The position numbers and the translations under genes are program-made. Positions 1-64,000 of a stretch of 64,000 nt of DNA are shown piece by piece. The notes beneath the pieces were generated by a model. The model was not told the DNA's origin. It saw only the letters and a list, made by a program, of their open reading frames with translations, and did no database searches. The number at the start of each line of letters is the position of its first letter. Within the stretch, counting starts at the first letter, position 1. The DNA is from Syncephalis fuscata (taxonomy: Eukaryota; Zoopagomycota; Zoopagomycetes; Zoopagales; Piptocephalidaceae), in assembly GCA_025786725.1 (NCBI GenBank), contig JAHLTZ010000041.1, positions 62,001-126,000 on the forward strand, given 5' to 3'.

Positions 1-967
1 CTGTAATGGTATAGCCAGCCACTCATACACACACACACACACAATATTGATAGTCGTTGTTGTTGTTGTCGTTGTCGTGGTGGGGGGTGCGTGTGGCCGC
101 TTTTGGTCAGTTCCACATGTAACAAAGATTGATGATGGACGACGGCCTTAAGCGGAGTCAACGTTGAGTTTGTAAGTTGATTAAAGCGTGGGTGTGCGTG
201 TATGTGCGTGGGTGTAAGCGCGTGGGTGAGAACAGTCAATAGCAAGAACAAAGCAATAGTATCGGCGCTGATACCACTATTCGCAATAATAGTAATAATA
301 AGGGTCGTGGTGTTTATTGTTGTAATAATACTATTAACGGCAATAGTAACAATCAATTGTAATAGAAATAGTAGTCAATAGAGTAATACAGCGTAGAAGA
401 ACAGCAATAGCTGCTGTTGTAAGTAATAGAATGGTGCGCACATCATACTCCGCGTTTCCATCCCGCCTATTTAGAGAGTAAGGCATGTGGTGGCCTTGTC
501 CCTGATGTGCATGATGGGCTAGCATGACTAGACTGCCATGCTACATCTCTTGGCAGACTCACATGTTTATATACTCCTTACAACGATTATATGACTATAA
601 TGATTAGAACAATGAATAGAACACCGCCTATTACTATAACGGATATTAGTATTGCGCTTATTATTAAACATATTTTATTAAATAGTAACAAATTATTGGG
701 GACTGTATTTTATTAATAAATTGCTCATTTATTCCCAACTTTTGATTATAGAATTATTGGATTCAAATGGATCACTATGACCACATTCATCATGATTATT
801 TATAGATAGTATATAACGTGATAGTATATATTTATTTACTCGTTAGTCTACGCTCTACTATAACAAATAAGACCTATTTATTCAAGCTAATAACAAAGGA
901 CAGTCATCAATCCAAAGGGTGTAGATTAAGATGCTAACCTCGTTTGTTCGTTCGTTTGTTCGTTCGT
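1..967. other. Intergenic, simple repeats
   Basis: No convincing gene is seen. There is a short CA run near 30-43, a GTT/GTC-type triplet run near 56-80 and GTGCGTG-rich sequence near 190-230. A 63-codon minus-strand frame at 334-525 ends in a hydrophobic tail but shows no domain or splice context, so I do not call it. A GTTC repeat (about 945-967) lies immediately beyond the stop of the next gene. Confidence 0.5.
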
Positions 968-1422
968 TTAAGGAGACGCCGTAGCCAATGTACTATTCTC
1001 AAAAAGATCACCAAAAGCTAAATCATAAAGTTATTAATAGAAACTACACAAATAAAAGACTTGCCATCATAGAAATTATTATGAATAACCCGTTCAAAGT
1101 TGCCTGAACTGCCACCGGCGTAGATATCTGTCTTGCCTAGTCCTCCCATATCTACATCACTATCTGCACCACCACTCATACGATGGCGTTGCAGTGAAGA
1201 AGGTGAGGGTGGTCTATTACCACGATGGCTATCGCGCATTAAATGCTGGAAGGATGGACCGACTAGTTCGGTGTCTTCACTTGGATGAAAACGCTCCTGT
1301 TTAGCAATTGCAGCCATCATGTCATCGTCGGAGTCATCTCCCGACAAACGGTCATCATCGTCGTTTCTATTGACTGAAACAGGTGAGGCTTTATGTTCAG
1401 GATAAATATCCATAGAATCCAT
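968..1422 (-). CDS. Acidic protein with COPS9-like C-terminal tail
   Basis: Two exons, complement(968..1017, 1065..1422), 135 residues. The intron (1064-1018, 47 nt) is of the GC-AG class: donor G|GCAAGT, acceptor TTTAG. Splicing replaces an unrelated read-through tail with HNNFYDAFGDLFEN followed by a short end. This resembles the conserved FF-DF-DLFDDDD end of COPS9 (MYEOV2), the smallest COP9 signalosome subunit, which acts with the deneddylase complex in nucleus and cytoplasm. Metazoan COPS9 is about 57 residues; this protein carries a longer acidic, low-complexity N-terminus (NDDDDRLSGDDSDDD near residues 19-35). The start is the first ATG. The tail match and splice are read from sequence; COP9 membership is inference. 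A small acidic protein with a chance match is the alternative. Confidence 0.55.
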
Positions 1423-1609
1423 GATAGATGAGTAGAGTACAAATAGTAAATCAGTTGATTGAATGAATAGAACGTATTAACAAAGGTGTGTGTGAATGAC
1501 GTCAGTTAGTTTTATTATACTTTGACTCTCACATTCTGAGTTTCAAAGCAAAATTCGTTCCAATTGAAGTCATGCTGTTATGCATAACAAACATAGTTAT
1601 AATGTTTAT

Positions 1610-2065
1610 TTAACTACTTTGAGATTCACGAGGCTGATCATTATTGTTGTTGGTCATGCGTAGAAAGTTTGATCGAATATTAATAAAAGCCATTGATTGC
1701 GATTCCATATCATTCCGCAGTTGTTAGTGTTGTTACTACTCACAGTGTGGATTATTGCATCTGAATGGTCTTTTCTATCTTCCAATTTTCTACCGTTGCA
1801 TTTTAGGCATATTTGCAATGTAAGATATTCATCTATGGTGACAAGAAGGCAAAATGACTAGTATTCTTGATGCTCACCATTGTCTTGAGCATTCTTAATA
1901 TCAACTTGTAAGCCTAGATTATTTGCCGACCATTGATAAAGCAAATGGCCTCCACCATATGCAATAGTGATAGGTTGGGTGTCTTTACCAAGGAGATCTT
2001 GTGGCGACAGTTGTAACCAGAATATACGACATGCCGTTGAGGTTACTTGAACAGGTGTTAATGTA
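1610..2065 (-). CDS. 3' exons of an unrecognised gene
   Basis: Two exons are supported on the minus strand. The first reads from about 2065 to 1878 (contains CRIFWLQLSPQDLLGK and AYGGGHLLYQW). The second is 1832..1610, after an intron GTGAGC...CATAG (1877-1833), and begins DEYLTLQICLKCNGRKLED. The second exon needs one extra base near 1713 (TGCGG, perhaps TGCCGG). It then continues as RNDMESQSMAFINIRSNFLRM and ends at TAA 1610-1612, followed by AATAAAC. Lengths then fit exactly. The 5' end is not resolved: the frame is closed upstream at about 2100 and no ATG is in frame, so a further exon or an error is needed. It lies directly beyond the 3' end of the membrane-protein gene. I do not recognise the family. 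Confidence 0.4.
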
Positions 2066-2313
2066 AAATAAAAGAAATAAAGACCAGGGATTGAATAATG
2101 TTTTTATTGATGTCCAAATATACATGTTATTTATATTGTTATATTCAACATTATTATATAATATATTACTAAATAGAACAATAAGATAGTAATAAGAAAA
2201 GACAGTGAATTGAGTAAATAAAAATGTAAAAAGTACAGTAGCTCTTATTAATTAATAAATAAATCAAACTTAATAACAATAATTAATCAAGCTTTATTTG
2301 TATGATGTTATAA

Positions 2314-5239
2314 TTACAATAAAAGTATATTACTACTATTATAAATAGTACTGCTGTTATGAATGGTACTACTGTTATTAATAGTGTCATCTGGATTCTC
2401 GGTTCTCTCAGTGACTCGAGATAGTTCATTAAGGTCATTGAGCCATGTGGGTGGACCAGGCATGGATCGAGATCGAGATCGGCCCAATGGTCTGCCCGAT
2501 GACTGTTGTTGCGTTGCTTGAAGTATTTGTTGTCGGTGTAGAGTGGCTGATGGCATATTCATACTGCCTAGTAATGGTGTTGCTGTAGAAGGCGTATCAA
2601 GTGTTGTATTATACACTTGCTGATTTTCAGACAAATAAACTGTTTCCTCTGTAATATCTGATGGCCAAGGTTCAGTGGACGAATGTCCACCTAGAACAGT
2701 TGACATAGGAGGGCCATGTCCATCATATGGTTCAGGCATGGCCATAATTGGTTGACTAGCTACAGTTTGTTGTTGTTGTTGTTGTTGTTGTTGCTGTTCC
2801 TGTTCTTGTTGTTGTATAATAAAGGTTGGAATGTCAGGCATAGACATGCGTGCTTGATAGTTTGGATGAAGTGTAGCCCATGTAGGATCTTCCATAACTC
2901 TTGAACCTTCTACTACTTCATCTTCTGAATCTTCATATATACCATTGACTTCTGTTCTTGCCCGTCTTTGATTACTAATGTCATGAGGAAATAGACCGGT
3001 CGATCCATTAACACGAATTGATAAATAGTTGGGTGTATTGGGTATACCAATAGGTGCACGTCGTTCTGCATTATACCGTCTTCGACGTGATGATGCTTGA
3101 TACTGTCGGTAGTAGGGCGGTAAAGGAGCCCATGGATCCTTCCATGGCGGTGGCCGTGCTCTAGACATGGCTCGTTCCAATGCACTTTCAACATTTAAAA
3201 AGTTATTTGATGTTGATTGCTTATGGTGATCTGTTGTTGATCTACGATGCTTAGCCTGGCGGCCATTTAATAAATCTACCGCCGAACTACGTTGACTACT
3301 ACGTCCAGTAAGAAGCGATTGGAATGAACTGACTGCTGTTACAAGTCGCTTATGTGGTGGTAGATGTGATGGATTAGTAGAATCGGTGTCTGTTTGAGCC
3401 TCCAATTCTGGATCATATGGCTCAGCACGATAACAATAACGTACAAAAAAGAAGAATAAAACAATGACTACCCATCCAACAACAATCAAGGACACAGTAC
3501 CTGCCACATTAATGTTAAGATCAAGTTTCTCATCATTAATGATGGGGACCAGTAATGCAGTCCATAGGATACAGCATAAACTAGCTGTACGCCAGTAATT
3601 AATCTGAACGAGTTTAATTAATTACCATTTGATTAATTGGATTGGTAACTTACCGGTCGTACATAACAAGGCCTCATACGAATATTATAACAAACCAAGG
3701 CCAATAGAATAAGAATAGAGAATATACCGCGTAATCGAGTATCTTTATCGGGTAATAATAAAAAGTCGATTACCAGCAACATATCTAGTACATAGTACAT
3801 AATAGTATATAATAATAAGCTGCTGATTACTAATGATTAATTGGATTGATTACTTACCAAGGTTATCAAAAAAGGCTACCCCACTTGATTTGAAACTAAT
3901 ATCGCCTTTAACCGGTGTGCGGTCATATGAAGTAAGAAATACGGTAAGAAAAAGGTAGGCAATAATATAACATAGAAGCGAGAAAAGTAAATAAAAGTTG
4001 GCATATACACTTGGAGGGGGACAACGCTGTGTTCTAATAAGCGATTCATGGGCATGTTTAGTTAAACAGGCCACTGAATTGATATAAGTAGTCTATTGGT
4101 ATTAATAATAGTGTTGTATTTGTATTAGTCTACAGTTAATAATATTCTAGTTACACTTACCATCACTGGAAGATAAAGGACGCCCTATAGCAATACAATT
4201 ATATAGGTTAATAAATAGTCTTGACAATATAATAATTACTTACGACAATCGGTACCACCGAACTGACCCAGAATATCGGCCACGAAAGTCGAGCATATTT
4301 GTTATGCAGGTGAAATAGAAATGCCACGGCCAGTCCAAGTATTATACCGCCGGTAATGGTCCAAAATTGAACGTAGAAATACACAGAACTTAGTTGTGGT
4401 AGTAGAGCCACAATACGAATGACTGCATCGACAAATTTGGTGGCATTGCTTGGACTAGCAGTCTCATCAGTGCTGAATCGATTACTTTGTAATAAATCAC
4501 GTAATGGAAACGAGATTAATTGAAAGAATTCAAAAGCAATTACCAGAATCTGAATTCTATTATACCAACTGGCCCGATCAAAAGTGCCGAATGATGTTTC
4601 AGAAATGGCACGGAAACGAGCATCATCGGCAAATGCTTCACGTTTACACTTGTAGTATAGATGCTGTCGAGTAATTAGAAATAGATTAACCGACATAACA
4701 AATCCAAATGCCGATACAAGTAGCAAGGACGAGCGTTTAGACAACTGACCAAGCGTCTGTTCATTATTGCTGTTATCGCTATCATCATCGGTATCGGGTA
4801 GAGCGACACCCACGATAAGTGCCACGCCACTGCCAATGAATAGGAGTAAAAGCAGCCAGGATGCCCAGTCATTCCAGCGCCAGTTGCGCGGTTGCCGCCA
4901 TGGAAGACGTAGAAGAACACCGAGCTGTGCTACCATATTTTCCGCTAAATGTTCAACTTCTTTTTGAATATTAAGCTGATTAATAAGCCGCAATTCCGGT
5001 TCCTGTGTCTTATATCGAATAACATAGAACACAATAATGCCTATAACGGCCAATATAAGCACGCCAAAGAATACCAAAATGACAATAAGGTCTTTTTGTT
5101 TGTTATCAGACTGGTCGCTAGTATTGCTTGTTTGAGCAGTAACGCTACAAATTATATTGGATAGCCATAGCCATCCCAGTATTAAATTTGAAAGTCTACG
5201 ACTACTGCTACTCCATCCAAGTAGTCGGACCATTTTCAT
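2314..5239 (-). CDS. Multi-pass membrane protein, unknown family
   Basis: Five exons: complement(2314..3603, 3654..3784, 3858..4092, 4161..4184, 4244..5239), about 891 residues, all splice phases consistent. An N-terminal signal or anchor (about residues 1-36) is followed by a Ser/Asn-rich lumenal stretch and a first membrane helix (about 48-72). Roughly nine further hydrophobic helices follow (for example WLLLLLFIGSGVALIVG, FWTITGGIILGLAVAFLF, GTVSLIVVGWVVIVLFFFF). After them comes a cytoplasmic tail of about 350 residues with a Gln run (about ten Gln) and an Arg/Ser motif (GRSRSRSMPG). The 24-nt exon 2 encodes GVLYLPVM and keeps a hydrophobic helix continuous. For exon 4 I chose a 73-nt intron (acceptor ACTAG); a 28-nt intron would also keep frame but is shorter than any other here. 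A polyadenylation-like AATAAAG follows the stop. A receptor- or channel-like role is only a guess. Confidence 0.7.
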
Positions 5240-6639
5240 ACGCAGCTAGATTTGAATTTGAATACTAGCGTATTGTTTGTTTGTTTGTTTAAGCTCAATA
5301 AATAATTCAAACGACGACAATAGCGACATCAACTACAGCCAACCACTAAACCAAGCACAGTAATGCCTATGCTAGCCACCACTCGGTATCAAATACAACG
5401 AAATAAGGCGCAAGTATACAAATAGGACAAAAGAGAATAATGCTGTAGCCAAGAAATGAATAGGCTGTATAGTGATGAGTAAGAGGGAGTGACAACAATG
5501 ACAACAAAGGTGGTATTTTTATAGTTTATTAATGGACTGTTACCAACAGACATCGATTACACAAACAATGACAGAATTACTAGATAGAACCGTCAGTAGG
5601 ATGGGACGATTGAAGTGAATAGTCCACTAAAAGCACAATGAATATACCTCATCTACTCTTCAGTAACACTTGAATCCCGATATTGACTATAGTTGGAGCG
5701 GATAGCTCTTGGCTGGATATGGTGGGGTGCCATCATTACTGGTAACGCAAGAGTCACCAGGACGACCATGGCAATGATGGCGTGCTTGAATTGCATGTTG
5801 AATAGAACCCAAAAGTAATGCTTTGTAAAGTTCCGATGAACGATCGATGAATGGTAGTTTAGCTGAGTAAAATGGATGCTGTTGAGTGCAAAGTTTGTAT
5901 GATAGTAGCGATATAGAGTCAAGAAAGACGACATGTAACACACCATTAAATAGTAAAATCTAGATAGCTAATGTCATTGAGAAACAATGGTTGATTGATG
6001 ATGTAAATATAGCCATTGTTATCCAAATGTTTGCCATCGGTCATTGTTCTATTTAGCCAATGCAAGTTGAATAGGCGCAGTACAAAAGAAATAAGAATTA
6101 GCACAGTTTAAAGAATAGCTACTTCAATAGAATAGAGTGTTATTTTTAAGTGTCATGGTTGGCACGTGTGTTTGTATTTGAAGAACAGTGGGTTGGTATA
6201 TATCATTGTCAATGTATAATTAGAGCTATAAAATGCCAGTTATTATTCTAGGAATAGCTAGAGTCTGGAGTGGACTGATCTATCCACCGTAATATGCACT
6301 AATAATTTACTTAGTAAATAAATAGATAAATAGACATTAATAGTTTATAACAATAGGATATGCGATGGTAATAAAGTCATTTATTAAAAGTACGTAAAAA
6401 GAATAGTTTAGTTATTGTAAATCAATTAAATTGAATCAATCTTGGCACAATGACTATTACTGAACACGTTGTCAAGTCTTTTACTTTTACTTTGTTGTAT
6501 TTACTGTACTTGTTTGTTTGCTTACATACTTGCTAGCTCACCGACCGACCTGTTGACTGAGCGCTACTTTTCCTTCACATCCTTGTAGAGTCGTTGATTG
6601 GATTGGATACAACCTGTAGACCAGTACATTAATGCTGTC
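5240..6639. other. Intergenic region between divergent genes
   Basis: This stretch separates the membrane-protein gene (-) from the Oca1-like gene (+) and should hold both promoters. GTTT repeats lie at about 5274-5290. Two overlapping minus-strand frames at 5653-5946 (97 codons) and 5687-5941 (84 codons) compete for the same bases. The shorter one (DRSSELYKALLLGSIQHAIQ) looks slightly more protein-like. Without a domain or splice evidence I treat it only as a possible small gene. Confidence 0.35.
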
Positions 6640-7706
6640 ATGACGACGCCTTTAACTCATTCGCGACTACCAACCAACACCGCTACAGTGTCCAGAGTCC
6701 ATGGACCACTATCGCCTACTGCTTCCATTCCTTTCTCCAATCCTACATTAACAGCAGGAAGCAGTACTATTGGCAATAGCAATAGCGGTAGCAATATACC
6801 GGGCACAACACCAGCCACCCTTGCTAATCCTACTAGTAGTAGCAATGCCAATAATCCGAGTACGACAGCGAATGTGGCAACTACATCGATTACTCAGCTC
6901 TACACGCCTCCTGAGGCATTTGGTGTAGTTGCACCGGGTATCTATCGTTCAGATACAATGCAAGCTGAGCATTTGCCATTTCTAAGATCGCTGCGTTTAC
7001 GTGCAATTGTTATGCTATCGCCAGAGAAATTGTCGCGTGCGGCTACTCACTTCATTGAAGAGGAGAATATTCGACTAGTAAGTATTAAGGGGCATTGATT
7101 GTAGTTCATACTAGTTATTGATGATTGCCGTATAGGAACATATTGGTCTACGAGCTTGGAAGCCAGATAATGCCTGGCGTCCAGTAAGTGATGAATTGCT
7201 TAAAGAAGGCATGGAATTGTTATTGGATGCGCTTAATCATCCTATTCTTATTATGTGCACGTAAGTATAGCTGTTAAACTGTATGATATCAATATTAATA
7301 TTTATTGTATAGAACGGGTATTCATGAGACGGGTATGTTAGTTGGATGTATGCGACGATTACAACACTGGAGCTTTACGGCTATCATTACTGAGGTATGT
7401 TGACATGTTATTACGCGGCTTATTTACCAACTGTTATAATAGTATCGTGCCTACTGTGGTAGCAAGGCTCGATATATGAATGAGCAGTTTATTGAGCGAT
7501 TTGATTTGGATCTAATTACACTTCCAGAGAATCTACCCACATGGTTTATGCTACAACGACAAATGCTGGTAATTACTAACATATCTGTATGCATTAAATT
7601 AACTAACATGTCAATATATTAATAGTTGGATGATGAAGATACATTTTATGAAGAGGAATTAAAACAAATGGTCCAGACTACAGCCGATCCTAGCGTGTCT
7701 GAATAA
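6640..7706 (+). CDS. Oca1/Siw14-type phosphatase fold, catalytic Arg replaced
   Basis: Five exons: 6640..7077, 7136..7260, 7313..7394, 7443..7568, 7626..7706; 283 residues. The first 95 or so residues are low complexity (Thr/Ser/Asn). The fold follows: VVAPGIYRSD (strand entry), SLRLRAIVMLSPE, then [27 protein letters not shown], quoted here in the pieces [15 protein letters not shown] and [12 protein letters not shown]. The end is YCGSKARYMNEQFIERFDLDL, i.e. SKARYMNEQFIE then RFDLDL. Oca1-family members carry C-X5-R; here the cysteine is kept but the arginine position is Glu (C-TTGIH-E), so phosphate binding should be lost. In yeast Oca1, Oca2 and Siw14 act in oxidant-induced cell-cycle arrest and inositol pyrophosphate metabolism. 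The start is the first ATG; an upstream TTG has no support. Confidence 0.85.
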
Positions 7707-7961
7707 AACGATAAATAGTCAATGTAAAATACATAGCTTATACAAAGATGGTGATAAAGAAAGTAACAGTTTTAGTGTTAAATATGATTATATTTATAAA
7801 TACTTTTTGTTTTTACTTATTTATTTATTTATTTACGTGTTTTCATTTCAATACGCGCTATTTTACAACTACAAGACCTGTTTTCTTCTTTCTTTTTCAT
7901 TCTCTTTTAACTATAGTCAGTTGGTGGTAGTATTTATTAAAAGTTGTAAACATTTTAAGCT

Positions 7962-10164
7962 ATGTACACAACCAATGGCACTTCTCCTTCGACGGCCATA
8001 ACAGAATCGGACCTACCTGCTCGAAAGCCATTACCTCCTAATATATACCGCGAAAAAATCAAATTACCTGCTAATATGCGCCAGCCAAGACTAACACAAG
8101 TTGATTTTTTAAAAGACTTTTCGCCTAAGCCTACTACTTCGTCGGCTCAAAATAATGGATCGTCGCCATCGACGGCTTCTTTATTAAAGCAAAATGTATC
8201 ATTAAACTTAGAGGACGCGTTAAAGAATGAAGCTAACGTCAAACGGCAAAAACTAGCAACAAGTCGACATTGGGATACAACAGTGGAAACGGCAACTATG
8301 AAGCTTACAAAAAACGGCAAAAGTATTGCACCAATAAAGCCAAAATCATTGCCAACAAAACGTAATAATTTAACAACGACCCAACAAAAAAATCCGTCAT
8401 CCTCCGCAGAATGGTCTATACCCAACCATAGTCTTTTTTATGAGGATACTAAACCGATGTTTAATGATCCAGACCATGCATTTAAAGATGCTTATGGTCA
8501 ACAACCTCCAAAAGTACCACGTGTTGCACCACTTGCTACAAGTGATTTAGGACCAGATAGTAAGATTGAACTGTCTGAAGAGCAAAAGGAGATTTTGGAT
8601 CGTGTTGAAGGCTATGGAGAAAGCATCTTTTTTACTGGCTCGGCCGGTAAGTCAATTCATATGTCACTATTCATTACTATTAATACTAATCAATTTTTAT
8701 ATTTATATACTGGATAGGTACGGGTAAATCATTGCTACTACGTGAAATTATTCGTCGGTTGAAGAAGAAATACGGCAGTTCAAGTCAAGTTGCTGTAACA
8801 GCACCCACAGGCATTGCTGCATGCAACATCCGCGGCTGCACTATTCATTCATTTGCTGGTGTGGGTCTTGCTCAAGGAACACCGAAAGAATTGGCCACCA
8901 AAATATTAAAACACAAAAAGATTCATCGACGTTGGACTGATGTTAAAGTACTGGTTATCGATGAAATATCTATGGTAGATGGAGATTTCTTTGATAAATT
9001 AGAGGCTGTGGCAAGAGCAGTAAGAGGCTCGCCAAAAGCATTTGGCGGTATTCAAGTAAGTAGAATAGACAATAAGTAAGTAGGATGAGCTAACTATAAT
9101 TAATATTATAGTTGATTATTTGTGGTGATTATTTCCAATTGCCACCCGTCAGTAAAATGAACGAGACATTCAAATTTTGTTTTGAATCAATATCTTGGAA
9201 GAAATGCATTAAGAAAGTGTATCATTTAAAGCATGTTTATCGCCAAAGAGATAATGGTAAGTGGTGTGTATTGTTGTTGTATTACTTAATACTAATAGAA
9301 TAACATATTGCCAGCTTTTGTTAATATGTTAAATGAGTTGCGAGTCGGTAAAATGTCACCATCAACTGAGAAACTGTTTTATCGATTACAGCGTGAGCCA
9401 TCTTACCCTGATGATGGCATCAAGCCGACATTTCTGTAAGTTATACGTTAAAGTGGGTATTTCTTGCAACTTACTGTACTTTTACCAGATTTCCTCGTCG
9501 TGAAGATGTTGATACGGCAAATTCGCAACAGCTAACTAATCTGCAAGGAATCATGTATCGATACACAGCAAATGATAGTGGTAAAGACAAATTCCAAGTA
9601 GAAAAGCTACCACAAAACTGTATTGCTCCTACAGTGTTGGAACTTAAAATGGATTCACAGGTTATGCTGCTAAAAAACCATGAAAACGGCTTAGTCAATG
9701 GCAGTTTGGGCCGAGTCGTTGATTTTAAATACGACACCGATACAAGCATTAACAATACTACAGACAGTTCAGTCTTATGGCCCTATGTGCGTTTCCAAAA
9801 CGGCCGTGAAATGCTTGTTACTCCGCACGCTTGGACCATTGAAGTTCCTAATGAAGGCGAAGTTGCTCGACGGGAACAAGTGCCCTTGCTCTTGTCATGG
9901 GCCATGTCAATTCATAAAAGCCAAGGCCAAACACTTGAACGAGTAGTTGTAGATTTAAGAAGAGTATTTGAAAAAGGTAAATTAAAAGTTAATCAGTTAA
10001 TCAATCACTAATAACTGTAACTATTGTAATAATTTATAGGTCAGGCTTATGTGGCATTAAGTAGAGCTACCAATCTAGCAGGTATTCAGGTTTTAGGCTT
10101 TCATCCCTCAAAGGTTATGGCCCATCCTCGGGTCATTGAATATTACCAAGAACTTAACAACTGA
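7962..10164 (+). CDS. PIF1: PIF1-family 5'-3' DNA helicase
   Basis: Six exons: 7962..8646, 8718..9055, 9112..9256, 9315..9435, 9489..9976, 10040..10164; 633 residues, all phases consistent. A disordered, basic N-terminus of about 200 residues precedes the helicase core. Motifs in order: Walker A GSAGTGKS (split by intron 1), APTGIAA (Ia), IDEISM (II), GDYFQLPPV (III), RQRDNG region, then HKSQGQTL (V) and VALSRAT (VI) near the C-terminus. PIF1 helicases unwind forked DNA and G-quadruplexes and act at telomeres and in mitochondria. The N-terminus is poor in acidic residues and could contain a targeting signal, but that is not clear by eye. The gene starts 255 bp downstream of the Oca1-like gene on the same strand. 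Confidence 0.95.
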
Positions 10165-10533
10165 ATTGTATAACTGGTAGTTGCAAACAATAGTTTAAGC
10201 AGTTTATTATGTTGAGTTGTAGTTGAGGCTTTGTATGTTAAAACGCGCGTGCATAAATCATAATACATATATATATATATATATATAATTAGTATAAAAA
10301 TGTAACAATGTGGCTGTAATGAGCAAGTGCAAAAGGGCTCTAAATATACATATAAAAAATATAAATACCAAGACCGATATGGTACATAATCTATGGAAAT
10401 CTAATAGATATACCATCTATTACATAATAATTTGATAAGATCAATGGTCTGGTTACTTGTGTGCACATTGGGCACAGTTAAGAAATAAAATATTACAATC
10501 TGAGAGTGATACCTATTTCTAATATTTAAGTAA
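10165..10533. other. 3' intergenic spacer with AT microsatellite
   Basis: Tail-to-tail spacer between the PIF1 gene (+) and the coiled-coil gene (-). It has a (TA)n run at about 10266-10288 and otherwise AT-rich sequence; no gene is seen. Confidence 0.6.
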
Positions 10534-12279
10534 TTAAATGGAATTTTCCAATTGGCAATGACGCCGTTGGTTTAGATCGTTAAAAAACGATTCATGCGAG
10601 TCGCCTTTTGATCGGCGTTTGAGGTTAGAGGATGAGCCGGCACGGAATATAGAAAGCATGGATTTAGAGTTGTTTAGATTGCTAGAGGATTTAAGCATGG
10701 CCTTCATTCGTCTGCGAAAGCCACGATGATTTGAAGATTCTGTCATTCTATCGCTGAGCTCATTAGCGCCATTTATGTTAGATGAATTGATCGCTCTTCT
10801 TATTTGATCGCTGTCCAGTACAAGTGATTCGTCTTCGGCTGTCGATTCTAAACTAGAGACAAGCGATGCTGATGTTGAGGAAGATGAACCGCTGAAAATG
10901 CGACGATGACCATCACCAGTTTTTCTCGTTATCTTACGAACATTATTTACGCGATCTGTATCTCGTGTTGCATCTAAACTATGCCTGCCATAATGGCAAG
11001 CAGCATCATATGTACTATCGTCGCTACTGCGCGGACTAGTACTAATTTCTACGCCTACACGTCGGCCACCTTCAACTACATAATCATCGACCGAACGGCG
11101 TCGATTACGAAACCACCCTCCAGTCAGATTGTCTAGTGCTAGCGAACTCATTGAGCTGCGTTTAATCTTTCGGCTGGGCATGGGAGGTGGTCGTCGATGT
11201 TCTATTTCCATTTTTAGATCGGCTACCGTTTTTTCTAAAGAGCGTGTACGATCCAAAGCTGACATTAAGTCATCCTGTAGGCGTGAAATAGCGCGTTCCT
11301 TTTGTAGACACACCGTGCGCAATGCATGAGATGTACACTTGGCCTGTGAGATCTCACGAGTTATAATACGGTTGTGATGTGCCAAATAGGCATTTTGAAT
11401 CCTTAATTGGTGAATTTCTAGCGATACATGTGATGGTAAATTGTGTTGTGGATATCGTCCAGTGGGAAATGTATTATGTTGTTGATGAGCCAGTCCCAAT
11501 TGAGGAGATGACGGCTGACGTTGTGACTGCGTACGCCGTACACTTTGTAAACTTTCAATGGCATTGTAAAGATCCGTGTCGCTAGCACTGCGCAATTCTG
11601 CCAATTTTGTAACCAAAAGATCAGCGGGGTCTTGTAGATTATGGTGCTCTTTGTCATAAAATTGACTGTCGTTAAATGAATATGCACCGCTGTTGCGTTC
11701 GATGGCTGGCATTGAGGCGATAGCCTTTAATGTTCCTGTCTGTCCCAGTTCTTGTCCAATTGTTTGTTGCTGTCTACGCTGCTGCTGCTGCTGATGCTGC
11801 TGTTTACCATACAAAGAGGGATCAGTAGAATTTAAAATGTCCCGTGCCCAATCATCCGCAGTAATACTGCGGCTACGCTGGTGTTGAATGTGATGGCGCT
11901 TAAGCGGTAAAGTTGGAGGATAGCCTTCGTCAGATTCTACGATGCTAGGCACAGACATACTAGATCGGCAAAGCGCCTCAGGACCTGTAATAGGTGTCAT
12001 CATTTGTAAGGGAAGCGTGTACGCGCGCTTTACATCAGTATATTGTACGGATTCGTCGTCTTCTGCTGTATCTTCGTCGCTTCCAAAAAGATATGGATCG
12101 ACGTAGCCGTCGTCAACTTCGTCGGAAGATGGAGTTGAATAATCAAACTCGTCGATTTCTGATTCCGAAGAGCTTTGACGAGTGTGGCAGGTAACGGAGG
12201 AAATGCGCGACTTTTGATGGGAAAGACCAGAGGATACGGTTTGAGTGCTATAATCAATAAGCGAATGGTACATCGACAT
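10534..12279 (-). CDS. Large Ser-rich coiled-coil protein, unknown
   Basis: One long frame of 581 residues from the first ATG (12279); the frame itself is open up to 12312. Visible parts: an acidic stretch near residues 40-85 (EIDEFDY, SDEDTAEDDESV), a Gln/His run around 175-190, a coiled coil at about 300-370 (VSLEIHQLRIQNAYLAHHN, then LQKERAISRLQDDLMSALD and SLEKTVADLKMEIE), and basic/Ser-rich clusters towards the end (RRMKAMLKSSS). No catalytic motif is seen. A separate open frame just upstream (about 12400-12300: LSLPSAGSSNIGQAKL) could be a 5' exon or the true N-terminus if a base is missing, so the start is uncertain. A scaffold or polarity role would be a guess. Confidence 0.65.
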   Translation of the reverse strand: MSMYHSLIDYSTQTVSSGLSHQKSRISSVTCHTRQSSSESEIDEFDYSTPSSDEVDDGYVDPYLFGSDEDTAEDDESVQYTDVKRAYTLPLQMMTPITGPEALCRSSMSVPSIVESDEGYPPTLPLKRHHIQHQRSRSITADDWARDILNSTDPSLYGKQQHQQQQQRRQQQTIGQELGQTGTLKAIASMPAIERNSGAYSFNDSQFYDKEHHNLQDPADLLVTKLAELRSASDTDLYNAIESLQSVRRTQSQRQPSSPQLGLAHQQHNTFPTGRYPQHNLPSHVSLEIHQLRIQNAYLAHHNRIITREISQAKCTSHALRTVCLQKERAISRLQDDLMSALDRTRSLEKTVADLKMEIEHRRPPPMPSRKIKRSSMSSLALDNLTGGWFRNRRRSVDDYVVEGGRRVGVEISTSPRSSDDSTYDAACHYGRHSLDATRDTDRVNNVRKITRKTGDGHRRIFSGSSSSTSASLVSSLESTAEDESLVLDSDQIRRAINSSNINGANELSDRMTESSNHRGFRRRMKAMLKSSSNLNNSKSMLSIFRAGSSSNLKRRSKGDSHESFFNDLNQRRHCQLENSI

Positions 12280-13801
12280 AATAACGGCTAGTGATTTCAG
12301 ATGGGAATGCAAGCTTGGCTTGTCCTATATTGGACGATCCTGCCGACGGCAACGATAAAGTTTGTGTATGTTTGCAGCTACTTTAATTCCACGAGCTACT
12401 AGAAATCGTAGTGAAATTAAGCAATTAAAAAACGTTAATATACATTTGTTGCTGTAGTTAGTGTGTAATTATAAACAGTGTACAAAATGCAGTATATTAA
12501 AATACAATAACGATGTAGACATTATATTAATTCATGCATCAATATGCACGATGTGGAAAGCACCAAGTATTTAACATGGTTACGAAAGTTGTTGTTAAGG
12601 AATCTTAGTAGGAAAATAAATACCACCAATCATTTAATACAAGCATGCCATGCCAAAAGCTTTAAGAATTTACGTCACAATATCTGAAAATGTTTCACTT
12701 ACTTTTTAATTACTCGCTCAAGTACTCAGCCTAACTATTAAAATACTGTTTTGTAAAAAAATAAAGCGTGTAGAAGCCAAGATTGTTATAATAACACAAA
12801 ATAAGGTTGGACTTCACTGAGGCTGAAGACACTAAATCTGATAGTATACAAATTCGATGCAAAACCCGTACACCTTTTAAACTGATTGGACAAAATTTGA
12901 AAACGTAACTAACAACAGTAATACCAAAAGCGCGGAACTATCAAAACTGATATGTGAAAGTACTTAATTGAGCGTTTTTTATCAGAGTCTTTGTTGCGGG
13001 GCAACGCAGCTTTGTCGGAATTAAATACATGTGGGTCGGTTAAACAAAATTGATTATTTAATTTAAGGAGCCACACAATGCATGTGTACAGATAAGATAT
13101 TGATTATAATTATCCAGCACTGTAGTTTAGAGGCACATGTGATAATTAGGATACTTGTCGCGCATTGTCGACAACGTGGACTTTGGGTAAAACGTCAGAC
13201 ATTGAAAAGGGGCCGCAAGCTGTATAGCCAATGCACGTCTTAAATGGCTCGGATAGTCTGATGGCATGATCCATGTATCGATTAATCGCATTCATGTCAG
13301 GGGGCCGTTACCACTACGCTGCTTGATAACTTGTAGATATCTAACAATACTGGAAAATAGATAAAACGATAAAAGCTTGGTATTTGGACACTGACTAGGA
13401 AATAATCCCTGGACCACTACTGCTACTGCAGGGGATTGTAAATAAGGAGTAGTTGCTGAGACTCGAGTAAACACAAGGGGCGGGCACGGTTAAGGGGTGT
13501 GGGATTCCCCATGGTATATTTGACTGCTCTAGTTGAACTGACAATTATTGCATTCTAGTGGGGACATTATGCATGTTCGCGAATATGTAATAAAAAATAG
13601 CTTAAAAAATAATCAATAATATACAATTATAACGTTTTTGTTTAATAATAACACTGACTAATAGTATTAGTTCATAAAATATAATACATCAATATGAAAT
13701 ACTTGTAATATAAATCAAAGTGCCCCAAAAAAGTGCCAGCTATTAAGCAGCAATTAAATACACACGATTTATTCAAATGCATTCCGAGTTTAACGACTAG
13801 T
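12280..13801. other. Intergenic, no recognised gene
   Basis: AT-rich flanks surround a somewhat more GC-rich patch (about 13000-13520, e.g. GGGGCCGC near 13208). I translated the patch where frames are open and saw no family signature. A decayed gene or a non-coding RNA remains possible. Confidence 0.45.
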
Positions 13802-15053
13802 TTATTTCATATCAACCGGTTTAAGTAGCTCAAAGAAAGTATTCGATACTTCGCAGCCTTTATATTTTCCTGTATATAAAATTATCATGGCATTTACAAG
13901 ACGCTGTAATTTTCCTGCCTGCAATGCATCCAATTTAGGATAGCCTTGAGTTACTTGATTGGATTTAACTGGTTGGTATTCTGCTAATTGTTCAGAGTTG
14001 CTATCTAAAAGGCCAAATAAGTTCTCTATTCTAGCTCTATAATTGCCTTCCAATTCCATCCCCGTGACTGAGCCATAAGCTGTTTCAATAAAAGCTATAT
14101 CGTCTTTTTTACACAGAGAATTTCGCCAATAAAATTCCATCGAACCAAGTTCTGTCAATGGTGCCAGTTGTAAGGTTCTTTCAACATTGGTGTATACGAA
14201 ATGGACAAGATCATAATCGACAATGGTTGCTATCACCTTCCCAGTTGTTGGATGAAATCCAGCGATAATATCTAAATTGACTAGTTAGTGCACTATTAAA
14301 AATACTGCTATGCAACTTGCTTCTTTCAGCTATATCACCGTGTATAATACCAACACGACGTAAATAGAGTATACCTATAGTTCATTACAACATTCAATCT
14401 TTATCATTCAAATACAATAACCACTCACCCTGCATTGCTTGGTAAAATATTTGAGGTAAATATTCGGCTTTTGTCTGCAATGTTTTGCCATCGATAAAAT
14501 CGTCTAATGGTACACCGTATGCAAGTGTGTAAATAAAACAATTAGCCTGTACTTTTCTAAAAAATGTCGTAATATCGAATCGTTTTAACGGCAGCATAAT
14601 TCTATCTCTTCCTGGAATATTCAGCTTATCCTTGATCTTATCCAGTATCTAAGCAGTATCTAAGCAAACTGATGTTTACATAAGCTAAACTCTTACATCA
14701 AAGGCTTTGGTCTCGACTGTTATTGCATTTTTACTATTTACGCATTTAACAAATGCATATTGGTCTTGCCACTGTGAGTAACCAAAGCTTATTGTGGCAT
14801 TTGAAGCACTCCATTTAACTGGCTTTGTCAATCCAAGATACTTTTGGTTGTTTGCGTTATCCAGATAATCTCTACCAATCCCGTTGGATAATTTCTTTCC
14901 TATTAAACGTATATTAGTGCTAATGCTAATAATAACTACAATATATAGCTTACCATCAAGTGACCCGCCCACAGCACTGCTTGTCGGTATACTAAATAGT
15001 ATCATGGCTGTACAACCAGCAGTAGCAGCAGCAAAAATGCCAATTTTAACCAT
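13802..15053 (-). CDS. Secreted protein-kinase-like protein
   Basis: Five exons: complement(13802..14271, 14321..14374, 14429..14648, 14697..14899, 14954..15053), 348 residues. The N-terminus is a signal peptide (MVKIGIFAAATAGC with a hydrophobic run, then SSAVGG). Kinase landmarks appear in order: AFVKCV (candidate beta-3 Lys), ITVETKAFDIL (candidate helix-C Glu), CFIYTLAYGVPLDDFI (hinge), IIHGDIAERNII (catalytic loop, HGD for HRD, Asn present) and IVDYDL (DYD for DFG). No clear glycine loop is seen. The Asn of the catalytic loop is created by splicing across a GC-AG intron (14320-14272, donor AA|GCAAGT). Exon 3 begins at the second copy of a short tandem duplication (GCTTAGATACT twice). Family: protein-kinase-like fold, subfamily not recognised. 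A secreted location is inferred from the signal peptide. Confidence 0.7.
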
Positions 15054-16143
15054 ATTGAAGCTGTGTTTCGCTATCTATGTGTGTTTTCAAAGTAAAGTTG
15101 GTGTGTAATCTATTGATATGAAAGGAAAAGTAGAAACGTTGAATTTTAGGACATTCTAAGCATAGCCAGCAATGCTGTAGAATTTATAGCCAACTGAGTA
15201 CAAATTAATTGCAACTCAGCCTATATTGGCCCAAAATGGAATTTTTTCTATGTAACCACTTTTTTTTTCTAGTGCAAGCCAGTAAGCTGAAATCCAAAAT
15301 AAAACATTAACCAAATTTGAGCAAATTGCACGACTGACTGATAATACAATACAAACTGTATTGGCTTAATAATAAGTCGACTACTATATTATTTATTATG
15401 TGAACTATTGTATAAATTGCCATATAAACAAAGCCAACACTTATTGCCTAAAATTACAGATTATTTATAGTACTTATTGGTATCTATATTATTATTTAAT
15501 TACGATACTGAATATTATATAAACTCATATACTTTTATAATTAAATAAGCATTAACATATATTATATTTTTAATATCTTCATTCAATTGAGAATAACTGT
15601 CGTTAAAATTGTTATTTTAAATATTATAACGCTGCTTTAATAATAAAGTAGTCATAAGATTAGATAAGATAAATAGCAATCAATTATAAGATGTACACTT
15701 AGTTGTTTAATAAAATATATGAATTTATATACTAACTATTAATGAATAGAATAATAATAGTGTTAGTATTTAATGATAATAATAACAATTTACATCTTCA
15801 TTATCCATAACGCTATGATTGTAATATTTATATGATATGTAAATTTAATTGCTAGTTTATTTTAGCCTGACAGTCGATTTTAATCAGCCGTTTAGATGTA
15901 CAGTGGAAATACCAATTAATAATAATTAAAACTCCGGATTGACATTTATTACTATTCAAAATTGCGCCAATTCAAAAGTATGACATGGACAGCAATTACA
16001 TCCGCCTACATGTTATTACGAGTGCAATATCGACAAAATATATATATCCAAATGCCAAAAATTAAATTTACATGTAATTTTAGCAAAAAAACATTCCTTA
16101 TTAGGAACATGCGTAAGACCGTCAGAAACGGGCTGTTTTCCAT
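15054..16143. other. AT-rich intergenic
   Basis: Promoter side of the kinase-like gene followed by strongly AT-rich sequence (15480-15960 almost only A and T). No coding frame or RNA gene is recognised. Confidence 0.6.
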
Positions 16144-16225
16144 CGTCAGCGACAGGATTTGAACCTGTGCGGGCAGAGCCCATGTGATTTCTAGTCACAC
16201 TCCTTAACCACTCGGACACACTGAC
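16144..16225 (-). tRNA. tRNA-Ser (anticodon AGA)
   Basis: 82-nt class II cloverleaf on the minus strand. The acceptor stem is GTCAGTG with CGCTGAC and discriminator G. The D arm is CCGAGTGGTTAAGG. The anticodon stem-loop is TGTGA-CTAGAAA-TCACA, with AGA at positions 34-36. A long variable arm follows, then the T arm CAGGTTCAAATCCTG. No intron. It decodes UCU and related serine codons. Confidence 0.95.
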
Positions 16226-17076
16226 TAACTATTAAATTCAAGCAATTTTTCCGCCGCCTGCCAGCAATTTTTTTGCTCTTGTTTTATTGTAAACTATGCA
16301 ATACACAAGCGATATATTAGAATTTTAATAATGCCATTGTATTCTAGAGCTACTCAAGTAGCTATGTACAAGTTTCAGGCAGATTGGAAATAAAACGACT
16401 GATAATATTGATAGGAAAACACTGTTAGATTATAAATGTTATATTTAAAATATTTGCTACATATTAGCGTTTGTAACTTATTCATTCTAAAACTAAGGAT
16501 TTAAGTATTAGATACAAGATTAAAGCAACAAGGCTGGCATTATGTGTTGAATACATTGTTGTATTGATTTAAACTGCAAATTGTATATTTTTATGAAATA
16601 TTATGCTATTAGCACTGGCAATAAGCCAATGTAATTTTATCATTTATAATCTACCAACTGCTATCTGCTTTGTATATAAATAATTTAACAAGTATTAGTA
16701 TATTAGTATTTGCTGTTGGTATAGTAATGGTTTACATACTACTGCTATTTGTTGCGCTACAATAGTTATAGTGTTTTCAATAAATGTTCTCCAATATTGA
16801 AGAAAATAATAATAAAATATCAACAGTTATGTGACTGATTGACCAGTAAAGTGCAGAATATTAAAGCCAATTAAGGTAGGTTGCAAAATAGTAGAATAAA
16901 TTGATAAACTGCCAGTATTTAAATTTAAAATAGGTCTTTATTTATTAAAAGCACTTTAAAACGTTTTAGAAAATATATCTTATACACTTTATTAAATAGA
17001 CTAATATATAAATTTATATTTATAGCTATTTGCTCATGTATAATTAGAGTTCACATTCGAGTAATTAGTGATTTAA
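16226..17076. other. AT-rich intergenic
   Basis: Lies between tRNA-Ser and the 3' end of the P450 gene. No gene is recognised. Confidence 0.6.
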
Positions 17077-19111
17077 TTAAACATTATGCGGCTGAACCAA
17101 AAACATGTTGCCTTTAGGACGTAGAGTAAAACTTTCAATTGGAGTCATGTCGTTCTTTGAAGATGGCGTAAATGTAAAATGTCGCATCAATTCAACGATG
17201 GTCAACCGTAGCTCCATCCAGGCAAGACTTGATGAATTACATAACGTATGTTAGCCTAGAGCACATAATAATTGTGCGTTTAACTTACTTGCGTGCTATG
17301 CAAGCACGAGGACCTATAGAAAAAGGAATGGAGTACTTTTTCATTGTAGCTAAGTGTTCAGGCGTAGTAAGCCAACGTTCCGGCCGAAATACGTGTGGGT
17401 CCGGAAACACGTTTTCATCAAAGTTTATTAAAATAATACATGATGTTACTACCGTCTGTAGAAATGTGTTAGCTCAATAAATTACAATGCTTTTTGCTTA
17501 CGCCGGGCGGTAGGAAATATCCACCCAACGTTAAGCCTTCTTCGGGTATTTCACGATATAAACCATGCGATACAATTGACCTCATACGCATCGACTCCTG
17601 TAGAACTGCCTCTAAATAAGGCAGCGATTTGATTGCGTCGTATGCAATTTCAGTGCTAGAATAAGGATACACAGCCATGATTTCTTCGCGTAATTTTTGA
17701 GCGCATTCTGGATATTCTGTCATAAAATACATGATCCTGATTTTATATCAATTCAGTTTTAACGGCTAGCAACACCAATACTTCTTACCAGGTAAGTGTG
17801 ACAGAAGTGGTGTCTGTACCGGCGACCCTAGATATAAAATTAGTCAACATAATAAGGAAACCATGTGATTTACATTAGTAGAATGGATTGAGCAACAATG
17901 GTTTCATTTGACATAGTGGCACCAGTTTCCTCATCAATAGCATCAAACAGCTGTTGTAGCGTGTCTTTACCACCATTGTAGTCGCTATTTCTTCTTTTCT
18001 CAACTGTTTGTTTGGCAAACTATATAATGCACCAATAAATATCAGTAATACCATATTTATATCGTCTTACATCTAAAAGACTATCCGTATCCTTGATATT
18101 TTGACGCGCCATACTAGGATGAAACAATGAACCAAGAAATAGTTTCTAAACAACAATTTAGACAAGCCTTTTTGCTGTCTACTACCTCACCTTCACTCCA
18201 AGTGTTGTAGCAGAATCTATCCAATCCATGATTGGATGAATCTTTTCGGTTTCATCAAGCAGATTAAATGATTTACCAAATCCTATTTTGCCAATAACGT
18301 CCTATATACTAATGTCAATCGAGCGATATTACTCGATCTGAATGGTACTTACAAATGCCATATACTTTAGCAAATTCATCAAGTCGATGGTTTCGCCGGC
18401 ATTAGCATGTCTGCGTAGCCTAGCTACAAGTCGCGCCACACCAACTTTATATATCATTGGTTCCAGTTCTTTAAGTGCAGTTGGTGTATAGGCTTGTCCC
18501 ATCAAACGTTTCTGTTTAGTTTTAATAAATGGTGCCAACTGTCATTGTTTGCAAATTACCTGCACGCGGTGAAATTCAATATCTCTGCATAATCAAAATC
18601 AATAACTATTCTATTTGTTCATTGCTCCTACTTGCCTAGTAGCAAACAAATTATCGCCGCCAATTTTAAAAGCATCAAATATTGCACCTTTTTTATATTT
18701 ATGCGAACTAAGCATTTTACGAATCATTTCCGATTCTGATACCCAAACTGTTTTTGGGCCTACAGTTCGGCGTCATGGGATGGTTAATATACAGACAGTA
18801 AAGACTATATACCTACCTGTGCGCACTATCGGTCCATATTTCTTATGCATGTTTATTATAATGTTGGGGTCTTCGGTGTAAAGTTGCTTAATATTTAATG
18901 CAACCACTGTCCATAGAGTAGGCCGTGGACCTGGAATCTTGGCCAGCGGACTTACAAATTCACATTCTATAATCTGCAAGTCAATATTTGTTAACACAGC
19001 GCTATTTGTTAATAGCAAACACACCTTTTGAACTATATAAGCTGCTCCAATGACTAACGGAATCTCCCACCATAAGGCTGAGGAAAATAGTGCTAATACT
19101 GCAAAAGGCAT
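17077..19111 (-). CDS. Cytochrome P450 monooxygenase
   Basis: Twelve exons: complement(17077..17227, 17289..17455, 17502..17736, 17789..17827, 17874..18019, 18071..18145, 18191..18301, 18353..18511, 18560..18584, 18636..18759, 18817..18973, 19025..19111); 491 residues with every phase consistent. The N-terminus is a membrane anchor (MPFAVLALFSSALWWEIPLV), then the proline hinge KIPGPRP. The helix-C region FATRDIEFHR follows, then the I-helix oxygen-binding motif AGTDTTS, the K-helix ExxR as ESMR, FRPERW, and the heme loop FSIGPRACIA. The heme Cys is present; the usual Gly two residues after it is Ala. Intron 3 is GC-AG (donor AG|GCAAGT). The exon 4/5 intron is 48 nt; a 21-nt alternative was discarded because it breaks the conserved HRVQ-KRLMGQAY junction. 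Substrate unknown; probably ER-anchored. Confidence 0.93.
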
Positions 19112-19749
19112 GTTCGACTGAATAAAAGAAATAGTAGCTAAGGCGAAATACGGCGTCAGCAGCAAGCACGTCAAACAGGTCGACTATGCCGCTTTCCTGC
19201 CTTAAATCATAATCTGGTTGTCTTTATTTACGCTTTTATATTGTAAATCTATTTTTAAAATTATATAATAGCATAATACTTTTTTAAAAGTTACTGGTAG
19301 AATTATTAATACTTTAATTGATTAGCCAAATAATTCCATTGTAAATAGTAGTAATTCGTGAGCACTATAAAATAACATCAATAACATGTATCATTGTTTA
19401 ATAAAACGGCTATTATGTTCCATTATATTATGATGATTATGAAAAATTTGACTGAACATTAATTACGGTAAATTTTAACAGTATTTATTGACTGAGTTGT
19501 ATCTTGCGTCCCCTACTTCTTTCCACCATTCCTCTACTTCAGTGCAATAAAGTATTTTACAAAATCGATTGTAACGATTTAAATAATTAACAAGTCGATC
19601 AAATTGATTTATGTTCAAATTACTATTTGCCATTTGCAATCATTTTATTACACTTTTTTGTTTTCAATTAATATTTGAATTAAATTATTAGCTTAGATGA
19701 GACAGCGGTTTGTAGGCCTAGCCGTGGATTTGCAGCATTTGCCTGTCAC
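19112..19749. other. P450 upstream region
   Basis: AT-rich sequence upstream of the P450 start. The frame stays open for 21 codons above the chosen ATG (from 19174) but without another ATG. No other gene is seen. Confidence 0.5.
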
Positions 19750-20655
19750 ACAAGCTTATACGTTTATTTTAATTGACTATTTTTAATAACATTTAGTCTA
19801 TTAAACATGATAGTAGGTAGTGAGTGACATCAGTTATCAAACACTCATCATTATAGATTTATTATCTAATATGCATATATTATCACAATATGTGTTATTA
19901 CTACTTATACTCATCACTTTGCTTGATTAGCATTAAAATCATAACTAATTGACATGATCTGGTTTATTTATAAATAATCTTAATAAAACATAACTCCGTT
20001 CATATCCATATTATTTGTTCTACTAATATAACTCAGTGAATAGACTAAGTGCAATATGTTAATTTTATTAATAAAGAGTTGGAACCATACCGACAACGGT
20101 TATAGACAGCGTATGGCCAATATATAATAAAATAATAAAAATTGTAATGAATATGCAATATTGAAAGAGATTAGCAATGTTAAAGTTATTGAGCACATAT
20201 GCATGAGCAGGTGACTGACATTAGTTAAGATTTATTAATAATAAAGCTAGAACAAAAATAAAAACAGTTTTGGATATAGGAAGGCTAGGCAAATATAGAA
20301 TGATATATAAAATAATAGATGTACGGCGAAAAAGTATATAAAACGATGTCAAAGCTATAATGGATATAACGCAATAAGTGGACTGAGTAAAGTATATTGT
20401 CACATATAATAAATACATGTATTCAATATGTCATAGAACGATATAGAGCAGTGTGGGATAGTATAGAAATGATATAGGCGAATAAAGGATATATGCACAC
20501 TGAATATATGCGTACTGGATAATGAATCTACAATGATGATTAATTTAAGCTTTGATATCACTCACCACCCGTCATCATGCTCAATAGATTGAGTATTATT
20601 AAATGTAGCCATTTGACCATTAACTCACAATAAATGGCTAATAAATTCAATTAAA
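19750..20655. mobile_element. Inverted-repeat element, copy A (MITE-like)
   Basis: The inner terminal repeats are at 19797-19833 (ATTAAACATGATAG, then GGTAGTGAGTGACATCAG) and, inverted, at about 20553-20590 (ATCACTCACC, then CATCATGCTCAATAGATTGA). Similarity to the other copies continues about 65 bp outside the right repeat (CAATAAATGGCTAATAAATT). The internal part carries a minus-strand hydrophobic frame (20221-20418) shared with copy B. There is no transposase, so it is non-autonomous or dead. Boundaries are approximate; no target-site duplication was identified by eye. Confidence 0.65.
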
Positions 20656-21236
20656 TTGTATATAATAAATTACATACAATATTTTATATAATGATGTATT
20701 TATTTAACTCAATTAAAATTATTAAAATTAAAGGTTAAAAATGAAATGGTACATAGCATGTATATATTAATACAACAACAACGAGTGCGAAATGGCGTGG
20801 AATTGCGATCATATGGCTTCTATTAATATTTAATCAATCTTTCTACACATGGCCAAGAACAATAATAATCGGCCTCAAATGTTTCAATAAAATCAAATAG
20901 TATGTTACATTGTTTATTTAAACCAATTTATTAACAATATTTCAATAGAAAGTAATATAACCATGTTGTGTATAATAACGGCATGACTCTGATTGGAACG
21001 AATTGTGCTATTGTTAAAAAGAACCAAATTTGTATTAAATACCAATACAGTGAAACAAATTCTTGGGTGACCTGGTTACACGGCCATAACATATAGTGGT
21101 TTGTCGAAATCGGGTCTCATGACTTTTTATTCGCTGTTAGTGCGACTTGCTCAACTCGCCTGTACCAAGTAATTCATTATTCTCATCATTCTTTTCAAGT
21201 ATACCTTTTCTCTTAATTTGGCATTTACTTTGCAAT
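20656..21236. other. Upstream region of the Iml2-like gene
   Basis: AT-rich sequence. A motif near 21060-21080 (TTGGGTGACCTGG) recalls part of a 5S rRNA box but the rest does not match. No gene is called. Confidence 0.5.
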
Positions 21237-23771
21237 ATGAACAAGGAAGCTGACACGGAGACTGAAAAAACGGCCGGAAACAGCCAAAGTCAGGACACTA
21301 ATACAAATGGCAAGGATATATCTGCCGAGTCTAGTGAACAGAATGCAGACTCAATATCAGCTGCCGACGACAATAGGAACAACAATGGCGACCAGAATGG
21401 CCGTAGCGATATAAGCATTGATGATGAATATGCAGATCAGTTTGATTCGGTAGATTTATCTAATATTGAAGGTATTGGTCCCAATTTCCAGTCTCCACAG
21501 GAACAAGAGGCATATGGTAGGTGTTTGTGAAATGAAAGGTAGTGTAATAATTTATTATTTACTAACCATTGTGTAATATTAACAGATGATTTGGTTGCAA
21601 AAGCGGTAAGTAAAAGTGACTTTTATTTATACCAATATAGACTAATGGTCAATCCAATCTAGATAGTCGATTTCTTTCAAGGCAAGTTTGACAAGGCAGA
21701 GCGTGCTTTTTCCATTAAAGCAGACAAAGACCCACTTTCGGCCCTTACTATCGGTGCAATGAAATTTTTTAGTGGTAAGTAAATAGAAATACTATTAGCA
21801 TTACCAAATTGGTATATAACTAACATTTATCGATTATTCAGCCGTAATGACTTGTGAAGAGGTGGACATTGATGCAGCTAACCACCAGTTAAATTATTGT
21901 TGCGCGCTGGCTGACCAAGAGCGTGCTGCCACTCGGCCTGTGTCGGGTATAGCCTCAGTGGCCAATGCTGCAACTTCTGCCGTTACCAGTGTGGGTAAAT
22001 TCTTTGGTGGCGTATTATTTGGCAATGGCCAGCCTTCAGGGAAAAAATCAGCAAAGCAGCACAAACAATCGCGCAGTAGCAGTATGAGTTCATCGTCAGT
22101 AGCTGAAGCTACACTAAAACGACACAACTCTGAACTACGAGATGATGTCATTGGTGCTGAAAGTTTACTGCTGATAGCGCTTATTCAGCTACTGCAAGAA
22201 AGTATGGTTGGATTTCTTAAAGCTGGATTAAATTTAAGAAGAGGTAAGTACAAACACTGATTAATTACTGAAATTGCCTTTCTAACCACCACAAAGGCTA
22301 CAAGCAATATGAATCACTTTGGAAAGAAGTGAAGCAGTGTGGTGGACTCAATACATCATTAATAGATCGTCACACACTAAGTGGTGTTTCTTTTGGGTAA
22401 ATATTACACTCGATTGCAGTTTTAGATTATTGACTGTTTACTTAAACAATAGAATTGGTACAATTAATGTGGTACTGTCTGCTCTGCCAGCAAAAATTCT
22501 TCGAATGGTGTCAGTTTTTGGCTATACAGGCGATCGAGAGCTTGGATTTGAAATGCTGAACAATTGTTTAGATCAAAACGGACTATTGTCGCCGTTGGCG
22601 TTAATGTTGTAAGTATCTTGGATACTAATAATTAAAACGTATTTTAAATTATAAAAGTTTGATATTTTTTTATGCTGCGTTGACGCCGTTTGCACCCGAG
22701 GTCCTTGAGCCGATATATGGTAGAAAGGCTGACGAATATATAGTTTATGCCCAGAAACACTATCCAGGCAGTTCACTATACGGAATCCTAATTGCTCGCT
22801 ATGCACGACAGCGACGTAACCTTGAACAAGCAGTCAATGATTTGACCGCAATATCCGATGTGCCTTGGACTGAAACCGAGCGCTTCAAATCGACACCACT
22901 TGCACTAAAATCGTGGGAGGCACTATATCATTTATGTGCCTATGAACTAGGCATGACTGAACTATACCGGCTTAACTTTGCAAAAGCTGCCGAACATTAC
23001 AAAAAGCTGGCTGAGGTGCACTACTGGTCACAAATTACCTGCCGTTACTTGCAAGCCGTTTGTATGGAGGCGGCTGGTGATCTAGAAGGTGCAGAGACAG
23101 CCTACAATCAAGTGAAAGAAATTTCTGTCCGTAAATATAGTGGTCGTGTTATTAGTTCGGACCAATACGTGCTCCGAAAATTGAAAATGCGAGAAGAAAG
23201 CATAAAGAAGGGAGTAGAGGTGAGTAGTAAATAATATCCAGTTTAATTGCAATTAACACAAGACCATTAATAGCAGGATAGCTGGCGCCGTGCACTGGAA
23301 GTGTTGATCATTTGGAATGGACACACGTGTATGGAAAAAAGCAGATTGAACGCTGTCGTGACTGGGCTGAAAGGGCGTTAGAAACGGCCACTGGAGACGA
23401 TCGTGTCGTGACATTATGGATATCTGGCTGCATGCTTAAAGAGCTTGGCGAGCTGGATAAAGCAGATGAGCAGTTACGCCAAGCAGGAAGAATTAAAATG
23501 CAAAACGACACACTTGTTGGGCCGTTTGCACGCTACGAACGAGGAGTGGTGGCATGGCTACGTGGAAACAAAGAAGACGCCAAAAAGCACTGGGATAAAG
23601 CGCAAGCAGAAAGCAACGACTATAACTTTGAATTTCGGTAAGTGGATTTGATAATGTGTAAACTAACGGCTAACATTATGTAGTCTTGCATTCCGAATTC
23701 ATTTATGCCATGTTGGTATGGAGGATGCCGCTCAGGCGGAAAAAACGCCTACATTTATTCAATCAAGCTAA
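21237..23771 (+). CDS. Iml2/TTC39-family TPR protein (two frame breaks)
   Basis: Nine exons: 21237..21516, 21587..21605, 21663..21774, 21842..22243, 22297..22396, 22453..22608, 22658..23219, 23274..23637, 23684..23771; about 694 residues if two single missing bases are allowed. The N-terminus is acidic and disordered. The body has helical repeats (IVDFFQGKFDKAERAF, RNLEQAVNDLTAI, GDLEGAETAYNQVKE) and the family's WRRALEVLIIWNGHT box. The 19-nt exon 2 is one base short of joining exon 3 in frame (GCAAAGCG, perhaps GCAAAAGCG). Near 23333 the frame must slip one base at an A6 run (GAAAAAAGCAG) to reach KQIERCRDWAERALE. Yeast Iml2 works in lipid-droplet-linked inclusion-body clearance; TTC39 proteins are its animal relatives. 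Either assembly errors or an early pseudogene would explain the breaks; the rest of the frame is intact. Confidence 0.8.
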
Positions 23772-24239
23772 AAAAGAAATTAATCATTTATTGGTACACT
23801 GACTAAATCATTAGCCCATACAGCTATTTTAATTATCATAAGTTTGCACTATCCATTAATAAGTGGTAATATTTAGAAGTTGTTGTTGGTTATAGAGCGA
23901 TGTAGCTTGAATTTGAATAGGACTATCATTCGAGAGGCATACTAATAAAATCTGTGCTTTATTGTACTTTTATATCGTTAGCTAACATTGTAAATATTTC
24001 CAATCTCACTTCATAAATAAAATATGTTGGATCCGATTATTATAAATTATGACTGTATTTTTATATAGCTTAAAACCTCCAATTACTTGTTTCTCATTAT
24101 ACAAATAATAAAATCAATTACTGTATATTAATTTGTTTAATCCAATACAATGAAATGGCAGCTATTTTTATTATGTGCACTGTATTTCAATCATTCATCA
24201 GAATCTAAAAATTATTTAACAAAGCACATTTTGCATATA
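23772..24239. other. AT-rich spacer
   Basis: Between the Iml2-like gene and the large inverted repeat. No gene is seen. Confidence 0.55.
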
Positions 24240-26512
24240 GTTATGATAACATGACCAGACAACACACCACATGATTAAATAACATATTATGTGTAAACAT
24301 TTACAAAAATAATTTATGTTGGACAGCAATGCAATTACCAATAATAAACTGCTATTAAAATATGTCCAGTAAATACCTGTTAATTGTTTACATATAAACG
24401 ATAGCATAAACCGATAGCGACGTGTTAATAGTAAATTAGTATGAGGCTTTTAAAGCCATTATTAGCTATGCTTATTGTAGAATGATAACTTTAATCAATA
24501 TCAATAAAAACACCATACATTTAGTCTCACCGTATTTCTATTTCGTGGCCTATAAGTTATTCAAATGATTATATTTAAATTGTGATAATCAATTACAAAT
24601 AATAAGTAATTTGGTTATCAATAATAATAATAACCATTTAGCACATTGGTACCGTGTTGGAATAAATATTAGCGTGCATTAAAGGCTAACTTTATAGCAT
24701 AATGTCGAAATAAAATGTCGCTTAATCATATAGTGTAACTAGGTGATAAAAGGCAATGGAATATAGATTAAAAATAGTAATCATTTAATTAATAAAGCAT
24801 TGCTCAGATTACGTATAACTTTACGTATAATGAAGTAAATTGTCTGACATTTTGCACAAGTATGCGCATAGTCTATAGGTAGCTATTGGCAAAATATACC
24901 GTGATTGTATTGCATGATAGTGCAATGGTAGTGCTAATACGCTAATAAATGTACTAAAATAGCAGATTTTAGTCAGTTACGACTTACATAACTAAAATAC
25001 AGCAGAATGGCTACTGGATTCGAGTTCCCCATGCTTCGCTGTACCGATTGGTATAAGAAATGGAACGATGATTTTTGCAAAAAATGTTAGTCAAAAATGC
25101 AATTTACGCGTATTTAGTTAATGAAAAATGATTCAACTTTATAATCTTAAAACTTTAATGCAAGAATAAGGTTTGGTCCAAAGTAAATCCAAAGTGTTAT
25201 ACAGTACTAAACAAATATAATAAAAGGTGCTATGCAGAAATACCGATACATGGCGGCAGTTTATACCACAGATATACATATAACTGAGGTTTTGTTAACA
25301 ACTAAATACGCGTAAATTGCAATTTTGACTAACATTTTTTGCAAAAATCATCGTTCCATTTCTTATACCAATCGGTACAGCGAAGCATGGGGAACTCGAA
25401 TCCAGTAGTCATTCTGCTGTATTTTAGTTATGTAAGTCGTAACTGACTAAAATCTGCTATTTTAGTACATTTATTAACTTATTATTGCAGCCACTATACC
25501 ATCACGCAATACAGTTGCGGTATACTTTACCAATAGCTACCTGTATATCATATACATACTTGTGCAAAATATCATGTCATTTGATTCATTCTAGGTAAAG
25601 TTATACATATTATTATCAATATTTTACTGTGATTTAAAAATACGTAAATTGCATTTTTGACTAACATTTTTTGCAAAAATCATCGTTCCATTTCTTATAC
25701 CAATCGGTACAGCAAAGCATGTAAAACTCGAATCTAGTAGTCATTCTGCTGTATTTTAGTTGTACAGACCATGGTTGGCTAAAAACTGCTATTTTAGTAC
25801 ATTTATTAGCGTATTAGCACTACCATTGCACTATCATGCAATACAATCACGGTATATTTTGCCAATAGCTACCTATAGACTATGCGCATACTTGTGCAAA
25901 ATGTCAGACAATTTACTTCATTATACGTAAAGTTATACGTAATCTGAGCAATGCTTTATTAATTAAATGATTACTATTTTTAATCTATATTCCATTGCCT
26001 TTTATCACCTAGTTACACTATATGATTAAGCGACATTTTATTTCGACATTATGCTATAAAGTTAGCCTTTAATGCACGCTAATATTTATTCCAACACGGT
26101 ACCAATGTGCTAAATGGTTATTATTATTATTGATAACCAAATTACTTATTATTTGTAATTGATTATCACAATTTAAATATAATCATTTGAATAACTTATA
26201 GGCCACGAAATAGAAATACGGTGAGACTAAATGTATGGTGTTTTTATTGATATTGATTAAAGTTATCATTCTACAATAAGCATAGCTAATAATGGCTTTA
26301 AAAGCCTCATACTAATTTACTATTAACACGTCGCTATCGGTTTATGCTATCGTTTATATGTAAACAATTAACAGGTATTTACTGGACATATTTTAATAGC
26401 AGTTTATTATTGGTAATTGCATTGCTGTCCAACATAAATTATTTTTGTAAATGTTTACACATAATATGTTATTTAATCATGTGGTGTGTTGTCTGGTCAT
26501 ATCATTATAATA
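24240..26512. repeat. Large near-palindrome, about 880-bp arms
   Basis: The left arm (about 24240-25117) is repeated in reverse complement as the right arm (about 25635-26512). Long stretches match base for base: ACATGATTAAATAACATATT at about 24269-24288 has its exact complement at about 26463-26482, and GATGATTTTTGCAAAAAATG near 25069 reappears inverted near 25660. The inner 300 bp of an arm occurs a third time, inverted and more diverged, at about 25310-25610 inside the spacer. No coding frame is conserved. The structure could fold into a long hairpin if transcribed, or be a foldback element. Confidence 0.9.
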
Positions 26513-26677
26513 ATACAACATAATATTGAGATGTTAATAACACAAACACTTATATAAAAACAATGATTTAAATTGCCATCTTCAGCGTCATTGACATATC
26601 GATATCATTAGTATTATTAGTATTTTTACATTTTATAAAATGTGATTTATTTACTCTGTTGCGTCAACGAATTAGTC

Positions 26678-27307
26678 TTATTGCTGTGGCGTTTTTAGTT
26701 TGTTCATGGCCTCCATAACAATAGCATTACACATTTTTGCGTAAGGATTTTCATGTACGGCAGCTTCTTTTGCAATAGCACTGCCATGGCGACCACCTCG
26801 CTCAAAGTCGCGAAATGCAGCATCCGTATCGCCGCGTGCCTTATGGATAATGCCTCGTTGTGTATACGCTTGGCGCAATACAGTTGCATCATTGTTGGCG
26901 TGTTCTATGGCAAGATTCAAGTCTTCAAGCGCACGGTCCATATCGCCGACCAGACGATAAACCTGTGCCCGATTATTGTAAACAGATGCATATCTTGGAC
27001 ATAGCGTCACCACCTCAGTCAGTCGCTCAATGGCGCCAGGATAGTTGTCGGCTTCTGCCAATCTTACCCCTTCAATCTCCATTGCTTTCAATTTTGCTAA
27101 CTCTTCTTCTGGAATAGCATGCTGCTTTGGTGCTGGAACAGCAACGTCTTCTGTTGAAACTTGCTCATTGCTGTTAGAGGCAGGTGGTAAAAGAGCGTCC
27201 AAAGTCAACTCATTGCTCGAGTTAAAAATAAGGTCGAGGACCTGCTTGTCATGCTGCGATATTATTTCAGCAGCAGTGGCAGGCTTGGAATTGTTAGAAG
27301 TAGCCAT
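26678..27307 (-). CDS. TTC36-like TPR protein
   Basis: Single exon, 209 residues from the first sensible ATG (27307); the frame extends further upstream without family similarity. The N-terminus (HDKQVLDLIFNSS) matches the start of TTC36 proteins. Three TPR-like repeats follow: MEIEGVRLAEADNYPGAIERL, read here as MEIEGVRLAEADN then YPGAIERL; ASVYNNRAQVYRLVGDMDRA; and AYTQRGIIHKARGDTDAAFRD. The conserved end NPYAKMCNAIVMEAM is present. In animals TTC36 binds chaperone and metabolic partners; no catalytic role is known. The C-terminal PYAKMCN box supports family identity more than the TPRs do. The gene begins about 165 bp from the large palindrome. Confidence 0.88.
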   Translation of the reverse strand: MATSNNSKPATAAEIISQHDKQVLDLIFNSSNELTLDALLPPASNSNEQVSTEDVAVPAPKQHAIPEEELAKLKAMEIEGVRLAEADNYPGAIERLTEVVTLCPRYASVYNNRAQVYRLVGDMDRALEDLNLAIEHANNDATVLRQAYTQRGIIHKARGDTDAAFRDFERGGRHGSAIAKEAAVHENPYAKMCNAIVMEAMNKLKTPQQ

Positions 27308-28214
27308 GATGATAGATATAAGTATAAAGTGTGGAGAAAAATGAAATGGATATTTTTCACACAGTAATGTTTTGTCCACCACTTTTATCTGAATGTCGCC
27401 ATTGTTATAGGTCAAACTATATGGCAAGATGAATCTGGTAATACAATATATTTTTACTACATTATTCATTTACTTTGATATGTTCTATGATATAATTGGT
27501 ATTTTAAGTAGATTGACTTTTATTATTTACACTCCATTTATTAATCACTTAACTCATCTGTCTATAAATATTGACTGACAGGTTTACATCTCACAATCTA
27601 CGTCATCACACTTCCTTTCTCTTTCTTTACACTTGATAGCATATATCCATTGCATATACTTGTACATACCATATATACCATCTAAATAGTGTCAGTAGTT
27701 GACTGACTACTAGTTATGTACAAACACTATTTACACTATGTACTTGCATTGCTCTTTGTAATCTGACCTTTTTTGCAAATCACTTTCCTTGCTCTGATCG
27801 TTGCCGTTAACACTTTTACTGACATAGTAAGTGCATCATTGACTTTACTATATGTTTTTTTGCTATAAACTATTGCAAATCTATAGCGAAATAAAACATA
27901 CTGGGCTTTGGTAGCGTATAGCCGCCATATTCATCATGTACATCTGCTATATAACATTATTATTACAATAATAACCATTTGATATTTATAATAGCAACAT
28001 TGACCCAGTATATATGAATATATTTTATACGCGTTTGTTCTATTGCATCAATGATAACATATTTATAATTACATTTGTCTTTAAAATGTACTAATTTTTA
28101 TTGTTATTTGATCTTTATTACACTTGTATTTTTATATTCGCTCTATCAATAAAACACCATCTTTATTGTTTTTTACGCGTTTTTTGCATTTTGTTTCCAT
28201 TTCCAATATTTACT
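27308..28214. other. Divergent promoter region
   Basis: It separates the TTC36-like gene (-) and the MT-A70 gene (+). AT-rich, with no gene or RNA recognised. Confidence 0.55.
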
Positions 28215-30071
28215 ATGGCAGAACGTCGCACTCGACGTAAGAGAAAAACGGCAGAGATTAGGTAAATAGTTTGGAATTCATATTCTTAATAAAGTATTTA
28301 TGTGGTTTATAACAACTACCATAGTAATGCTCACTATGTTGGCTATGTCGAAGATGGCGAGTCAGTTGAGGCAATTATGAAAAAGTTTGAAGAACTAGAG
28401 CGGCTTCAAGAGGAATTTGCTGCAACGGCCGGCTCAACAACAATGACAACGGCACTGGGCATGAGCGATCCTGTTACAGATGTAGAGGACCCCATGTCGC
28501 TTGATCCCGAAACTGCAGACATGATTGCTGCAATAACCGCCAGCGAAGACGCCATTGGTACTGGCTTTACTCAGGAGCAGTTAGAAGAGGTGTTTAAACG
28601 AACTAGCGCCTTTACAGTTCGTGCAGCACAGAGAAGAACGCATGAGGATGGCGATATGCTTGATGAATTGGATCTACTACGTATGGACATGGAGGGATCC
28701 GAGTTTGACGGAGACTACGAAGAAAATGAGTATGTAGCTATTAGTTCAATAATAGAATGGCGTATATATAACTTCATAATGCTGCATTTATTAGTGACTA
28801 TTTATTTATGGATGAAGATTACTGGGATGAGGTATTTGGACCAGCAGCACTTGCACGACGACCTCGTCCAGCACGTCGGACTGGCGGACAAGGAAGCAGT
28901 GGCAATAATGGTGGTGGTGGAAATGGACGTATGATGGATCGTGATAGTGTATTACAACGATATCGCACAATGCAAGTACGAGTACAAGATCAGCAGGGCA
29001 ATTATCATTTAGTTAAAAAGAAAGTCAGGTAAGTACAGTTGCTAATGAATTGGCTAATATTAACAATTGTTGTAATGATTTGGACGTGTGTCAGTACTAT
29101 CGACCCAAGTTTACCCACTTATATTCGTATTCCAAAGCCAATTCCTGCCACCTGGGCACATCGCATTATTACGCTAGAAGAATATGAGCAATCTGTATTA
29201 GATGGATATCGGTATGTATAATAGCATAATCAAATGAAAGATGTTTAACGATAAATATTGTTTATATTGACTATTAGTTACCATCAAGTATCCAATGTAC
29301 TAGATGTGAATACCGACATGCTAGGAAATGGATATCATGCCATCTATATGGATCCCCCATTGCTGCTACCCAATGAGCCAGCAACGCCAGGGAAACTAAC
29401 TGTAGAACAATTTGTACGTATTTATTAAATAGAGATAGCACTACTAATACAGATCATTTATTGCACATCAGTCGACGCTTAAGGTGGAACAGTTGATTCG
29501 CTATGGATTTCTATTTATATGGGCTGAAAAAGAACTACTGGCCCAAGTAGTACGCGTGGCAATGAAATGGGGATTTAAATACGTAGAAAACTTTTGTTGG
29601 ATTAAAAAGACACCAGATAACCGCATTGTAAAACAGTCATCGGCACATTTTGCTCGCTCGAAAGCAACTCTGCTTATTTTCCGTAAGGTAATGCACATGA
29701 ATAGCATATAAATGGTATCAGTTGCAATTAATTCTACATAATAACTATAAACAACAGGAAGGAGGCGAGATTGATCTAAGACATCAGCGTAGCCCGGATT
29801 GTGTATTTGATTTTATCAAGCCTTACAAAGAAGGTATTGTTAATTGACTAGCATTGGTAAACAATAGTAACCATTATTTGCACTGCTAGGCGACCTTACT
29901 GAGGAAAAGCCCGCATTTACCTACACGATGATGGAGACGATGTTGCCTGGTGCTTGCTACAGCGAACACGACGAAGTAACCGGCATGGTAGGAACTCGTT
30001 TGCTCGAGCTATGGGCACGCAAAGAACCGCGGCTACGTCGACGTGGATGGACAATGGTCGCTCAAGAATAA
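28215..30071 (+). CDS. MT-A70-family adenine methyltransferase-like protein
   Basis: Eight exons: 28215..28261, 28325..28729, 28795..29028, 29095..29211, 29278..29413, 29472..29687, 29758..29833, 29890..30071; 470 residues, all phases consistent. A basic start (AERRTRRKRKT) is followed by an acidic region and a Gly/Asn linker. The C-terminal half is MT-A70: YHAIYMDPPLLLP (position of DPPW, here DPPL), LIRYGFLFIWAEK, FKYVENFCWIKKT, HFARSKATLLIFRK and the end RRRGWTMVAQE. In METTL3 the motif is DPPW; partner subunits such as METTL14 have altered motifs. This protein could act on RNA (Ime4/Kar4 branch) or be part of a DNA 6mA complex of the MTA1/MTA9 kind found in ciliates and early-diverging fungi. 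Which one cannot be decided here. It ends 31 bp from the ABC gene, tail to tail. Confidence 0.85.
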
Positions 30072-30102
30072 TAAACTTTATTTTAGTACTAGCATGAATG
30101 TA

Positions 30103-31300
30103 TTAAGACACTATTTTGAATGGAATGTCTGGTTCGATCGTGATAGTACAGTCGGTGTTGGTGGATCTAAATGTACCATATTGATTTTGTGATACTTGGT
30201 ATGCTTCGCCTCCAGCACCGCCTTCGGCCAGGCGGCGTAAAGTAAGGATTTGTGTAGCTACACGATCAGCTTGTAATGGATCGTGGGTTATCCAAATACA
30301 ACCGCCACTGCGAGATAGTATGGTGTCCTCGACCAGTCGGCATGTTTCTGGATCAAGTGCACTTGTTGGCTCTATCGTGTTATTTAATAAATCAGCTATA
30401 TCAATTGCTATTCCAATTATTATAGTGTTGTCATTACCATCAAGTAAAAGTATTTCTGGCTCCAATGCTACAGCAATTGCTAGCGATGCCCGTTGTGCCT
30501 CTCCACCTGATAGACGTGACCAGTCGGCATGCCAGACGGACTCGCTTAGATTCCATTTTAATCCCACGTCAATCTAGATAATAATCAAAGGTGTTTTAGC
30601 TTATTTAAATACCTTATTATTGGATAGCAGCCGACTTACTGGACTTGTAAGTATAGCATCCTGATTGACGGTTCTGTGCCAGTGTTATTAGCTGTATGTT
30701 TATTGTTATTGTCTGTAGTGAGATGTGTATGTTCAGAGGGGGCAGTGGCAGCAGCACGTTTGATAGCTAGCTGTTTTAAACGCTGTCGTTGGCAGCAAAC
30801 GTACACACTCGCTTATAGAAATCAAGCGGTGTTCCTGGAAGTGTGGCTATTGAGGTATTATCACGTTAGCTGTTCTGTACGTCTAAACTACACTTAGTAA
30901 CTACCTGGCCGTTGAGGTACATAGGCAACATGAGTACGCCAAACAGGAATACCAAAATCATCTGGCATTCTAGTCAATTGTCGTATTGAATATCAATTAA
31001 ATTGCAGCATCAATCCTTTCTATTAAAAACCTACCGTCCATCTAATGTTATCGAACCATCGTCTAAATCGTCTAATTGAGCAATACAGCGCAACATTGTT
31101 GATTTACTACCGGTTTTATTAATAAATACCGAGTTAGTATGACCATATACATGTTAAATATACTTTTGTAGCTACCCAACACCGCTTGGTCCACGAATCA
31201 CTAGAATCTCGCCATCTTCTACACCAAATGACACCTCGCGAAACAGTGGAGTACCATCGTCCTTGGTGCGCGTTATATTCTCAGCTTTTAATACAGTCAT
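30103..31300 (-). CDS. Stand-alone ABC ATPase (STAR1/FetA-like)
   Basis: Six exons: complement(30103..30371, 30438..30573, 30640..30846, 30905..30969, 31035..31106, 31176..31300), about 291 residues if two missing bases are allowed in exon 4. Motifs: Walker A GPSGVGKST, Q-loop VAYVPQRP, LPGTPLDFYKRVC, signature LSGGEAQR, Walker B ILLLDEPTSALDPE and switch WITHDP. It has no membrane segments. The closest pattern is the plant STAR1 / bacterial FetA (YbbL) nucleotide-binding subunits, which pair with a separate permease (STAR2/ALS3, FetB) implicated in metal or nucleotide-sugar transport. Exon 4 reads TLPGTPLDFYKRVCTFAA, then must shift one base near 30785 (GCC before AACGAC) into an Asn/Thr/His-rich insert. 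It shifts again near 30670 (GAACCGTC) to reach DAILTSP. Phases fit only with both corrections. Confidence 0.85.
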
Positions 31301-31862
31301 AAAGATAACAGTAACTGGACAGAATATGGAAAGGTTGAGGTACTTCCGATAAGTAAAAAGCAATAACAGAATAGACAAAAGTCGATTTCAAGTCATTTGA
31401 TAAGGCCCTGCTGTTTCCACGATAATTGATTTGTCTTGGTTCATTCTATTGGCTTTGTTTATTTATAACAGCACTTATAATATAAATAAAAATAATATGT
31501 TATGTTTAGAGTATGGCGAATACTAAATGGTAATATTAAATATGGATTAATTAATAAATGGTTTGTTACTATGACCATGTAAAGAATGCATGTTGATATG
31601 ACCAATATATATATATATATAAATAAAGTATAGAAGCACTATAGCATTAAGTAGCAGCTTAATATTAAATAACAATATTCTAATGTAAAAAATCATTGCA
31701 TTGCTATTCAATATTTAGTTAACAAATGGCCACCTGTTTGTATATTAGTTACATAAAATATTAGTAAACAAATAGTGTAAATCCCATTATTGCTTTTTAT
31801 TTTTAATATCACGTGACTTTATTTTTAGTACAATATGGCAAAAACCTCCAACAAAATATGGA
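31301..31862. other. Promoter-side intergenic
   Basis: AT-rich, with a short (AT)n run at about 31606-31621. A TCACGTGA palindrome sits at 31809-31816, about 50 bp before the tRNA. No gene is seen. Confidence 0.5.
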
Positions 31863-31946
31863 GGTGTGTTGGCCGAGCGGTCTAAGGCGCTGCACTCAAG
31901 TTGCAGTCTTCGTATGAAGGCGTGAGTTCGAATCTCACACACACCA
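31863..31946 (+). tRNA. tRNA-Leu (anticodon CAA)
   Basis: 84-nt class II tRNA. The acceptor is GGTGTGT with ACACACC and discriminator A. The D arm is GGCCGAGCGGTCTAAGGC. The anticodon stem-loop is CTGCA-CTCAAGT-TGCAG, with CAA at 34-36. A variable arm follows, then the T arm GTGAGTTCGAATCTCAC. It has no intron, although many eukaryotic tRNA-Leu(CAA) genes do. A TTTTT run follows about 8 bp downstream as a Pol III stop. Confidence 0.95.
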
Positions 31947-33329
31947 ATATACTTTTTGCAAAAATAATATCATGTAATGGCTGAACAATGTACTATAATA
32001 GCACTTGTTCAGCCAGCATTTTTTATCCAAACCTCTCTGATCAGCTTTCTTTTGCAAAATCGCTACTTGTAGCTATTTAATTCTTTTTACACATTACAGT
32101 AATATGACCATCAATACACATCATTAGCAACATGCTACATCATTTCTTAACTAACAACGGTACGCTAGCCGCTACATGTTACTAAGTTACTTATTGGTGG
32201 CCTTTTAATAATACCATCCACTGCCGTTTATCTATATTATGGTTGTATTGCCATATGGCCAAGTAGCAATCAACTACTTGTTTATTCTTTTCTATCATTA
32301 CTTAACAAATATCCCATTAGCTTTCCTACTACTCTTCCATCTTTATTAAAAAGCTAAACATTAGTTTAAACAGTGTATCTGTATGTTACGCTGCTCTAAA
32401 GCTATATAGCTTATACAATTAATACATAAACTTATAATATAACAATATTTTCTTCTATTATATCAGTTATACAGCGTGAACAAACATGCCATTATCATTA
32501 GTATGTTTTTGTAAATTAGTCTCGTCTAAAACAATCAATGCTTTATTATAATATTGTTATATAGCAACAATGATATCGACTAAAAATATATGTACTGAAA
32601 CAGTACTACTGCTAATAAAGCTGCTAATAATTATTGGAATCGTAATTACGTAATAGGTTACTTAGTATGAATGATGTTTATTTTCTTGTAATTATACAAT
32701 AATAAAGATAAAAAATGCATTGTTATTACTATATATTAATATTAATGTTGTTATTAAAGCCTTAGTATAAATCACGTATTTAGATTGATGCACTTTACTA
32801 TAAGCACTACTATTGCAAGTATTACACCGCTATTCATGTCTTTTTCTATCACGTTAACTAGAACAGATATTTTTGACACTCAATCGCCATTAAGAAAAGT
32901 TGTTTTACATTATGCTTTATCTCTTTCCATGACTTACACAGATTGTTTTCTTACTTATACTGAATATTTTGCTATAAATTATGATTACATATGCCTCTTT
33001 TTATTTACCATATTCCATACCTTGGTTGATATATAGCAAAATGCTTTTACAGTCCGTTGTAATCTTTATGAACATCACAATACCCATGCTGTTGTTTTTC
33101 TTTAGCCATAGATCAGCATACTGGCACAGTAATTGCGATGTTTATAAGATGATGTCACAAAATTTGCTAAATAATAAATAACTGTTCCAATTACATCTTA
33201 GTTAATAAACGGTTTTATAAGATAATATCGCTTAAAAAATTGTATTTATTTTTCTAAAAATGACAAAAAATATAGTCGCATTTCACGGCTACTTAAAAGT
33301 AAAAGATTAGTAAGTAAAACTGGAGCAAA
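31947..33329. other. AT-rich intergenic
   Basis: No gene is supported. Hydrophobic frames at 32785-33036 and 32981-33181 look like AT-rich noise. Confidence 0.55.
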
Positions 33330-33405
33330 AGCACCCGCCCAGATTTGAACTAGGAAAGTATTTTTGCAACCAAAGCGAAAAGATTCTGTATTGCGTACCG
33401 GGCAC
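33330..33405 (-). pseudogene. Degenerate tRNA-Pro-like sequence (UGG)
   Basis: On the minus strand GTGCCCG and CGGGTGC can pair as an acceptor stem. CCTAG-TTCAAAT-CTGGG forms a good T arm. TTCGC-TTTGGTT-GCAAA resembles the tRNA-Pro(TGG) anticodon arm with one mismatch. The D arm lacks the expected GG and does not pair, so this is probably a decayed tRNA or tRNA-derived fragment. Confidence 0.4.
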
Positions 33406-34427
33406 TGAAATCTTATTACTCATCATGTATATAGCCAAGATTTTGTGTAACCAAGCTGCATATAACTGGCCAATAAAAATCTAATTAAAAGCAGATAAAT
33501 ACTACAAGGCAAGGCAATATTATTTGAAGCTCTCCAATCTTTTAACTAAGCAATATGGCATTGTGGTGCAAGTATTTAATTTTTAACATTTATCCCAATG
33601 TTTCATTAGTGATATCATTACAGGTAATTGTCATAAAGCTTGGTTTATCTGCAATAAAACATTGTTATTGATAATATGTTACATGTAAAACTGTCAGTTA
33701 TGCAATGCTGCTACAAAGTGCTACTATCGCTTATCAAGCAATGCCACCGGATATACAACAACAAATAAAACAGTATACTTTACTGATATTGCAGCAAGTA
33801 TCAATAGCTTAATATTGATTTAGTTCCCATATCCCACTGCCTATAGAATGCGCAACTATATTATGTGTAGTACTATTTAGTTGTTATTTAGCTTATTGCT
33901 ATTTGATTCAATCCCACATAGTTATGCATGCCCTTTAGTTTAGTATACTGCCTTTTGAAATCATATTGCATATGTCGTACCTACTAAACCCACCAGACTA
34001 ACCATGACATCCATATTATTTTATAGAAGTAATTATCATTACAGTGAGTGCATCCTTACATAATCTTACTATATAGATATTGTTAAAATGGTCCGTTTAT
34101 TGGCTACGGCGACTATTTTGACCAAGCTGCGATTGTCCCATTTGCAAACACGTATGACCAGCCACCAAGTATTGTTAGTTATACATTTTGCAAACACTGA
34201 TATCTTCATATTCTAAGCATTGTTTTTCATATAAGTGGAAAACTGCCATAAAACTAATTACTTTTTATTACCAATAAAAAACATGTAAGTTATTCTAACT
34301 CATATTCTATGCATTATGTTTATACTTGCTACTATATTTTTGTAATATCATTATAGTTCATTACAAATAATATCAACGACTTAATTAATTGTCTTATTTA
34401 TTTCCATTATTGCTATTAAACAGTTTA
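33406..34427. other. AT-rich intergenic
   Basis: No gene, RNA or repeat is recognised up to inverted-repeat element copy B. Confidence 0.5.
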
Positions 34428-35475
34428 TTGCCAATTTATGTGATTTGGGGGTCAAATGATTATTTTTTGTAACATTCGCGCAATTGAACTGCACATTCAA
34501 TCTATTAAGTATAATGATGGGTGGTGAATGACATCAATCATCGAATACTCATCATCATAGATTTATTATCCAGTATGCATGTACTCAGCACACATATATA
34601 CTCTATTCATCTATATTATTCCCATTCTATCCCATACTACTATATATTATTCTACGGTATACTAGACACATTCTATTGTTTATATGTTCCAATATACTTT
34701 ACTCATTCCCCTCATTCCCCTCATTGCACTATACACACTGTAACTTTAACATCGTTTTATATGCTTTCTTACGGTGCATTTATCATTCTATGTATCATTC
34801 TATACTCGCATCGCCTTCCTCTATCCAAAACTGTTTTTATTTTTGTTCTAGCTCTATTATTAATAAATGTCAACTAATTCCGCTTATTGATCATGCATAC
34901 ATGTTCAATAACTTTAACATTGCTAATCGTCAATTTGTACCGTATATTCTTTATATTTTATATCATTTTATTGTCCAATAGCTACGCACTACCTATTGTA
35001 ATTGTTCTTTCTGTTCTAGTTTTACTATTAAAAAAGTTCGACTAATGTCGGTCATTTGCTCATGCATATGTGCTCAATAACTTTAACATTGCTAATCTCT
35101 TTCAATATTGCATATTCATTACAATTTTTATTATTTTATTATATATTGGCCATACGCTGTCTATAACCGTTGTCGGTATGGTTCCAACTCTTTATGAATA
35201 AACATTGACATATTGCACTTAGTCTGTTCACTGAGTTATATTAGTAGAACAAATAATATGGATATGAACGGAGTTATGTTTTATTAAGATTATTTATAAA
35301 TAAACTAGATCATGCTAACTAGTTATGGTTTTAATGCTAATCAAGCAAAGTGATGAGTATAAATAGTAATAACACATACTGTGATAATATATGCATACTA
35401 TATAATTAATCTATAATGATGAGTGTTTGATAACTGATGTCACTCACTACCTACTATCATGTTTAATATAAAGAA
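34428..35475. mobile_element. Inverted-repeat element, copy B, longest
   Basis: The left end is about 34428 (ATTTGGGGGTCAAATGATTA, then the ATTCAATCTATTAAG repeat at 34495 and GATGGGTGGTGAATGACAT). The right terminal repeat is inverted at about 35433-35469. It lies in the opposite orientation to copy A. An internal segment of about 170 bp is duplicated in tandem: both copies share CAATAACTTTAACATTGCTA, near 34903 and 35075. A plus-strand hydrophobic 118-codon frame (34521-34877) aligns with frames in copies A and D. No transposase is seen. Confidence 0.7.
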
Positions 35476-35778
35476 TATGTGAGTATATTTGCATGGTATG
35501 TAATTGTCATTTAACACTAAAAGTAAATATAATTATAGCTAATATAATAAAAACTAACGGAAAGTAACTAAACGATGATTTATTACGTTTTTATATTACA
35601 AATTTATAAACAGGTATTATACCCAACTATAGCCAAGTATTTAAAAAAGATATATATAAAATAGGTGGACACAGTATGTATACCAAGTAAATAAAATGCG
35701 TACAAATTAATTACTGCTTTTGTAGATTTTTTCAGTAAGCATATATAGTATATGCATACTAAAATTTTGTCATGGGAT

Positions 35779-35851
35779 GTTCCCGTAGTCTAGTGGTTAT
35801 GACGTTTGCTTTACACGCAAAAGGTCCTTGGTTCGACCCCGAGCGGGAGCA
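35779..35851 (+). tRNA. tRNA-Val (anticodon TAC)
   Basis: 73-nt cloverleaf: acceptor GTTCCCG with CGGGAGC, discriminator A; D arm GTCTAGTGGTTATGAC; anticodon stem-loop TTTGC-TTTACAC-GCAAA with TAC; T arm CTTGGTTCGACCCCGAG. No intron. A short T run follows the gene. Confidence 0.95.
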
Positions 35852-36915
35852 TGACATTTTTGCATCGTTTAACAGCGTGCAACTAATTTTTTACTATTTT
35901 TGAGTGTAAAAGCAGTCACGCCAATATATTTGGACCGCTGTAAAGTCAAACAAGCGGCATTAAAGTGTACAGCATGCTATGTGTACAATAAATACTTATT
36001 GCTTAATTATTTCTAACGTTAATACAATTATACTTAAAACAATACAACACGCGATAACTAGAGTGCAGCAGAATAGTAGGTGGAGTGGCAGAGAAGAGTT
36101 TGTAAATAAGAAATAGCAATTTGTTTATTATAGGTGTGCTATATAGCTAGTTAAACGTTAGCCCATTGTAGCTGTTTATAGTTATTGTGCTGTGAATAAT
36201 ACAGAATAGACGTAAAAGCAATATTAATATATAGGTACGTATAGCAAGGTAATTTTATAGCTAGTATAATCGCTGACAGCCTAGAGCATTGCATCAACCA
36301 TCTCAGTAATGGTTACATAGTATAGTACGCGATTGGAATAATATTTTGTATCGATAGTTGTTTATAGGCATGGTGTATAGCATGGCATGTGTAAAATAAA
36401 TAAACATTTATTAGTGTTTGAAGCTATTATAATTTAATTGATTAATGTATTTAAATAACACAATAGTAATAAAATAAGTAAACCAACTTGCATAGCTTAT
36501 AACAGCGTATTTAGTATTATAAGCAATAAAATCAATACTGCTATTTTTAAATTATAAACAGTATAGTCATGTTTTATAATAATGCTATTTATTAAAGTGT
36601 TGTTTAACTAAATAAATGGCATAACTAATTGGATTTATAAACCCACCGATTCTGTCTATTGACTTGAATCTTAGTAGTAATTAATAGCCATTGGCTACAG
36701 CTGGATGTATTAATTTGTATTGGTATTATTATTGGTATTATTATAGACTGGTGTCCAATAAGATGTACTGCTGTTAATTAGTGCAGTTGTTTTAATAAGG
36801 TCGGGAAATAATGATAACACATAATTAACAAAAAATATGGAATAATAAATGCATTGGTAGATGAATAAACAAATACGAACAAACAAACAATCAAGTAGTA
36901 GATTGAATAGTATCC
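35852..36915. other. AT-rich intergenic
   Basis: Lies between tRNA-Val and the 3' end of the PH-domain gene. No gene is recognised. Confidence 0.55.
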
Positions 36916-39900
36916 TTATGATACTAAAGCAATATTGTACCATTCCTCTTCGCCGCTGGCCGGTGCTTCCTTCGACGATGTTGTGCGGCGGCTCTTCTTA
37001 CCCGATACGGCTGTTCGACGCTTTTTAAGAAAACCGTTATCGGTCATCATTTCTTCAAGCACAGTTTCATTGGCAATTTCTACTGCACCTTTAGTGCGGC
37101 AGTACGCTTTGTAGGCCGAGTAAAGCTGCGCAGCTGGTACAAAGGAATAAGGACGCATTTCAAGTTGTTCATCTACAAATTGATCAAATATATCAACCAA
37201 ATCTGGCGTCACTTCCGTTAGTACTTGTAAATGTGTTGTACTGTGTGATCCAGGTAGTCCGCGTAAATCAGCATCGACCGATCCTTCCGAGTCGGAGTCA
37301 TCATCATCTTCTTCCTCTTCTTCATCGTCGTCTTCCGATGCAGTACTAATATCGTCAATATTGCCTCGAGATGATTGGCGTAGATGGTTTTGGTGTTGAT
37401 CTGTTGCACGTCGATTAATCGCTGCTGTTGTGGCCGGATCTTCCAAGCCCGTAACTGGCATTAGGCCGGGTGAAGAGCCAGGTGTAGATACTCGGCTATG
37501 CATAAACGAGGATGGAATACCCAGCAACGAGCCATCTCCGGCCATAGATGTAGATGATAGATTTGGCAATTGAGTACCAATCATTCCAAATTGGCCATCA
37601 ATTGTATTCATCATTAATTGTTGCTGTTGCTGTTGTTGCTGTTGCATTAGCAGTTGTTGCTGTTGCATTTGTAACATTTGTTGTTGTTGTTGTTGTTGCT
37701 GTTGTTGTTGCTGTGTAATATTCAGCAACAATACTTGTCACTGTCTTCCATCATCATCATACCAGGTCCCATCATACCAGGATTAGCACCCATTGGCATG
37801 CCACCCTGCATTATGCTCATATTACCGGCGGCAAGTGGCATATTTGACATACGTCTACGTATCATTTCATCTTGCACAAATGCATTTTGACGTTGCTGTT
37901 CAAGCCAGCGTTCCTTTTCGCGTTCAAGTGCTCGTTCCCGTTCCCGTTCCGGATCATGTCGTGGTGGGCCGTAGGCAGCATTGCTATACTTGTTAGCTGC
38001 CTTCCTTTGTTCTCTAGCGTGAATAGCGCCTACAAGACCGGTGGTCTGTGCTTGTTTACGCTTCTCCTTAAGCTGTACTAGTGGGCCACCTCGTTGTCCA
38101 CCCACATTACCAGGTAGACCAGTCATGCCAGGCAGGCCATGCATATTTTGATGCTGTTTTGCTGCATCATGCGCCGCTAATAACGAGTTCTGTTGTGGCT
38201 TAAATTCACCCATTAATGGGCCTGAATAGTCAAATCCAGCCTCTTGAGCCATGGCCATGCGCTGCATATGATCTTCACCATAATTCATAAAACGCGAATT
38301 GGACCTCATACCATTCATGACACTTTGGTTGTCGTCGCCATAGGCACTGCCTGGACCACTGCCCATACCGCCGTTGTAAATACTGCCACTACCTTGACTA
38401 AACATAGAAATACGATTGTGGCCCATGAATGGTGCCATTGGCGGTTGCATCATGCCTCCAGTCTGGGCCATAAACATTTGCTGCTGTTGTTGTTGCTGTT
38501 GCTGTTCCCACCGCCAACGTTCTTCTGGTGTCATAAATTCCATACCAGGTATTGGTTGTATCGAATCAAGTGAACCGCTCATCATATGACTTACAGGACG
38601 CATTTGATTCAATGGATGGCCAACTGATGCAGGTCCGGCAGCTGGCATCATCATTGAAGGGTCATTGCCACGGAAAGCTGGATAAGCTGGCGTTGACTCT
38701 AATAAATGAGCTGATTGTGGTCTATTTGCTGCCATTAATGGCAATGTACCCTCTATTCATTGTTATTAGTAATATTAATCAATACTGTATTTGTAATTAC
38801 CTGAATTATTTGATTGCCAGTCAAATGGCATTGATGGTCGACGTCCTTCGTTAAGTAAAGGAACACTGCCAGTACGTGGACGAACTGGCGACTCTGTTTC
38901 GCCAGTATTATTAAGTGTAGCCGTTTTGTTATCCATATTAGTATTCGTATTATCTTCATCGTCATCATCGTCATCCTCCTCCTCCTCTTCACTATCCGAC
39001 GGTAATGGCATTTGTGATTTGGCCAATCGTCGATTGCGTCTTTTAGCTGCAGCACTAAGCGGTGCTTCAGGCTTTTCTTCTGTAGGCGTAGTAGTGATTG
39101 TAGCAGTTGTATTAGTATCTGCAGCAGGTGCATTAGGATCCATATTAAGGAATGATAAGTTAATATCTGACGATATAAGTCCACCCATAGAAGGCAGTAG
39201 ATTATTTGTATCTACTGGTAGTGCATTTGCACCAGCTGTTGCCGCTAATGGTTGCGACAACTTATCTGTTTTCACTTCTTCTTTTTCTTCATCGTCATCC
39301 TCTTCCGGCTCTTCATCCTCTTCATCGTCATCTTCTTCAGAGTCGCTGGCCATTGGACGAGCTGCTTTACGTTGTCGTTGTGTCTTTTTCGCCACTTTAT
39401 CCGGTGTAGCATTAACATCGCTCAGTGTATGGCCATGTAGACTATCACCCATCAAATCGCTACTCATAGATGGTATACCAGGCAGTAAAGGTAAGGCCAT
39501 TTGAGATGATATTGATGTCTGTGCTGTAGACATTTGACGGTCATGTCCACCGCCGCTACTATTAATATTTTGATTAATAACCGATGCTGATGATACAGAT
39601 GTATTGGCCGAGTGTCCAGGATGGCCTGCATTATAATTATACTGCATAGGATTGCTATCTCGTGGATGATGCATGCTTTCACTAATAGGTCCATTGTTGG
39701 GATTGGTATTAGTGTTGGCAGCCAATGGTGACCGGGTATGTGGATTACGTTCGTTGAATGTAGAATTACGAGAGCCAGGCGGGGATGGCGTGCCCATTTG
39801 CTGTTGTATCGGCGGAGGTGGAGCTGGAGAATAGACATTTGGATTCATTGGTGGTATTGGCGTTGTACTATGCATACTTGGATTGTGAACATGGCCTTGT

Positions 39901-41443
39901 CGATGACTAGATGGAGCAAATATGCCTGAATGCTGCATATTTGCATGTGGCGAACTGGCAGTGCTACTCATACTGCCACCGCTACGACCCATTGTTGGGG
40001 GACGAGGTGCAAATGGTGATGCGGCACTAGTATCCGTATTTGGATTACCGATTGGTGAACGTTGGCGTTGTTGTAGCTTTTCACCAGCAATACGATCGAA
40101 TATCTGTTTTGTCGCTGCTAAACTATGGCCATCCACTGGAACGTTGGCCACATCGACTGGATCCAAATAAAGGCTACGTTCATCAGGCAATGGTATAATC
40201 TGTGGCATACCTGGACAGCCGTAAAGATAAAAGGCATCGTGGACTGCTCGTAGCCAACGGGCCATTTCAGCCGGTGCCGGTGCCATTAACTGGACAAATG
40301 CCGGTAATGGCGATGCCTCTTCACCTTGTGTGACTAGACCTTCAAGTTTATGAATAGTCGATAAATCAACTAATTGCGGCTTTTCCGGATAGATTGCATA
40401 GGCCTGTGATATATTGGTCATGACAAGAATGGGCTTTTTAGAACGTTTAGAGTCCATGAATACGATACGAGGCACCGGGCCGGTCACATCAATCACTGTC
40501 CAGTATTTCTTCCATTCTGTACTGCCGGTGGCACGTGCTTGTAGCCAGCCTTCAGTACGCTTTCCGGCCCGTGTCGATGCCCCTTGCTAAATACCGGTCG
40601 GCTCATTAATGCTTGCGTGTAGATTTCACACAAATGTGTCACTTCATAACAGGCAAGGCGAATGCAACGCACCCAAGCCGATAGCACTTGTGGCCCAGTA
40701 GCCTCAAGGTAGAATCGATTAGCACCAGCTGTATTAAGGTTAAATACAAAATGGCGTCCTTCTACCATACCAACTACATCAGCCACCGAGTCTGTAATAT
40801 TGATGTAGTTGGGCACTGTTTGTGACTTGAGTGCATCAAGTGCTTGTGGATCACGAAGTAGCTGTAAACGGCTTGCTTCATCCGACAGATCATTAATGGT
40901 CCAGAAGGTAAGCACAGGACCGCGTAATTCGACATACCACGATGTCCAATCGCGCACACTAAACGGTTTGCCATCTGGCATAACCTCATTCTTTTTGTTA
41001 AGCAATCCACGCATGTACACTTTGTTGGTAAAGGTGAAAAAGCGTTGTGCAACCGGTAGAATCTCTGAAGGCACACCGGCCCCATTGAACGCCAATGGAT
41101 CTTGCGGTGATAGTCCAGCACTGGGCGAAGATACTAATTAAAGGTAATTAAATAATTAGATGGTAATTAGTAATTAGTAAATAGTAATCAGTAAATAGTA
41201 AATAGTAATCAGTATTATATAATAACTATTAAACATAAATAGCAATTTGTAATTTATACACCATCAATTACAGCACTATTGCTATTGGTGTAATAAATAT
41301 GTTATTAATAACTTACCCGTACTATCCACGGGTGTACTAGCTTGTACTTCATTTGCAGCGTCACTAGCAAGCGACATTGCTTGCATTTGTTCTGTTAATG
41401 CCTGGTTGCCACCAGCATTAGCAGTAGCAATTGATTCGCTCAT
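36916..41443 (-). CDS. Skg3/Caf120-like PH-domain protein (two frame breaks)
   Basis: Three exons: complement(36916..38752, 38801..41133, 41317..41443), about 1432 residues if two single bases are restored. An N-terminal Ser/Ala linker precedes a PH domain (YMRGLLNKKN, WTSWYVELRGPVLTFW, HFVFNLNTAGANRFYLEA). A second PH-type domain follows (EGWLQARATGSTEWKKYW, PRIVFMDSKRSKKPILVMT). The rest is Gln-, Asn-, Met- and acid-rich, with a closing domain (DLVDIFDQFVDEQLEMRPYS) and a basic end. Break 1 is near 40577: AAGGGGCATCG needs one more G for GASTRAGKRTEG. Break 2 is near 37733: GACAAGTATTG needs one more G to enter the poly-Gln exon part. With both, all phases and total length fit. Yeast Skg3/Caf120 localise to bud sites or interact with Ccr4-Not. 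Confidence 0.82.
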
Positions 41444-43326
41444 CTACAAATAGTCCTACAAATAAACGAGTACAGGATTAGTTAATACAAATAGCTTGCC
41501 AATAAAGTAACTTACTATGAAAGATGTAATAATTGACAAGATGACTGCATTCAACACTGCACCTATGACACGTGCGTGTTTATAGTCGTAAATAGTAGAA
41601 AGAATAAGCGTTTCTTTTGATTTTAAAGTAAATAGCAATGATGACGTGTATTTATATTGTTAGCCAAGATGCGAACAAAACGACAAAACTACAGTGCTTT
41701 TTAATTACCTGTGTACGCGTATTTATATTGCACGCAGTTGTAACTAGTAAGTGGTAATATGAGTTTGACAGCTTAATAGTCAGTGAAATATCAAGATGAC
41801 AGCCTCAGTATTGCTGTTAGTGGTGTAGTTGTTTAGCAAGCGTAATAACCAGGTTGATAAAGATGAATAGATGTGTAGAAGGCAAACAACACTAAAGGAA
41901 GGCAGTATAATGCCGCACAAAGAGAGAAAAAAAGGAAAGAAGCGCTAATGACAACCACCAAAGGTTGTAGTAGCAATAAGAGAATGTTATATAAAATAAC
42001 GACGATATGGAAGCCAATAGCGCGCAAAAGGAGAAGGTGACCGAGAAGAGAGGGAGAAAGAAGAGGCGGCCGAGATTCAGAAATAGACATTCATTCATTC
42101 ATTCATCCACACACACACACACACACACACACATCTACATACACACTACATACACATGCTATATAGACAGACAGACAGACAAATAGATAGATAATTAGAC
42201 AGATATCTATAGACATACTAAGCATTGATTGATACCTTATTAAGATATAAGGTATAAACTATTTAGTACAATAAATATATATTACATCTACAGTATTTAT
42301 TTAGTTATGTAGAATAAACACTAGCAGACGTATGCCTATCTACGTTTCTTGATAGCATATCTATCGGTAGAACATAGGATAGATAGCAACGGATAAACAC
42401 GTGTCCCTATCAAGGAAGCGTATACAGTATGATATCCGATTCAAGGTGACTCTACTACTTTGGCGATAGTTTGAAGTTGTAGTTGTTACTTGCCAAGCCT
42501 TGGCGGCCATTTTACTTTCGGATAAAAGTAAAAACTGTGTAAAATAGGCCATATACATTGCTATGTATTAATTGTGTAATATTAATTACAACAAGGCTAC
42601 GGAAGTGATTCTGTTGTTCTTGGTCTCGCCCCATACTGCGTACTTTGAAGGCCTATCTTATTTACTGACGTCTCTTCATCCACGTGTCTTTAGTAGTGTT
42701 AAATAGCGTGGAGCTAAGTATTATAGACCATGTGTTGTACAAGGAGGTTTCAAATTGATAGATACACGCTTATCTATTTTTACAACTAATTAATAAGCAT
42801 GTGGTATATTATAGTAACAGTAATAGAAACAGGAGTAGAATAATATTAAACTATAACAATAATAACAACACTGTCATTGTCAATGATATCAATAACAACA
42901 ATATATAGTTGCGTGTAGTAATATGTAACGGTGGTTACTGATATTGTGTGTAGTAGATCGGAGTCGGAGTTTTTATCGGCTGTTTTAAACTAGTCGACTA
43001 TACGAATTCTATAATCCACACAATATCAATAGTTATCAATTGTATCAATGCTTAATAACTGTAATAGTTTCTGGAACAAAAACAAGTGTACGTCACTGAT
43101 AATAAGTGAACACATCTGGTGTTGCATTCGAAACATTTCTTTGTTCACTTGAACGTGTTTTGTATTCCTTGTAAAGAACTCAATGGTTTGTATCACCTAT
43201 ACACTTATTCTTTTTATTGCGTTTATTCATTTCTAGTATAGTTTCTAGCTGGTTATCCATCTATTATTACTGAGATATTGCACTCTTTCAACGTACTATT
43301 CTAAACAGTTTGACATATAGTATATA
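41444..43326. other. Shared divergent promoter with microsatellites
   Basis: Head-to-head spacer between the PH protein (-) and the PX protein (+). It contains an (ATTC)n run at about 42088-42106, (CA)n at about 42109-42133 and a GACA run at about 42163-42182. No further gene is supported; frames at 41833-42090 and 42361-42558 look like noise. Confidence 0.6.
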
Positions 43327-45631
43327 ATGTCTAATGAACGGACGGACACCAGGACGCCGTCCCCATTGCCTACATTTGTAGATGCTAGTGAGAGTCTAGA
43401 GACTGAGACTCATCCAGAGACCACGTATGATACTTTTAGTAAGCCGTATAGTGGTAATACGAATGTTGTAGCGGGTCCAAGTCATGAATTCGTTTTAGTC
43501 AATGATGACGACGAAGACGAAGAGAATGACGATAGCCGTACCCATACTCGGTCTTCGGTGCCTTCTACGTCATTTTCATCGGCTCAAGAGCAGTTGGGTA
43601 GTAGCAATGATAGCCAAATCAATGTAGACACTTCAATCGCTGGACTAGCAGCTATTCCAACCGATAATACATCTAATGGTCCATCTAATGCACCTAATAC
43701 AGTAGACCGGTCAGAAATACCGGCGTTTATTGATAGTCAGCAACAGCGTCTATTAAATCGAGAGTTAATTAATAGAGAAGTAACGCGAGAACTGGCATAT
43801 ATTGCGTCTAATCCATCATTGCAATATTTGCGTCGTTTGCCACCTGGTGCCATTGGAACACGAGTTAGTCCATCAACGTTTGATCCGATGCCGTTGTTGC
43901 GTTACATTTATCTACGTTATGTACTAAGCTTTCCACTATTCCGAGATGCTGGCCCATCATTTTGGCCACGTGTCCAGAAATTCCTAGATCAATTGGCGAC
44001 TAATGGCATTGGCAGTAGTCGAGAGGGCAACGAGAAGCGTAAACGACAGCAAATGATGAAGCGGATGAATCGACTACTTACGCTTTTCTTCTATTCGGGT
44101 TCAAAGCTAACTGAAGCACCGCCTATTGCTTTGTTAAGCGATTCAACTTCAATTGAAGGTAGTCACAGTGCAGGGAAAGAACCGGCTGTTACACCAGCAC
44201 TAGCACCATCAGCGGATGAAGAGTCAACTGTGCCGGATACTGATCGACAATCGTTGCATTCAGTCGATCTAAATGGCGAAGGGTCATCGGCTATTCAGGG
44301 TGAAGAACCTGCTCCAACTAGCCCAACTGCTCAATCTAACCCAACAGGACCAAGAGGCGTTAATGGTATTAATCTAAATGTAGTAACTGTCTATCCTGTG
44401 CGTAAATCAGGCAAATTACGTGACAGTACGCATGCTGTAAGTTATATTACAAATAAATGTATTTATAGATTGTTAATTTAAATAATATAAATAGGAATTT
44501 GTACTATCTGTTACTTTTGATGATGGTAATCAGTTGTTTGTGGCAAGACGATTCCATGATTTACGTCGATTACATAAACAGGTGTGTTATACGACCTTTA
44601 TTGTTAATTAACTAATTTAATTTAATTTATTAAATAATAGTTACGTCGAGCAATGCCATCACTTGAATTGCCATTCCCCCCACACAAGACACAGAATAGT
44701 GCAACACATCATGAGGTTTACTATCGTGAAAAGGATCGATTATTAATGCGGGCCCATTTACGTCGACTTATTGCCATTCAACCTGTGGCTCAAGCTAAGC
44801 TTTTCCAAGCCTTTCTTACCGATCAACCCATTGAGCTACAAGGTGCTGCACTATTAGATGCAGAGTGCCGAGTAGCTCGTGAATGGCAGCTTTACGAAGA
44901 ATCAATGCAAGCACAAGAAGAGTCAGAACGCTTGGCCAAGGAATATCAAGCAGATATGGCGAACTTGCGTAAACAAGTACTATCTGATGGTACTGTAAAT
45001 GAATTAAATGGCTATAATAGTATTAATATGTTTATTTAGGTGGACTACAAGAGCTTGTAAACACGATTAAACATGTTGACCATGTGGACAATCTACCGTC
45101 CTATTGTCAAGCTACCTTTAATTATCTTTGTATCAAGTAAGTATTGTATGGGTTGCATTAGCATCATTAACAACTGGTTATTAGTTTTGCTACTTCTCTT
45201 TATACCAATTTCTATAGTTCTGATGATTCACCGGCCAAATTGGCCTCTCTTAAACGCACCAATGGTATGATTCCGTTCCGCGCCTTACGTACCGTGTTGA
45301 AAATATCGAATCCGGCACGAATGGCCAAAGGTGTAACTGATTTGTTCTTGGCCCGTCCATTTGGACAGCGCAGTGTACTGCAACGGTGAGTTGTATTAAT
45401 ATCATCTAATTATTTAACTAATTGCTATGCATATTATTAATAGCATTATTGCCACCAATATCAATGACAGTCTCCGTGAATTAGAAACAGATATTGAGAA
45501 ACTAGAGCGTGAAATTGGTGATCTGGCCATTTGCCATAAGATTGAAAAGTACATTAATCATCCAAATACACAATATACAGACGATCATGGTAGGTATTAC
45601 ATATATTAATAAGTATACATAGCGATTAACG

Positions 45632-45666
<35 letters not shown>

Positions 45667-46831
45667 TACAGATATGTCGGATGACGAACTACTTATGCGA
45701 CTATTGCATGATAACTCAATTGCTCCACAGTTGCATCAAATTCAATTGGAACGAATCTGGCCTACCAATCAGCCAAATATACAGCCAAACCGTGTATTAT
45801 TGTACAGATTGCATAAATTATTGACTCTATATCTAAAGAAGCACGATAAAGAAGCAATGCTTAATGTTCTGTTTGAAGGCAGTACAAGTGATCTACTTAA
45901 AGATATTATAGCCGTGGTATATGGACCACTAGCCGAAGTATATAAAGCGGCTAATATTGGCGATTATATCATGGACATTGCGGCATTTATCAATGATCTT
46001 ATCAGTACAGTGGAGCACATGGATGAATGGCGAATGCGTAAGTTATAATTTATACCAAATTAAACACTAAACACCAGTTAATTATATTTATTATTAGATA
46101 ATACGGGCCGTAATCCACTTGAGCCATTTAGAGCGCTAGTGGATCGATATAAGAATAATATGTACCAGTTTCTACACCGACTCTATGCACGTGATCGCCA
46201 TGGTCTATTCGACAACATACTTAACTGGGCCGAGACTGTTATGCAGTTCCTTCGATCAGGCGGCGGCGCTATTGATTTACAAGCCGTGGTGGCTGAGACA
46301 ACGGTTACTGACGAGGACCGATTAATGCTGAAGGACGATTTAGCGCATCTAGCCAATTATCGAATTGAAGTCAAAGAGCGACATCGACGCAAGCTAAAGG
46401 CCCGTCTACAAGTCAATGTCAATGACTGGACCGAAGAGGATGTACAAGACATTCTTGATCAATTAGGCGTTGGTGCAGATGCCGATGATCTTATGGCCGA
46501 TGATCTTGATGAAGAGGATGAAATGAATGCTGCTATGCTTGAATGGCAACATCATTTAGAGGAAGAAGAGCAAGAAGAACATAGGATACGTCGTCATAGC
46601 GATAATACTGAAGATGGGCAAGGACAGCAGCATTTAGCAGAGTCTATGGCTAATCGGCGTGGACATGCTATTAATGAACCGCCTATTCCTCCACCACAGT
46701 TGAACATCATACCACAGATGGTCAATCCATTTGTACGTCAGTTACGTACTCATCTTGATGAACAATTGGTTCAAGTACTGCCACGTAATATTTCAGGCTC
46801 GGAATCTCATTTATCGTATGTAGTTAAATAA
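43327..46831 (+). CDS. PX/DUF3818 lipid-binding protein (Ypr097w/Lec1-like)
   Basis: Eight exons: 43327..44436, 44495..44581, 44641..44989, 45040..45136, 45218..45385, 45444..45589, 45672..46037, 46098..46831; 1018 residues, all phases consistent. After a disordered acidic N-terminus comes the PX-associated (PXB) region (PAFIDSQQQRLLNRELINRE, FPLFRDAGPSFWPRVQKFL). A PX domain follows (FVARRFHDLRRLHKQ, LPFPPHKT). Then comes the DUF3818 body (FRALRTVLKISNPARMAKG, FGQRSVLQR, EPFRALVDRYKNNMYQFLHR). This order matches yeast Ypr097w (Lec1), a PX protein tied to lipid-droplet and ergosterol distribution. The last exon may be spliced once more after 46816 (GTATGT) into a short tail; I kept the simple stop. 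Intron 6 contains (AC)n(AT)n repeats. Confidence 0.9.
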
Positions 46832-47111
46832 TTGTCTTTCTCATTGTTTCTCTCTATTCATTCCAAGGCAGCGTGTAATAAATCCTTGTATTCCTTTAAA
46901 TATATTCAATAATGTAATAGCTGACTAAAGCTGCGAAATTAGTTGACATTTACCTTAACGGTGTAAATCATTTTATGCAATCAGTTGTAGTGATTGATTA
47001 GTTGATTTGTGTTTAAATCAGTATTCACAATAAATATTAAGGTAATGCTATTGTTCATTATCGTTTCCATAAAATAAAATATTGCGTGTAATTTAACATT
47101 ATTATGCATTT
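46832..47111. other. AT-rich spacer
   Basis: Downstream of the PX gene. A possible alternative 3' exon (CAGCGTGTAATAAATCC near 46868) lies here. Confidence 0.35.
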
Positions 47112-47805
47112 TAATTTAATTTATTAGCCATTTATTATGGTTTGTGGTTAAATATCTATTTTAATAATATTCAATCTATTGAACATAATGACGGGTGGTG
47201 AATGATATTAAATATCAAAATATTCATCATTAAGATTCATTATCCAGTATGCATATATCTTCTATTCACTTATATTGCTAACAATGTACGACTATACTAT
47301 TATATATCATTTTATGCTATATTGAATACATCATATTGTTATAGGTTTTAATTACATATAGCTTGCTAAATGAATGAGATGAATAAGTTGAGATTTATTA
47401 TTAATAAAGACAGAACAAAAATAAAAGCAGTTTGGATACAGGAAGGCTAGGCGATTATATAATGATATGTAAAATAATAAATTTACAATAAGAAAGCATA
47501 AAACGCTGTTGAAATTATAATGTATATAATGTAAGGAGTAAAAGAATAAAGTTTATTGGAACATATAATGGGTATAATGTGTCTAGTATATTGTAGAATG
47601 GTATATAGTAATGTGGAATGAGATAGAAATGATATAGATGAATAGAGTATATATGTATACTGGATAGTGAATTTATAATGATTATTGATGTCACTCACCA
47701 TCCGCCATCATGTTTAATAGATTGAATGTCTAGTTCAGTTACGCGAATGTTATTAAATTTAGTCATTTAACACCAGCCACATAAATGATTAATAATCGTT
47801 TAATA
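47112..47805. mobile_element. Inverted-repeat element, copy C
   Basis: The left repeat ATTCAATCTATTGAACATAA with GACGGGTGGTGAATGA lies at about 47169-47206. The right repeat (TCACTCACC, CATCATGTTTAATAGATTGA) lies at about 47691-47728. Outer extensions match other copies (TTATTAGCCATTTATT on the left; GCGAATGTTATTAAATTTAG on the right, as in copy B). The minus-strand frame at 47483-47701 is the counterpart of those in the other copies. Confidence 0.65.
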
Positions 47806-48059
47806 TTAATTGGATAATTGTAACATGAATAAGACAGCTGACTAAATAAATTGTTGATACTACTTTTAGATTAACCAACGTAAAGATAAAGTGCTAACCA
47901 ACAAGCTTAAATAAATAAATATGGCTACTGATAATATCACTATTATTCATAATAATCGACCTACACATGCCATAAATAATCAGCTGACAAGTTTATACAG
48001 TCTAGTCTAGTTTGGCTATTATAAGACTGGAGCGGTGTTACTAGTAGTTTATCGTCTTT

Positions 48060-48260
48060 TTGCATTTACGCTTAAGCTTTTGGGTTTTTGGATCGTTTTC
48101 GTGCTTTCTTATCTTGCTTACACTGCTTTTTAATGCACGTTGTTCTTTTTTGTATTCATCACAAGACAGTATAGAAGAGATTGACGAAGCCGATGGCCAT
48201 CATCAACATATGCTTCGGCATCGATTACTTGATCGAGCCATTAACCAGGCTAGCTGTTAA
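48060..48260 (+). CDS. Small open frame with hydrophobic start, doubtful
   Basis: 67 codons without an in-frame ATG: hydrophobic FWVFGSFSCFLILLTLLF, then EEIDEADGHHQHMLRHRLLD and the end INQASC. It could be the end of a small secreted or membrane protein whose start codon or 5' exon is lost or mis-assembled, or chance. It sits between element copy C and the micro-exon locus, transcribed towards the latter. Confidence 0.25.
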   Translation: MHLRLSFWVFGSFSCFLILLTLLFNARCSFLYSSQDSIEEIDEADGHHQHMLRHRLLDRAINQASC

Positions 48261-48373
48261 CACGTGTATATCTATGTTAATCATTGATACATAATAGCTG
48301 TAAATATTTGGTTAATATTTCCTGATTGTTGAATACAAATAAAGCACGAGCATAGCTATAATGAGTAATTAAA

Positions 48374-51075
48374 TCAAATTAAATGGAACCATATTTTATT
48401 ACTACAATTTTGCATAGTTGAGTAGGAACAACCAATTGCAAGCTTGTTGATAATATGCTGATACCATTGATTAAATGGTGAATAAGCCGAAGCATTGGCT
48501 GAAACTTGATGTATAAATGGGCTAAGCGACAATTGTCGAATGATCTTGCTTTTGTCGAATATATTTCTAAAGCTTGTCGAACTAACAGCTCAATTAAATT
48601 ATCAGTGCCAATGTTTTGAAAGAATTGGTTGTTCTATAGTTATAAATAGATACAACACATGCCATATGATTAACACATAGTTGGTTAATATACAATGCCA
48701 CTTACAACCTATTAATACGAGTTATTAACCATGCAAGACACATGCCATGTAATTAGTGTATAGTTCAGTGGTATGTGATGTCGCTTACAATCTAGTAATA
48801 CAAGTTATCAACCATGCACGGTACATGCCACACAATTAATATATAGCCGGTAATATGCAATGCCACTTACTATCTATTAATGCAAGTCATTACATGTATA
48901 CACAATGGATGCATATAATTAGTATATATTTGGTCAGTATGCAATAATACTTACTAGCTATTAATACGAGTTGTTAAACACACACAACGCATGTTATATG
49001 ATTAGTATATATTTGATCAGTATGCAAAGGCACTTACTACCTATTAATACAAGTTATTAAACACACAAGATACATGGAACATAATTAATATATATATATT
49101 TGATACTTAATGTCACTTACCACCTATTGTTACGCATTATTAATCACACGCAATGCATTTCATATGATTAGTGTAGAGTTAATTAATATGTAATGCTACT
49201 TACCACCTATTAATACAAATTATTAACCATACACAATGTGTGTCATATAATTACTGTATAGCTAGCTAATATGCAATTTTACTTACCCACTATCAATGCA
49301 AGTTATTAGCGCACATGGTACACGATATATGGTTAGTATATTGCAAGGTAGTATGCAATGATACTTACGAGCTATTATTGCAAATTATTACATGCACATA
49401 CACATAATGGATGCCATTTGCTTAGTATATATTTAGTTAATATGCATTGATACTTACGACCTAGTAATGCGAGTTATTACATGCACACACAGTGAATGTC
49501 ATATAATTAGTGTATAGCAAGGTAATATGTAATGACGCTTACAATCTATGGGTTATCAGCCACGCACAGTACATGTCATATGATTAATATATAGTTGTTT
49601 AGTATAAAATGACACTTACTAGCTATTATTACAAATTATTACATGCGCATACAGATAATAAATGCCATCCAATTAATATATATTTAGCTAATATGCAATG
49701 ATACTTACGACCTAGTAATGCGAGTTATTACATGCACACACAGTGAATGTCATATAATTAGTGTATAGCATGGTAATATGCAATGGCACTTACAATCTAG
49801 TAATACAAGTTATTAACCACAGAAGGTACATGCCATTTAATTAATATATAGTTGGTTAATATACAATGACACTTACCAGCTATTAATACAAATTATTACA
49901 TGCACATAAAGTGAGTCTCATATGATTAATATATAGTTAAGTAATATACAATGCCACTTACGAGCTATTAATATGAGTCATTAACGCACATGGTATGCAA
50001 TACATGATTAATATATATATATATATATATATAGCTAATATGCAATGCTACTTACGAGCTATTAATACAAGTTATCAACGCACATGATACGCGGTATATG
50101 GTTAGTATATTGTTAGTTAATATACAATGTCACTTACGACCTATTAATACAGTCATTACATAGGCACACACAATGCATGTCATATGATTAGTATATATCT
50201 AGTTAATATACAATGGCACTTACGAACTATTGATACAAGTTATTGAGTACACACGGTACATGTCATATGATTAATATATAGTTGTTTAGCATAAAATGAC
50301 ACTTACTAGCTATTATTACAAATTATTACATGCGCATACAGATAATAAATGCCATCCAATTAATATATATTTAGCTAATATGCAATGATACTTACTACCT
50401 ATTAACACGAGTTATTACATGCAAATACAGTGAATGCCATATGATTAGTGTATAGCATGATAATATGCCATGGCACTTACAACCTAGTAATACAAGTTAT
50501 TAACCACAGAAGGTACATGCCATTTAATTAATATATAGTCGGTTAATATACAATGACACTTACTGACTATTAATGCAATGCATTACATGTACATACACAG
50601 TGAATGTCATATGATTAGTATATATTTAGTTAATATGTGATGTCGCTTACAAACTAGTAATATAAATTATTAACCACATAAGGTACATGCCATATAATTA
50701 ATATATAGCCGGTTAATATGCAATGCCACTTACCAGCTATTAATACAAGTCAGTATAGGCACATACACAGTGCATATCATATAATTAGTGTATAATTAGA
50801 TAATATGCAATGCCACTTACGAGCTATTGATATGAGTTGTTAAGCACATACGATCATTAGCGTGTAAGTAATGCATGGTTAATCAATATATAAAAGCACT
50901 TACGATCTAATAATAGTAATTTAATAATACAAACAGTATCCAATTAGCCAAGTATGTAATTATTGTAGTTGCAACATACCACGACGGGTTAAAGTTGGAC
51001 GGTCAGCATCCGCCACGGCTGTAGTGGCCATAAGAGCCATGACAATAGTGCAAATGCGGCAATAGAAAGCTTCAT
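48374..51075 (-). CDS. Secreted micro-exon gene: 27 single-codon exons
   Basis: Exon 1 is complement(50980..51075): ATG, KLSIAAFALL, then (one base missing near 51041) MALMATTAVADADRPTLTRR, a signal peptide ending in a dibasic site. Donor G|GTATGT. Then come 27 three-nucleotide exons, each between TAG and GTAAG. Lower coordinate and triplet: 50904 ATC; 50821 CTC; 50734 CTG; 50651 TTT; 50564 TCA; 50481 GTT; 50396 GTA; 50307 CTA; 50224 TTC; 50138 GTC; 50056 CTC; 49962 CTC; 49877 CTG; 49794 ATT; 49709 GTC; 49620 CTA; 49543 ATT; 49458 GTC; 49369 CTC; 49287 TGG; 49204 GTG; 49121 GTG; 49038 GTA; 48955 CTA; 48871 ATA; 48789 ATT; 48706 GTT. Exon 1 sets phase 1, giving DPPVFSCTIRPPP followed by DCPNCPLGGGTNNC (four Cys). 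The end is open: acceptor TATAG at 48634 gives an immediate TAA, while acceptor GAG at 48589 continues in frame to TGA 48374-48376 (SLSPFIHQVSANAS, total about 130 residues). Splicing is inferred from sites only. Confidence 0.6.
48634..50979 (-). repeat. Tandem array of about 83-bp intron/micro-exon units
   Basis: The plus strand shows 27 units. Each contains CACTTAC (or TACTTAC, CGCTTAC), three variable bases, CTATTAATAC-like sequence, a GTTATTA stretch, a GCACAC-type stretch, then ATATGATTAGTATATAG and TTAATATGCAATG. Intervals between the triplets are 74-91 bp, mostly 79-86. Unit divergence varies: some neighbours differ at many positions, whereas blocks 49606-49880 and 50291-50566 are nearly identical, showing a multi-unit duplication. 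One unit carries an (AT)n run (about 50008-50033). Confidence 0.92.
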
Positions 51076-52884
51076 GTTGATATTGAATTGTTAAAGCAAA
51101 CAAGTAAAGTAGACGATAAAGTGTAGTAGTATGAAGTAGATGGTAGTGAGTATTTGGTGGAAACTGGAGTGCGATGCTGATACAGCTAGTTAGATGTGTA
51201 TATTCGTGGGCTATTTAAGTCTATGATTATCCTAAGACATCAGTATGCTATATTTCATGGACTATACCATTGATGTACAGTGTGAACCAATAACAGCACA
51301 TCCACATGGTAGCTTGAAGCACGATTATACTGGTATATTGGTGGTATGCCAGTGTACAGTAAGGTTCTTACTTTAGCCTGTTTGGCATTTACACGAATGA
51401 TGTGGCAATATTGACATAATCTATAAGTTTTAAAGAAACAACTGAGATGTATTCATGTGTTTCTGCTATTATTTTTGCCAGCAATTTTAATATCTAATAA
51501 GCATATACATCCCAAACGACGTAGAAAATCAATACAGCAACAACGTTATTGTATTAGACCTTTGGTTATTTACAGGTACTTACTGTGGTGCATAAACTGG
51601 TTATATTCTTTGAGCTATGAAAGCATATTGATTGGTTCACATATGCGTTTAACATTGCAGCTTGACTACAGAAATGAAAGGTTTATTTTTAGCAAAACAC
51701 TACCAAATACTAATGCAGGTTCTACTATTGATCAGGAATTATTTTTATTGCTTACTGCCTGTTAATCATATGCATTTTTGATAATGAATCATTGCTTTTT
51801 ATTACCAGTATCGTTTATTTCTCAACACCAAAGCAACGTAAACTGACCAAATGACATGTAGCTCTATATAAAGACATTGGGCTATGTCTATCAGGCTGCC
51901 TCAATCAGATACAATCAATGCTGAGTGTACAGCAGCAGTTCATGGCATGTCAATCAGTACTCTCCTGTTGTGTAGATGATTCATACAGTAATGACTTGAT
52001 TAAAATAACAGGTTTGCAATTTGAAGTCTGCGTTATGTGTTACACACCCAGGTCATGTTTTTACGGCCCCAATTTAATAAAAATAATAATTGAGCAGATT
52101 ATAGCTATTTCAGCATACTATTACTAGTCGTACCACTTTCCAGTCACTTTTCTGCTATAGCTATGTATATTAAATATATTTGCTGAGTAACATGGAAATA
52201 AGCAATATTCAATAAAATTCAGTTGTTTATTCACTGTCATATTGTATACAACCATATTTACGATTAAAAACTTATAAAAAGTATTTATAATAAATAGCTG
52301 ATCATTATACTTACTGCTTGTTATTGGTACAGCATGTATGCCTATTGCTCTGTATGTGTCTGCTTATAATTGTCTATTTGCTATTACAATGTATCTCATA
52401 TATATTACTTGCTAATGTAACTTTAGTAGAATAACTTTTATTAATAAACATTGGCCCGATATATAGTATTATAATATATAGCCTATTCTCTACTTGCTTT
52501 AAATATTTTTACCCATTATTTATTTTAAACAATTAAAAACATCGTTCAAACTAAATAGATTGTTTGTATAAATTAAATCAAACGGCAAAATAACTATACA
52601 TTTGAATGATAATTAGCTATGTGAATGCAGTACTGTTAGCCATCGTCATATATTTATCATACTGTATACATTTATTTTTGATTGTAAATATCATTATATT
52701 ATTAAATTTGCACGGTATTGCGTTATTACTATTTGCACTGCCTTTATTCATTGTTTATTTCATTACTATACCAATCTGTTTTCTTTTGAGCTTGACATTT
52801 CTATTAATGCTACATTGTTTAACTTGGATACCACAAAGTCATAGCTAACTGCCATTAATAACCAACCCAATAAATACTTTTAAT
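51076..52884. other. Upstream region of the micro-exon gene, AT-rich
   Basis: A TTAAATAG box (minus strand, about 51211-51218) lies some 140 bp above the start. Plus-strand frames at 51457-51765, 51918-52127 and 52606-52848 (very hydrophobic, 80 codons) have no domain or splice support and are not called. Confidence 0.45.
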
Positions 52885-53340
52885 AAAGCAAAAGTTTACA
52901 TATGCTTGTAATATTTGCTCTACCAATATAACTCAATGTTAAATGCGATGACCAAATTTTGTAGTAATAGAGCCAGAACCAAACAGACAACATACTAGGC
53001 GGCAAAAAATCAATATTTAATGGAATAATATACATTATAATGAATATACAATGCAAAGTGACGATCAACAATGTTAAGGGTATAGTGTATATAACGCAAT
53101 TAGTGGACTGAGTAAAGTGTATTGCCGCATATATTAAATAAAATGTTCTCGATATGACATAGAATAATATATGATAGTATGTGACAAAATGGTAATAATG
53201 TAAATAAATGGTGGATATATGTATACTGGATAACGAATCTATGCTGATGACTATTTTATGACTGATGTCACTCACTGCCCATCATCATGTTCAATAGATT
53301 GGGCGTTATTAAATATTAGTCATTTGACCACCAAAAAACA
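52885..53340. mobile_element. Inverted-repeat element, copy D (left end lost)
   Basis: The right terminal repeat (TGATGTCACTCACTGCCCAT, then CATCATGTTCAATAGATTGG) lies at about 53263-53302. Internal sequence such as TAGTGGACTGAGTAAAGT matches copy A. The left part starts inside the element (CTACCAATATAACTCAATG near 52920) with no left terminal repeat, so this copy is truncated. A 131-codon hydrophobic frame (53275-52880, minus strand) parallels those in A and B. Confidence 0.55.
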
Positions 53341-53955
53341 ATAAGTATGATGATGTGATGATTAAATAAAAGAGATAATATATACAACATGATAATACAA
53401 GTCATAAATTGAATGGCATTGTATATAGAAAGGCTATGAACAAATTGAAATACAGATGAGTGAATTGTTCAAGTGATAGAATAAAAGAAAGAATAGAAAT
53501 TAATAACATAAAATCAATCATATTCATATAACAATGTCACTGGTAAAATAAGAAGGATGGATATCAATGCATAAACAAATGTCATTATCATAGAGCATGA
53601 TATTATAACTAACACCTAAATTGTTAAGCGTTATATTCAATATATAAACAATAGTGTTTATTGAATGTTAAATAAAATATTTGTAAATATATTTATTTTA
53701 AACTGCTTCTTTGTAAACAGAACCAACTATGATGGCACAGCCCACTATATTACTCTAGCAGCCATGTAAGTTGTGTATCTTTAGCATTTTTAATAAAACT
53801 GAACACCTTATTAAGAATATAAAAAGAAATACTGTTTATATAACTGTTAAAGTGAAGTTTAAATCCTATATCTTTTATTTTTAAAAAGGTAAGAACACAA
53901 ATAGCTATCTTTTTTTCTTTCCTCGCGGTTTCACTTCTATACACCACGTAACATC
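53341..53955. other. AT-rich spacer and DRG1 promoter
   Basis: No gene is seen. A short pyrimidine tract (TTTTTTTCTTTCC near 53908-53922) precedes the DRG1 start by about 35 bp. Confidence 0.5.
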
Positions 53956-55553
53956 ATGACCACGATTGAGAAGATTAAGGAAATCGAGTCCGAAATGGCT
54001 CGTACCCAAAGGAACAAGGCAACTTCGTTCCATTTGGGTATTTTAAAGGCTAAATTGGCCAAACTACGCCGTGAATTACTTACACCCAAGGGTGGCGGCG
54101 GTGGCGGCGAAGGAGGTAAAGAATCATGCTAATGACTATTCAGTAGAATAGATTGCACTAATATTGCTGTGTTATAGTTGGATTCGAAGTTGCCAAGACG
54201 GGTGTGGCTCGTATTGGATTCATTGGTAAGCAATATAATACTATTGAGTAGTAAAGAACAGTTTAGTATGTCATAATTAACTTTTAACAATACTATCGAT
54301 GAATAGGATTTCCGTCGGTTGGTAAATCGACATTGATGTCAAAAATGACTGGTACCTTTTCAGAAGTCGGTGCCTATGAATTTACCACACTTACTACAGT
54401 GCCGGGTATGATTCAATATAAGGGAGCAAAGATTCAAGTAAATAGCTATTAATTAAACTGTTGCAATAATATTAATAATGACTATTTAGATTCTTGATTT
54501 GCCTGGTATTATTGAAGGCGCCAAAGATGGTAAAGGTCGCGGTCGTCAGGTTATTGCTGGTAAGAAGCGATTAGTTTATTTGCTCGTCTATCAATGCCTT
54601 ATAATTGTATTTATTTAGTTGCCCGTACCTGTTCTCTAATCTATCTTGTACTTGATGTGCTTAAACCAATGACTGATAAACATTTGATCGAACATGAATT
54701 GGAAGGATTTGGTATTCGATTGAATAAAGAGCCGCCCAACATCTACTTTAAACGCAAGGAACGTGGTGGCATTAACATGACCAACATGGTGCCACTAACA
54801 AATCTTGATCTAGATCAAGTGAAGGCCATTTTATCCGAATATAAGATTCATAATGCCGATGTCAGTTTCAAATGCGATGCTACAGCCGATGATCTTATCG
54901 ATGTTATTGAGGGCAATCGGTAGGTGCAGTTATATTAATATTGTAGTTGTTATATTGACTAATAATTACATTTAGTGTGTATATTCCCGCTATTTACGTA
55001 TTAAACAAAATTGATCAGATTTCAATTGAGGTAATTCATTGAATATAACAACTATGCCATTTATAACACTTTATTAATATTCATATTATTTATCAATATT
55101 ATTAGGAATTGGATCTGGTTTACAAGATTCCTCATGCTATTCCAATATCTGCACATCATGAATGGAATTTCGATGAATTGCTAGAGACTTCATGGGAGTA
55201 TTTGAACCTTGTTCGCATGTAAGTGGCAGTTCATTAATATATATATATGTAAATAAATATATTTACAACAACATATGCTAGCTATACCAAGCCTAAAGGT
55301 CAACTGCCTGACTATGCTCAACCGGTCGTATTGACCAATGGTAAATGTACCGTTGAGGACTTTTGTAACTCCATCCATCGTTCCATTCTAAGCCAGTTTA
55401 GAACGTAAGTAAATAATGAATCAAAGAATTGGTTACTTACAGCTATTCCATAGCGCACTTGTATGGGGCAGTTCAGTCAAGCATAATCCACAGAAAGTGG
55501 GCAAGGAACACGTACTTATGGACGAAGATGTCGTGCAAATTGTTAAAAAGTAG
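53956..55553 (+). CDS. RBG1: DRG1/Rbg1 developmentally regulated GTPase
   Basis: Nine exons: 53956..54115, 54178..54225, 54307..54437, 54490..54559, 54619..54919, 54976..55030, 55106..55218, 55282..55404, 55454..55553; 366 residues, almost exactly the length of human DRG1 (367). G motifs: G1 [10 protein letters not shown]2 region TTLTTVPG, G3 [10 protein letters not shown]4 NKID, G5-type SAHHEWN. The N-terminal helix-turn-helix ([20 protein letters not shown]) and C-terminal TGS domain ([11 protein letters not shown] ... [11 protein letters not shown]) are intact. DRG1 binds ribosomes and relieves stalled elongation with its partner DFRP1 (Tma46/ZC3H15), which is encoded 680 bp downstream. 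No frame break occurs here. Confidence 0.97.
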
Positions 55554-55748
55554 GTGGATTTTATTATATTATATACTAGAATAGTAAATAACCATTCAAT
55601 TGAATATTATTGCTGTTACTACTGTAGAGTGTAAGCTGGCACACCATAGCAATATTGCCATGGCTCACACAGCACCAACAATAAACACATTCAATTAAAA
55701 CCAGCCGCGTCTTCTTCTTTTTCTTCCTCTTCTTGTTATTTACTTGAG

Positions 55749-55862
55749 TTATCCTTGTTTTACTTTTGCATTTACTGAAATGAAATGATAAAGGATGATA
55801 AGAAAGACCACGCCTGCTCCTAATAGATTGCAAAAGGCCATGAGTTGGCTATCAGACATCAT
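55749..55862 (-). CDS. OST4: OST4, oligosaccharyltransferase mini-subunit
   Basis: A 37-residue single-exon gene: MMSDSQLMAFCNLLGAGVVF then LIILYHFISVNAKVKQG. The pattern M-SD-QL, one transmembrane helix and LYHF-NAK matches fungal Ost4, usually 30-40 residues. Ost4 is a one-helix ER protein that tethers Ost3/Ost6 to Stt3 in the N-glycosylation complex. The first of two consecutive ATG codons is used. It lies antisense between the DRG1 and DFRP1 genes. The family match is by eye but the length and motif order are characteristic. Confidence 0.85.
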   Translation of the reverse strand: MMSDSQLMAFCNLLGAGVVFLIILYHFISVNAKVKQG

Positions 55863-56234
55863 TTTGTAGACTGTAGATAAAAGTAAATGCTTTAAATGGT
55901 ATATATAAGTATTATTGTTATATTAACAGGCTATTGAGCAGTGTCTACCTACATCTACCACTGTAACAAAAAGTACTACTCAATAGTAGTGGTTTGAATA
56001 TGAATGGTATAAACTAGAGTGGATACTGTGTGAAGTGTGAGAAGCGAGTGTGAATGTGAGTATAGATGTAAATAAAAACGTAAATAATTGATAGTTTTTA
56101 AGAATCACTTTTTTAAACAAGCTTTATTCCGCTTGGATTCTTGCTCTTTTACGATTACACTGGTAGTGCTATTTGTTCTAGCATATTGTTCCGAGTTATT
56201 ACCATACACGCTTATTAACAGATTCAACTTAAAA
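55863..56234. other. Divergent promoter OST4/DFRP1
   Basis: 371 bp between two divergent starts. The only frames are shadows; no RNA gene is seen. Confidence 0.55.
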
Positions 56235-57584
56235 ATGCCACCAAAGAAGGCGGGTAAGGGCGAGAAGACCGTGAAGAAGGAGAAGGCCAAGCTTATCGAT
56301 GACAAAACATTTGGTTTGAAGAATAAGAATAAATCGGCCAAAGTCAATCGCTATGTTCAGCAAGTGAAACAGCAGGTCGAAGTATCGGGCAACCGTAAGG
56401 ATATGGTAAGTATATTTATGGTAAAGTGTTCTAACTACTAATCTAATAATATATGTAGCAAGAGAAAGAACAAAAGAAGCGGGATCAGGAAAAAAAGAAA
56501 GAAGCCGAAGCAGCACGTAAAGCTGAATTGGCCGAGTTATTCAAGGTGGCGCAGGTACAGCAGAAAGTACCATTTGGCACAGATCCAAAGACTGTATTTT
56601 GTGTCAACTTTAAAAATGGCCATTGTGCTAAAGGAGACAAGTGTCGATTCTCACACGATCCAAATGTTGGTCGTAAACGTGACAAGATTGATTTGTATAC
56701 GGATCAGCGTGCTAATCAGGAAGAAGGTAAATAGCGTGTTAATAATATGTGATGTCTATTAATAGGGGTGTCTATAGATACAATGGATACTTGGGATCAA
56801 AGTAAATTGGAAAGTGTTGTATTAAGCAAGCATGGTAATCCTCGTGTTACCACCGAGATTGTATGCAAATACTTTTTGGAGGCTATTGATAATGGCAAAT
56901 ACGGCTGGTTCTGGGAATGTCCCAATGGTAAGAATATAATCGATTGAAAACACTGATTGAGCTAAGCTGGCCAATAATATTAACTAGGTACAAAATGTAT
57001 TTATCGTCATGCTCTACCACCTGGCTTTGTTTTGAAATCAAAACAGCAACTTAAGGAAGAAGCGGAAAAGGGCAAGATTTCATTTGAAGAGTTCCTTGAA
57101 ACTGAAGTAAGTCGATTGAACGAAATTGAAGAGCAAGTTAGTTAAACTATGATGCATATATATATACTATCGTTGATTAGCGTCATAAACTGGGATCCAA
57201 TTTGACACCAGTGACATGGGAGAGTTTCTCGGCATGGAAAAGCTCACGAAAGGAACTTAAAGAGGCCGAAGAGAAGGCTTCTCGTCAAAAGAAAGAAGCA
57301 GCATTCCGTGCTGGTAAATCATTGCAAATCTCTGGTCGTGAATTGTTTGACTTTAATCCGGATCTTATTAACGACGGTGAATGGGCCGATGATGATGCGG
57401 ACGCGTTTGATTTGGCGGGTATGCGAGCCGAACAAGAAAAGGAAGAAGAAGCGAAGGCTAGCGCAGCTGAAAGGGCAAAGCACTGGCCGATGGCACCGAT
57501 GCAATAACAACAGGTGTTGGCTCACTAAACGTCGACGAGGATCTATTTGCCGAAGAAGATCTAGGCGATCTCGATGACGACTAA
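56235..57584 (+). CDS. TMA46: DFRP1/Tma46 (ZC3H15) CCCH zinc-finger protein
   Basis: Five exons: 56235..56405, 56459..56726, 56766..56927, 56988..57106, 57181..57584; 374 residues with one restored base. A basic start ([17 protein letters not shown]) precedes zinc finger 1 ([19 protein letters not shown]) and zinc finger 2 ([29 protein letters not shown]). The DFRP domain follows ([34 protein letters not shown]). Read literally, the frame stops at 57507. One extra A near 57477 (GGGCAAAGCAC) opens the conserved acidic end ([18 protein letters not shown]), which stops at 57584. Tma46 binds and stabilises Rbg1/DRG1 on ribosomes. Confidence 0.94.
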
Positions 57585-57807
57585 GAGTAATAAACATAAT
57601 AAGCGTAATAAAATTTGATGGTCCTTTGTCGTGCTCAATTAAGGCAAATTAAGATTAAGCTAGATAGTAGTAGTAGTAGGTTAGATAAATGTGTATTAAA
57701 TAGTGTAAAATAAATAAATAATAATGATTTATTTAAAAGTTTAACATTAATAAACCATGTAAAAATAAAATTAAAAAGACAGTTACGTAAATGGTTTATA
57801 TAAGTGA

Positions 57808-58771
57808 TTAACATTTATTTTGCATAAAATACTCTTTCATAGCGTGCAAAGCGCGTGTGCGATGAGAAATCTCTAATTTAGTTGCTAATGGCATTTCAGC
57901 AAATCTAAAATAGGTGAATAAATGGATATTAGTTCATTCATACGTGTTTTATTTACTAACTTACGTTTGATTAAAGCCAGCTGGTTCAAATATTGGATCC
58001 CAGCCAAAATTGGCCGGTCCACGGGCTGGTACAACGCGTCCCTAGATGAACATAGTATATAGTTGGTTGTTATAGATGGATTAAACAACAAAATAGTACA
58101 TGGCTACTTACATTACAACGACCCTGGAAGAGACTGGCTCTTCATTTGGCCCTGTGCAATAAGCAATGGTGCACAGTGCATAGGCAGTTTTATCTTCAAA
58201 TCCAGTTAACATACGATTCAATCCTATATATTTCATATTAATAATGGTATTAGTAAGTCGCACTGAAATACTAATAAAAATATTTATATCTGTTATACTT
58301 GCCATCATGTCCAATTTTATCCATAAACCATTTGCTATTATTATTATTATTATTATTAAATTGTTGCATCTTATATTAATTAAATGGGCTATTACTTACA
58401 TATAAGGACCGGGAAGTCCTTCAAGTGCATTAAAACAGAGACACGTATCTTCCGTAATCACTGGACCATTAGCCTATTCTTTATTAATTAATATTTGCTA
58501 GACGTGTTAATACTGTTCATAACACTCACTTGACGTGCGGCTAAGCGACTTTTCTCGGCAGCAATATGCAACGGATCACCTTGTAGCTCTGGCACTATTT
58601 GGCCAATCAGTTCAGCTGAATTACGCGATAAATAAATAAATATTTCTACTTACAATCAATCTTGGTGGATTCAACGTTGATTATACCGTCAAGCGTTGCC
58701 TTTACCTCGGCCAGCTTGTTTTTGTTGCCCGTAACAAATGTGAGTGTACGTAGTGCCTGAGAAGTAGCCAT
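57808..58771 (-). CDS. HAM1: HAM1/ITPA inosine triphosphate pyrophosphatase
   Basis: Seven exons: complement(57808..57904, 57965..58041, 58112..58223, 58303..58334, 58400..58473, 58530..58615, 58654..58771), 198 residues with one restored base. Motifs: [15 protein letters not shown] (phosphate loop), [31 protein letters not shown] (catalytic acidic pair), [38 protein letters not shown] and [10 protein letters not shown]. The enzyme hydrolyses ITP, dITP and XTP to keep them out of nucleic acids. Intron 4 is GC-AG (58302-58224, donor G|GCAAGT). Exon 5 needs one extra base near 58131 to read FQGRCN before the donor at 58111. The start lies 392 bp from the divergent PA2G4 start. Confidence 0.95.
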
Positions 58772-59163
58772 GGTCGTTATAATTGATATCAGCAACAATA
58801 AGCAGTTTTATTTTATTTTAATCTACTAACCTTTAGTCTAATAAATTAAACTGTTACTTGAGCATCACGTGATATGGCGGTGTTCAAGTAACAGTTTTGT
58901 TTTCTTTTGTGTGAGGTCATATCCTATAGTCAATCAATTAAATCGTTGTTTACTCCTTATTCTCACTCACTCGCCCACTCACTTGCTTATTTGCTTCTCT
59001 TCCTTTTTCTTCCACTTGCACGGTTATTAGTAGCAAAGAGCAAACGCGTATTCTTTTGCTGTTTTTTGTTTTTGTCTACTGATTCTCTATTCGACAAGTA
59101 GTCTCGTGCGCGTATATACATTGTTTACAGCGTGTCAGCACATAGCTTATTACTCGTTTGATC
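58772..59163. promoter_or_regulatory. Bidirectional promoter HAM1/PA2G4 with CACGTG
   Basis: This 392-bp divergent spacer contains a perfect TCACGTGA palindrome (58865-58872), the E-box bound by fungal bHLH factors such as Cbf1 or Pho4. It also has CT-rich stretches near 58960-59010. Binding is inference from the motif alone. Confidence 0.4.
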
Positions 59164-60865
59164 ATGTCTACTGTCGAAAAGTCTGAAGCGCCTGTGGTCG
59201 ACGCCACCATCAATAACTCGGATGTCGTAACCAAGTATACCAAGGCGGCCGATATTGCTAATCGTACGTCATGGCTATTTTACGAATTTAATTGTATTTA
59301 TATCTAGAAATGTATTTTTCTCACGATAGGTGCATTGGCCAAAGTGACCGAAGCCTGTGTTGCTGATGCCAAACTCATCGATGTATGTAACATTGGTGAT
59401 GAGTTTATTACAGCTGAACTCAAGGGTGTGTATGCAAAAGGCAAGGTACCAAAGGGTAAGTAAATAGTTAGGGGTATATTGAAAGTTTTATTAAATATTG
59501 ATAACATGTATATGTAATGTTATGTGTGTGTACGGCCAGGCATTGCATTCCCAACTACAGTGACACCTAATCATATTGTGTGCCACTTGAATCCTCTCGC
59601 CAACGACCCCGAGGCCAACATAACAATTGCCGATGGTGATGTGTTGAAGATGTAAGTGCATTATGAATAGACTGTAGATTTGCTAAACAAATTGATTTAC
59701 GGCCTATTAGTGTATTGGGTGCGCAAATTGATGGATTCTGTGCAGTTGCTGGCCACACTATTGTGGTTGGTGCTTCTGAGGTTAGTTATTAAGTTATAAA
59801 ACAGCACCTATACACTGTTAATACTTATGGCATCACCACTGACTATGACGTATAGGCCAGTCCAGTGACAGGTGCTAAAGCCGATGTTATCACTGCCGCC
59901 CATGTTGCTGGCGAGGCCGTACTACGTATGATGACACCAGGTCGCTCAGTAAGTGTACAGGCGTGTTTTAAATACACGTTTATATTGTTTCGCTTTCTAA
60001 TAATACCAATCGCCCAATGGTTAGAACAAATCCATTACCGAGACAGTCGATAAGATTGCCGCTGCCTATAATGTAAAGGCCGTCGAAGGTATGATGTCTT
60101 ATCAACAAGAGCAGAATGAAGTTGATGGTGGAAAGAGCATCATTTTGAATCCAAATGAGCAACAACGCCGTGACTATAAGGAGGAGAAGATTGAAGCCGG
60201 TGAGGTCTACTGCATTGACATGATCATGTCAACTGGTGATGGCAAGGTAGGAACAAAGACTAGCGAATCTGGTAATACAATGACTAACGCGTACAATGGT
60301 ATTTGTTATAGGCCCGCCCTTCGCAAATGCGTACAACGATCTACAAGAAGACCAATAACAACTACCAACTTAAGGTGGCTGCTTCTCGTGTTCTATTTAG
60401 CGAGATTAAGCAAAAGTTTGGCAACTTCCCCTTCACTCTACGGTAAGTTTATTATTAGCCATTAACTATCGCCGTAGTAACGATTCATCCATTATGACAG
60501 CGCTCTTGAGGATAGCAACAAGGCACGCTTGGCAATTCCAGAGTGCACCAAGACAGGTGTCATTTATCCATATCCAATCTTTGTAGAGAAAACTGGTAAT
60601 TGAATATAGCACTCAATGACAAGCAACTGGCCTGTACTAATTTAACGCTTGGCTACTAGGTGATACGGTTGCTCAAATCCAGTATACCGTGTTTGTTACA
60701 GCCAACGGACCTGTACGCATTACCAGCACGCCTGCATTGGACACTGCCGTCATTCAGTCAGAACAGAAGATTGAAGATGAGGAGATTAACGCACTATTGG
60801 CCCAAACATTGGCCAAGAAGAAGAAGAAGAACAAGAAGCGATCCGGTAAATCAACCACGGCCTAG
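59164..60865 (+). CDS. PA2G4/EBP1-like, methionine aminopeptidase fold
   Basis: Nine exons: 59164..59263, 59330..59455, 59540..59651, 59711..59780, 59856..59948, 60025..60246, 60312..60442, 60501..60595, 60660..60865; 384 residues (human PA2G4 394), no frame break. Family blocks: KYTKAADIANRALAKV, GIAFPTTVTPNHIVCHL, GDVLKIVLGAQIDGF, AHVAGEAVLRMMTPGRS, VEGMMSYQQEQ and a poly-Lys end (KKKKKNKKRSGK). The pita-bread fold is kept but, as in EBP1, metal-binding residues of true aminopeptidases look altered, so it is expected to be non-catalytic. It is a ribosome- and nucleolus-associated factor docking near the peptide exit tunnel. Confidence 0.95.
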
Positions 60866-62199
60866 AGGTGAAACCAAGTGTGCCAAGCTGTCTGTAAACA
60901 CGTCTACCTATTTATTCATCCTATAGGTAGATGATGCTACAGCAATGTAGTGGCGATAATAGTGGTAATCTAAGAATAGTATTGAATAGAGTATGAAGCC
61001 ATTGGATCCAGATAGGCCATTACCACTATTTTTTTACCTAGTCTCAAATTATTATCCAGTAACAAGATGTCGAATTTCTTGGTTGTTTTGTTACTATTCG
61101 CACATACACATTCTTTTAGTCGTACGAGAACAATAAAATTGATAATAAACCCATATTAAATACAATGATAATTGAATTGAATTGAATATAATAAAATTGT
61201 TATAACAAAAACGATTGTAATAATTAGTATTATGATGAGTATTAAATAAAGCTCGCTGTTTACTAAATATGATACTATTAGTGTTATTAGTATGCTTTTT
61301 ATCAGTGTAATGAGCATTGGTATTTGTTATTGTAATAATTAGTGTAATCAGTGTTCGTTATCAGCATTATTGGTATAGTTAACACTCTTTATTGTTAGTA
61401 TTCGTATAATAGAGTTTCGACAATCATATCCATTAACAAAGAATAGCGCGTGAAAATACCAATAATCTCACAATGGAGGCAGCGTACAAGGGGTAAATAC
61501 ACTCTTGAATGGAGATTCAAGTTTCAGATTGAACGGAATAGAAACAAAAATCCAACTAACCAACCAGTTGTGCAATGACAAAGGCCATGCATTGGGCCGT
61601 GGCAACATATGGTTAGTTAGCTGTACAGCGAACAGACGAAGCAACAGGTGTGTACGGATCAAGGCAGTCAAGGTGAGCAGATGGCAGCAATACACGTTGC
61701 CCGAAACTATTGCCGATGCATGGATAGGCTAGCAGGTATTTACTGCATAGTCTATGTTAGGGCAATGTTTCAACTTGGTGTATCGTGTGCTGTTCATTGC
61801 TATTCCAGATGCATCCGATACTCCGTACTTTTCCCGTCCTCTCTACTTCAATTTACTATATATACTCGTGCATCCCGACACCCAGCCTTGTGCTGAGTCA
61901 CATATTCACTCGTTTATTAAGCTGTGCTATCACGGCTTCCACATTTGCATTATTGCTGCATTCTCTTTTGTTTTCGTTCTCACTACTCTAGCACTTTGAT
62001 TCGGTCCTCTTTTCATTTAAATTGATCGTGTGCGCGACTCATTGCGATATCATATCATACATATCGATTTATCTCACTACCGATAAGCATTCTGCACCAC
62101 AACAACTCAACGCTCCTTCCATCTATCACTAGGCATATAAACCGCGTACGACGATTTGATTCGTAGCTTTATTCAACACTATCCAACAACAACGACAAC
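60866..62199. other. Long intergenic, cell-wall gene promoter
   Basis: AT-rich up to about 61440. A more GC-balanced stretch (61460-61740) has overlapping frames on both strands and no family signature. A TATAAA box is at 62136-62141, about 60 bp before the next ATG. Confidence 0.55.
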
Positions 62200-62699
62200 A
62201 TGCGTTTCTCGGCTCATACTCTTGCATTGGCCTGCCTCTTGGCTGTAGCCTTGTCTGCAGCGACCGAAGCTGTCCCTCAAGATGGTGGTAAAGGCTTACT
62301 GGGCTCACTTCTAGACACTAAAAGTGGTAAGTACTTTTATCTAACAGTGCATCTTTTTTTTGCATGCTGGTCAAGGGGAAGGCGTGGTTATGGTAAACTA
62401 TAAATAGCACAGTAGAGAAAAGAAAAAAGGCGAATAGCTAAGTTGGTATTGGTTACGCAGTATACCGATAAGATCTACAATTTAATTATAGTGTGTGTGA
62501 ATGGATGTGCGTATTGTTGGTGTTGTTTTCTATTTCTGTCTTCTTTTTTTGTTTGGTACACGTTTTTGACTGTATTTTTTCTGTTCTCCTATTTTGTTCT
62601 ATTCATAGTACCCTCAACTGGTGCTGGCACCGGTTCCCCTGCTGTAACTAATAGTGGTAGTCATGCACCTTCATCAGGTAATGCTCCACCCAATGCTGG

Positions 62700-62730
<31 letters not shown>

Positions 62731-63273
62731 GATACGACCAATCCTCTACATGATGCATTCTCAAAACTTACCAATGGATCTTCTGTGCCCTTACCTGTTG
62801 TAGGCGACAAGAACACATCCTCGCAAACTGGCTCTACCCCGGCTACCGGAACCGATTCATCATCATCGTCGTCGTCTTCATCGTCATCATCATCGAGCAA
62901 GAGCTCGTCGAGCTCGTCGAGCTCATCAAGCTCTTCCAATGGCTCGACCTCGACTAAAACAAGTACATCAACAAGCAAGTCCGAAACCATTAACACCGGT
63001 ACTGATGGCGGTACTACTACCTCAGGCAGCGATGGTGGTGTAACCGTTCAACCACCAACACAAACAACGACAGATAGCAACAACAAAATTGTGGTTATTA
63101 CACCAACCCAGACAATTCTCGTTCCCGCTAGTAAGAAGCTGAACTCAAATGCTGGCGACTCTGACAATGGAGCTGTTGGCAACAACACTCCATTCGGTAG
63201 CAGCGGTTCGATGTTCTCCGTCTTTACTGTAGGCGGTCTATTGCTTAGTGGCTGGATGGCTATTGGTGTATAG
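62200..63273 (+). CDS. Ser/Thr-rich secreted protein, probable GPI anchor
   Basis: Two exons, 62200..62326 and 62609..63273, 263 residues. It has a signal peptide (MRFSAHTLALACLLAVALSA, then ATEA). A Thr10 run encoded by ACT repeats and a Ser tract with two Ser runs split by a Lys follow. The C-terminus is SGSMFSVFTVGGLLLSGWMA and three more residues, preceded by Gly/Ser/Asn residues (GNNTPFGSSG), a typical GPI-attachment layout. Such proteins sit on the plasma membrane or cell wall and are heavily O-mannosylated. No catalytic domain is present. The 282-nt intron is three to five times longer than others in the window and is T-rich towards its 3' end. The TATA box is placed normally. Confidence 0.85.
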
Positions 63274-63825
63274 TGCACTTTTACTACCTAGAATTCATTG
63301 ATTTATTCAATGTAAATAGTGCAAAGTATTTCCATATGATGTTATCCAATAAAGTTTATGCCTAAAATACTTATCTGAGCATTTTGACCAATGTCACTAA
63401 AGTAGTTCACACTAAGCAAATGGCTATATTTAGCAATATTGGATTATTTAACCTTGTATTTATTATAGCGGCTAATGATTTATTCATAAACAGTAAATTG
63501 TATAACAATGTTAAATGACCCACAATACATGTTCATTATCGTGACAACATTAGCAGAAATAAATAAGAAAATTAAATAAGCTATTGCTATTATTGTTAAA
63601 GTAAATGTAAGATGTTAATGTTTGCAAAAAGAATATTCAGTTAGTAAGCTAAATGGTACAATATATTGCAATGCAAATCAACTGGCTGTGTATTACATTA
63701 TTGAACTATGTAACAAGATTTATAATTAAAATAACGTAATATTGATGGCCACAACTATTTGATCAACGTAAACTGCTTTAGTAATGCCGTCCGGGATGCT
63801 CAAGGCCAATGCACTTTTAATTTAT
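63274..63825. other. AT-rich 3' region
   Basis: AATAAAG at about 63349-63355 is a likely polyadenylation signal for the Ser/Thr-rich gene. Nothing else is recognised. Confidence 0.5.
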
Positions 63826-64000
63826 AGCATATTGAAGAAATAAGAGTACAAGTGGCGTTGTTTTTGCGGAGAATGCAGGATCAAGGTGTATCAACGCTAA
63901 GATTGACAACTATCATTGCTATTGCCATGAAACTATTAATGTACACATCCATATGGATGATTGCAAATAAGGCCAGGCGCATTAAGAATCATCCTGGAAT
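63826..64000 (+). pseudogene. Possible transposase fragment at window edge
   Basis: After a TTTATAG acceptor-like site a plus frame is open to the window end: EIRVQVALFLRRMQDQGVST, then LRLTTIIAIAMK and ANKARRIKNHP. The VQVA-FLRRM-GVSTLRL pattern recalls the helix-turn-helix region ahead of the DDE domain in fungal Harbinger-type transposases. It is incomplete and could be chance; the sequence beyond the window would decide. Confidence 0.3.

Follow-up and report, generated by a model that had tools for sequence, protein, structure and literature searches.

A run of predicted three-nucleotide exons in Syncephalis fuscata belongs to a large family of probable secreted-peptide genes

The locus described here lies on the minus strand of a 64,000-nucleotide stretch, referred to as the window, from contig JAHLTZ010000041.1 (positions 62,001 to 126,000; assembly GCA_025786725.1) of Syncephalis fuscata (Zoopagales, Piptocephalidaceae). 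The genus is mycoparasitic according to passages of two papers that do not name this species (PMC6784888, PMC10386755). The components of the locus are collected in Table 1. Most of it is occupied by a tandem repeat with a period of 83 bp (TRF, 48658-50832), whose units are spaced 77-94 bp apart and each consist of an apparent 3′ splice site, three bases and an apparent 5′ splice site. When all spacers of 0-30 nt between [ACT]AG and GTA[AT]G[TC] were scanned on the minus strand of 48374-51075, a spacing of 3 nt was found 27 times, a spacing of 19 nt once, and the remaining 29 spacer values not at all. In 27 of 27 units the three bases are followed by GTAAGT or GTAAGC, exactly as the first-pass annotation had claimed; one unit carries a weak acceptor, CCATAG.

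Table 1. Predicted features of the array locus, in positions of the window
Feature	Position	Strand	Basis
TATA-like element TTAAATAG	51211..51218	-	Sequence; motif and upstream homology common to the fetched array loci (shared promoter)
Exon 1: predicted signal peptide with Kex2-like RR; frame broken in the window copy	50980..51075	-	Sequence and paralog comparison
27 three-nucleotide exons with ~80-nt GTAAGT/GTAAGC...AG introns	48706..50906	-	TRF and spacer scan
First three-base exon, ATC	50904..50906	-	Spacer scan
Last three-base exon, GTT	48706..48708	-	Sequence and spacer scan
Terminal exon: immediate TAA stop, conserved 3′ UTR	48381..48633	-	Sequence; kept in paralogs

Upstream of the array, exon 1 closes with CGTCGTG and is followed directly by the donor GTATGT. 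This copy differs from its paralogs by one base in length: the frame that begins at the ATG reaches a stop inside exon 1, and the frame that reaches the RR is out of register with MKLS. The break may be a sequencing error or the mark of a pseudogene. The earlier view that the array follows a signal-peptide exon is thus borne out for the presence and place of that exon and not for its reading frame in the window. Among the 20 paralog loci that were fetched, 17 have an intact exon 1; the frame of exon 1 is also broken in L043 and L048, while L042 has no ATG in exon 1 and has lost nearly all of its array.

In intact copies exon 1 ends one base into a codon, 94 or 97 nt from the ATG, and each codon should therefore be composed of the last base of one micro-exon and the first two bases of the next. 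This phase argues against the idea, contained in the first-pass annotation, that the exons are whole in-register codons, since codons straddle the junctions instead; the accompanying proposal of a small secreted peptide built at one residue per exon survives in its ordered joining, which the logic of the paralog sequences supports. Decoded in phase 1, the 27 joined exons of the window give DPPVFSCTIRPPPDCPNCPLGGGTNNC. The predicted peptide is GDPPVFSCTIRPPPDCPNCPLGGGTNNC, with a stop directly after it: the GT of the last micro-exon finishes the final Cys codon, and its remaining T forms the stop with the AA of the terminal exon. The terminal exon starts at 48633, directly after ATAACTATAG, and contains AATAAA at 48395-48400. 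Cleavage is probable near 48381, since two retrocopy-like loci (see below) lose homology at the equivalent place and continue with A6.

Exon lengths were examined across the family with gene models obtained by dynamic programming on splice-site weight matrices, in which exons of 1-30 nt were equally allowed and introns of 62-96 nt were favoured. The count covers fifteen loci. It excludes L042, which is nearly empty, three loci that are near duplicates of L043 (L044, L045 and L048), and L053, for which a terminal marker was not found. The 408 internal exons of the fifteen comprise 390 of 3 nt and 13 of 6 nt (403 of 408 together), two of 2 nt, one of 7 nt and two of 10 nt, lengths that are not fully independent of the method because the matrices were trained on 3-nt units, although they learned sites and not lengths. 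Both 10-nt exons belong to L054 and shrink to 3 nt if GTAATT is taken as the donor instead. In 11 of the 15 loci the core length is divisible by three; the exceptions (L041, L052, L054 and L059) contain the 2-, 7- or 10-nt exons, and hand correction was applied to L054 only. The last acceptor falls at the family's usual position in eight models, whereas another acceptor was chosen in seven, so that the end of the model is unsure in those seven. Gaps of about 140-500 bp occur in several arrays. An earlier set of models, with exons of 1-150 nt allowed, gave 3 nt for 246 of 271 internal exons, together with 14 exons of 78-86 nt; these were units merged at weak sites, and the version limited to 30 nt replaced them. 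An independent check on exon length comes from a second acceptor type, TTAATATTAG, for which a 6-nt spacer is found in 45 of 45 genome matches with 0-30 nt allowed (control, 5).

The same architecture recurs throughout the genome (28.95 Mb in 299 contigs searched), and the run of 3-nt exons, which the first-pass annotation described at a single locus, proves to belong to one member of a large family. The strict pattern ATTAATAG-NNN-GTAAGT occurs 1,727 times (807 + 920), as compared with 0 for the reversed control; with spacers of 0-30 nt pooled, the ATTAATAG/GTAAGT pair occurs 1,818 times (control, 35). Because the strict pattern fits 137 of the 390 three-base exons in the 15 modelled loci, the genome may hold roughly 4,900-5,000 three-base exons, a rough extrapolation from a sample picked mainly by exon 1 similarity and from an assembly that may contain duplicated stretches. 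Exon 1 of the window has at least 40 matches, itself included (best 40 of 221 candidates scored), and P0122, the protein of an intronless gene, has at least 150 (best 150 of 313 candidates scored), both being lower bounds since only the best candidates were scored. The open frame is 39-43 aa long in 77 of the 150 scored P0122 matches, a rough guide to array type, given that L068 has a frame of 90 aa and is yet an array gene. Clusters of 10 to 43 three-base units were found by strict scanning in 18 of the 20 fetched paralog loci, and none in L042 or L046. Among members with an intact exon 1, the array has 49 exons in L054, 21 in L056 and 13 in L058.

Members of the family are laid out with a predicted signal-peptide exon first, which as a rule closes with RR, the array second and the terminal exon last. 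An MKLSI-like signal sequence and RR are present in the 17 intact fetched loci and in most intronless loci (described below), RR being absent from L063 and L070; L070, which was chosen for its array, nevertheless starts with a family-like signal peptide. The exons of the arrays are very probably joined in order, to give small and often Cys-rich peptides that would be secreted. None of ten members reaches the Pfam cut-off, the best sub-threshold match being Gloverin (E 0.051), and all 14 matches in a protein search with intronless members, a search of limited sensitivity, are from S. fuscata.

If the micro-exons were never joined, the bases on either side of a junction should be independent. 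This would be so if the array were a tandem satellite within one large intron, with exon 1 joined directly to the terminal exon, the three bases never retained, and the AG-NNN-GT sites acting as recursive splice points or decoys. The units are indeed tandem repeats, and their acceptors and donors are closely juxtaposed, as in recursive splice sites. Exon order was permuted within arrays 5,000 times, using 24 runs with 323 exons and 299 junction codons. In phase 1, Cys codons number 41, against 21.8±3.5 expected, and stops number 1, against 10.8±2.6 expected; for each, 0 of 5,000 shuffles were as extreme. The single stop lies near the end of the array in L058. With the more related loci dropped (12 loci, 258 codons), the values are 36 against 18.9 for Cys (0 of 5,000) and 1 against 9.7 for stops (p 0.0002), and results for both are much alike when only unique exon pairs are used. 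Ser is depleted (15 against 37.9) and Pro enriched (29 against 18.9), neither of which was predicted beforehand. The middle exon base, which is the wobble position in phase 1, is a pyrimidine in 318 of the 390 exons. Phase 2 is flat by comparison (Cys 12 against 12.6, stops 26 against 24.1); a separate count in this phase gives 30 stops in 325 codons. Phase 0 has no stops in 325 codons, where 3.3 are expected, and exon shuffling is blind to any signal in that phase.

Comparison of decoded arrays with uninterrupted reading frames leads to the same phase. The peptide decoded from 48 exons of L054 has one match in the genome, an uninterrupted ORF at C79:328078-328179 (67% over residues 12-46, E 4.1e-5), which belongs to L069, a family member that combines a signal peptide, RR and an unbroken frame. 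A 164-bp gap in the L054 array contains an extra unit, TGG, with a GC donor (GC-AG); with this unit, which was added only after L069 was known, the decode reads CTYSECMEKCKTYC and is identical to L069 for 14 residues in a row. The L054/L069 protein score is 132, against a mean of 25.6 and a maximum of 65 in 5,000 exon shuffles, and the DNA score is 73, where 2,000 shuffles reach 34 at most. Decoding of L054 in phases 0 and 2 gives scores of only 12 and 13. Phase 0, in which the window array would read as 27 mostly hydrophobic residues resembling a membrane helix, was rejected on this score and on the phase 1 ending of exon 1 in intact paralogs. About 35 codons of L054 and L069 align and are consistent with inclusion in order; the N-terminal part is not alignable. 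The next best distinct pair, L047/L063, scores 54 against a shuffle maximum of 40 (5,000 shuffles), a value not corrected for the picking of this pair from 15 arrays × 15 compact peptides. For the decodes of the window array and of L055 no intronless match was found in the genome, although these are short queries that yielded no first-look candidates, and the result is weak evidence.

In our view the L054/L069 match speaks decisively, at the level of sequence, for the ordered joining of single-codon exons. The possibility that the array is mere intronic satellite appears very improbable: the Cys enrichment and stop avoidance vanish on shuffling and are absent in phase 2, the decoded L054 peptide matches an uninterrupted ORF, and in intronless members a coding core still separates exon 1 from the terminal exon. 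Conceivably, ordered joining could be accompanied by frequent skipping of 3-nt exons, giving a population of peptides per gene, as has been suggested for the micro-exon genes of helminths. Skipping would keep the frame, as nearly all exons are 3 or 6 nt long, and weak sites exist, such as the GC donor in L054 and the CCATAG acceptor in the window; however, the aligned part of L054 and L069 points to ordered inclusion, even of the GC-AG unit, and the patterning of Cys suggests one main product. Combinatorial inclusion of this kind, which is compatible with the explanation favoured here, is thus a possibility to be kept in mind, if an unlikely one.

Eight loci (L046, L060-L064, L067 and L069) share their signal peptide and terminal region with the array genes, and their coding core is uninterrupted by introns. 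Three of these, L046, L063 and L064, also lack the shared promoter, their homology to the family beginning 3′ of the TATA position, about 50-105 nt before the ATG. L046 and L063 stop at one common poly(A) position followed by A6, while L064 ends near the poly(A) position without an A tract. Imperfect direct repeats flank L063 (12/14) and L064 (15/16), as judged by eye and without a test of chance occurrence, and no clear flanking direct repeat was seen by eye around L046. A sterol desaturase ORF lies near L046. Being intronless, bounded near the transcript ends and devoid of the promoter, these three loci look like reverse-transcribed copies. L060, L061, L062, L067 and L069 keep the TATA region and so are not simple retrocopies; recombination of a cDNA with a genomic copy appears to explain them better. 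Such a contiguous coding core with the promoter kept, as in L069, is also what might be expected if the 80-bp segments were cut from DNA, by programmed elimination, rather than from RNA. This is scarcely credible, however, given that the segments carry spliceosomal signals (GTAAGT, and YTAAY before AG) and that three of the contiguous copies have transcript-like ends and no promoter; moreover, we know of no programmed DNA elimination of this sort in fungi.

Intronless genes are probably products of spliced RNA; the reverse direction, from intronless gene to array, would require dozens of introns to have entered the gene at intervals of precisely three bases. A tree of undefined root was built from 18 array loci and 8 compact ones, L053 and L056 being left out for want of a marker. 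In it, L046 clusters with eight array genes, on a branch that is starred (100/96). Starred branches require at least two changes between array and compact forms, and parsimony needs four. The window copy groups with L040 and L041 in this tree, with weak support. Intronless and array members are also represented among public S. fuscata protein models. When 7 of 14 public proteins retrieved with the family signal peptide were compared with the 15 decoded arrays, the top score, 54, was obtained with P0121, which is intronless L063 itself. By eye, P0131 is a model of array gene L050 that runs into the first intronic unit, and P0130 and P0132 resemble translations of array intron.

Within arrays, exon sequence changes faster than the surrounding introns. 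Across 242 pairs of adjacent units from 12 loci, the intron interiors are 74.9% identical and the three exon positions 27, 40 and 26% identical. In 11 paralog pairs, introns are 83-95% identical, micro-exons 39-79% and exon 1 87-100%. The intron and micro-exon values count only stretches in which local identity reaches 75% or more; this filter, applied to both, pushes the intron value upward. The faster change of the micro-exons suggests that the peptide is under diversifying selection, that the introns are being homogenized, or both. These comparisons bear on whether the arrays are decaying pseudogenes or relics, with function confined to the intronless members, as the broken exon 1 of three copies (L043, L048 and that in the window) and the state of L042 could suggest. 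Yet exon 1 is sound in most of the fetched loci, the arrays avoid stops and are enriched in Cys, and micro-exon divergence on this scale favours diversifying selection over neutral decay; wholesale decay is accordingly an improbable account of the family.

Taken together, it is highly probable from the sequence evidence that the locus in the window, with its broken frame, belongs to a large family of genes that encode secreted peptides and have their single-codon exons joined by splicing. A signal peptide would be encoded in exon 1, as a rule together with an RR pro-site. The mature peptide would come from some 10 to 49 micro-exons, nearly all 3 nt and now and then 6 nt long, with mutually similar spliceosomal introns of ~80 nt on either side of each. 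The 3′ UTR, and in many members also the stop, would be supplied by the terminal exon. The peptide would then be secreted and probably cut after the RR. Of 401 introns, 314 have YTAAY within their final 30 nt, where it starts most often 13 nt before the exon (167 of 314), and this motif, GTAAGT and the intron length of ~80 nt fit intron definition. Removal is probably sequential, since two spliceosomes could hardly fit on both sides of three bases. For a 1-nt exon, a passage of PMC4674806 suggests a combination of intron definition and recursive splicing. By analogy, we infer that this combination is repeated dozens of times in the S. fuscata arrays, probably from 5′ to 3′, each tiny exon being fused to the exon assembled so far before the donor that follows it is used, in a process that would resemble recursive splicing with three bases left per step. 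Through duplication and loss of the ~83-bp units, arrays may lengthen and shorten in steps of one residue with the frame kept, and spliced mRNAs may occasionally be reverse-transcribed into intronless copies.

Several known systems share parts of this design. Micro-exon genes (MEGs) of parasitic flatworms encode secreted, variable products, and their small exons are mostly 6-36 nt long. In schistosomes and tapeworms these exons form series with lengths divisible by three, such that skipping can vary the protein by one amino acid, and the class is defined by at least seven exons, at least half of them micro-exons below 70 nt divisible by three, in runs of at least four (passages of PMC7653826). 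The S. fuscata arrays are likewise serial small exons divisible by three and, in their predicted models, have this architecture, with 27 consecutive 3-nt exons in the window; they differ in that the whole mature part consists of 3-nt (some 6-nt) exons, in their ~80-nt introns, which are tandem copies, and in belonging to a fungus. The bicycle genes of aphids have exons longer than 3 nt. They average about 17 exons, with internal exons almost all in phase 2, and include one gene with more than 100 microexons; they are regarded as fast-evolving putative effectors (passages of PMC9168663). Their many unusually small internal exons, nearly all of one phase, resemble the present case, whereas the S. 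fuscata exons are in phase 1 (intact exon 1 ends in phase 1, and junction coherence is present in phase 1 and absent in phase 2), have a near-constant length of one codon, and are separated by introns that are tandem repeats.

Two further comparisons concern the splicing sites themselves. At the ratchet points of recursive splicing in Drosophila and vertebrates, an acceptor abuts a donor inside an intronic stretch (PMC8605326; passages of PMC4674806). Such points leave zero bases, whereas the S. fuscata units leave three, found between AG and GT in 27 of 27 window units, and these are protein-coding. Exons of 1 to 3 nt are spliced into Arabidopsis APC11 and plant VPS55 (passages of PMC4674806, PMC8831610) and into RPS24; those tiny exons are isolated, whereas in S. 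fuscata there are tens in a row for a whole peptide. Reverse-transcriptase-mediated loss of introns around a microexon, which a passage of PMC8831610 infers, parallels the proposed origin of the intronless copies. With respect to the products, the S. fuscata family resembles a fungal class of Kex2-processed peptides in its predicted signal peptide, its RR and its short, often Cys-rich tail, and differs in the lack of any Pfam match above cut-off noted above. Kex2-processed Cys-rich secreted peptides form an established class in fungi. No report of 3-nt exon arrays or of Syncephalis micro-exons was seen among the papers listed in searches of the open-licence PubMed Central literature.

A broader proposal, which we advance tentatively and with slightly more doubt than conviction, is that one-residue-per-exon coding operates on a genome scale, with the ~83-bp cassette as an evolvable module for splicing-based diversification of peptides. 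Duplication and deletion of cassettes, together with rapid exon substitution, would edit the peptide residue by residue while intron sequence stays similar, and reverse transcription would export array peptides into intronless genes. The peptides may have a role against the host fungus. What sets the family apart is that 3-nt exons, which elsewhere are isolated, here appear dozens at a time to form the whole mature part of a peptide. If confirmed, this would set a new limit for intron definition and would require very high splicing fidelity, with dozens of introns to be removed for a peptide of 10-50 residues, and the arrays would offer a tractable system in which to test 5′-to-3′ sequential splicing. 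Codon coherence across introns, measured under exon shuffling, provides a method for finding such genes in other genomes from sequence alone. For S. fuscata itself, confirmation would mean that this mycoparasite has a repertoire of peptides that current gene models miss or mistranslate.

The S. fuscata genome holds a second class of very short exon, exactly 6 nt in length, at places of the form TTAATATTAG-N6-GTAAGT, a pattern that a search of the assembly matched 45 times. AATATTA and the donor are just as far apart here as in the class of single-codon (3-nt) exons, and the AG lies 3 nt farther upstream than in that class.

Arrays occur in pairs that are tens of kilobases apart and carry largely matching exon strings, some pairs being inverted; these are either recent duplications or assembly artefacts. 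One array gene, L070, which was chosen for fetching on account of its array, encodes a signal peptide that ends in AAAHV and is followed by no dibasic, Kex2-like RR site. Part of another, L057 (6475-6630), is about 81% identical to a segment upstream of the intronless, retrocopy-like family member L046 (168-321), and this common stretch is possibly a dispersed repeat. Within the window, the ORFs matching PX-associated (PXB) and DUF3818 domains probably constitute a single fungal PX-domain gene of several exons.

Coordinates of arrays, family members and other window features (C, contig of the assembly)
Feature	Location	Strand	Detail
Array pair	C1:475-478 kb and 531-534 kb		
Array pair	C2:226 and 245 kb		
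Array pair	C2:520 and 537 kb		
Array gene L070	C2:520100-523900		
Family member near contig end	C236:180381-180587		contig 180743 bp
Family member near contig end	C267:601-769		
Family member near contig end	C158:1068-1220		
Family member near contig end	C68:2242-2389		
Single-frame ORF	window 51457-51765	+	102 aa; just upstream of array gene
Tandem repeat	window 25311-25938		period 332, 1.9 copies
PXB and DUF3818 ORFs	window 43327-46831		

Several members of the secreted-peptide family reside a few kilobases or less from contig ends, and because of these positions they may be subtelomeric or may themselves break the assembly.
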